Below are positions 1 through 31,135 of a DNA stretch of 31,135 nt, piece by piece. The first letter of the stretch is position 1. Each line of letters opens with the position of its first letter. The stretch spans positions 1 to 31,135 of IMG/VR virus record IMGVR_UViG_3300034073_001342. One strand, given 5' to 3'. The notes below the pieces were generated by a model that made no database searches, was not told the origin of the DNA, and was given only the letters and a program-made list of their open reading frames with translations. Source of the stretch: a virus. A program made the translations under genes and the position numbers.

Positions 1-351
1 TTGGACTACTACGGTCAAGGCCTCGGCGGTGACGGGCTTGTGGCTCGCACCATCCGTGAAGCTCGTGACATGGCCGCAGGCAGAATCACCGAAGACAAAG
101 TCATCAGGGCAAACGCCTGGGGTGCTCGACATCTCGTCGACTTGGAAGCCCCACAAAACTCTGATGCCAACAACGACATGTTCCCCGGTGCTGGTGCGGT
201 GGCGTTCTACCTGTGGGGAATCAACCCGCTAGATCCGAGTCCTGCGATGCAATGGTTCGAGCGTCAAGCAGAACGTGTCCGAGAAGAAGAAGGCCGCCTC
301 GGCTACTTCAAGACCTTGACTCGTTTGTCTCGCCTACTCTTGGACAAGTAG
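1..351 (+). CDS. C-terminal part of a head-associated phage protein (5' end missing)
   Basis: The frame is open from base 1 and ends at TAG 349-351, so the N-terminus lies outside the window. The first codon, TTG, is probably an internal leucine (LDYYGQGLGGDGL...). The fragment is helical and charged, with a run through TIREARDMAAGRITEDK and then GARHLVDLE. From memory of the family, actinophage proteins beginning MPYFISD..., encoded between portal and protease, carry a C-terminal segment of this kind. The gene starting at 31008 has exactly that N-terminus, so I infer that the two pieces are one protein on a circular map. The prohead protease follows 28 nt later. The molecular function is not known to me; a head morphogenesis role is inferred only from position. 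Confidence 0.6.
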   Translation: MDYYGQGLGGDGLVARTIREARDMAAGRITEDKVIRANAWGARHLVDLEAPQNSDANNDMFPGAGAVAFYLWGINPLDPSPAMQWFERQAERVREEEGRLGYFKTLTRLSRLLLDK

Positions 352-365
352 CATCAGTCCCCTAC

Positions 366-371
366 TAGCAT
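366..371 (+). promoter_or_regulatory. Candidate -10 (TAGCAT), leaderless layout for the protease gene
   Basis: TAGCAT ends 8 nt before the ATG at 380. Nothing resembling a Shine-Dalgarno sequence lies between them. In Actinobacteria a TANNNT hexamer at this distance places the transcription start at or next to the start codon. No -35 is evident. This is one of nine similar sites in the window. Confidence 0.4.
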
Positions 372-379
372 TGGTTGCC

Positions 380-1087
380 ATGACTGAGAAGATTGAGACC
401 CGCCGCCTTACTGTCAACCAGTTTGAGTTGCGTGAAGGTCCAGCCGGTGACGGCATGGCATTCAGTGGATATGCCGCCGTCTTCAATTCTGACTCAGAAC
501 CGTTGCCGTTCACGGAACGCATTTTGCCTGGTGCATTCAGGAAGTCGTTGCGTTCACGAAACAATGTGCGCATGTACCTCAACCACGACTCGTCAATGCT
601 GTTGGCGACAACTCGTGCCAAGACGTTGCGTCTTGAAGAAGATGAGCGTGGTCTGAAAGTTGATGCCGATTTGCCAGACACCACAGTTGGGCGTGACTTG
701 TCAACGCTCATCAAGCGTGGCGATGTGGACTCAATGTCGTTCGGTTTCTCTGTGCCTGCTCGTGGCGACAAATGGTCGGACGACGGCAATGTGCGTGAAC
801 TGAAGGAAGTGAAACTGTATGAGGTTTCTGTGGTGACTGGTTTCCCGGCATACGCAGCCACCTCAGCAAGTGTGCGCAGCCTTGACACTTTGGCTCAGCG
901 TGCACAAGTTGACGCAGACAAACTGGCTGTTGCAATCACGATGCTTGAATCTGGCTCGGAGTTGGATGACGATCAGGCAGGTTTGTTGAGTGATGTTGTT
1001 GCCAAGTTGCGCAAACAACCCGAAGCTGCACCATCTCGAATCGGTGTGTTGCAGAAGCAACTTGATTTGCTGAAGAGCATCGCCTAG
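380..1087 (+). CDS. HK97-family prohead maturation protease (peptidase U35)
   Basis: This serine protease cleaves the capsid protein delta domain and scaffold inside the prohead before DNA packaging. The 235-residue protein has the family core: GYAAVFN near residue 30, PGAF near 50, NHD at 68-70, MSFGF at 119-123 and KLYEVSVV at 145-152. By analogy with HK97 gp4, the catalytic triad would be H69, S120 and E148, all present. About 60 residues follow the core and form a charged C-terminal tail. A TTG at 371 is in frame three codons earlier, but I prefer ATG 380 because a TAGCAT hexamer sits 8 nt upstream. The capsid gene follows after a 117-nt gap containing a hairpin, the usual order in HK97-type phages. 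Confidence 0.92.
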   Translation: MTEKIETRRLTVNQFELREGPAGDGMAFSGYAAVFNSDSEPLPFTERILPGAFRKSLRSRNNVRMYLNHDSSMLLATTRAKTLRLEEDERGLKVDADLPDTTVGRDLSTLIKRGDVDSMSFGFSVPARGDKWSDDGNVRELKEVKLYEVSVVTGFPAYAATSASVRSLDTLAQRAQVDADKLAVAITMLESGSELDDDQAGLLSDVVAKLRKQPEAAPSRIGVLQKQLDLLKSIA

Positions 1088-1092
1088 GATTC

Positions 1093-1113
1093 TTCGCACA
1101 GTTGGTGTGCGGA
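1093..1113 (+). terminator. Hairpin between protease and capsid genes
   Basis: CGCACA (1095-1100) and TGTGCG (1106-1111) form a perfect 6-bp stem around a GTTGG loop. The stem extends by a G-U and a U-A pair to 8 bp. There is no U-tract, so it may be an attenuator or processing site that lets the capsid mRNA accumulate separately, rather than a full terminator. Confidence 0.35.
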
Positions 1114-1204
1114 GCCGCTACTACTGCCAGTTGAGGAGCCTCGCTGGGTGCGATACCAAATCCTTGCGTACCCCAAAACCGTCCAAGAAAGGACATTCAC
1201 TCAA

Positions 1205-2383
1205 ATGAAGGAATACATTGACCGTCAGGTCGAACAGCGTCAGCGCACTTGGGAAGCAGCGAAAGCTCTTCTCGACACGGCTGCTGCCGAGAAGCGTGAC
1301 CTGACCTCCGAAGAAGAAGCGTCGTACAAGAAGATGAACGACGAACTCAGCGAGCGTGCAGCCCGCATCGAAGCCCTCAAGGCTGATGCGGAGCGTGAGG
1401 CCAAGATTGAAGCGGCAACCCGTGAAATCTCCGGCCAAGTACGTCCAACGGCCAAGGCTGTGTCAACCGATGCAGACGTGCTCCGTTCGATGGCTCGTGG
1501 CGAGACCCGTTCGTTCACCTTCGAGCAGCGTGACGTAACCAAGGCATCCACCGGCGCACCAGTACCAACGTCGTTCTACGACCAGGTCATTGCGCAGGCT
1601 CGCCTTGTCGGTCCGATGCTTGACACCTCCACAGTGCTGCGCACTGCCGGTGGCGAGAACCTCCAGATCCCATCGCAGGCTGGTTGGTCAACGGCGGCAA
1701 TCACCGCCGAAGGCTCAGCCATCAGCGAGTCCGACCCGACGTTCAACAGCTTCATCACCTTGGGTGCTTACAAGTACTCGTTCCTGGTGCAGTTGAGCCG
1801 TGAACTCATCGAAGACTCGGGTGTTGACATCTTGAGCTTCCTTGCCACGCAAACCGGAAACGCAATCGGCTTCGCCGTCAACAACGCACTCACCGTCGGA
1901 ACTGGTACAACCCAGCCGAAGGGTGTCGTTGCTGCCGCAGGTTCGGGCGTGCTCGGAACCGTCGCAGGTGGACTCTTCACCGCAGACAACCTCATCGACT
2001 TGGCGTACAGCCTTGACGGTGCGGCACGTCGTCTCCCCGGCGTTGGCTGGATGATGAACACCGCATCCCTCGGTGCTGTCCGTAAGTTGAAGGACACTGC
2101 TGGTTACTACATCTTCAGCCCAGCGCTGGCAGATGGCAACGACCAGGTCCTCAACTTCCCGGTCTACGAGAACCCAGCAATGGCCTCGCAGGCTTCGGCA
2201 GCCAAGTCAGTCCTGTTCGGACACCTCCCCAGCTACTACGTCCGTATGGCTGGCGGTCTCCGTTTGGATCGCAGCGACGACTACGCATTCAATGCGGACC
2301 TCGTCACCTTCCGTGCGTCAATGCGCGTGGACGGTAACCTGCCACAACCAAGCCACATCAAGTACTTCATCAACAACAGCTGA
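1205..2383 (+). CDS. Major capsid protein, HK97 fold
   Basis: This 392-residue protein builds the icosahedral shell. Residues about 1-95 are charged and helical (KEYIDRQVEQRQRTW, then a long Glu/Lys/Ala-rich stretch), as expected for the delta domain that scaffolds assembly and is removed by the protease. The mature region follows, with the shell-like stretch around PTSFYDQVIAQARLVGPM, the ITAEGSAISESDPTF segment and the C-terminal TFRASMRVDG typical of Phage_capsid (PF05065) proteins. I chose ATG 1205 because AAGAAAGGA (1185-1193) lies 11 nt upstream; the in-frame GTG at 1148 has no comparable site. A strong hairpin at 2428-2470 closes the unit. Third positions here are richer in C than in the GT-rich genes that follow. 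Confidence 0.95.
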   Translation: MKEYIDRQVEQRQRTWEAAKALLDTAAAEKRDLTSEEEASYKKMNDELSERAARIEALKADAEREAKIEAATREISGQVRPTAKAVSTDADVLRSMARGETRSFTFEQRDVTKASTGAPVPTSFYDQVIAQARLVGPMLDTSTVLRTAGGENLQIPSQAGWSTAAITAEGSAISESDPTFNSFITLGAYKYSFLVQLSRELIEDSGVDILSFLATQTGNAIGFAVNNALTVGTGTTQPKGVVAAAGSGVLGTVAGGLFTADNLIDLAYSLDGAARRLPGVGWMMNTASLGAVRKLKDTAGYYIFSPALADGNDQVLNFPVYENPAMASQASAAKSVLFGHLPSYYVRMAGGLRLDRSDDYAFNADLVTFRASMRVDGNLPQPSHIKYFINNS

Positions 2384-2427
2384 TTCAGCCAAGTTGAAGA
2401 AGTCCCTTGATTGGGGCTACAAAAGTT

Positions 2428-2470
2428 AGATGGGTCGGGGTGAAACACGCAGGGTCATCCCGGCCCATCT
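2428..2470 (+). terminator. Strong hairpin downstream of the capsid gene
   Basis: AGATGGGTCGGG (2428-2439) pairs with CCCGGCCCATCT (2459-2470): 12 pairs with a single G-U wobble and a 19-nt loop. No U-run follows, so termination may be Rho-assisted, or the stem may protect the capsid mRNA 3' end. It separates the abundant capsid message from the glycosyltransferase genes. Confidence 0.6.
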
Positions 2471-2511
2471 ACACTTGATAGAACAACCTGCTACCTGCGA
2501 GAGGAGACTGC

Positions 2512-3813
2512 GTGAATGCGAATAATCATCAAGGGAGTCCCATTGGACTTACCCGACCCGACGGCGATCCTGCTCTTGCAGCGGGGCGCAGCACACTTAC
2601 CAGAGGAGTCAGTCGTAGATCCTCGGACGCAGTCCGAGCCCTCTGGTACTCGAACGCCCCGTGGGCGGGAACGGGCTACGGCCAACAAACCCAGCAAGCG
2701 GTCCAAAGGCTCATCAAAGACGGGCACGAAATCGCAATCCACGCAATCTACGGGCTCGAAGGGTCAACGTCGACGTGGAACGGCATCAAAATCTACCCGA
2801 GGGGAATGAGCGCTTATAGCGACGATGTGGTCGTTGCGCATTGGATGGAGTGGACTCAGGCAACAAATCTGCCCAAGTTGCTGATGACGTTGTTTGACGT
2901 GTGGGTGTTGAAGGCCCCGAACCTGGACAAGGTTCCGAACATTGCGTCGTGGGTGCCGGTGGATCACCAGCCGTGTCCGCCGGAGGTTGCTGCGTTTTGT
3001 CAACGTCCGAATGTGATGCCTATTGCGATGAGCCAGTTCGGTGCTCGCATGTTGGAGCAGTTAGGGATTCGCAGCCTGTATGTTCCTCACGGTATCGAGT
3101 CGGTGTTCAAGCCGACGCCAAGCATCAAAGACCAGGGTGGCAAGTCAATCACTGGCCGTGAAATCATGGGGTTTGCTGAGGATCAGTTTGTGGTCATGAT
3201 GACCGCAGCGAACAAGGGTGTCTATCCGCCACGCAAGGCGTTCGCTGAGAACTTCATGGCCTTCAGCATGTTTGCCCAGAAACATCCTGATGCGGTGCTG
3301 TATATGCACTCTGAGGAGATGGGGTCGGCTGGTGGTATCAACTTGAAGGAGTTGGCTGAGATGTGCGGTATTGAGCCGCATCGCATCAAATATGCCGACG
3401 CCTACCTCTACCGTCTAGGTTTGCCCCAGAACGCTATGGCAGCCCTCTACAGTGGCGCTGACGTGCTTCTGGCGGCCAGCATGGGGGAGGGCTTCGGTAT
3501 CCCTGTGGTGGAGGCTCAGGCGTGTGGTACGCCCGTTATCGTCTCGAACTTTACGGCTCAGCCGGAGTTGGTTGGGGATGGTTGGGTTGTGGAGGGTCAG
3601 CCGTTTTGGGATGCTGCTCAGAAGTCGTGGTTTTTGACGCCTTCGGTGCCGAGCATTTTGGATGCGTTGGAGCAGGCGTATGCCCGTGGTCGTGGCCGTT
3701 CTAAGAAGGCTGTGGACTTTGCGAAGCGTTATGAGGCGGATGCTGTGTTTGAGTCGCATTGGAAGCCGGCGATGAAGGAGATTGCTGAGTGGTGCCGCTT
3801 GTCCCAGTCGTAG
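2512..3813 (+). CDS. GT-B glycosyltransferase, GT4-like
   Basis: The protein probably transfers a sugar from a nucleotide-sugar donor, most likely to a virion protein given its place directly after the capsid gene. The fold signature is clear: WYSNAPWAGTGYGQQT near the N-terminus, then in the C-terminal domain AASMGEGFGIPVVEAQACG, the E-x7-E donor-binding motif of GT4, followed by TPVIVSN. The start is uncertain. GTG 2512 is the only start codon in frame before the conserved region; GAGGAG (2501-2506) is 5 nt away. The first 40 or so residues are low-complexity and unlike a glycosyltransferase, and another ORF from ATG 2516 overlaps them. An ancestral start may have been lost, or a frameshift may join the two frames. 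The next gene overlaps its end by 25 nt. Confidence 0.85.
   Translation: MNANNHQGSPIGLTRPDGDPALAAGRSTLTRGVSRRSSDAVRALWYSNAPWAGTGYGQQTQQAVQRLIKDGHEIAIHAIYGLEGSTSTWNGIKIYPRGMSAYSDDVVVAHWMEWTQATNLPKLLMTLFDVWVLKAPNLDKVPNIASWVPVDHQPCPPEVAAFCQRPNVMPIAMSQFGARMLEQLGIRSLYVPHGIESVFKPTPSIKDQGGKSITGREIMGFAEDQFVVMMTAANKGVYPPRKAFAENFMAFSMFAQKHPDAVLYMHSEEMGSAGGINLKELAEMCGIEPHRIKYADAYLYRLGLPQNAMAALYSGADVLLAASMGEGFGIPVVEAQACGTPVIVSNFTAQPELVGDGWVVEGQPFWDAAQKSWFLTPSVPSILDALEQAYARGRGRSKKAVDFAKRYEADAVFESHWKPAMKEIAEWCRLSQS
2516..2809 (+). CDS. Possible small protein overlapping the glycosyltransferase start
   Basis: This 97-residue ORF starts at ATG 2516, 9 nt after AGGAG (2502-2506), a better spacing than for GTG 2512. 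Its first 35 residues (MRIIIKGVPLDLPDPTAILL, then LQRGAAHLPEES) look like a real protein of the type seen just after capsid genes: a short beta hairpin, an LPD turn and a helix ending LLxRGAA. The rest is Ser/Thr/Lys/Arg-rich and probably only a shadow of the glycosyltransferase frame. Either the region is truly dual-coding, or a small head gene lost its stop when a deletion fused it to the downstream gene, or a -1 shift joins them. I cannot decide between these from the sequence alone. Confidence 0.4.
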   Translation: MRIIIKGVPLDLPDPTAILLLQRGAAHLPEESVVDPRTQSEPSGTRTPRGRERATANKPSKRSKGSSKTGTKSQSTQSTGSKGQRRRGTASKSTRGE

Positions 3814-4439
3814 TCGTCCCGGTGCTTACGGAGCATCATCGAGTGGATTCGATGTTGACTTCGTTTGATGGCCGTATTCGTGACCTGGTGGTGATTGACA
3901 ACGGCAATCATCCCAAGTGGGTGCCGTTCACTGATAAGGCGCAACGCATATTTCACTATCGGATGCCAACGAATTTGGGTGTTGCTGCGTCGTGGAATCT
4001 GGGAATCAAGGCGACGTGCAAGGCGTCGGGTTGGTTGATTGTGAATCATGATGTGGCGTTCGGTGCGAACGGTGTCGAGGACATGTTTCGGTTGGCGTCG
4101 ACGAACAATTTGGTGTTGGGTGGGAAGCCGCCGTGGTCGTGTTTCTGGTTGGGTGCTGGTGTGGTGCAGAAGGTTGGTTTGTTTCATGAGGGGTTTCATC
4201 CGGCGTACTTTGAGGACAATGACTATGAGATTCGGGCGCAACGTAAGGGTGTAGAGATTGTGCGTTCGTCGGCTGCGATTTATCATCGGAACTCCAGCAC
4301 GTTGCAGTCGAGTGCCCAGTTTCAGCAGAAGAATCAGGCGACGTTTGATGCGAATCGTCGGTTGTTTGAGGAGCGTATGGTGCAGGATGTTCCGTTGGAT
4401 TGGGACTTGAATCGACGATTGGAGTTGGGGTGGGATTGA
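3789..4439 (+). CDS. GT2-like glycosyltransferase (GT-A fold)
   Basis: The 216-residue protein carries GT2 landmarks: an N-terminal beta strand (VPVVVVPVL), LVVIDNG near residue 38, NLGVAASWNLGI near 63-74, and LIVNHDVAFG, where HDV takes the place of the DxD metal site. FFxxD-like acceptor segments (PAYFEDNDYEIRAQRKG) follow, as in rhamnosyl and galactosyl GT2 enzymes. The start GTG 3789 lies inside the end of the GT4-like gene, suggesting translational coupling. The protein lacks a membrane anchor, so it is probably soluble and acts on virion proteins in the cytoplasm. Codons are strongly G/T-ending, like its neighbours through 5607. Confidence 0.82.
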   Translation: MVPLVPVVVVPVLTEHHRVDSMLTSFDGRIRDLVVIDNGNHPKWVPFTDKAQRIFHYRMPTNLGVAASWNLGIKATCKASGWLIVNHDVAFGANGVEDMFRLASTNNLVLGGKPPWSCFWLGAGVVQKVGLFHEGFHPAYFEDNDYEIRAQRKGVEIVRSSAAIYHRNSSTLQSSAQFQQKNQATFDANRRLFEERMVQDVPLDWDLNRRLELGWD

Positions 4440-4951
4440 AAGAGACGGTGGTGGTGGCCACGACTCCTGGGCGTGAAGCTTGGTTGGCTGAATGTTTGGC
4501 GAGCATTGAGCGTGAGGTGTTGGTGTTGCGTCAGGGTGGGACGTGGGAGTTGGGGAAAATCAAGTGGCTGTATGAGAACACTCAACTGGATCGGTTTCTG
4601 TTTCTGCATGATTCGGTGGTGGTGAAAGACCAGGCGTTCTTTGACCGAATGTTTGAGCATGAGGGTTCGGTGTCGGTGACTGATGACCCCGGCATTTTTG
4701 GGATGTTTATGGGGATTTATACGAGGGAGCATTTGGGGCGGGTGGAGTTGTATTCGCCGGTGACGCAACGGGATTCGATTCGGGCTGAGGTGGAGTGGAC
4801 TCGGGGCTATGCGGCTGCGGCTGGTGTGGTGCCGGTGGTGTTTCCTGAGTTTCGTGATTCTCGGAATGTGGGATTTGTGGAGCATCATGGGCGTCGGAAC
4901 ATGGTGTTGGAGAATGACTATTTGAGAAAGTTCAAGGGAACATGGGGCTGA
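4430..4951 (+). CDS. Putative glycosyltransferase-like (GT-A) protein
   Basis: A 173-residue protein in the glycosylation cassette. VVVATTPGREAWLAECLASI resembles the first strand and helix of a GT-A domain, and RFLFLHDSVVVKDQAFFD resembles the strand carrying the metal site, though with HDS instead of DxD. Donor specificity cannot be read. GTG 4430 is chosen because GGAG (4421-4424) is 5 nt upstream; it overlaps the previous gene by 10 nt. TTG 4436 is the main alternative. The gene ends inside the methyltransferase start. Without a clear DxD it could instead be an accessory or inactive transferase. My assignment rests on fold-like motifs and neighbours, so confidence in the function is moderate. 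Confidence 0.65.
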   Translation: MGLKETVVVATTPGREAWLAECLASIEREVLVLRQGGTWELGKIKWLYENTQLDRFLFLHDSVVVKDQAFFDRMFEHEGSVSVTDDPGIFGMFMGIYTREHLGRVELYSPVTQRDSIRAEVEWTRGYAAAAGVVPVVFPEFRDSRNVGFVEHHGRRNMVLENDYLRKFKGTWG

Positions 4952-5607
4952 TTGGTCAGGAGATTCGCCGGGTGTTGTTCGGTTCGCAGGATGTGTATGC
5001 GGATGCTGGCCCGTCGGATAACGGGTATCCGCATACGCATCTTTCGGAGGCGTTGGTTGAGCGTGTGATTGGTGAGCGTCAGCCTCAGTATTGGGTTGAG
5101 GTGGGGTCGATGTTGGGTGGGTCGGCGTTGTTGGTGGCTCGTGTGGCTGAGCGTCTTGGGTGTGAGTTGGACATTGTGTGTGTTGATCCGTTCACGGGTG
5201 ATGTGAATATGTGGGCGTGGGAGCAGGATTTGGTGCGTCAAGGGAAGTGGCGGTTTCTTGGGTTGGTGAATGGTGCTCCGACGATTCGGCAACGGTTCTT
5301 GGCGAATGTGAAGGATGCCGGGTTTGAGGGTGTGATTACTCCGTTGCCTGCGACGGGGATTGTGGGGATGAATGTGTTGGAGCGGGTGTCGAACTATCGA
5401 CCTGATGTGGTGTATGTGGATTCGGCTCATGAGGAGGATGAGACGTTTTTGGAGTTGTCAACGGCGTGGGATTTTTTGGTGAAGGGCGGGTTGTTGATGG
5501 GTGATGATTTGGATTGGCCTGCTGTGAGGAATGATGTCTACAAGTTTGCTGGGTCGGTTGGTGCTCAGGTTGAGGTTGTTGGGAATCAGTGGCTTGTTGG
5601 CAAGTAG
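4942..5607 (+). CDS. SAM-dependent methyltransferase (Methyltransf_24-like)
   Basis: The 221-residue protein shows a class I Rossmann core: VEVGSMLGGSALLVA (motif I, SAM-binding loop) near residues 53-67, IVCVDPFTGD (acidic end of strand 2) near 79-88, DVVYVDSAHEEDET near 154-167 and LVKGGLLMGDDL (motif after strand 5). The VDSAHEY/GDD pattern belongs to the Methyltransf_24/cephalosporin hydroxylase-like group, often found in glycan clusters. I infer O-methylation of a sugar added by the three upstream genes. AAGGGAA just upstream fits ATG 4942, which overlaps the previous stop. It is the last gene before the connector and the last with extreme G/T-ending codons in this block. Confidence 0.82.
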   Translation: MGLIGQEIRRVLFGSQDVYADAGPSDNGYPHTHLSEALVERVIGERQPQYWVEVGSMLGGSALLVARVAERLGCELDIVCVDPFTGDVNMWAWEQDLVRQGKWRFLGLVNGAPTIRQRFLANVKDAGFEGVITPLPATGIVGMNVLERVSNYRPDVVYVDSAHEEDETFLELSTAWDFLVKGGLLMGDDLDWPAVRNDVYKFAGSVGAQVEVVGNQWLVGK

Positions 5608-5610
5608 GAT
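5605..5610 (+). promoter_or_regulatory. Candidate -10 (TAGGAT), leaderless layout for the connector gene
   Basis: TAGGAT ends 9 nt before ATG 5620. Its TAG is also the stop codon of the methyltransferase gene, so it is weaker evidence than the sites that do not overlap stops. Confidence 0.3.
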
Positions 5611-5619
5611 TGGACGAGT

Positions 5620-6249
5620 ATGGCCAATGAGAACTTGTATGCGACACGAGCCCAGGTCAAGGCGGCTCTTCGTATCGGCACAGCCGACACGGTTGATGAT
5701 TCGTTGATTGACAACTGTGCTGGTGCTGCGTCTCGAATGATTGACGGTTATTGCAACCGCCAGTTCTGGGCTGCTACTACCGCCACCGCTCGGGTGTTCC
5801 AGGCGAACACTGAGTATGTGTGTGATGTGGACGATTTCTATACGACCACAGGTTTCGTGTTGAAGACTTCGTCGTTTGCTGACGGCAACTTTGATACGAC
5901 ATGGTCAACGAGTGACTATCAGTTGGAGCCGTTGAACGGCATCCTTGATGGACTCACTTGGTCTTATGACAAGATTCGTGCCGTTGGCGCATATCTGTTC
6001 CCGACGGTGAATGCGAACTATGGTGAGCAGGCGTTGGTGCAGGTGACTGCCAGATGGGGTTGGGCGACGATACCGGAGCCGATTACCCAAGCTTGCATCA
6101 TTCAGGCTTCCCGTATCTTCAAGCGCTATGACTCCCCGCTCGGTGTGGCTGGGTTTGGTGACTTGGGTGCGATTCGTGTATCTCGGTTCCTTGACCCTGA
6201 CATGGCTCAGTTGGTTGAGCCGTACCGACGTATGCGGATGTTTGCCTAA
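5620..6249 (+). CDS. Head-tail connector (gp6/adaptor-like)
   Basis: Adaptor rings of this type bind beneath the portal and form the neck. The 209-residue protein begins with a helix-turn-helix bundle typical of the gp6/gp15 adaptor family (YATRAQVKAALRI, then DDSLIDNCAGAASRMIDGYCN, where the cysteine-aromatic end RQFW is common). A beta-rich middle follows, then a C-terminal helix (ITQACIIQASRIFKRYDSPLG) and a Val/Glu/Arg tail. It lies at the start of the neck genes and overlaps the next gene by one base (TAATG). A TAGGAT hexamer 9 nt before the ATG and no good SD suggest leaderless initiation. The alternative name, head completion protein, is equivalent. Confidence 0.8.
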   Translation: MANENLYATRAQVKAALRIGTADTVDDSLIDNCAGAASRMIDGYCNRQFWAATTATARVFQANTEYVCDVDDFYTTTGFVLKTSSFADGNFDTTWSTSDYQLEPLNGILDGLTWSYDKIRAVGAYLFPTVNANYGEQALVQVTARWGWATIPEPITQACIIQASRIFKRYDSPLGVAGFGDLGAIRVSRFLDPDMAQLVEPYRRMRMFA

Positions 6250-6659
6250 TGCCAGCAACACCAAGCCAAGTCAAAGACGGACTCAAAACCGCCATCCAGT
6301 CGGTGCCTGGGTTGCGTGCCTTTGACTATCAACCAGATCAGGTGAACCCTCCGTTTGCGTGGCCGACGCTGGACGAGATTCGATTCCATCAGACAGGTAT
6401 GGCGAGTGGTGGTGTGGTCATGGACTTCACCGTCACCATCGTGGTGAATCGTGCGTCGGAGCGTACGGCTCAGGATGCGTTGGATCAGTACACGGCGTGG
6501 GACGGTGCGCAGTCGTTGCGTGCAGCCATCGAATCTGACCGCACCCTAGGTGGTGTGTGTGATGACTTGATTGTCAGTTCGGCTGGGAACTTTACGAATA
6601 TTGACGCCAATGACACGTTGTATCTGACGATGGATTTCAAGGTCACGGTGTACGCTTAG
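6249..6659 (+). CDS. Tail terminator-like protein
   Basis: This is a 136-residue protein with an N-terminal helix (SQVKDGLKTAIQSVPGLRAF), a beta sheet containing VVMDFTVTIVVN, a helix rich in Arg/Gln/Asp (SERTAQDALDQYT) and a final strand (LYLTMDFKVTVYA). The arrangement matches tail terminator proteins (lambda gpU class), which cap the tail tube and join it to the head. Position between the connector and the major tail protein supports this. The ATG overlaps the previous stop codon (TAATG), so translation is probably coupled. I see no single diagnostic motif, so the call rests on length, secondary structure pattern and order. Confidence 0.65.
   Translation: MPATPSQVKDGLKTAIQSVPGLRAFDYQPDQVNPPFAWPTLDEIRFHQTGMASGGVVMDFTVTIVVNRASERTAQDALDQYTAWDGAQSLRAAIESDRTLGGVCDDLIVSSAGNFTNIDANDTLYLTMDFKVTVYA
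6651..6656 (+). promoter_or_regulatory. Candidate -10 (TACGCT), leaderless layout for the gene at 6663
   Basis: TACGCT ends 6 nt before ATG 6663, with no Shine-Dalgarno sequence between. It lies in the last codons of the upstream gene but is not part of its stop codon. Confidence 0.35.
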
Positions 6660-6662
6660 ACA

Positions 6663-6833
6663 ATGGCAAAGTATCTGGTTTGCGGACCGTTCCCGGTCAC
6701 CGGTGTTCAGCCGGGTGGACATGTGGACGGAAGCGGCATTGACAATGTAGAGTTGTTGATTGCGGCTGGCATCCTTTCGCCAGTGGTAGAAGTTTCCAAG
6801 AAATCCCCCAAGGCCGATAAGGCAGGAGAATAA
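6663..6833 (+). CDS. Small 56-residue protein before the major tail protein
   Basis: MAKYLVCGPFPVTGVQPGGH begins a short beta-hairpin, followed by a helix ending LLIAAGIL and a Lys-rich tail. The layout (strand, 'pGG' turn, helix ending L-I-x-x-G) is that of the small proteins found beside capsid and tail tube genes in many siphophages; some bind the head or tail surface, most are uncharacterised. It sits between the tail terminator and the major tail protein, ending 5 nt before the latter, and its last codons contain the AGGAGAA that serves as that gene's Shine-Dalgarno sequence. Its overall shape resembles the first part of the ORF at 2516, which may be a paralogue. Confidence 0.65.
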   Translation: MAKYLVCGPFPVTGVQPGGHVDGSGIDNVELLIAAGILSPVVEVSKKSPKADKAGE

Positions 6834-6838
6834 CAGTC

Positions 6839-7249
6839 ATGGCAAAATTGGTCCTCAAAGATGCGAACATCGTGTTCAACGGAACCGACATCTCGGCAAA
6901 CGTGGCGAGCGTGTCGCTGTCGACCACTGCCGCAGAAGTTGCAACCACCGCCTTCGGATCGTCAGCAGTCACCCGAGTATCTGGTCTCATTGACAACTCG
7001 GTGACGTTCAGCATCCACAACGACTACAACGCCATCGACGGAATCTTCTTCCCTCTTGTCGGCTCAACCGCAGTCACCTGCGTCATCAAGCCAAACGGCA
7101 CCGCAGCAGCTTCATCTGCCAACCCGTCCTACACCTTCTCGGTGCTCGTAACCGAGTGGACTCCAGTGAACGGTGCAGTCGGAGAACTTGCCACTGCCGA
7201 TGTCACCTTCCCAATCTCCGGTGCAATCACCAAGAGCGTCGGCGCCTAA
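6839..7249 (+). CDS. Major tail protein (tail tube subunit)
   Basis: This 136-residue protein, almost all beta strand, is a typical short siphovirus tube subunit. It opens MAKLVLKDANIVFNGTDIS, continues with VASVSLSTTAAEVATTAFG (the strand-loop region that starts tube domains) and GLIDNSVTFSIHNDY, and ends with WTPVNGAVGELATADVTFP, a Ser/Thr/Gly/Ala-rich face usual in tube proteins. AGGAGAA lies about 10 nt upstream of the ATG. The two chaperone products are encoded directly after it, as in nearly all siphophages. Unlike its GT-rich neighbours it uses many C-ending codons, a pattern shared with the capsid gene and perhaps related to high expression. Confidence 0.85.
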   Translation: MAKLVLKDANIVFNGTDISANVASVSLSTTAAEVATTAFGSSAVTRVSGLIDNSVTFSIHNDYNAIDGIFFPLVGSTAVTCVIKPNGTAAASSANPSYTFSVLVTEWTPVNGAVGELATADVTFPISGAITKSVGA

Positions 7250-7280
7250 ACATAACCACTTCACCCTGCGGAGGTAGAAA

Positions 7281-7562
7281 ATGAAAATTGCGCTCATCGT
7301 CAAGACGGCGACTGAACAACGCAAAGCGTTGTGCGAATTTGCTGACTTCGTCAAGTACGAGGAAGTTCACAACGTCTCAATGGCCAACATTGAAACGAAC
7401 CTAAAGACTCGGGACCTGGCGTGGTTCGCATGGCATTCAGAGAAACGACGCAAGGTCACCACACTCAATTTTGAGGATTGGTGCGCCACCGTTGAAGGCA
7501 TTGACATTGACACGGGTGAGGAACCGCTCGGCCCTTTGGAGAGCAGTCAGCACACTGGTTGA
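7281..7562 (+). CDS. Tail assembly chaperone, short (G-like) form
   Basis: This 93-residue product is made by ribosomes that do not shift. Chaperones of this class coat the tape measure protein while the tail tube polymerises and are absent from virions. It is mostly helical and charged, with WFAWHSEKRRKVTTLNFEDW in the middle and an acidic end. Initiation is supported by GGAGG about 7 nt upstream of the ATG. The CCCTTTG heptamer at 7532-7538 lies eight codons before the stop at 7560-7562. The short form has a meaningless tail (LESSQHTG) after the slip site, as expected when the real second domain lies in the -1 frame. Confidence 0.85.
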   Translation: MKIALIVKTATEQRKALCEFADFVKYEEVHNVSMANIETNLKTRDLAWFAWHSEKRRKVTTLNFEDWCATVEGIDIDTGEEPLGPLESSQHTG

Positions 7563-7696
7563 TCGCCTATCTGGCGGTTGAGACGGGGATTCCTCCGTCA
7601 GTGTTGCTGACTGAATCACCTCGAATGTTGTTCACGATGTCTGCGTATCTGCGTTGGAAGGCAGTCAAGATGAACCCGACAGCGTACAATCAATGA
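7281..7696 (+). CDS. Tail assembly chaperone, long (GT-like) form by -1 frameshift
   Basis: At CCCTTTG (7532-7538) the zero-frame codons CCT TTG can slip to CCC TTT, after which reading continues as GEQSAHWLIAYLAVETGI and ends at TGA 7694-7696. The total is about 138 residues: 86 shared, 52 new. The second domain is helical, has the 'GEQ..HWLIAYLAVETGIPP' look of the T domains seen in actinophages, and has no start codon or ribosome site of its own. This dual product is a conserved feature of siphophage tail genes. Join the segments at 7538, the base read twice. The tape measure gene is unusually far downstream, with two genes between. Confidence 0.85.
7532..7538 (+). promoter_or_regulatory. 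-1 ribosomal frameshift slippery heptamer (C CCU UUG)
   Basis: It matches X XXY YYZ exactly and is in the correct phase: zero-frame codons are GGC CCT TTG. Slippage gives CCC and TTT pairing in the P and A sites. The -1 frame is open on both sides and encodes the expected chaperone domain. Confidence 0.85.
7685..7690 (+). promoter_or_regulatory. Candidate -10 (TACAAT), leaderless layout for the gene at 7698
   Basis: TACAAT is close to the TATAAT consensus and ends 7 nt before ATG 7698, with no Shine-Dalgarno sequence between. It lies in the last codons of the frameshifted chaperone and overlaps no stop codon. Confidence 0.45.
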
Positions 7697-7697
7697 C

Positions 7698-8246
7698 ATG
7701 GCAACCTCATCAGGGAAATACACGCTGGGTCGTGGTGAAGAAGTTGCGTTCGTTGCACCAGGGTTGTTGCAGTTTTTGCGTGAGGCATCGCAGGCTTCTC
7801 CCAAGTTTAATCTGGAGATGCGCAAGGCCGCTCAGGTTGTGGCTGATTTTGTGGTTGATGCAGCCAAGTCAAATGCTGCTGGGCAACCTCCACATGGGAA
7901 GCAGCGTCCTGGATCATCGGGTCGGTCTCAGGCTCAGGCTGTGGTGAATGGGTTACGTGCTCGACATGATCGCATCCCGACTATCAAGTTGGATTCTAAG
8001 CGTGGCTATGTGTCGGCATCACGCTCAAATCGGAAACGCAATAAGAAGGTCACGATGGGTGACGTGTTCTTTGGTGCCGAGTTCGGTGGCCGTCGCCGGA
8101 AAACGACCCAGCAGTTCTTGCGTCATCGTGGCCGTCAAGGCTATTTCTTCTGGCAGGCAGTTCGGGACAATAAAGAGAAGATTGCCGTGGAGTACATGTC
8201 GGCTATTGACCTCGTGTTGAAGAAACTTGCGGCTGGGGCATCCTGA
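7698..8246 (+). CDS. HK97 gp10-like neck/tail completion protein
   Basis: The 182-residue basic protein has an N-terminal helix (LRKAAQVVADFV-type, around residues 45-60), a Ser/Arg/Gly-rich loop, and a C-terminal segment VFFGAEFGGRRRKTTQQFLR followed by RHRGRQGYFFWQAVRD and a long final helix. An 'E-F/Y-G-x ... F-L/R ... R-x-x-x' ending with a helix is the hallmark I associate with the HK97 gp10 family. These proteins usually sit between connector and tail terminator, so finding it after the chaperone is a rearranged order. Start ATG 7698 is supported by the TACAAT hexamer. The function, neck or tail completion, is inferred from resemblance. Confidence 0.55.
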   Translation: MATSSGKYTLGRGEEVAFVAPGLLQFLREASQASPKFNLEMRKAAQVVADFVVDAAKSNAAGQPPHGKQRPGSSGRSQAQAVVNGLRARHDRIPTIKLDSKRGYVSASRSNRKRNKKVTMGDVFFGAEFGGRRRKTTQQFLRHRGRQGYFFWQAVRDNKEKIAVEYMSAIDLVLKKLAAGAS

Positions 8247-8274
8247 CGCTACGCTGACCTATAAGGAGCCCGCC

Positions 8275-9009
8275 ATGTTCCCAGAAGTTCAGTTGGACAA
8301 CGTTCGTGCCGTCAGGTTCGACTACGTCAAGTCTGTCGTCCCCAAACCGCTCGCTGGTTCGTGGGTGCAGTTGTGGTCTCGTCTGTGCATCCGTAAGGAA
8401 ACCCGACGCAAGGATCAGCGTGCGCTGTGGTCGCCAGTCATCTACGCATCAGGCACCACACGAAGCAATCGCAACGTTGAGGCTGTGACCTGTCTCGTGG
8501 TGGACATGGACGGTGAGTCGTTTGACCACGCTCGGTTGGATGGCTTGGAATGGTTTGCATACACCACATGGTCGCATCGCCCGAACGATGAGCACTGGCA
8601 CTTGGTGCTCCCTCTCAAAGACCCGGTGCCTGCACATCGTTGGGCAGAGGTGTGGACTCGGTTGCATGAACGCATCAACGTCGTCGGCGACCCAGCCACG
8701 AAGGACCCTGCTCGTATCTTCTATCTCCCTCAGCATCCTGTGGGACGGTTTGATTGGTCGTCTCGGAAGTATGGGCATGGCGAGTTCTTGGATGCTGAGT
8801 TGGGTGAGTTGTTCGTTCCGCCTCGAATGGTGGTGTCGTCAATGCCGAAGGCTGCTCAAAGCAGTCGACCAAGGGCGTTGAGTGCGTTGCGTGAGGAATG
8901 GTGGAGTGAACCGCAGGACTTGTCAAGGTTTGCTGGTTTGACGCAGAACGAGATTCATCGTCGTCTGTACAGCGAATGGAAAGAGCTCACGAAAGACATG
9001 GTCTTCTAG
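8275..9009 (+). CDS. Archaeo-eukaryotic primase-like (AEP/BT4734-type) protein
   Basis: This 244-residue protein has three primase-like motifs in order: CLVVDMDGE (D77, D79; motif I, metal binding), DEHWHLVLPL (H107/H109; motif II) and DPARIFYLPQHP (residues 144-155; motif III, around R147). The 'TTWSHRPNDEHWHLVLPL' run matches the AEP-type replication proteins I know. No helicase domain follows, and the last 70 residues are helical. A full primase-helicase exists at 23485, so this is a second, stand-alone copy inside the tail module. AAGGAG (8263-8268) precedes the ATG by 6 nt, and TACGCT at 8250-8255 could be its -10. It may be a priming, repair or vestigial enzyme, or a morphogenesis protein that only resembles one. 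Confidence 0.6.
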   Translation: MFPEVQLDNVRAVRFDYVKSVVPKPLAGSWVQLWSRLCIRKETRRKDQRALWSPVIYASGTTRSNRNVEAVTCLVVDMDGESFDHARLDGLEWFAYTTWSHRPNDEHWHLVLPLKDPVPAHRWAEVWTRLHERINVVGDPATKDPARIFYLPQHPVGRFDWSSRKYGHGEFLDAELGELFVPPRMVVSSMPKAAQSSRPRALSALREEWWSEPQDLSRFAGLTQNEIHRRLYSEWKELTKDMVF

Positions 9010-9014
9010 TCAAG

Positions 9015-9020
9015 TAGAAT
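9015..9020 (+). promoter_or_regulatory. Candidate -10 (TAGAAT), leaderless layout for the tape measure gene
   Basis: TAGAAT ends 8 nt before ATG 9029, and the intervening bases (CGGCGCTT) hold no Shine-Dalgarno sequence. It overlaps no stop codon. Confidence 0.45.
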
Positions 9021-9028
9021 CGGCGCTT

Positions 9029-11101
9029 ATGGCCGTTGAGCGCAACTTCATTGTCAAACTGCTCGCTGATCCGAAGCAGGTTGTTTCGGCCTTCAACAAG
9101 ATTCAGGGGCAGGCGAATGACACGTTTGGCTCTAAGGGTTTGGGTGGCAAGTTATCGGCGTTGATGCCGTCTTTCAAGACCATCAGTATTGCTGGTACTG
9201 CGGCGTTTGGTGCTGTGACTGCTGCGGCAGGGTTCGCCATCAAGGCTGCTGCGGAGGATGCTGAGTCGCAGGCGAAACTGGCTCAGACGTTGAAGACGAC
9301 GTTTGGTGAGTCGGAGTTGTTGCGTGAGGAAACTGAACGGCTCATCACTCAGTTCACGAAGTCGGCTGCGGTTGCGGATGACCAGTTGCGTCCGGCGTTT
9401 GGGAATCTTATTCGTTCTACTGGAGACTTTACTCAGTCGCAGAAGTTGTTGCAGATTGCGTTGGATATTTCAGCCGGTACGGGTCGTGACCTGGAGTCGG
9501 TGACCATCGCCTTGTCTCGTGCGAGTCAGGGGCAGTTTACGGCGTTGACTCGACTTGGTGTTCCGTTAGATCAGAACGCTGTCAAAACGAAGAACTTTGA
9601 CAAGGTTGTTGGCGAGTTGGCTGACACGTTCAAGGGTCAGGCTGAGGTGCAGGCGAACTCGGCGGCTGGCCGATTCCGAGCGTTCGGTATTGCTGTTGAT
9701 GAATTGAAAGAACAGTTCGGAACCATCCTGCTCCCAGTCGTCACACAAGTCGTTGAGTTCCTCACGGATCGTCTGATACCTGCGGTGTCGTTGGCAATCG
9801 ACCAATTCCGAAGCCAAGGCGTTCGAGCTTCTTTGGCGTACTTCGTGGCTGCGTTTGGTGACGCAGGTAAATCCGTACTGACTCAAATCCAATCCATCGG
9901 CAACGCCATATTTGAGTTCCTCGGTGGAATAGTCGATGCGTTGGCTCCACTATTTGTGCTGATTGACGGATTCCGATCAGTTCTTGCATTGGGCAAACCA
10001 ATCGTCACAACCGAAGAAATGATACGAAGAGCCCAGGCTGGCTTGAATGCTGAATTCACAAAGTTTGGTGAACAGGTTGACTACGCAGCAAAGAAACTTG
10101 ACATCATGGCGCAAGGTCCGTTGGACAACGTCGAGCGTCGTTTGCAGGCCAACAAAGATGCAGCCGTCCGAGCCAAAGGTTCAATCACCGACTTCGGTGA
10201 TGAGACTGATTCAGCCGGGAAGAAGGCTGCTGGTGCCGCCAAGAAAATCAAGACTGCTGAGGAAAAGTTGAAGGAATATAGTTCGGCTGCGAAGTCGGCG
10301 AAGTCCGCTTCGGATGCGTATGGTCGCAGCCAGCAGAGTGTTGCCAAGGCTCAACAGTCGGTGTTCCAGGCGAATCAGGATTTGGCGAAAGCTCAGGAGG
10401 AGTTGGCTGCTGCTCAGATGGGTGGCGACCCGGCAACGATTGAGGCTGCTCAACGTCGTTTGGCTGCGGCTGAGCGTGGGGTGGCCCGCTCAAAGTTTGG
10501 TGTTGAGGAGTCGTTGATTGCGGTTCGTGATGCTGAGCGTCGTTTGGCTGAGGTTCGTGCCGATTCAGAATCAACACCCGACCAGATTCGTCAGGCTGAG
10601 ATTGCGTTGGCTGAGGCTCAGTTCTCGGTGGCTGACGCTCAGGACAGTGTCATCCAAGAGACGTTGGATTTGGATGAGGCTCGTCGCCAGTTGCGAATCA
10701 GTACGGAGGGATTGCGTGCTGGTGATGAGGAGTTGTTGCCGTTCTTGGATGCGGTGCGTTCTGCGCAGGAGAATCAGCAGGAAGCCGTTGAGAACTTGAC
10801 TGAGGCGATTGACGATCAGCGTGAGGCGTTGCAGAAGTATCAGGAGGCGTTGGCTGCGTTGGCTCAGGTGTCGTCGGCGTTTCCGAAGATTTCGGCTCAG
10901 AATCCTGTGACGGGTTTGATTCCGCAGGTGCCTGCTGCTGGTGCCGGGTCGACGTTGCCTGCTTCTGCTGTGTCTCCGCAGCAGACGTTGAATGTGATTG
11001 TGCAGTCAGGTGTGTTGAATGGTGCTCAGGTTGGTGAGGAGATATATCAGTATTTGCGGGACTATGAACGAGTCAACGGCCCTCTGAATTTCATGGTGTA
11101 G
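9029..11101 (+). CDS. Tape measure protein
   Basis: The 690-residue protein sets tail length and is ejected with the DNA. Residues 1-40 form a small domain; a hydrophobic stretch (about 50-75, ISIAGTAAFGAVTAAAGFAI) follows. Residues 80-250 hold the conserved module with SRASQGQFTALTRLGVPLDQ, common in short actinophage tape measures. Residues about 390-620 are a long Ala/Glu/Gln/Arg coiled coil with heptad repeats (QSVAKAQQSVFQANQDLAKA and similar). At the usual 0.15 nm per residue the tail would be near 100 nm. The segment around 9700-10220 uses different codons from the GT-rich flanks, suggesting mosaic descent. The start is ATG 9029, without SD. Confidence 0.93.
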   Translation: MAVERNFIVKLLADPKQVVSAFNKIQGQANDTFGSKGLGGKLSALMPSFKTISIAGTAAFGAVTAAAGFAIKAAAEDAESQAKLAQTLKTTFGESELLREETERLITQFTKSAAVADDQLRPAFGNLIRSTGDFTQSQKLLQIALDISAGTGRDLESVTIALSRASQGQFTALTRLGVPLDQNAVKTKNFDKVVGELADTFKGQAEVQANSAAGRFRAFGIAVDELKEQFGTILLPVVTQVVEFLTDRLIPAVSLAIDQFRSQGVRASLAYFVAAFGDAGKSVLTQIQSIGNAIFEFLGGIVDALAPLFVLIDGFRSVLALGKPIVTTEEMIRRAQAGLNAEFTKFGEQVDYAAKKLDIMAQGPLDNVERRLQANKDAAVRAKGSITDFGDETDSAGKKAAGAAKKIKTAEEKLKEYSSAAKSAKSASDAYGRSQQSVAKAQQSVFQANQDLAKAQEELAAAQMGGDPATIEAAQRRLAAAERGVARSKFGVEESLIAVRDAERRLAEVRADSESTPDQIRQAEIALAEAQFSVADAQDSVIQETLDLDEARRQLRISTEGLRAGDEELLPFLDAVRSAQENQQEAVENLTEAIDDQREALQKYQEALAALAQVSSAFPKISAQNPVTGLIPQVPAAGAGSTLPASAVSPQQTLNVIVQSGVLNGAQVGEEIYQYLRDYERVNGPLNFMV

Positions 11102-11104
11102 CCG

Positions 11105-12358
11105 ATGGCAAAGACGGCAATTTGGGGTCAAACATACAAGGTGTTGATGGACACCGGGTTGTTGCAAGATGCGTTCACCCTGGACTCATCCACACTCAAC
11201 GGCCCTGACGTATTGGACGGTTCAACCGATTTCGCTGACGTCACCGAATATGTCACCAGCGTCTCCATCCGTCGAGGTCGAGCCAGCCAACTCGACACCA
11301 TGGGCGTCGGACAAGCCACCATCGTCCTCGACGACAAAGCATCAGGTCGAGCATTCGACCCGGCAAACACCGCATCCCCCTACGTTCAAGACGGCTACGG
11401 CATCGCCCCACGACGCTTCGTCCAAATCTATGCAGGCACAGCCGGACAAGAACCCCTCTTCGTCGGACGAGTCAACGACCTCGACATCGACTACCAGCAA
11501 CCAGACAACAGCTTCGCCATCATCACCTGCGTCGACGACCTCTCCGCCCTAGGCCGCACCAACCTCACCGCCTTCAACCCATCCAGCCAACTCACCTCCG
11601 CCCGAGTCACCGCCATCCTGGACCGCCCAGAAGTTGCCTACTCAACTGCCACCCGAAGCATCGGTACCGGGGTGGCCACCGTTGGCACCGTCGCCTATGA
11701 AGCCAACGACAACGTCAAATCAGCCATTGACGCAGTCATGCTCGCAGAAGACGGGCGTTTCTATATAGATCGTGGCGGTACAGCAGTCTTCCAACCCCGC
11801 ATCTCCTACTCCTTTGATACCGCAGGAATCCAATTCTCCGACACTCCAGCCGGAACCGTCATCCCCTACCAAGAACTCTCCGTCGGCTACGGCGCAGAAA
11901 CCCTCTACAACCGAATCCAAGTCGGAGTCCAAGGCTTCTCCGTATCCACCGCAGTCGACACCACCAGCACCACCGAATTCGGCGTCAACACACTCAGCCT
12001 CTCCGACGTCCCACTCAACACCCAAGCAGCAGGCGACACCCTGGCTGCCAACCTCCTCGCCAAATACAAAGACCCCGTTGTGCGCTTCAACGAAATGAGC
12101 ATCCTCGTCAACGGACTCAGCGCCAGCAACGGCCAAGCCGTCTCCATCCTCGACATCGGCGACCTCGTAGAAATCAGCAAAACCTACCAACAAGGCGCAC
12201 CAGGCACCGTCACCAAAACGATGTATATCGAGAACCTGAGTCATGACATCACACCCGGATTCCATCGCATCCGACTCGGCCTCGGTCAAGCCCAACTCCT
12301 CACCCAATTCATCCTTGACACCAGCGAACTTGATGATGCGACGGTTGGGCTCGGCTAA
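11105..12358 (+). CDS. Minor tail protein (tail tip/hub-like)
   Basis: The protein has 417 residues, is rich in beta strands and lies directly after the tape measure, where distal tail and hub proteins are encoded. It has YVTSVSIRRGRASQLDTM, followed by GQATIVLDD and the FVGRVNDLDIDY region; this 'strand-RGR-strand...GRV' order is typical of ReqiPepy6 Gp37/hub-like minor tail proteins in actinophages. Middle repeats and a C-terminal YIENLSHDITPGFHRIRL fit the hub family. The first 40 residues contain FTLDSSTLNGPDVLDG, and the end is FILDTSELDDATVGLG; related motifs recur in the protein at 29978. Codons are strongly C/A-ending, marking the sharp flip from GT-rich to AC-rich coding near 11.1 kb. 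Confidence 0.75.
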   Translation: MAKTAIWGQTYKVLMDTGLLQDAFTLDSSTLNGPDVLDGSTDFADVTEYVTSVSIRRGRASQLDTMGVGQATIVLDDKASGRAFDPANTASPYVQDGYGIAPRRFVQIYAGTAGQEPLFVGRVNDLDIDYQQPDNSFAIITCVDDLSALGRTNLTAFNPSSQLTSARVTAILDRPEVAYSTATRSIGTGVATVGTVAYEANDNVKSAIDAVMLAEDGRFYIDRGGTAVFQPRISYSFDTAGIQFSDTPAGTVIPYQELSVGYGAETLYNRIQVGVQGFSVSTAVDTTSTTEFGVNTLSLSDVPLNTQAAGDTLAANLLAKYKDPVVRFNEMSILVNGLSASNGQAVSILDIGDLVEISKTYQQGAPGTVTKTMYIENLSHDITPGFHRIRLGLGQAQLLTQFILDTSELDDATVGLG

Positions 12359-12361
12359 ACT
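12356..12361 (+). promoter_or_regulatory. Candidate -10 (TAAACT), leaderless layout for the gene at 12371
   Basis: TAAACT ends 9 nt before ATG 12371, with no Shine-Dalgarno sequence. Its TAA is the stop codon of the upstream gene, so chance overlap is more likely than at the other sites. Confidence 0.3.
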
Positions 12362-12370
12362 CAACGCATC

Positions 12371-12577
12371 ATGGGAGCAGGATTTCGCACCTTCGCCAGT
12401 GGCGAAGTATTGACAAGCACAAACGTGATGGACTATCTGATGAAACAGATGGTCATGGTGTTCGCAGGTACAGCCGAACGTGGCTCAGCATTGCCTTCAC
12501 CCGAAACAGGAATGGTTGCGTATTCAACGGCGACAGGTATGCAGATTTATAACGGCACCGCCTGGGTTAGTATCTAG
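12371..12577 (+). CDS. Small tail protein, duplicate of the adhesin N-terminus
   Basis: A 68-residue protein, MGAGFRTFASGEVLTSTNVM followed by a short helical stretch and ending in MQIYNGTAWVSI. It aligns without gaps to the first 68 residues of the next gene: 52 of 68 are identical by my count. The domain begins GFRTFASGEVLT, an N-terminal motif common in phage tail appendage proteins, and ends with a 'tG.q.YnGt.W' strand typical of small tail fibre domains. It probably docks on the tail tip, either as a separate subunit or together with the longer paralogue. The stop is four bases before the next ATG. No Shine-Dalgarno sequence is present; a TAAACT hexamer lies upstream. Confidence 0.75.
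   Translation: MGAGFRTFASGEVLTSTNVMDYLMKQMVMVFAGTAERGSALPSPETGMVAYSTATGMQIYNGTAWVSI
12568..12573 (+). promoter_or_regulatory. Candidate -10 (TAGTAT), leaderless layout for the adhesin gene
   Basis: TAGTAT ends 8 nt before ATG 12582, and no Shine-Dalgarno sequence is present. It lies in the last codons of the upstream gene, before its stop codon. Confidence 0.4.
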
Positions 12578-12581
12578 TCCT

Positions 12582-13619
12582 ATGGGTTCCGGCTTCCGCA
12601 CCTTCGCCTCTGGAGAAGTCCTCACGGCCTCCAATGTTCAGAACTACTTGATGGATCAAGCCGTCATGGTGTTCGCTGGTACAGCAGCACGAGCATCAGC
12701 ACTCCCCTCACCCGAGGTTGGGATGACTGCCTATTCGACGGCAACAGGTTTGCAGGTCTATAACGGAACCTCTTGGGTTGATGTTTCAACCGGATACGGT
12801 TCTGGGACTGGTGGTTCTGGAACTGCTGTCGGAACTGCTATCGGTGGCGTCAACTACAACGTGCACACTTTTACTGCTGACGCAACATTCACGGTGACGA
12901 AGGCTGGTTTGTTTGACGTTTATCTGACTGGGGGCGGTGGAGGTGGCGGTTCTGGTCAGGCCAATACGACTCGTGGTGGTGGTGGTGGCGGCGGTGGTGG
13001 CAACATTACGACAACTGTTTATTTGGATGCGAATGTTGCCGTGACTATTGGTGCGGGCGGTGCTGGAAATACTGCTGACGGCGGCGCAGGTACAGTAGGC
13101 GGCGCTTCACTTCTTGCTGGAAAGGCTGGCTTGATTGGTGGTGGCGGCGGTGGTGGCGGACAAGGTGCTGCTTCTAGGGGCGCAACTGGTGGTGGTGGAG
13201 CATCAACGATCAATTTGACAGGTGCGACTTCTGCATATGCAAACACCGCCTATGGTTATTCTGGCGGCAATGGTGCCTCTGGTGGCAATCAAGGCGCTGG
13301 GGGTGGTGGTGGTGCTGGTGGTGCTGGTGCAACTGTCACTGGCAACACTGGTGGTGTTGGAGGCGCAGGCGTAGAACGAAACACGTTTATTGGCGGCTCG
13401 TCGTTGTTGCGTGGTGGCGGCGGTGGTGGCGGCGGTAATACTGGTGGTACTGGTACTGATGGTGGTGCAAACGGTGGAGGAACTACAACTGTTGGTTCTA
13501 ACGCATCAGCCAACACAGGCGGCGGTGGAGGTGGCGGTGGACAACCGAACAATGGTGGTAGTTCTATCAACGGTGGCAACGGCGGTTCCGGAATTCTCTA
13601 CATCAGGTATCGTGTCTAG
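12582..13619 (+). CDS. Tail tip adhesin with polyglycine domain
   Basis: The 345-residue protein starts with the same 68-residue docking domain as its upstream neighbour, followed by a short Gly/Ser linker and a beta region (NYNVHTFTADATFTVTKAGL). Residues about 115-335 are built of polyglycine runs separated by short variable segments, ending GSGILYIRYRV. This layout matches glycine-rich receptor-binding proteins, in which polyglycine II helices form a brush and the loops contact the host; T4-type gp38 adhesins use the same principle. The ending 'SGi.yIRY' is typical of the Gly-rich family. Variable loops lie between Gly runs and could be targets of host-range change. The frame is open upstream to 12480, but homology fixes the start at ATG 12582. 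Confidence 0.82.
   Translation: MGSGFRTFASGEVLTASNVQNYLMDQAVMVFAGTAARASALPSPEVGMTAYSTATGLQVYNGTSWVDVSTGYGSGTGGSGTAVGTAIGGVNYNVHTFTADATFTVTKAGLFDVYLTGGGGGGGSGQANTTRGGGGGGGGGNITTTVYLDANVAVTIGAGGAGNTADGGAGTVGGASLLAGKAGLIGGGGGGGGQGAASRGATGGGGASTINLTGATSAYANTAYGYSGGNGASGGNQGAGGGGGAGGAGATVTGNTGGVGGAGVERNTFIGGSSLLRGGGGGGGGNTGGTGTDGGANGGGTTTVGSNASANTGGGGGGGGQPNNGGSSINGGNGGSGILYIRYRV
12930..13560 (+). repeat. Low-complexity Gly-codon repeats in the adhesin gene
   Basis: Several runs of GGT/GGC codons, 5-8 glycines each, recur across this stretch, for example near 12976-13003, 13138-13160 and 13408-13436. Such runs could recombine with one another and vary in number between strains. Confidence 0.7.
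13608..13613 (+). promoter_or_regulatory. Candidate -10 (TATCGT), leaderless layout for the gene at 13622
   Basis: TATCGT ends 8 nt before ATG 13622, with no Shine-Dalgarno sequence between. It overlaps the final codons of the adhesin, not its stop codon. Confidence 0.35.
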
Positions 13620-13621
13620 AC

Positions 13622-13885
13622 ATGGCTCATTTCGCTTGGCTTGACACAAATAACACCGTCACAAATGTGTCGGTAGTAGACAATGAAAATATGCTTGATC
13701 AAAATGGCAACGAATCCGAGGCCGTTGGTATTGCATATCTAACCAGCGTGCACGGTGAAGGCATCACTTGGGTGCAGACCTCTTATCACAACAACCCAAT
13801 TCAAGGTCAAAATCGTGGAAAATACGCTGGCATCGGTGATATTTGGAACGGTAACGAATTCGTCACGCCCACTGACGGGGAATGA
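13622..13885 (+). CDS. Small tail-associated protein, cyanophage-like
   Basis: The 87-residue protein opens MAHFAWLDTNNTVTNVSVVD, then has NESEAVGIAYLTSVHG, TWVQTSYHNN and NRGKYAGIGDIWNGNEFV. The order 'MAHFA.lD.nN.V..V.Vv...ESEA.GiA...........W.QTSYN...r.nYAGIG..y......F' is one I know from proteins next to tail fibre genes in marine and freshwater cyanophages. The family is sometimes predicted to be structural, but its function is not established. Here it directly follows the adhesin and overlaps the next start codon (ATGA). It supports an aquatic habitat, but only weakly, since such genes move between phages. Confidence 0.65.
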   Translation: MAHFAWLDTNNTVTNVSVVDNENMLDQNGNESEAVGIAYLTSVHGEGITWVQTSYHNNPIQGQNRGKYAGIGDIWNGNEFVTPTDGE

Positions 13886-14124
13886 AGCGGGCGCTGATTG
13901 CGCTACCCGCCATACTCACACTGCTCTTCGCCAACCGTGCGAACGCAGAAACCTACCAGCTTGAATGTCGAGAGGTTGCGGTCAGTGTGGCCGATGGGCG
14001 AGCATGGATGTGTCAACGAAACTGGAATCCACCAGGATCCCGAATTAGTGAAGAACAACGCAAGACTGTAAATGCTGTCGTCCTGCTGACAGTTGTAGCA
14101 CCACTCAGCAGGAGACGACAATGA
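13882..14124 (+). CDS. Small secreted protein with signal peptide
   Basis: This 80-residue protein has a textbook signal peptide: MKRALIALPAILTLLFANRA, then a likely cleavage after ANA at residues 20-22. About 58 residues would remain, with two cysteines (C29 and C44) that could form a disulfide bond outside the cell, and a hydrophobic stretch (VNAVVLLTVVAPL) near the end. It overlaps the preceding gene by ATGA and the next start by ATGA, so it probably belongs to the lysis cassette. I do not recognise the family. It could act at the cell envelope during lysis or in superinfection exclusion; neither is shown by the sequence. Confidence 0.55.
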   Translation: MKRALIALPAILTLLFANRANAETYQLECREVAVSVADGRAWMCQRNWNPPGSRISEEQRKTVNAVVLLTVVAPLSRRRQ

Positions 14125-14291
14125 ACTGGCGTCAATACATCATCGAAAACTCGTGGACGTGGGGAGGTACCTCACTCGTCCTACTCACCCTCACCGGGTC
14201 AACACTCGTTCAAGCGTCCTTGATAACAGCCATCGTGGTTCTTGTACACTTGGCGTTGACCATACAAGGAGAGAACGGTGACAACGACTGA
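14121..14291 (+). CDS. Small membrane protein, holin or antiholin candidate
   Basis: A 56-residue protein from ATG 14121, 5 nt after GGAGA (14111-14115). Residues about 17-48 (TSLVLLTLTGSTLVQASLIT, then AIVVLVHLALTIQ) are hydrophobic enough for one long or two short membrane segments; the end is acidic (GENGDND). It lies immediately before a second hydrophobic protein and the endolysin, the usual place for a holin/antiholin pair. Its last codons overlap the Shine-Dalgarno sequence and the GTG start of the next gene, consistent with coupled expression. No sequence family is evident, so the role is inferred from topology and position. Confidence 0.5.
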   Translation: MNWRQYIIENSWTWGGTSLVLLTLTGSTLVQASLITAIVVLVHLALTIQGENGDND

Positions 14292-14544
14292 CATGGGTAT
14301 CAAACAGAACGCAACCATCGCACGATTCCTTGACCTAGGCCAACGGCTCTTCTCCCTGTTCTTGGCACGAGCGCTCCCAGCAGTCACCGGTGGAGCCGTC
14401 ATCGGAGTGTCGGTCAGCAAAGCCGCCATCTTGGCAGGCGCAATGGCCGTCCTCGAAGTCGTCCAAAAACTCGCCTCAGCATCAACCGACGGTGAACTCA
14501 CCAACGACGAAATCAAAGAAGCGTTCAGCAACGGCAAGAAGTAA
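14278..14544 (+). CDS. Putative holin
   Basis: This 88-residue protein starts at GTG 14278, 6 nt after AAGGAG. Residues about 22-62 (LFSLFLARALPAVTGGAVIG, then VSVSKAAILAGAMAVLEVVQ) form one or two membrane segments, followed by a charged C-terminus (DGELTNDEIKEAFSNGKK). The 'sKAAilAg..A....vqk' segment is like that of small holin-type proteins in actinophages, and the gene overlaps the endolysin start by one base (TAATG). It probably permeabilises the membrane to let the M15 peptidase reach the cell wall. It could instead be the antiholin, with the 56-residue neighbour as holin. Confidence 0.6.
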   Translation: MTTTDMGIKQNATIARFLDLGQRLFSLFLARALPAVTGGAVIGVSVSKAAILAGAMAVLEVVQKLASASTDGELTNDEIKEAFSNGKK

Positions 14545-15101
14545 TGGCAAAACAGCTTCCCGTCGTCAAGGTCGTTCTCCCTTCGGATCTGAAGGGATGC
14601 AAGGCAGGAGAGATTCCTGCCAACCTGCTACGACCCATTGAGGGGAAGGGAAGATTGCATCGTCTCGCAGCCGACTGCTATGAGGCTATGGATGCCGCAG
14701 CAAACGCAGCAGGTATCGACCTAGCCCCAACGTCGCAGGCTGATACGTATCGCAGTTTGGAAACTCAGGAGTACGGCTTCTATCAGCGTTACACCGATAA
14801 GCCGAACAAGAAGTTGATGAAGCAGCAGCCACGGATTTACAAAGGCAAAGCGTGGTACCTGAAGAAAGGTATGGCTCCAATGGCCGTACCGGGTACCTCA
14901 AACCACAACTGGGGTATCGCCATCGACATTGCCAACGCCTCTGGGAAACGGTTGGACTGGTTGCTGGCAAACGCTCATCGGTTCGGATTCTCGTGGGAGT
15001 TGCAAAGCGAACCATGGCATTTGCGTATGGTGTGCGGTGACCAGGTTCCCGAAGCTGTGAAGGAATGGTTGGCGAACAAGCCAGCCGACGACAATGCTTG
15101 A
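14544..15101 (+). CDS. Endolysin, M15-family D-Ala-D-Ala/L-Ala-D-Glu peptidase
   Basis: This 185-residue enzyme cleaves peptidoglycan stem or cross-link peptides. The M15 signature is complete: the Zn site SNHNWGIAIDIA (H121 and D128), then SEPWHLR with E156 as catalytic acid/base and H159 as third Zn ligand. RSLETQEYGFYQRYT near residue 70 is the substrate-groove segment seen in VanY-type phage lysins. There is no signal peptide and no separate cell-wall binding domain, so export depends on the holin. It sits between the putative holin and a membrane-anchored coiled-coil protein, and overlaps the latter by 8 nt. Confidence 0.9.
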   Translation: MAKQLPVVKVVLPSDLKGCKAGEIPANLLRPIEGKGRLHRLAADCYEAMDAAANAAGIDLAPTSQADTYRSLETQEYGFYQRYTDKPNKKLMKQQPRIYKGKAWYLKKGMAPMAVPGTSNHNWGIAIDIANASGKRLDWLLANAHRFGFSWELQSEPWHLRMVCGDQVPEAVKEWLANKPADDNA

Positions 15102-15351
15102 CCAAGGCTGGGCACTCGTCATAGCGGCTGGGGTCGCTGCTGTGGGGTCAGTTCTGGTAGTGCTCATCCAACAGTTCCGGCAGGAGAATCACAGGGATCA
15201 TGCGGTGGTGATGGATGCGTTGAAGCGGGTATCGCACACGATGGAACGGGTGGAAGGTAAGGTGGACTCACACATCGAATGGCACTTCAAGGAGGCCAAC
15301 AATGGGAGAGTTCCTCGACGCAATAAAACAGGAAGCCGCAAAGCGTCCTAA
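15094..15351 (+). CDS. Membrane-anchored coiled-coil protein of the lysis cassette
   Basis: The 85-residue protein has one N-terminal membrane segment (residues about 6-26, WALVIAAGVAAVGSVLVVLI), then a charged helix with RVSHTMERVEGKVDSHIEWH and a basic tail. The layout, including the 'KVDSHIEWHFKE' ending of the coiled coil, is common in actinophage small proteins (DUF2746-like) encoded after the endolysin; they are proposed holins or spanin-like factors, but the function is unproven. Overlaps on both sides (8 nt upstream, 50 nt downstream) suggest co-translation. The last 17 residues overlap the next gene and may be less constrained. Confidence 0.65.
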   Translation: MLDQGWALVIAAGVAAVGSVLVVLIQQFRQENHRDHAVVMDALKRVSHTMERVEGKVDSHIEWHFKEANNGRVPRRNKTGSRKAS

Positions 15352-15535
15352 CGCTAATAAGGCCGACGGACGGCTGCGTGAGTTTCTGGGTGATTCAGGG
15401 TGGAAGGACTTTGAGAAAGCGTGCCGAGATTTGGCGCTCAATACCTCGGTCATCCACAGGGTTCTCAAATCCAAAGGGTTCTCTATCTCCTATACGGCGT
15501 TGGCTCGTATGCGTGGGGAGATTCAGGAATCATGA
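15302..15535 (+). CDS. Small helix-turn-helix-like DNA-binding protein
   Basis: This is a 77-residue basic protein from ATG 15302, 6 nt after a strong AAGGAGG (15289-15295). The second half, FEKACRDLALNTSVIHRVLK followed by SKGFSISYTALARMRGEI, fits a helix-turn-helix: '..I.r.Lk.kGf.iS..al.r.R' is the pattern of small actinophage proteins annotated as HTH or terminase-like DNA-binding domains. The role may be regulatory or structural on DNA; the target is unknown. It ends in ATGA with the phosphoesterase gene. Confidence 0.6.
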   Translation: MGEFLDAIKQEAAKRPNANKADGRLREFLGDSGWKDFEKACRDLALNTSVIHRVLKSKGFSISYTALARMRGEIQES

Positions 15536-16539
15536 CCGCCTATGAAGAACAATCACAAATTGACGAACTTCAACGACTCCTCAAAAAAGCACAAGGAGAA
15601 GCAGCCCGAAACAAACGACGAACCGACGACCTCGTCCAAGCCATCTACCAGGCAGCCTATGAGGCGGCTAAGGGATCTGGGCGTGGACTCGCTGTCAAGC
15701 GCCCTGCCGTGGATAAACGACGCAAAGGACATGAGGTTGCGTTAGTTCACGCAACCGACTGGCAGTTGGGTAAGAAGACTGCGTCGTACAACATTGCGGT
15801 GGCAGATCGTCGCATCGCAGAGTTCACCGACAAAGTCATCTCCCTCACCGACATCCAACGCAAAGACCACCCGGTTGACGAGTGCGTCTTGATGTTGGGT
15901 GGTGACATGGTGGAGGGTGGCGGGAACGTATTTGCGTCACAGGTGTGGGAGATTGAAGCGCACCTGTTTGAGCAGTTGTTTGAGACCGCTCGACTCATTG
16001 AACGCATGGTGCGCACCCTCCAAGCCAACTTCGCCAAACCCCTACGGGTCGTATGCGAATGGGGCAATCACGGGAGGTTGGGTCGGTATGGTGACGGCAC
16101 CTACGCCGGCGACAACGCTGACCGTATGGCCTACAAGATTGCCCAAGACCGATGCCACGACCTCCCCGTCATCTGGCAACATTCCGACGCCTGGTACCAA
16201 CAGTTCTCCGTCGGCAACTATCGGGTACTCCTCGTCCACGGCGACGAAATCAAGAGCTTCGGAGGCAACGTCCCAGCGTTCGGCATCATGCGCAAAGTCA
16301 ACGCCTGGGCATCAGGAGTCATCGGAGACTTCGACGACTGCTACATGGGGCACTACCACCAAAACATCAGCATGACCCTCGCCAACGGTGGACGAGTATT
16401 CGTGTCCGGCTCAATCGAATCAGACTCCGAATACGCCAAAGAGTTCGTGGCCGCCACAGGCAAACCATCCCAACGCCTCCACTTCATCAACCCAGAACGA
16501 GGCAGCGTCACAGCAGAGTACGTCGTATGGCTGACCTAA
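15532..16539 (+). CDS. Calcineurin-like metallophosphoesterase (Mre11/SbcD-type)
   Basis: Residues 1-60 of this 335-residue protein are a charged coiled helix. The catalytic core then shows the metallophosphoesterase motifs: HATDWQLGKK (D76; motif I), LGGDMVEGG (D125; II), EWGNHGR (N179-H180; III), LLVHGDE (H236; IV) and MGHYHQ (H274, H276; V). Motif I has D-W-Q where most members have D-x-H, a change I have also seen in phage members and which alters one metal ligand. Such enzymes act as nucleases or phosphodiesterases in DNA metabolism. Long frames open upstream of ATG 15532, but ATGA overlap with the HTH gene and start of the helix favour this start. Confidence 0.82.
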   Translation: MTAYEEQSQIDELQRLLKKAQGEAARNKRRTDDLVQAIYQAAYEAAKGSGRGLAVKRPAVDKRRKGHEVALVHATDWQLGKKTASYNIAVADRRIAEFTDKVISLTDIQRKDHPVDECVLMLGGDMVEGGGNVFASQVWEIEAHLFEQLFETARLIERMVRTLQANFAKPLRVVCEWGNHGRLGRYGDGTYAGDNADRMAYKIAQDRCHDLPVIWQHSDAWYQQFSVGNYRVLLVHGDEIKSFGGNVPAFGIMRKVNAWASGVIGDFDDCYMGHYHQNISMTLANGGRVFVSGSIESDSEYAKEFVAATGKPSQRLHFINPERGSVTAEYVVWLT

Positions 16540-16787
16540 ACGAAGCCCTGTTCGCTGTCGTCACCTGGCACGACACCCACTCCGAACCCGACTGGATGGA
16601 CGTCAGCGACATCGACCAAGACCCCTACGTTGTCCGATCCGCCGGATGGCTTCTCCCCGACGCCAAAGACAACCACGTCGTGCTCATCCAAAGCATCGCC
16701 TGCGACGACGCAGTCGACAGCGTCCTCTCAATCCCCCTCGGAATGGTTGTGAAAGTCAGCATTGTGAATCGCAGCGACCTCCACTAG
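16527..16787 (+). CDS. Conserved hypothetical phage protein, 86 residues
   Basis: The protein contains FAVVTWHDTHSEPDWMDVSD, then DPYVVRSAGWLLPDAKDNHV and a beta-rich end (SIPLGMVVKVSIVN). I recognise the pattern 'v.WhDah......Wmd.sdi...p..V.svGwLl.da...h.vlaqs...d......l.IP.gmv' as a small family frequent in phages of many hosts, without known function. The mixed alpha/beta pattern and the absence of Cys or membrane segments suggest a small cytosolic protein. It overlaps the phosphoesterase end by 13 nt. The TAG stop coincides with the TAGGGT hexamer that may be the -10 for the downstream leader. Confidence 0.7.
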   Translation: MADLNEALFAVVTWHDTHSEPDWMDVSDIDQDPYVVRSAGWLLPDAKDNHVVLIQSIACDDAVDSVLSIPLGMVVKVSIVNRSDLH

Positions 16788-16790
16788 GGT
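16785..16790 (+). promoter_or_regulatory. Candidate -10 (TAGGGT) for the leader of the exported lysozyme-like gene
   Basis: TAGGGT would start transcription near 16797, just ahead of the AAGGAGG at 16806-16812. Its TAG is the preceding gene's stop codon, and no -35 is evident. Similar hexamers precede 17481 (TAGCGT, 17450-17455) and 18383 (TAAGGT, 18332-18337). Confidence 0.3.
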
Positions 16791-16804
16791 CAACTTAGAC
16801 ATCA

Positions 16805-16901
16805 CAAGGAGGTGTCCACTATGCTGAAGGACGGTCAGTCCTCTGCCTCGGCGGGCGTCAGGAGTCGACGACCCCGCACAGTTTCCTCCTTGGCTGTGCG
16901 G
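16805..16901 (+). promoter_or_regulatory. Leader with anti-Shine-Dalgarno hairpin
   Basis: CAAGGAGG (16805-16812) can pair with CCTCCTTG (16885-16892). The latter is in the loop of a perfect 8-bp stem, CCGCACAG (16874-16881) with CTGTGCGG (16894-16901). TTATTTA follows the stem, so it also resembles an intrinsic terminator. The two pairings could compete or form a pseudoknot and thereby control translation from ATG 16821 or read-through into the gene at 16926. Confidence 0.4.
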
Positions 16902-16925
16902 TTATTTACAGAAAGGGACTACCCC

Positions 16926-17444
16926 ATGAAAGCCCTCACCATCAGCGTGATACTCGCCTGCACCGCCATCCTCGGACTCGTCCCAGCGATGGCCGCAGAA
17001 GCCCCCCAAACGCCTCCACAGCCCCCCAGAAGCGTCACTACCATCACCCCCACCACAACCACCCCACCCCCCACCAGAAGGCCTCTGGAGGTCGCTGAAG
17101 GGCAATCATGCCCAGGTTGGATGGACGTCGCCAAGGACGCCGGGTGGCCAGAAGAAGAGCTCCCGATGGTTGGAGCCGTCACCTACTTTGAGTCCCGATG
17201 CCTCAACTCGGTACGGGGAGACAATGGCATCTCCTGGACGGCATGGCAGATTCATACGAAATCGTGGTGTCGCCCCAACCGGTATTGGCCAGATGGTTAT
17301 TTGCAAGCCATGCAAATAGTGAACACCTGCAAAGACCTGATGACCCCCGAGGTGTCTGCTCGGGCGGCGTTGGAGATTTGGCGGGTGGGTGGCTGGAAGC
17401 AGTGGACAACCCACAAACTTGCATCCACCACCTTGCAACCGTAA
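16926..17444 (+). CDS. Exported lysozyme-like (transglycosylase-type) protein
   Basis: The 172-residue protein has a signal peptide (MKALTISVILACTAILGLVP, likely cleaved after AMA at residues 21-23), a Pro/Thr linker (residues 25-52, typical of secreted actinobacterial proteins) and a globular domain. In it, MVGAVTYFESRCLNSVRGDN then GISWTAWQIH fits the lysozyme-like superfamily: E89 would be catalytic, and the G-x-x-x-x-x-Q-I segment is typical of SLT folds. It could cut glycan strands from outside, helping lysis or excluding other phages. AGAAAGGGA (16910-16918) is 7 nt before ATG 16926. ATG 16821, with a stronger SD, would add 35 residues containing SRRPR before the signal peptide, so dual starts are possible. 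Confidence 0.68.
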   Translation: MKALTISVILACTAILGLVPAMAAEAPQTPPQPPRSVTTITPTTTTPPPTRRPLEVAEGQSCPGWMDVAKDAGWPEEELPMVGAVTYFESRCLNSVRGDNGISWTAWQIHTKSWCRPNRYWPDGYLQAMQIVNTCKDLMTPEVSARAALEIWRVGGWKQWTTHKLASTTLQP

Positions 17445-17480
17445 TCCCCTAGCGTCGAATCTGACCCACAAGGAGGGCTC

Positions 17481-17723
17481 ATGAAACCATCAGAGAAACT
17501 GTTACTCAACGGCATGTTCATGTTCGCATGGATAGGCCTCTGGTTGATCGGACCAGAGAACCCTGACACCCCGTACACAGGATGGCAACTTGCTATCTTC
17601 GCTGTCGTGCTCGTCGCAGGATTCATATCGGCTGTCCGTTCATGGACACAACTGCTTCAACAACGTCACGCTGACCGTCTCAAAGAAATCTTGGAGCGCC
17701 GTGACCGACGAACCAATCGCTAA
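17481..17723 (+). CDS. Small protein with two membrane segments
   Basis: The protein has 80 residues. Residues about 8-24 (LLNGMFMFAWIGLWLIG) and 36-54 (WQLAIFAVVLVAGFISAV) form a hairpin of two membrane helices, followed by a basic helical tail (QQRHADRLKEILERRDRRTN). AAGGAGG (17470-17476) is 4 nt before the ATG. Such a layout fits holins and many phage-encoded inner-membrane proteins; its position away from the endolysin and next to the exported lysozyme-like gene leaves the role open. It overlaps the WhiB gene by 23 nt. I do not recognise a family. Confidence 0.6.
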   Translation: MKPSEKLLLNGMFMFAWIGLWLIGPENPDTPYTGWQLAIFAVVLVAGFISAVRSWTQLLQQRHADRLKEILERRDRRTNR

Positions 17724-17997
17724 CTGGACAAACGAAGACAACGTCTTCATCGGCAGACACCCCTCGTGGTACCGTCACGCAGCGTGCTACGGCAAATCAG
17801 GAGACCTGTTCTTTGAGGAAGGTGTACGGCGACTCGTCATCGAAGCCAAGTCATATTGCGTCAAATGCCCCGTTCGCATCAACTGCTTGGAACACGCCAT
17901 CGCCAATGAAGAAGTTGGTGTGTGGGGTGGGATGACAACAACTGAGCGGAGGCGTGAGGTCCGTCGTAGGATGAGGATTCGTGGCGCATCCCAATAA
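17701..17997 (+). CDS. WhiB-family Fe-S transcriptional regulator
   Basis: The 98-residue protein has the four cysteines of WhiB proteins, C29, C53, C56 and C62 (C-x23-C-x2-C-x5-C), which bind a 4Fe-4S cluster. The turn GVWGGMTTTERR follows, with an Arg-rich end (RREVRRRMRIRG) for DNA contact. Phage-encoded WhiB proteins, such as that of mycobacteriophage TM4, can repress a host WhiB and alter septation or superinfection; a similar role is inferred here. The family is essentially limited to Actinobacteria and their phages, so this is the best host marker in the window. GTG 17701 is preceded by GGAG at 17692-17695 and overlaps the membrane protein gene. The frame continues into a 17-nt overlap with the nuclease gene. 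Confidence 0.92.
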   Translation: MTDEPIANWTNEDNVFIGRHPSWYRHAACYGKSGDLFFEEGVRRLVIEAKSYCVKCPVRINCLEHAIANEEVGVWGGMTTTERRREVRRRMRIRGASQ

Positions 17998-18334
17998 ACG
18001 CAAAGGCAACCGAGCAGAGCTTCTAGTAGCCAAATGGCTACGAAAGTACGGATGGGTGAACGCTGAGCGGAGTCGTGCCGGTTGGACTGATGACCGAGGC
18101 GACATCGACGGCATCCCAGGTGTCTGCATCGAAATCAAAGCCGAAAAGAAGATTGACCTACCCGGCTACCTGAAAGAACTTGAGCGTGAGATGTCAAACG
18201 CACGAGCATGGACTGGGGCAGTCATCGTCAAACGGCGAGGATCAGAAGACGTAGACGACTGGTACGCTGTCCTCCCCGCCAAACTTTGGGCCGAGCTGCT
18301 CGCCATGCTTGACCAACCAACACGCCCACGCTAA
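17981..18334 (+). CDS. Holliday junction resolvase-like nuclease (PD-(D/E)xK, Hjc type)
   Basis: The 117-residue protein has the hallmarks of Hjc-type resolvases: NKRKGNRAELLVAKWLRKYG with E13, the SRAGWTDDRGDIDGIPG segment with D41, and CIEIKAEKK with E51 and K53 completing the PD-(D/E)xK site. It likely cuts branched DNA during recombination or before packaging. The C-terminal half (WTGAVIVKRRGS then DWYAVLP) is typical of small actinophage members. GTG 17981 is preceded by AGGATGAGG (17968-17976) and overlaps the WhiB gene. Together with the RecB-like nuclease and SSB downstream it forms a recombination and repair set. Confidence 0.82.
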   Translation: MAHPNKRKGNRAELLVAKWLRKYGWVNAERSRAGWTDDRGDIDGIPGVCIEIKAEKKIDLPGYLKELEREMSNARAWTGAVIVKRRGSEDVDDWYAVLPAKLWAELLAMLDQPTRPR

Positions 18335-18382
18335 GGTTCACCCCCTAATCCCAATAAGCCCACAACAACAAGGAGAAAACGA

Positions 18383-19486
18383 ATGCCCGCCAGCGACAAC
18401 TTCACCACAGGTGAAGCACCAAAAGACCGATGGGGTCGATACCTCATCAAAACCCGAAGCGGAAAAGAAACATCATTCCCCCGAGTCACCACCATCGCCA
18501 AATCACTTGACGACGAAGGAGCACTCACAGCGTGGAAGGGTCGCATGACTGCGACAGGACTCGTTCAACGAAACGACCTCCTCGTCGCAGCATCAGCAGC
18601 CCTAGAAGACCGAAGCGCACTAGACCGCATCGTCCAACAAGCCATCGAAGCAGCAGGAGCATCCAGCAAAGCCAACATCGGCACCGCACTCCACTCACTC
18701 ACCCAAGCACTCGACCTCGGCCAACAACCAGCAATCCTCCCAGGACTCCAAACCGACGTCAACGCCTACACCACAGGCATCACCCAACACGGCGTCATCA
18801 TCGACCCACGCTTCGTTGAAGTGTTGTTGGTGAACGAAAAGTTTGAGTATGCCGGGACGGCGGATCGCATCGCCCGATTCAGCAACCGCAAGAAGAAACA
18901 AATCATGGACTTGAAGACAGGTTCCATTGACTACGCCATGAACGCCATCGCAGTCCAGATGGCGATGTATGCGAACGCTGATTACATCTACGACTGGCGC
19001 ACCCAAGAACACATCCCGATGCCAGACATTGACAAAACTCGTGGCGTCATCCTGCACCTCCCAGCAGGTCAAGGCACCCTCGCCCTCTACGAAGTAGACC
19101 TCGTAGCCGGATGGGAAGCAGCACAGTTGGCGATGGAAGTTCGAGCATGGCGCAAACGCAAAGATCTCCACATCAAAGTCCACGCAGACACACCATCCAC
19201 CGCAGAGGTTGCCACGTCCAGCGATCTGAACCGCACCGACACCCTCACCCGAATCAAGAACCTCCCAGCCCCGGCACAAGAATTGTTGAAGAAACATTGG
19301 CCTGCCCCAGGCGTGAAACTTCCTGACCTTGACGAAGCACAGTTGGACATCCTGATGGTGCGCCTCGACCAATTAGAGACAGAGTTCTCAGCCCCGTTCC
19401 TCCCGAACAACGAACCAGAACTCCAACCCATCGCCACAACCACCACCAAGAAGAAGGCTCCAGCCAGAAAGCCGGTCAAGAAATGA
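18383..19486 (+). CDS. RecB/Cas4-like exonuclease (PD-(D/E)xK)
   Basis: The 367-residue protein has the order of phage RecB-type nucleases: SSKANIGTALHSLTQALDLG (H of motif I, RecB-family helix), EKFEYAGTADRIARF (catalytic D) and KQIMDLKTGS (D-x-K, catalytic), then YAMNAIAVQMAMYANADY (the QLA-like motif helix). It probably degrades or resects double-stranded DNA for recombination. The N-terminus contains TSFPRVTTIAKSLDDEGAL, common in actinophage members; the C-terminus is a Lys/Ala-rich tail that may bind DNA. AAGGAG (18370-18375) is 7 nt before the ATG. The next gene overlaps by 4 nt. Codons are A+C-rich. Confidence 0.85.
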   Translation: MPASDNFTTGEAPKDRWGRYLIKTRSGKETSFPRVTTIAKSLDDEGALTAWKGRMTATGLVQRNDLLVAASAALEDRSALDRIVQQAIEAAGASSKANIGTALHSLTQALDLGQQPAILPGLQTDVNAYTTGITQHGVIIDPRFVEVLLVNEKFEYAGTADRIARFSNRKKKQIMDLKTGSIDYAMNAIAVQMAMYANADYIYDWRTQEHIPMPDIDKTRGVILHLPAGQGTLALYEVDLVAGWEAAQLAMEVRAWRKRKDLHIKVHADTPSTAEVATSSDLNRTDTLTRIKNLPAPAQELLKKHWPAPGVKLPDLDEAQLDILMVRLDQLETEFSAPFLPNNEPELQPIATTTTKKKAPARKPVKK

Positions 19487-19890
19487 GCGCCTCCGAAGGC
19501 AAACTCGTCCCCGAGGAAACCGTCATCATCTTGCAAGGCCGATTCAAGAAGCTCTCCGACAAGCATCGACGCATCATCCTTGACATCGCTGAAGAAGCCC
19601 ACGGCTCCATCAGCATGAACCCCCCAACCGAACGACGAATCGGCATCGCCCGAATCCTGCTCGAAATCGCTGAGCAGGACGACGTGATAGATAAGGATCT
19701 TGTACGTAGCATCTGCGAACTGCGCACAGGTAAGAAATACAACACCGCAGGAGAAGCCCTGGCAGACCTGTCATGGGTTGACGCCGAACGAGTTTGGTCG
19801 TCATTCCAAGACATCTATGCGAATCGGGTGCAACTCGAATACATCCCAATCAGCAACCACTACATCATCAAGGAGAAAACTCATGGATGA
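19483..19890 (+). CDS. Hypothetical protein between nuclease and SSB
   Basis: The product is a 135-residue, mostly helical, charged protein with no membrane segment or Cys cluster (a single cysteine at about residue 78). Notable stretches are IILQGRFKKLSDKHRRIILD, ERRIGIARILLEIAEQDDVI and the C-terminal LEYIPISNHYIIKEK. I do not recognise the family. It is translationally linked to both neighbours: ATGA overlap with the RecB-like nuclease and 8-nt overlap with the SSB-like gene. The Shine-Dalgarno sequence for the latter (AAGGAG) lies in its last codons. A role in recombination is inferred only from this context. Confidence 0.65.
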   Translation: MSASEGKLVPEETVIILQGRFKKLSDKHRRIILDIAEEAHGSISMNPPTERRIGIARILLEIAEQDDVIDKDLVRSICELRTGKKYNTAGEALADLSWVDAERVWSSFQDIYANRVQLEYIPISNHYIIKEKTHG

Positions 19891-20287
19891 GTTCATGGAA
19901 TCAACATCAGGCGGCCCCAAACTGCCTGCACTCAAATTCGCCAAAGTCGGCGACACCCACACAGGCGTCGTCACAGAGGTGACCAAACTGCAAGACAAAG
20001 ACCCGGCAGGCAACGTCAAAACATATGACAACGGTGATCCACGTTGGGTGTTCGTCTTCACCCTCGACACCCCAACCGGTGCATCAAACCTGTGGGTACG
20101 AGGCCAGATGGTCAAAGCCATCCGAGAAGCAGCCGAAAAAGCATCCGTCAAAACGCTCGTCGGTTCCACCCTCAGCGTCCGCTACACAGGCGACGGCGAA
20201 AAGAAATCGGCTGCATTCAACGCACCCAAGCTCTACGCCGCCAAAGTCGAACCAGCAAAGAACGACGCCTCGGCGGAAATGTGGTGA
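19883..20287 (+). CDS. Single-stranded DNA-binding-like protein (OB fold)
   Basis: This 134-residue protein begins with a flexible acidic segment (MDEFMESTSGGP), then PALKFAKVGDTHTGVVTEVT, the first strands of an OB fold, followed by PRWVFVFTLDTPTG, WVRGQMVKAIREAAEKA and LVGSTLSVRYTGDG, a typical strand. The 'KF..vGd.h.G.V..v' start and 'L.VrytG.g' strand match actinophage SSB-type proteins. It would coat single strands made by the RecB-like nuclease or at the fork opened by the helicase encoded at 23485. The start is ATG 19883, 6 nt after AAGGAG. No acidic SSB-type tail is obvious at the C-terminus (ends DASAEMW). Confidence 0.72.
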   Translation: MDEFMESTSGGPKLPALKFAKVGDTHTGVVTEVTKLQDKDPAGNVKTYDNGDPRWVFVFTLDTPTGASNLWVRGQMVKAIREAAEKASVKTLVGSTLSVRYTGDGEKKSAAFNAPKLYAAKVEPAKNDASAEMW

Positions 20288-20379
20288 ACCTCATCGCCCC
20301 ACTCTCTGCTGGGGCGTTGATGCTGGTCGTTCTCTGGCTTGCCCTGCGTAGGTCAGAGAACGACCACCACAATCAGTAA
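20284..20379 (+). CDS. Possible 31-residue single-pass membrane peptide
   Basis: GTG 20284 overlaps the preceding stop (GTGA) and opens MNLIAPLSAGALMLVVLWLA followed by LRRSENDHHNQ. It has one membrane segment and a positive end on the cytosolic side by the positive-inside rule. Only overlap and topology support this; there is no Shine-Dalgarno sequence close by. The strong hairpin at 20385-20430 begins 5 nt after its stop. Confidence 0.4.
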   Translation: MNLIAPLSAGALMLVVLWLALRRSENDHHNQ

Positions 20380-20384
20380 TCCTC

Positions 20385-20430
20385 GTGACCGGGGCAGGTT
20401 TTTCCCTTCCCCTTTTCCTGCCCCGGTCAC
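20385..20430 (+). terminator. Perfect 14-bp hairpin with pyrimidine loop
   Basis: GTGACCGGGGCAGG (20385-20398) pairs without mismatch with CCTGCCCCGGTCAC (20417-20430). The 18-nt loop contains only C and T. No T-run follows the stem, so it is not a standard intrinsic terminator; it could stop transcription by other means or be a protein-binding structure. It separates the recombination genes from the small-gene block. Confidence 0.6.
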
Positions 20431-20449
20431 ACCCCACTAGAAAGTTGCC

Positions 20450-20581
20450 ATGACAAAACAAGAGATACGAGACGCCATCAACTTCCTGCGACGAGTGTTC
20501 GTCGGCCAAGGAGACGTAGACCGCCTCGAAGCAGTCATCAAAGCCCTAGAAACCGAACTCGCAAGGAGAAACAAAAAATGA
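20450..20581 (+). CDS. Small 43-residue helical protein
   Basis: ATG 20450 begins MTKQEIRDAINFLRRVFVGQ, followed by a helix and a basic end ELARRNKK. It overlaps the next start (ATGA) and supplies its ribosome site (AAGGAG in the last codons), which supports real translation. It looks like a two-helix protein. I know no family. Upstream, CTAGAAAGTTGCC offers only a weak GAAAG ribosome site. Confidence 0.5.
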   Translation: MTKQEIRDAINFLRRVFVGQGDVDRLEAVIKALETELARRNKK

Positions 20582-20802
20582 GCTACGACCTGGACGCCCT
20601 ACGACAAATGAACGAGGAGGCACAGATACGCATCAGCGAACTCTCCACCGCCCTCGCCACCATCACCGAACAACGAGACAACCTCCAAGACTCACTTGAT
20701 GCAGCCATCAACGAAATGGACGCACACAAAACCCACATCCACCACCTCACCACCACCATCGAACGGCTACGCCTCCACATCCAACAAGGAGTTGAACTGT
20801 GA
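20578..20802 (+). CDS. Coiled-coil protein, 74 residues
   Basis: It is almost entirely one long amphipathic helix with heptad spacing: LDALRQMNEEAQIRISELST, then ITEQRDNLQDSLDAAINEMD and IHHLTTTIERLRLHIQQ. It probably oligomerises as a coiled coil. AAGGAG lies 9 nt before the ATG, and the stop overlaps the next GTG start (GTGA). A scaffold, inhibitor or partner for another protein are all possible; I see no specific function. Confidence 0.62.
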   Translation: MSYDLDALRQMNEEAQIRISELSTALATITEQRDNLQDSLDAAINEMDAHKTHIHHLTTTIERLRLHIQQGVEL

Positions 20803-21149
20803 ACCACGACTACACCAAACCCGACAGCAACGGTGCAGACATCCTCACCGAAGCCCACAACCTCATCACCGGACCACGCCAACAGGCCTACTCACACCCA
20901 TTCGACGACTATTGGAAAGTCACCCAACTGTTCCACAACATGACCGGCATCCAACTCTCCATCAAACAAGCCATCACCTTCATGATCTGCGTCAAACTCG
21001 CACGCATCGCCACCAACGACCAACACGGACGCTGGCACCGAGACTCCGTCGTCGACGCAGCCGGATACCTCGGCTGCCTCAGCATGGTCCACGAACACAT
21101 CCAACAAAAACGTGAAGACGCCGTCACCCGATTCAAGGAGAACTCGTGA
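20799..21149 (+). CDS. DUF6378-like phage protein
   Basis: The 116-residue protein has EAHNLITGPRQQAYSHPFDD, YWKVTQLFHNMTGIQLSIKQ and AITFMICVKLARIATN, ending HRDSVVDAAGYLGCLSMVHE. This 'i..gdR...Yg.P...f......w....g......p..va..m...K.aR......h.Ds..D.aGY..l' layout is that of DUF6378, an all-helical family common in phages. The conserved H/D and DxAGY residues suggest a metal-dependent all-alpha NTP pyrophosphohydrolase relative, although activity has not been shown to my knowledge. It may affect nucleotide pools. Start GTG 20799 follows an AAGGAG; the stop overlaps the next GTG (GTGA). Confidence 0.75.
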   Translation: MNHDYTKPDSNGADILTEAHNLITGPRQQAYSHPFDDYWKVTQLFHNMTGIQLSIKQAITFMICVKLARIATNDQHGRWHRDSVVDAAGYLGCLSMVHEHIQQKREDAVTRFKENS

Positions 21150-21370
21150 ACATCGCCGACCCCAAATTCGCCACCGTGCTCGCTGACCAAGACGGCCACT
21201 CACGCTGGATAGGACACATTGACGCCACCGACATCATGAACGCCTACCGAACAGGAGGCATCCACCTCCTCGTCACCCTCAACCCAGAAGGTGATATCAC
21301 TGTCGCATTCAAGCCAGGGCGACACTGGCAAACCACATGGTCGCCACCAATAACCTTGGAACGCAAATGA
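21146..21370 (+). CDS. Hypothetical protein, 74 residues
   Basis: The product is a small beta-rich protein: MNIADPKFATVLADQDGHSR, then WIGHIDATDIMNAYRTGGIH and ITVAFKPGRHWQTTWSPPIT. Alternating strands and a central Ala/Met/Asn helix suggest a compact fold, with several exposed His and Trp residues. GTG 21146 overlaps the previous stop and follows AAGGAG. The stop overlaps the next ATG. I know no family and infer no function. Confidence 0.6.
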   Translation: MNIADPKFATVLADQDGHSRWIGHIDATDIMNAYRTGGIHLLVTLNPEGDITVAFKPGRHWQTTWSPPITLERK

Positions 21371-21456
21371 ACACGCTCGACCCGATCCGACCCTGCGGCT
21401 GCACCCCACTCCCCACACACCCACAATGCGAAGATGGCGATGACGAAGAAGACTGA
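21367..21456 (+). CDS. Possible 29-residue Cys/acidic peptide
   Basis: ATG 21367 overlaps the preceding stop (ATGA) and encodes MNTLDPIRPCGCTPLPTHPQ followed by CEDGDDEED: three cysteines and an acidic end. The gene overlaps the next one by 23 nt. The consistent overlap pattern supports translation, but it is short and lacks a strong ribosome site. Confidence 0.4.
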   Translation: MNTLDPIRPCGCTPLPTHPQCEDGDDEED

Positions 21457-21676
21457 CCCCATCGAGCACTACCTCAACAGCACCGGGGCAGGCTGGTGCA
21501 TCAAATACGTGCTCATCGCCGTCGTCGAAGACGAAGACTCCGACCAATCGTTCTACATACAATGCTTAGAAAACCAGACAGCAGCCGAAACCATCGGCCT
21601 CTGCGAAGCTGTCTCCCACATACAGAAAGCCAAGATCGCAAAAGCATGGATGGACAGAGAAGCCGAAGAAGAGTGA
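21434..21676 (+). CDS. Hypothetical protein, 80 residues
   Basis: The protein reads MAMTKKTDPIEHYLNSTGAG, then a strand (YVLIAVVEDE), an acidic loop, YIQCLENQTAAETIGLCEAV and a C-terminal helix (AKIAKAWMDREAEEE). Three cysteines are spread along it. The pattern is that of a small alpha/beta protein; 'WCIKYVLIAVVEDEDSDQSF' could be a sheet. GAAGATG surrounds the start, a weak GAAG ribosome site. It overlaps both neighbours. I recognise no family. Confidence 0.6.
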   Translation: MAMTKKTDPIEHYLNSTGAGWCIKYVLIAVVEDEDSDQSFYIQCLENQTAAETIGLCEAVSHIQKAKIAKAWMDREAEEE

Positions 21677-21792
21677 CCTGGCATTGCCCCCGATGCCCCA
21701 ACCACATCACCCTCCACATCACCCCCACCACACCCCCCACCTGCACCCGCCACAACCCACCCCACCCCATGAACCCCGGCAAAACCCAATAA
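21673..21792 (+). CDS. Small zinc-ribbon-like protein, 39 residues
   Basis: GTG 21673 overlaps the preceding stop (GTGA) and encodes MTWHCPRCPNHITLHITPTT, then PPTCTRHNPPHPM. The C-x2-C knuckle, the LHIT strand and the second C-x-x-H pair fit the tiny zinc-binding proteins I know from actinophages, which often read 'y.CPrC...l..hv.pt.pP.C.....h.pt.M'. Their role is unknown; nucleic-acid binding is plausible. It is the last gene before the intergenic promoter region. Confidence 0.6.
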   Translation: MTWHCPRCPNHITLHITPTTPPTCTRHNPPHPMNPGKTQ

Positions 21793-21800
21793 CCACGCCA

Positions 21801-21830
21801 TTTGGCAGATTTCTAAAAAATCTTGCCAAA
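21801..21830 (+). terminator. A/T-rich hairpin before the promoter region
   Basis: TTTGGCAGATTT (21801-21812) pairs with AAATCTTGCCAAA (21818-21830) with one bulged A. It probably ends the 20.45-21.79 kb transcript, although no T-run follows on the + strand. On the - strand the stem is preceded by A-rich sequence. Confidence 0.45.
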
Positions 21831-21834
21831 AGAC

Positions 21835-21863
21835 TTGCAATTGTCTGACATAGGCACTAACTT
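21835..21863 (+). promoter_or_regulatory. Candidate promoter, TTGCAA - 17 bp - TAACTT
   Basis: TTGCAA (21835-21840) and TAACTT (21858-21863) have ideal 17-bp spacing; the -10 fits the actinobacterial TANNNT form. TGTCTGACA (21842-21850) in the spacer is an inverted repeat that could be an operator. Transcription would begin near 21870, at or beside ATG 21871. The decamer GCACTAACTT recurs upstream of the HNH gene (25463-25472, within ACGCACTAACTT). Confidence 0.5.
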
Positions 21864-21876
21864 GTCATACATGGCA

Positions 21877-21902
21877 AAGGAGGCCACAATGAACACCACA
21901 CA
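21877..21902 (+). repeat. Translation-start direct repeat, copy 1
   Basis: This 26-nt block covers AAGGAGG, the ATG and the codons for MNTTH. It is identical at 25 of 26 positions to 22124-22149, which starts the next gene. Confidence 0.85.
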
Positions 21903-22125
21903 CCAATACATCTGCTACTGCGGATGCAACGACACAGTCAACGTCGAATTCACCAACGGATTCGCCGGCACCGAGGTTCGCATCACTCTTTGCGAAACCC
22001 AGAAGACCACAAACGGCATCATCACCGCAGCGATCTTCCCCCGCTCATTCGCACTCAAGATGACACCAGCCAACCAAATCAACACGACCGCTCACATCAA
22101 CGGTCTCGTCACATTCAACGCCTAA
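21889..22125 (+). CDS. Hypothetical protein, 78 residues, first of a duplicated pair
   Basis: It starts MNTTHQYICYCGCNDTVNVE and continues with FTNGFAGTEVRITLCETQKT and a beta-rich end. CYCGC near the N-terminus may bind a metal. AAGGAGG (21877-21883) is 5 nt before ATG 21889. An ATG at 21871 lies in frame and 7 nt after the -10, so a leaderless start adding MAKEAT is also possible. The first 26 nt of its initiation region recur at the next gene, although the proteins diverge after MNTTH. Being first after a good promoter suggests early or high expression. I know no family. Confidence 0.65.
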   Translation: MNTTHQYICYCGCNDTVNVEFTNGFAGTEVRITLCETQKTTNGIITAAIFPRSFALKMTPANQINTTAHINGLVTFNA

Positions 22126-22149
22126 GGAGGTCACAATGAACACCACACA
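22124..22149 (+). repeat. Translation-start direct repeat, copy 2
   Basis: This is the second copy of the AAGGAGG-to-MNTTH block (25 of 26 bases identical to 21877-21902). The repeat stops just after codon 5 of each gene. Confidence 0.85.
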
Positions 22150-22351
22150 TCGCTATCAAGACACCAACGGGCGCATTGCCTGCTACAACCACATCGGATG
22201 CTCAGCGCAAGCCGAAATCAACAACAACGCAAACATCACCGAATTCCACACTGACCTGACCTCATGGTTCCGCATGACCAACGAAGAAGTCACCGAATTC
22301 GCAACACTCATCAACAACCACGAAACCTGCGAAGACTGCCGCCACCAATGA
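22136..22351 (+). CDS. Hypothetical Cys-containing protein, 71 residues
   Basis: The product begins MNTTHRYQDTNGRIACYNHI with GCSAQAEINNN following, contains DLTSWFRMTNEEVTEFATLI and ends HETCEDCRHQ. C16, C22, C66 and C69 could make one zinc site (C-x5-C with C-x2-C). AAGGAGG lies 5 nt upstream of the ATG, in the repeated block. The stop overlaps the next start. A small zinc-binding protein is the best description; the partner and function are unknown. Confidence 0.65.
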   Translation: MNTTHRYQDTNGRIACYNHIGCSAQAEINNNANITEFHTDLTSWFRMTNEEVTEFATLINNHETCEDCRHQ

Positions 22352-22506
22352 CCAACTACAAGACCTATCCGATGGTGTCGTTTCGATGTGACAACAACTT
22401 CCGCAAAGCTCTCGAACAAGAAGCCAAACGCCGCAACGTCAGCGTCAGCGAACTCATCAAAGAAGCCGTCACCAAACACCTCAGCATGCATCAAGGTAAC
22501 CAGTGA
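22348..22506 (+). CDS. Ribbon-helix-helix (CopG/Arc-type) DNA-binding protein
   Basis: This 52-residue protein has the classic RHH order: a short strand (YPMVSFRCD), helix 1 (NNFRKALEQEAKRRN), a V-S-V-S turn and helix 2 (ELIKEAVTKHLSMH). Such dimers insert the paired strands into the major groove and usually repress their own operon or a neighbour. The inverted repeat TGTCTGACA at 21842-21850, in the promoter for this gene set, is a candidate operator. The ATG overlaps the previous stop (ATGA) and its own stop overlaps the Mom-like gene start (GTGA). This would make it a candidate regulator of the modification gene. Confidence 0.75.
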   Translation: MTNYKTYPMVSFRCDNNFRKALEQEAKRRNVSVSELIKEAVTKHLSMHQGNQ

Positions 22507-23183
22507 ATGATCGAGAGAGTTTTTCCATCACCAGACAACTTGATTTGTTTCCAGGAGAAACATCTCAATATTCTGTGCAACCAATAGAAAAAGAGTCAAC
22601 ACATTTTTTTCTACTCAATATTCACTACGCAAAACGTATCCCATCAGTTTCACATGCCTACGGACTATTCAAGGACGGAGAACTATGCGGAGTCATCACC
22701 TATGGAATGCCAGCATCCCCATCACTATGCAAGGGTGTCGCTGGGGAAAAATGGAAATCAAATGTCATTGAACTCAATCGACTATGCCTACTCAACAACG
22801 AACCAAATGAAGCATCCAGACTTGTGGGAGGATCACTTCGACTACTACCAAAACCCAAAATTGTGGTCTCGTACGCCGACACACATCAACAACATCTTGG
22901 ATACGTCTATCAGGCAACCAACTTCATCTACACCGGCATCACCGTCAAAAGAACAGAATGGGCAATCAAAGGTCTAGAACATATGCACACAAAAGCCATC
23001 GCCAACATGGCCGGAGCTGGCGGTCTCAACGCCATCAAAGAACGATTTGGAGACAGGTTTTATTACCGAGACAGAAGCCAAAAACATAGATACATCTATC
23101 TGGTCGGAAACAAAACACAACGAAAAGAAATTGCAAAAGACATCAAATATCCACAGCTTCCATTTCCCAAGGAAACCAAATGA
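22503..23183 (+). CDS. Mom-like DNA (adenine) modification protein
   Basis: This 226-residue protein has the pattern of phage Mu Mom homologues (GNAT-like fold): HYAKRIPSVSHAYGLFKDG near residue 41, GVITYGMP at 63-70, ELNRLCL at 90-96, and VVSYADTHQQHLGYVYQATN then FIYTG at 121-145. Mu Mom modifies adenines to N6-carbamoylmethyladenine and protects phage DNA from restriction. I infer a similar antirestriction role. The gene is much more AT-rich than its neighbours: the 60 bases from 22561 are 30% G+C, against 60% for 24481-24540. That suggests recent transfer. It starts with GTG 22503 (GTGA overlap with the RHH gene) and overlaps the HTH gene at its end. No Com-like translational activator is recognisable, although the RHH protein could serve in regulation. 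Confidence 0.8.
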   Translation: MNDRESFSITRQLDLFPGETSQYSVQPIEKESTHFFLLNIHYAKRIPSVSHAYGLFKDGELCGVITYGMPASPSLCKGVAGEKWKSNVIELNRLCLLNNEPNEASRLVGGSLRLLPKPKIVVSYADTHQQHLGYVYQATNFIYTGITVKRTEWAIKGLEHMHTKAIANMAGAGGLNAIKERFGDRFYYRDRSQKHRYIYLVGNKTQRKEIAKDIKYPQLPFPKETK

Positions 23184-23446
23184 CCCATCGACGCAGTCGA
23201 CCCAAACACCACTGGTGCTTCCCCACCCACAACCTCATCAACCACTTCCCACCCGGCACCAACACCCACACCATCGCCAAAACACTCGGCACCACCACCA
23301 CCACCATCCACCGATGGAAAAACCACAACATCAACCTCACCCCCTACCAAGCCGACCACTACGCCATCAAACTCGGCGAACACCCCAGCATGATCTGGAC
23401 CAACTGGTTCGACCAACCCGAACTCGGCCCCACTCAACTAACCTAA
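23180..23446 (+). CDS. Helix-turn-helix DNA-binding protein
   Basis: The 88-residue protein is rich in His, Thr and Asn. Its core, TNTHTIAKTLGTTTTTIHRW followed by a short loop and LTPYQADHYAIKLGEHPSMI, matches small actinophage HTH proteins, '..ia..lG.s..tv.rW...gl....aD.lA...G.hP..iW..W'. It probably regulates transcription or aids replication. The ATG overlaps the last codons of the Mom-like gene (ATGA), and the composition switches here from AT-rich back to AC-rich. No Shine-Dalgarno sequence is obvious. The end (NWFDQPELGPTQLT) is typical of the family. Confidence 0.68.
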   Translation: MTHRRSRPKHHWCFPTHNLINHFPPGTNTHTIAKTLGTTTTTIHRWKNHNINLTPYQADHYAIKLGEHPSMIWTNWFDQPELGPTQLT

Positions 23447-23484
23447 ACACACCCCGCCCCACAACACCCCAAGGACACCCGCCA

Positions 23485-25335
23485 ATGACCATCCTCGACC
23501 ACGCACTCCTCTACGCCCGACGAGGCATCCGAATCATCCCCATCGCACCAGGCGAAAAATATCCGGCAGGAATCGAAGCATGGCAAACCATCGCCACCAG
23601 CAACGAAACCACCATCACCGAATGGTTCACCACCACCTACAAAAACTGGGGAGTAGGCATCTGCACAGGCCGAGCAGGCACACGCCAAATCTTCGTCCTC
23701 GACATCGACGAACACAACCCACAACAATCAGGCTCCGACACACTCAACGACCTAGAAACAGAACACGGCAAACTCCCCGACACCGTCACCGTCCTCACCC
23801 CCACCGGCGGCAAACACCTCTACTTCACCACACCCATCCCCATCCGCAACGACGCAGGCAAACGCCTCGGCCCAGGACTCGACATCAGAGGCGACGGCGG
23901 CCAAGTCCTCGCACCACCCACCATCCACCCCAACGGCAAACCATACGCCTTCGAGGACGGCTACAGCATCACCGACATGAAACCAGCCGACGCCCCCGAA
24001 TGGCTCATCAAACGACTCACCGCCGAACCCAAAATAGACCGCACACGCCCAGCAGACGGCGACATCTTCCTCACCGACCCCAACTCACCCTCCACCCGCT
24101 ACAACAACCAACACCACTGGAACACCATCCTCACCCAAGACGGCTGGACCTACGTCTACCAAGGCCAAGACGGCACCGAATACTGGCGACGACCAGGCAA
24201 AACCACCGGCATCTCCGCCAGCCTCAACCACAACAACAACGACGCCCTCATCGTCTTCAGCAGCAACGCACCCGTCCCCGAAGGCGGCTACAGCAAATTC
24301 GGCTATTACGCCCAACGCCACCACCAAGGCTCCTGGAAAGCAGCAGCAGCCCAATACCTCAACACCAACCCCAACACCACGACCAGCACACCCGACGAAC
24401 TCCTCTCACAACTCATCAACTGGCAAGACTTCTGGAACCAAGACCACAAAGCCGAAGACTGGATCGCCTACCCACTCATCGCCAGAGGCCGACAAACCGC
24501 CCTCTTCGCCGTCAGCAAAGAAGGCAAAAGCTACATCGCCCTCGCCTGCACCGCAGCCCTCGCCACAGGCAAACCCATCTTCGGACGCCCAGCACAACCC
24601 CCAACCCACGTCCTCTACCTCGACTACGAAATGACCTCCTCCGACCTCCTCGAACGCCTCGACAACCTCGGCTACACCCGAGAAGACAACCTCACCCACC
24701 TCCACTACGCCCTCATCCCATCACTCCCCCCACTCAACACCTACGAAGGCGCAGCAGCCGTCATGAAACTCGTAGAACTCACCCAAGCCCAGGTCGTCGT
24801 CATCGACACCACCGGACGAGCCGTACAAGGCGAAGAAAACTCAGCCGACACCTACCGAGAATTCGCACGCACCACAGGACTCGCCCTCAAAGCCGCCGGC
24901 ATCGCCCTCCTCCGCACCGACCACGCAGGCAAAGACAAAGGCAAAACCCAAGGCCAACGAGGATCATCAGCCAAAAACGACGACGTTGACATCGTCTACC
25001 ACCTCCAACGAGACGGCCACACCATCAAACTCACCCGCATCTTCTCACGCATCGGCTGGGCACCCAACGAAATAGAACTCGTCGAAGAACAACTCGAAGA
25101 CGACTACAACCCCATCCGACTCAAAGAAACCCAAGAAACCTTCACCCAAGACACCTACGACCTCGCCCGACGCATCCTCTCAGCCTTCCCCGAACTCAAA
25201 CCCGGCATGAAACAAGAAGACACCCTCAAGTTCAGAGACGAAGCCAGAGCACGAGGCATCAAAGCCAAGAACTCCAAATGGTCCAAAGCCCTACGAGCCA
25301 TCGCCCAAAACAGACTCCGAGACCCCCTCGAATGA
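23485..25335 (+). CDS. Primase-polymerase/AAA+ helicase fusion replication protein
   Basis: This 616-residue protein combines priming and unwinding. Residues 1-190 are a Prim-Pol (PF09250-type) domain: RGIRIIPIAPGEKYPAG at the start, motif I VLDIDEH (D73, D75), motif II GGKHLYF (H111) and motif III GLDIRGDGGQVLAPP. Residues about 325-540 are an AAA_25/RepA-like ATPase: LFAVSKEGKSYIAL (Walker A variant with KEGKS), then LYLDYEM, VVVIDTTGRA (Walker B) and LLRTDHAGKDKGKTQ. The last 60 residues are helical. No DNA polymerase gene is visible, so replication probably uses a host polymerase. ATG 23485 follows AAGGA (23471-23475). A cluster of repeats lies just downstream. Confidence 0.9.
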   Translation: MTILDHALLYARRGIRIIPIAPGEKYPAGIEAWQTIATSNETTITEWFTTTYKNWGVGICTGRAGTRQIFVLDIDEHNPQQSGSDTLNDLETEHGKLPDTVTVLTPTGGKHLYFTTPIPIRNDAGKRLGPGLDIRGDGGQVLAPPTIHPNGKPYAFEDGYSITDMKPADAPEWLIKRLTAEPKIDRTRPADGDIFLTDPNSPSTRYNNQHHWNTILTQDGWTYVYQGQDGTEYWRRPGKTTGISASLNHNNNDALIVFSSNAPVPEGGYSKFGYYAQRHHQGSWKAAAAQYLNTNPNTTTSTPDELLSQLINWQDFWNQDHKAEDWIAYPLIARGRQTALFAVSKEGKSYIALACTAALATGKPIFGRPAQPPTHVLYLDYEMTSSDLLERLDNLGYTREDNLTHLHYALIPSLPPLNTYEGAAAVMKLVELTQAQVVVIDTTGRAVQGEENSADTYREFARTTGLALKAAGIALLRTDHAGKDKGKTQGQRGSSAKNDDVDIVYHLQRDGHTIKLTRIFSRIGWAPNEIELVEEQLEDDYNPIRLKETQETFTQDTYDLARRILSAFPELKPGMKQEDTLKFRDEARARGIKAKNSKWSKALRAIAQNRLRDPLE

Positions 25336-25443
25336 TGTCCCCGAATCGGGGACATGACACGGGGACACCAATCTGAAACCGTTGGTGGATAAGGGGACAT
25401 GTGTGTGTAACGTAGTTACACACATGTCCCATCCCTCGTCCCC
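25335..25443 (+). repeat. GGGGACA repeats and palindromes, candidate replication origin
   Basis: GGGGACA occurs at 25348-25354, 25361-25367 and 25393-25399; the inverse TGTCCCC occurs at 25336-25342, with partial copies at 25425-25430 and 25438-25443. They form a perfect hairpin, ATGTCCCCG (25335-25343) with CGGGGACAT (25347-25355), and a second long stem, 25394-25411 with 25415-25430 (16 pairs, 2-nt bulge, GTA loop). Between them CACCAA and TTGGTG pair. Being next to the primase-helicase gene and at a skew switch supports an origin; a terminator pair is the alternative. Confidence 0.5.
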
Positions 25444-25485
25444 ACACAAATAAAGAACAAACGCACTAACTTCAACACAAGCTCC

Positions 25486-25788
25486 ATGCCCATTCGTCGC
25501 CCCTGCATCAACTGCCGACAACTCACCACCCAACCCACCAGGTGCCCAACCTGCACCGGCAAACAACAAGCCATCCGCAACGCCTCACGACCCCACTACC
25601 GAGGCGACTACCCAGAACGAGCCCGCCTCGTCAGAGACACCGCCACCCACTGCTGGATCTGCGGCGAAGGCCCACGCCCCGACGACCCCTGGACAGCCGA
25701 CCACGTCTTCGGCCCCGAGTCCGACGTCCTCGCAGCAGCCCATCGCAGTTGCAACTCCAGTCGAGGCGCACGAGACCAACGACGCTGA
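25486..25788 (+). CDS. HNH endonuclease
   Basis: This 100-residue protein has two zinc knuckles at the N-terminus (C7-x2-C10 and C20-x2-C23) and a typical HNH core: HCWICGEGP (C56, C59), WTADHVF (D72-H73) and AAAHRSCNSSRG (H86, C89, N90). Small HNH proteins encoded beside the terminase genes are required for cos cleavage in HK97-like phages. I infer the same here, where it is directly before the small terminase. ATG 25486 lies 13 nt after TAACTT (25467-25472), with no Shine-Dalgarno sequence; a very short leader is possible. A free-standing homing nuclease is less likely given the position. Confidence 0.85.
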   Translation: MPIRRPCINCRQLTTQPTRCPTCTGKQQAIRNASRPHYRGDYPERARLVRDTATHCWICGEGPRPDDPWTADHVFGPESDVLAAAHRSCNSSRGARDQRR

Positions 25789-25904
25789 CCCCACCCCGGC
25801 ATCAACGGGGGTGCCCCAAAATCTGGGCGGGGGTAGCCGAAAATGACCCATGCCGTGCGCAACAGACGCACGGTAGGTTGCGCCCTACCGCCTAGGCTCG
25901 TTGC
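25789..25904 (+). other. GC-rich interleaved palindromes before terS, candidate cos/pac site
   Basis: Three 7-bp inverted repeats interlock: CCGTGCG (25853-25859) with CGCACGG (25867-25873); GCGCAAC (25857-25863) with GTTGCGC (25877-25883); CGGTAGG (25871-25877) with CCTACCG (25884-25890). They cannot all form together. The upstream part (25790-25850) is G-rich and holds no gene that I can support. The place between the HNH and small terminase genes is where cos sites occur in HK97-type phages. Confidence 0.45.
25893..25898 (+). promoter_or_regulatory. Candidate -10 (TAGGCT), leaderless layout for terS
   Basis: TAGGCT ends 6 nt before GTG 25905, with no Shine-Dalgarno sequence between (CGTTGC). 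It overlaps no stop codon and would start the late morphogenesis transcript at or next to the terS start codon. Confidence 0.4.
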
Positions 25905-26447
25905 GTGCCCAAGCCACGAACAGGAACCGGCGGAGGCCGCAAGGCCGAACCGATTGAGAAGAAGCGGCTGCGTGGCGCCAGGATCCGGAACGGTCTGTCT
26001 GCCATGCCGGTGCCTGAGTTCGCCCTGGCAACGGTCAGCCTCGACGATTTGCCTCCTGCCCCGGTGTCGTTGGGGGAGTATGGGCGGGCTCATTGGACGT
26101 TGTTCTGGGATGCGGGTCGTCGGCATTTGTCGGAGAAGCATGACTCGGCGTTGGTGCAGAAGTTGTGTGCTGCTATTGAGCAGGTGGCGTTGATTGAACA
26201 GTGGCAGGGTTCGGATGTGTCACGCTGGTTCTATGAGACGGCGAACGGCCAGTTGGTTACCCATCCGCTCATCAAGCAGAAGGGGGAGCTCAATGCGCAG
26301 ATCACGGCGTGGCTATCGTTGTTGGGGTTCACACCGTCTGACCGGGCTCGTCTTGGTCTCGCCGAGATAAGGGTTGCTAATGAGCTTGACCAATTCCGTC
26401 GTCGCAACACCAAGGTGGTCGACTCCGTGGAAGTATCCGAAGACTGA
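25905..26447 (+). CDS. terS: Terminase small subunit, P27 family
   Basis: The 180-residue protein begins with a basic segment (PRTGTGGGRKAEPIEKKRLRG) and has LGEYGRAHWTLFWDAGRRHL, then DSALVQKLCAAIEQVALIEQ, HPLIKQKGELNAQITAWLSL and LGFTPSDRARLGLAEIRVAN. These match the P27 (Terminase_4) layout: 'P.wL...a...W......l......D...l...c......................G...p.Hp.......a...l......LGlTPsaR.rL'. It recognises the packaging site and hands DNA to the large subunit. It is preceded by the HNH gene and the palindromic region, and overlaps the large subunit by 68 nt. The GTG start has a TAGGCT hexamer 6 nt upstream. Confidence 0.9.
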   Translation: MPKPRTGTGGGRKAEPIEKKRLRGARIRNGLSAMPVPEFALATVSLDDLPPAPVSLGEYGRAHWTLFWDAGRRHLSEKHDSALVQKLCAAIEQVALIEQWQGSDVSRWFYETANGQLVTHPLIKQKGELNAQITAWLSLLGFTPSDRARLGLAEIRVANELDQFRRRNTKVVDSVEVSED

Positions 26448-27846
26448 GGGTGACAAGGTCGCCGATTTTGCGGAGACCTTTATGCATGTATCCAAGGGGA
26501 TTCGTGCTGGTGAGCCGTTGGTGTTGACGCCGTGGCAGAAGAGTTTGATTGACAATTTGTTTGAGCGTCGTAATGACGGCCTGTTGCGTTATAAGCGCAG
26601 TGTGATTGGGTTGGGTCGTAAGAACGGGAAGTCGTTGATTGGGTCGCTGGTTGCGTTGTATGGGTTGATTGAGGGTGAGCATGGGGCTGAGGTGTATTCG
26701 GCTGCTGGTGATAGGCGTCAGGCTCGTGTGGTGTTTGATGAGGCGAAGTGGCAAGTGCAGCAGTCGCCTGCGTTGTCTGGGATTTGCAAGGTGTATCGGG
26801 ATGCGATTGAGGTACCTTCGACGCACAGCGTGTATCGAGTGTTGAGTAGTGACGCCAAACTCCAGCAAGGTCTGAATCCGTCAACGGTGGTGTTTGATGA
26901 GTTGCATGTGCAGCCGAACTCTGAACTTTGGGATGCGTTGACGTTGGGTTCGGGTGCTCGTCGTGATCCGCAGATTGTGGCAATTACGACTGCTGGGTAT
27001 GACCTGACGAGTATTTGTGGGTTGTTGTACGGCTACGGCCAGAAGGTGTGTCGTGGTGAGATTGAGGATGAGACGTTTGGGTTTTGGTGGTGGGAGGCTG
27101 CTGAGGGTTGTGACTTGAATGATCGGCAGGCGTGGTTGGAGGCGAATCCGAATCTGGCTGAGGGTCTTCTTGACCCGGAGGATATGGAGATTGCGGTGCG
27201 TCAAACTTCTGAGGTTTCGGTGCGTAGGTACCGTCTGAATCAGTGGGTGCGTACGGCTGCTGATAGTTGGCTCCCACAGGGTTCTTGGGAGTTGTGTCGT
27301 TCGACGTTGGAGCTTGTGCCTGGTTCTGCGACGTGGGTTGGTGTTGATATGGCGTTGAAGCGTGATACGACGGCGGTGGTGTTGGTTCAGCATGTTGAGG
27401 GGAAGTTGGTGGCTCGGGCGAAGATTTGGTTGCCGGAGGGTGGTGTGTTGGATGTGTCTGCGGTGGAGTCGTATTTGCGTGAGGTTGCGCAACAGTTTGA
27501 TATTCAGGAGATTGCGTTTGACCCAGCGTTTTTTCAGAGGACTGCTGAGGCGTTGGCTGAGGATGGGTTTCCGATGGTGGAGTTTCCGCAGTCTCCGCAG
27601 CGTATGGTTCCTGCGTGTGGGAATTTGTATGAGTTGATTGTGAATCAAAAACTTGCGCATGATGGGAATCCGTTGTTCACCGACCAGGTGTTGTCGGCTG
27701 CGCAGAGAGTCAAGGACAACGGATGGACATTGTCAAAAGGTAAGTCGAAGCGGAAGATTGACGCTGTGATTGCGTTGGCGATGGCGTCAGATCGTGCTAC
27801 TACGACGCCTGAACCTGTGGCGGAGCCTGGGTTCTTCGTGGTGTGA
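26380..27846 (+). CDS. terL: Terminase large subunit (Terminase_1 type)
   Basis: This 488-residue packaging motor and nuclease has Walker A GLGRKNGKS (K84) and Walker B TVVFDELH (D173, E174) in the ATPase half. The RNase H-like nuclease half has WVGVDMALKRD (first acidic residue), IAFDPAFF (second) and KIDAVIALAMA (third). The fold and order fit Terminase_1 (PF03354) of HK97- and phiC31-like phages. ATG 26380 is 6 nt after AAGGG (26369-26373); TTG 26374 is in frame but less likely. Overlap with terS is 68 nt. Coding is extremely G+T-rich: in the 60 bases from 27361 I count 43 G or T. Confidence 0.95.
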   Translation: MSLTNSVVATPRWSTPWKYPKTEGDKVADFAETFMHVSKGIRAGEPLVLTPWQKSLIDNLFERRNDGLLRYKRSVIGLGRKNGKSLIGSLVALYGLIEGEHGAEVYSAAGDRRQARVVFDEAKWQVQQSPALSGICKVYRDAIEVPSTHSVYRVLSSDAKLQQGLNPSTVVFDELHVQPNSELWDALTLGSGARRDPQIVAITTAGYDLTSICGLLYGYGQKVCRGEIEDETFGFWWWEAAEGCDLNDRQAWLEANPNLAEGLLDPEDMEIAVRQTSEVSVRRYRLNQWVRTAADSWLPQGSWELCRSTLELVPGSATWVGVDMALKRDTTAVVLVQHVEGKLVARAKIWLPEGGVLDVSAVESYLREVAQQFDIQEIAFDPAFFQRTAEALAEDGFPMVEFPQSPQRMVPACGNLYELIVNQKLAHDGNPLFTDQVLSAAQRVKDNGWTLSKGKSKRKIDAVIALAMASDRATTTPEPVAEPGFFVV

Positions 27847-27878
27847 GTAGGCTGGTTCAACTACGATAGGAGGCTGGG

Positions 27879-28031
27879 ATGAAAGTTTTATGGCTGGAGC
27901 TGATTGGATTGGTATGTCTTGTGGTTGCAGGATGGTTGGTGGCGCCGGCGTTGGGGTTTGCTGTGATTGGTGTTGCTGCGTTTGTGTCTGCGTGGAGTTT
28001 GGCTCGAATCACTAAGGATGACAAGAAGTGA
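27879..28031 (+). CDS. Small membrane protein between terminase and portal
   Basis: The 50-residue protein has two close membrane helices: LIGLVCLVVAGWLVAPALGF (about 8-27) and VIGVAAFVSAWSLA (about 29-43), with a basic end RITKDDKK. AGGAGG (27868-27873) is 5 nt before ATG 27879. The stop overlaps the portal GTG start (GTGA). Small hydrophobic proteins at this position are common in actinophages, but their function is unknown to me. A role in head assembly at the membrane is only a guess. Confidence 0.65.
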   Translation: MKVLWLELIGLVCLVVAGWLVAPALGFAVIGVAAFVSAWSLARITKDDKK

Positions 28032-29584
28032 TTGTTGACCGTCTAGTTGGCCGTGGTGGCAATGAGGAGGAACGTGCGATTTCGTTCCAGTCGTTGTTCG
28101 CTCTCGGTGACGGGTACACGTTCACGACGAACTCTGGCGTGTATGTCACGCAGGACGATTCCATCAAAATTGGGACGGTCTATGCGTGCGTTCGTCTGAT
28201 TGCCGACACGATTTCCACGCTGCCAGTTGATGCCTATATCCGTCAGGAGGGTGTGCGTCTTCAGTATCGTCCACGACCTGCTTGGCTTGACGCACCCGAT
28301 ATTGGGGTGACGAAAGAGGATCACTTTCAGCAGGTGATTGTTTCTCTGTTGCTGAATGGCAACTCGTTCACTCGCATCATTCGTGATGAGGATGGTGAAG
28401 TGTTGGCGTTGTCGGTGTTGAATCCGCAGGTGGTGGAGATTCGTCGAGACAACAACGGGCGCCTCTTCTACGTGTATGAGGCTCGTGACCGCATTGAGGA
28501 TGTGGACATGATTCATATCCGTGACTTGACTTTGCCGGGTGAGTTGCGTGGCAAATCACGCATCGACCTGATGAAAGAGAATCTCGGTTTGGCACGAGCG
28601 TTGGAAGAGTTCGCCTCCCGTTTCTTTGGTCAGGGGTCGAACACTTCGGGCATCATTCAGTTCCCTGGCAACTTGTCTCGTGAGCAGGCCAAGAATCTTG
28701 TGGATGCATTTGAGGATGGGCACAAGGGGTTGCGTCGTGCGCATCGTCCCGGCATCTTGTTTGGTGGTGCCACGTTTGAGAAGACTGGTGTGCCACCGAA
28801 CGAATCGCAGTTCATTGAGTCTCGACAGTTCGCTGTTGAGGAGATTGCCAGAATCTTCCGTGTCCCACCGTCGATGATTGGTGTCACGACACCAGGTGCG
28901 ATGTCGTATGCGTCGGTTGAGGCGAACAACTTGTCGTTCCTTGTTCATTCGTTGACCCCAATTTTGGCGAAGGTTGAATCCGAATACAGCGTGTTGTTGG
29001 CTGGTCGTGCGTTCATCCGATTCTCCACCGCAGGTCTTCTGCGTGGCGACATCTCAGCACGCAACGCCTCGTATCAGTCGGGACTCAACAACGGCTATCT
29101 GTCGGTCAACGATGTGCGCCGATTCGAGGACATGACACCCATTGACGGTGGCGATGTGTATCGGGTTCCGTTGACAAACATTGACATCACGGCTGCGAAC
29201 CTTGCCGATCTTGACCGCAAGTCACTGATTGCGCAACGTCTTGTGCTCGCTGGGTTTGACCCTGCTGGTGTGCTTGCGGCTCTTGATATGCCAAACATTG
29301 AACACACTGGTCTACCGTCCACACAGTTGCAGCCACTCGCAAGCGTGAGCCCCGTTGATCCGCAGGCCGCATACGAAGTCAACTCAAAACGAGAATTGAA
29401 CTTGAACATGCCAGAACAAATCATCCACGTCACACCACCATCGGTTCGAGTGGATGCACCAGTCGTGAACATTCCTGAAACTGTTGTCAATGTCAATGTG
29501 CCGGAACAGCGCACCGTTGTTCGCACAGTTGAGCGTGATGCAGAAGGTCGAATCCTCCACATCACGGAAAGGCCTGAACAGTAA
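28028..29584 (+). CDS. Portal protein, HK97 family
   Basis: The 518-residue protein forms the dodecameric portal ring. Family landmarks: VYACVRLIADTISTLPVDAY near the N-terminus, LLLNGNSFTRIIRD, VDMIHIRDLTLPGELRGKSR, IFRVPPSMIGVTTPGAMSYA and the helix after it (VEANNLSFLVHSLTPILAKVE), then a wing/stem ending around GRAFIRFSTAGLL and a Val/Pro-rich C-terminal tail (MPEQIIHVTPPSVRVDAPVV). All match Phage_portal (PF04860) of HK97-type phages. The C-terminal 80 residues with repeated 'V..pe..v.v' strands look like an extra beta segment. The GTG start overlaps the upstream gene stop. The gene after it begins one base inside (TAATG). Confidence 0.93.
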   Translation: MIVDRLVGRGGNEEERAISFQSLFALGDGYTFTTNSGVYVTQDDSIKIGTVYACVRLIADTISTLPVDAYIRQEGVRLQYRPRPAWLDAPDIGVTKEDHFQQVIVSLLLNGNSFTRIIRDEDGEVLALSVLNPQVVEIRRDNNGRLFYVYEARDRIEDVDMIHIRDLTLPGELRGKSRIDLMKENLGLARALEEFASRFFGQGSNTSGIIQFPGNLSREQAKNLVDAFEDGHKGLRRAHRPGILFGGATFEKTGVPPNESQFIESRQFAVEEIARIFRVPPSMIGVTTPGAMSYASVEANNLSFLVHSLTPILAKVESEYSVLLAGRAFIRFSTAGLLRGDISARNASYQSGLNNGYLSVNDVRRFEDMTPIDGGDVYRVPLTNIDITAANLADLDRKSLIAQRLVLAGFDPAGVLAALDMPNIEHTGLPSTQLQPLASVSPVDPQAAYEVNSKRELNLNMPEQIIHVTPPSVRVDAPVVNIPETVVNVNVPEQRTVVRTVERDAEGRILHITERPEQ

Positions 29585-29967
29585 TGGCAACAGGAATCAG
29601 CTCCTATCTGGCAGACCAGTGGCTTGATGCATTGGGCAACAATGACACTTTCGCTGTGGCCGCCGTGTATGTGAAACTTCATGTCGGTGACCCTGGCGCA
29701 AACGGCACAGCAAATGCGGCAACGGAAACGACCCGCAAAGAAGCGTCGTTCTCGGCAGCTTCATCGGGTGCGCTCGCATCTGACAGCGCACTCACCTGGA
29801 CGAACATCGCCGGCTCGCAAGACGCCACCCACTTCACCGCATGGGACAACGTCTCAGCCGGAAACTTCCTGTTCTCAGGAACGATCACCGCAAACGCCTA
29901 TACGGCAGGCGACACCTTCACTATCTCATCAGGTTCACTGAACGTCTCGTTGACGCTCGCCTCCTAA
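29584..29967 (+). CDS. Virion protein, small beta-rich appendage type
   Basis: The 127-residue protein opens MATGISSYLADQWLDALGNN, then AVYVKLHVGDPGANGTANAA and a helix-poor, Ser/Ala/Thr-rich part with THFTAWDNVSAGNFLFSGTI, ending GSLNVSLTLAS. The pattern '...la...l...l.....ya....yv.LhtgdPg..gt..E.....Y.r......s..........f........vt.v..fd..sGG.lL..g.l......G.......g.l.l..' is one I know from phages of Gram-positives, where it is annotated as a head fibre or tail-like protein. It probably lies on the virion surface. It sits directly after the portal, with GGAAAGG in the last codons of the portal gene as ribosome site. Confidence 0.7.
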   Translation: MATGISSYLADQWLDALGNNDTFAVAAVYVKLHVGDPGANGTANAATETTRKEASFSAASSGALASDSALTWTNIAGSQDATHFTAWDNVSAGNFLFSGTITANAYTAGDTFTISSGSLNVSLTLAS

Positions 29968-29977
29968 GTAGGCACCC

Positions 29978-30736
29978 GTGGTCACACGGTTCTACCTTGA
30001 CCAGTCGCAACTCAACGATGCGAACGTCGGTCTCGGCGGCCCATCCCCAGCGTTCGTCCTTGACACCTCAACGCTTGACGGTGACGGCAAACTAGACGGC
30101 GCCAACTTCACCACCACTGCCACAGCATCAGCCACCCTCGGTGCAATAGCAGCCACAGCCACCGGGACGGTGACACCAGTTGTCACCGGTGTGGCATCAG
30201 CCGAACTTGGTGAACTGTTTGCCGATGTGAGTGATGTGACGATTGAGGATTTCGGTGACGCTTCTTCCGATCTTGGTGGGTTGACGGCTTCGGCGTCGGG
30301 TGTGGTGACGGTGGTGGCGTCAGCGTCGAGCGGGTTGGGTGGTGTGTCGTCGAGTGCTTCTGGTGTGTTGACGGTGGTGGGTTCTGGTGAGGGTTTGTTG
30401 GGTGGTGTTGATGCGTCGGCGGTTGGTGTTGCGTCGGAGATTAGTTCTGCGTCTGCTGGTTTGGGTGGTTTGGTTGGTGTTGCTGTTGGGACGGTGACGC
30501 CTCAGCCTCAGCCTGAGCCTGTGTCGGAGGGTGGCGGTCAGCCGTATCCGTATCGACGTCAACGGCCTCGTAAGAAGGTTGAGTCTGTTGTTGATGTTGT
30601 TGAGATGGTTGTGGAACCTGTGCGAGTTGTTGAGGGGTATGTGGCGCCGATTGTGGTGGGTTGTCAGGCGTCGGCTGTTGGTGTGATTGCGTTCTCTGCT
30701 GAAGAGGATGACTTGCAAGTAGTGTTGATGCTCTGA
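29978..30736 (+). CDS. Repeat-rich virion protein
   Basis: The 252-residue protein begins FYLDQSQLNDANVGLGGPSP and FVLDTSTLDGDGKLDG, motifs close to those at both ends of the minor tail protein at 11105. About six imperfect repeats of 19-21 residues follow (residues 45-175), each carrying LGG/LGE and then small residues ending G-x-V-T-x-V, such as SSGLGGVSSSASGVLTVVG. These alternate short strands in a beta-like stack. A basic proline-rich linker (PQPQPEPV... RRQRPRKKVE) and a hydrophobic-strand end follow. Such layout suits a fibre or decoration protein on the head or neck. GTG 29978 has GTAGG (29968-29972) 5 nt upstream. Third positions are T/G-rich, unlike the first third, which is AC-rich. 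Confidence 0.65.
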   Translation: MVTRFYLDQSQLNDANVGLGGPSPAFVLDTSTLDGDGKLDGANFTTTATASATLGAIAATATGTVTPVVTGVASAELGELFADVSDVTIEDFGDASSDLGGLTASASGVVTVVASASSGLGGVSSSASGVLTVVGSGEGLLGGVDASAVGVASEISSASAGLGGLVGVAVGTVTPQPQPEPVSEGGGQPYPYRRQRPRKKVESVVDVVEMVVEPVRVVEGYVAPIVVGCQASAVGVIAFSAEEDDLQVVLML

Positions 30737-30744
30737 GGTAAATC

Positions 30745-31008
30745 ATGGCTGTGTATCAAGGTCAAGTAGCTGTTGGAACTGTGGCGACTGTTCTCAATCC
30801 GTCACGGGCGCAGCCTGGTGTGATTCACGTTGTGAATCAAGACAACACGGACACGGTGTATGTAGGCGGTGAGGCTGTCACGACGTCAACTGGTCACGGC
30901 ATTCCTAAGAGTGGTGATGTGGAGTTGACGATTTATGCTGACACCGTCATCTACGCAATATCAACAAAATCTGGTCATACTGTCACTTGGTTGCATATCA
31001 CGCCGTAA
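30745..31008 (+). CDS. Small virion protein, possible head decoration
   Basis: The 87-residue protein is beta-rich: YQGQVAVGTVATVLNPSRAQ, then GVIHVVNQDNTDTVYVGGEA and a closing ITP end. The 'qv.vgtvat.l.p....p..v.v.N.....vyvGg..vt...G.pl..g....i.......vyais' pattern is familiar from small phage proteins placed near head genes, which are predicted to decorate capsids or fibres. It starts 8 nt after the stop of the repeat protein, where TGAGGT is the only possible ribosome site. The stop overlaps the next ATG (TAATG). The function is not established. Confidence 0.68.
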   Translation: MAVYQGQVAVGTVATVLNPSRAQPGVIHVVNQDNTDTVYVGGEAVTTSTGHGIPKSGDVELTIYADTVIYAISTKSGHTVTWLHITP

Positions 31009-31135
31009 TGCCGTACTTCATTTCTGATTCCAATGCCAACTGTTCAGGTTGGGCAGTTGAGAAAGATGACGGTGAGGTCATCGGTTGCCATACCACGAAG
31101 CAGGCGGCCATTGACCAGATGGTTGCGGTGTCTAT
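31008..31135 (+). CDS. N-terminal part of a head-associated protein (3' end missing)
   Basis: The frame from ATG 31008 gives MPYFISDSNANCSGWAVEKD then DGEVIGCHTTKQAAIDQMVA and runs off the window. This N-terminus is characteristic of an actinophage family encoded between portal and protease. From memory, the family also contains a C-terminal segment like that encoded at 1-351. I therefore infer that both are parts of one gene. The 128 bases present include 42 complete codons and two further bases; for the frames to meet, the missing length must equal 1 modulo 3. Function is not known; C12 and C27 with the following part may bind metal. Confidence 0.7.
   Translation, partial: MPYFISDSNANCSGWAVEKDDGEVIGCHTTKQAAIDQMVAVS

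Follow-up and report, generated by a model that had tools for sequence, protein, structure and literature searches.

The locus described here raises three linked questions: whether an AT-rich gene near the primase gene of a siphovirus encodes a DNA-modifying enzyme of the Mom family, how the gene came to be there, and which donor molecule its product would use. The window, i.e. the whole stretch of DNA that was analyzed, is an IMG/VR virus record of 31,135 bases (Table 1). A megablast search of the window against named phages returned no nucleotide relatives. By its portal (46%), the nearest named phage is Pontimonas phage phiPsal1, which is like the window phage in its length (31,069 bp) and gene order. 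Its replication region holds a modification gene, encoding an N6 DNA methylase, although no Mom is annotated in this phage. From the portal kinship and the WhiB-like gene, we infer an actinobacterial host for the window phage; the same kinship to phiPsal1 points to a freshwater origin. A glycosyltransferase-like gene (phrog_2170; positions 2512-3813) directly follows the capsid gene, as it does in phiPsal1.

Table 1. Features of the window and of compared loci. Positions are those of the window unless preceded by an L number; L numbers are the labels of the compared loci.
Feature	Position	Strand	Remarks
Capsid gene	starts 1148		
Tape measure gene	starts 9029		
WhiB-like regulator gene	17590-17997		
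80-aa conserved ORF (p80)	21434-21676	+	Left border of variable island
Small Cys-containing island ORF, 78 aa	21889-22125	+	No functional assignment; not Com-like
Small ORF, 71 aa	22136-22351	+	CEDC near C-terminus; not Com-like
RHH (CopG/Arc-like) gene	22348-22506	+	Pfam RHH_1, E 4.5e-7; stop overlaps mom start
Exchanged segment	22490-23183		Absent from L086 and L093
mom, 226 aa, GTG start	22503-23183	+	Mom-family, GNAT-fold; predicted DNA adenine-modifying enzyme
60-base windows of at most 30% G+C	22556-22639 (extent)		Includes T7 run
Small HTH-like gene	23180-23446	+	Weak HTH_23 match, E 0.037; start overlaps mom stop (ATGA)
Prim-Pol/AAA primase-helicase gene	23485-25335	+	Prim-Pol E 2.1e-39, AAA_25 E 1.5e-20; right island border
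Large terminase gene	starts 26374		
Portal gene	starts 28028		
tRNA-Gly-like elements	L086:523-601; L002:1470-1548; L093:2575-2653; L150:4894-4972		

The original prediction of a Mom-like gene is borne out by tests of family, fold and active site. All of the sequence patterns to which it had pointed (HYAKRIP, ELNRL and SYADTHQQHLGYVYQATN) are present in the product. The protein matches Pfam family PF25680 with 135 bits (E 3.6e-39; curated cut-off, 27.1 bits) over model positions 2-202 of 202, and phrog_1384 with 196 bits (E 1.4e-57); its match to Mu Mom (PDB 8bv8) has an E of 1.5e-10 by sequence and of 4.9e-32 with a profile. An AlphaFold model of the protein (67 sequences; pLDDT 91.5) has 8bv8 as its top PDB match in Foldseek (E 1.5e-12; TM 0.67/0.69), and GNAT acetyltransferases, which are CoA-dependent, rank next. 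A check of whether the best homologs fall outside the Mom group found them inside it. Among named phages, the closest homologs are Mom-like proteins (phrog_1384) from Listeria A511-like phages and from Proteus phages. These are 42-46% identical to the window protein across 89-90% of its length, differ in their hosts and contexts, and have no annotation more specific than Mom-like, hypothetical or acetyltransferase. PADLOC defence models had no match to mom or to the RHH and HTH genes that flank it. Judged from its sequence and modeled structure, the product is a full-length Mom-family protein and thus belongs to an already known family.

It had also been proposed that the modification may be new. 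With 23% identity to Mu Mom, and within a family of such diversity, donors and targets could differ, and the window protein could be a Mom homolog that employs a different acyl group or acts on a different base. However, the window protein keeps every residue that does not vary between Mu Mom and the family at large. Besides the initiator, ten residues are invariant in Mu Mom and diverse aligned members (H41, Y42, E90, R93, S105, A125, D126, G133, Y136 and N140, in window numbering), and the invariant positions of the 67-member alignment are H41, Y42, R93, S105, A125, D126, H131, G133, Y136, N140 and K194. The serine among them is of particular relevance: by its title, 8bv8 is an inactive Ser-to-Ala mutant (S124A), and its alanine sits where the Mu genome encodes the serine that aligns with S105. 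The window protein therefore has in common with Mu Mom a whole-length profile match, the GNAT fold and the invariant residues, including the mutated serine. Further, the tRNA element described below is consistently of the glycine type across the family. A new modification is distinctly unlikely, and the proposal is without support; the conserved catalytic residues favor a Mu-type adenine modification.

The base composition of the gene is as had been claimed. The 60 bases from position 22561 have 30.0% G+C, a value this low being reached in only 15 of the contig's 31,075 60-base windows, all of which begin at 22556-22580; the next genes, put at about 60% G+C, come near that figure (HTH, 57.3%; primase, 58.4%). 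Over its full length mom has 42.9% G+C (GC3 0.38), compared to 55.6% (sd 2.0) in the 24 other ORFs longer than 400 nt (z = -6.3), and it is the lowest-G+C 681-base window of the contig, the lowest elsewhere being 50.1%. Low G+C could, in principle, be a property of the amino-acid sequence or of the family and not a mark of recent acquisition. Indeed, the moms of related actinophages (L003, L120, L118 and L115) are all AT-richer than their own contigs, and those of L003 and L120 (only 54-61% protein identity) have ~43% G+C within contigs of ~54%; since these two are equally AT-rich, low G+C alone cannot date the acquisition. Nonetheless, we consider it very unlikely that the family accounts for the composition of the window gene, because its G+C deficit relative to its surroundings (-0.136) is the largest among 123 mom-bearing loci, the other 122 have a mean difference of only -0.021 (sd 0.047), and the G+C content of Moms rises to 55-68% where the contig is GC-rich. 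The evidence from empty sites and synonymous divergence, to which we now turn, is independent of composition.

The original prediction held that mom was likely recently acquired, and this is supported more by empty sites and mosaic nucleotide identity than by G+C content. In L086 and L093, which have ~97% nucleotide identity to the window on both sides, the HTH gene directly follows the RHH gene with no mom between them; in L084, which has a ~97% identical backbone, a cytosine-C5 methyltransferase gene (PF00145) is found at the mom site. Locus L002 is 97.2% identical to the window over positions 22500-23183, with sharp edges, whereas in its RHH and HTH flanks identity falls to 85.0% and 83.2% (Fisher p 9e-15 for the contrast with mom). 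Likewise, dS between the window and L002 is 0.08 for mom as against 0.37 for the primase, 0.34 for p80 and 0.28 for the HTH gene. Recent acquisition is well supported by these comparisons, which imply that mom moved between backbones recently and is exchangeable cargo, carried in a DNA-modification slot beside the primase. Near-identical phages with mom, a C5-methyltransferase or nothing at one locus amount to a natural experiment in anti-restriction exchange.

The copy of mom in L002, the only close one, also bears on whether the gene is functional. It has a T6 run where the window has T7 (window 22596-22612; L002:4255-4275), and this one-base deletion results in a frameshift, which may reflect an assembly or sequencing error, a dead gene in decay, or slippage. 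That the closest copy is frameshifted and that the nearest relatives have no such gene would agree with mom being a decaying passenger that has no current function in the window phage. This is highly improbable, however, given that the window copy is intact, that its codons overlap those of both neighbors, and that modification genes recur in the slot. Further, the dN/dS values of homologous pairs (0.17 for the window mom and L002; 0.08 for L118 and L115) indicate purifying selection.

The recurrence of modification genes is evident in related viral contigs, which yielded 71 complete intervals between p80 and the primase. A recognized DNA-modification gene (mom, or a C5- or N4/N6-methyltransferase) is present in 31 of these intervals, and none was recognized in the other 40. 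Twenty of the 31 have a C5-methyltransferase (two of these also have one of the N4/N6 type), eight have a Mom, and three have only an N4/N6 methyltransferase. Where primase identity is at least 93%, all six intervals hold a modification gene, in differing combinations. One gene further along, L093, with its ~97% identical backbone, encodes an unrelated Mom (27% identical; 101.6 bits to PF25680). Orphan phage DNA methyltransferases (PF00145, PF01555) lie in the same island in the near-identical phages L084, L085, L086, L093 and L160. These enzymes differ from Mom in that they transfer methyl groups from SAM and have an unrelated fold, but, as occupants of the same island, they probably serve the same anti-restriction role. 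Other genes were also observed in islands of this kind: a related phage encodes a DruA-like protein (L105:706-1551; PF14236, E 8.1e-18) between its HTH and primase genes, a PAPS-reductase-like gene (L109:3362-4186; phrog_424, E 3.4e-37) adjoins a C5-methyltransferase gene, and class I SAM methyltransferase-like genes occur at L118:984-1661, L126:3298-3981 and L002:5116-5658.

A second set of questions concerns the control of mom. The gene had been described as having a small RHH regulator directly upstream, an HTH protein downstream and no recognizable Com, and each of these points is confirmed: both neighbors overlap mom (the HTH profile match being weak), a tblastn search with Mu Com gave no significant match, and no small ORF with a CxxC-CxxC arrangement lies near mom. 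Further, a Com-like ORF is found upstream of mom in none of the 117 mom loci having an upstream ORF, and no inhibitory RNA structure was found over the mom start, where the predicted fold is weaker than those of shuffled sequences (z-score +1.04). The Cys-containing ORFs at 21889 and 22136 were considered as substitutes for Com and rejected, as neither fits the Com motif and the 71-aa ORF has homologs in the mom-less loci L097 and L102. No homolog of the 78-aa ORF was found in related loci. A com-mom operon of the Mu type was likewise rejected for the window, there being neither a Com nor a structure at the start codon. In Mu, mom belongs to a late com-mom operon, whereas the window gene is located in a replication-side island and its GTG start overlaps the RHH gene.

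The further suggestion that this control may be new is not supported. The HTH gene is present in 67 of the 71 complete intervals, 59 of which have no mom; the RHH gene is present in five mom-less intervals, and in relatives it precedes C5-methyltransferase genes or empty sites. Because both genes occur without mom, they are part of the island, and we rejected each as a mom-specific regulator. The codon overlaps on the two sides of mom (GTGA with RHH and ATGA with HTH) suggest that it may be expressed by translational coupling within an operon.

The identity of the donor for Mom has long been debated. In the Mu literature, acetyl-CoA, together with iron, has been proposed. An acyl-CoA such as glycyl-CoA has been named as the donor elsewhere (PMC7824862), and a 2025 meeting report (PMC12908700) states that the Mu modification requires tRNAGly, from which the glycyl group is transferred. 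Several of the compared loci bear on this debate, in that the divergent Moms of L086, L002, L093 and L150 have a tRNA-like element at the gene start or directly before it. A scan of all viral contigs with a 21-base T-arm pattern, which was blind to Mom, returned 92 loci. After inspection we left out ten of these, which were judged to be ordinary tRNA or to code for protein; two of the ten (L302 and L339) score 40-48 bits with a covariance model, with which true tRNA-Gly-like elements usually score 55-88 bits. A Mom gene adjoins 74 of the 82 tRNA-Gly-like matches (in L286-L377), on the same strand and either overlapping or within ~50 bases, with Pfam confirmation for five of the weaker Mom matches; one further match has a Mom 1.3 kb upstream. 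The element is at the 5' end of mom in 46 cases (14 distinct) and at the 3' end in 28 (18 distinct). Of 42 bacterial mom loci, 10 have a strong element by the covariance model (55-75 bits), and 96 mom-less loci from the same phage groups, used as controls, have none (maximum, 20 bits).

The elements retain the features of a structured, glycine-type RNA. When 35 of them were analyzed with RNAalifold, 15 of the 21 stem pairs showed compensatory changes. G1-C72 and C2-G71 are kept without exception in the 32 distinct elements adjacent to Mom; U73 is present in 30 of these and an encoded CCA in 26. In the tRNA-Gly-like elements, both Cs of the glycine anticodon have a conservation of 90% or more. 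We take these base pairs, U73 and the anticodon Cs to be the identity elements for bacterial glycyl-tRNA synthetase. The T-loop has GUGC in place of GTpsiC, which is a feature of the staphylococcal tRNA-Gly that is used for cell-wall synthesis and not for translation. With the usual T-loop sequence thus replaced, the tRNA-Gly mimic is probably kept out of translation. A comparable arrangement is described for Dehalococcoides ssrA islands (PMC3146451), in which a tRNA-Gly-like locus with a DCC anticodon is located at the 5' end of mom, as in L002, L086, L093 and L150. That description differs in covering one lineage, with no link to donor chemistry; here, 74 viral Mom genes are involved, and the window itself has no element. 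In the literature that we searched, we did not find a broad, structured, Mom-linked tRNA-Gly family described beyond Dehalococcoides. The element-bearing Moms supply natural pairs of enzyme and tRNA.

In the window, the best match to the element scores 10.4 bits with filters off, i.e. no element is present, and positions 20000-25500 have no Rfam matches. Within the Mom branch to which the window protein belongs, a strong element is found in one of 84 sources; in this source, L162, a window-type mom lies directly after an element-bearing mom and just before a primase-like gene. Because the window and most window-type Moms are without the element, the claim regarding the donor draws on distant relatives and on Mu. 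The absence of an element from the window would also be expected if the enzyme is a Mom that uses acetyl-CoA with iron-radical chemistry and the proximity of tRNA-Gly-like genes to other Moms is incidental. The GNAT fold, the CoA-dependent acetyltransferases that are the next structural neighbors of the model, and the CoA donor stated for Mom (PMC7824862) all agree with that alternative. Arguing against it are the tight, same-strand adjacency of the tRNA-Gly-like genes to Mom at either end, the lack of elements in the mom-less controls, and the tRNAGly dependence reported for Mu (PMC12908700), and we regard an acetyl-CoA donor as unlikely.

Instead, the fact that dozens of Moms are accompanied by a conserved tRNA-Gly-like gene constitutes independent genomic support for glycyl-tRNA as the donor and fits the report on Mu. 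Given that the window has no tRNA element, its Mom probably uses the glycyl-tRNA of the host. For the family at large, we lean toward a view in which Moms are dependent on glycyl-tRNA, many carry their own tRNA-Gly mimic, the branch that includes the window Mom has no mimic and uses host glycyl-tRNA, and phages swap Moms in one island for methyltransferases.

The best explanation of the locus as a whole, and one that we hold to be quite probable, is that the gene encodes an anti-restriction Mom that was swapped in as cargo and that obtains glycine from host glycyl-tRNA. The mom gene would have entered recently between the RHH and HTH-like genes, with the overlapping stop and start codons kept. 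Late in infection, its product would modify adenines of the phage DNA: the GNAT-fold enzyme would move glycine from glycyl-tRNA(Gly) to adenine N6, as Mu and the RNA association suggest, and a rearrangement would then give the glycinamide base of the Mu type, alpha-N-(deoxyribofuranosylpurin-6-yl)glycinamide (Swinton et al. 1983, as cited in PMC3146451). DNA modified in this manner would presumably escape host restriction enzymes. Some phages would supply a dedicated tRNA for the reaction, and the window phage would rely on that of its host. The original observation is confirmed and its interpretation partly supported; the Mom-linked tRNA-Gly family, absent from the window, is the wider surprise.

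Two further observations concern the surroundings of these genes. Just after the primase gene in L002 (7674-7737) is a short tRNA/tmRNA-like element with a CCA end, which scores 26.8 bits with the Rfam tmRNA model, below the gathering score. Finally, two backbones (L086:518-1186 and L002:1450-2058) have a second Mom, divergent and accompanied by its tRNA-like element, inserted at the same spot upstream of the 20578 gene, and this insert has on both flanks ~20 bases that resemble window positions 20563-20582.
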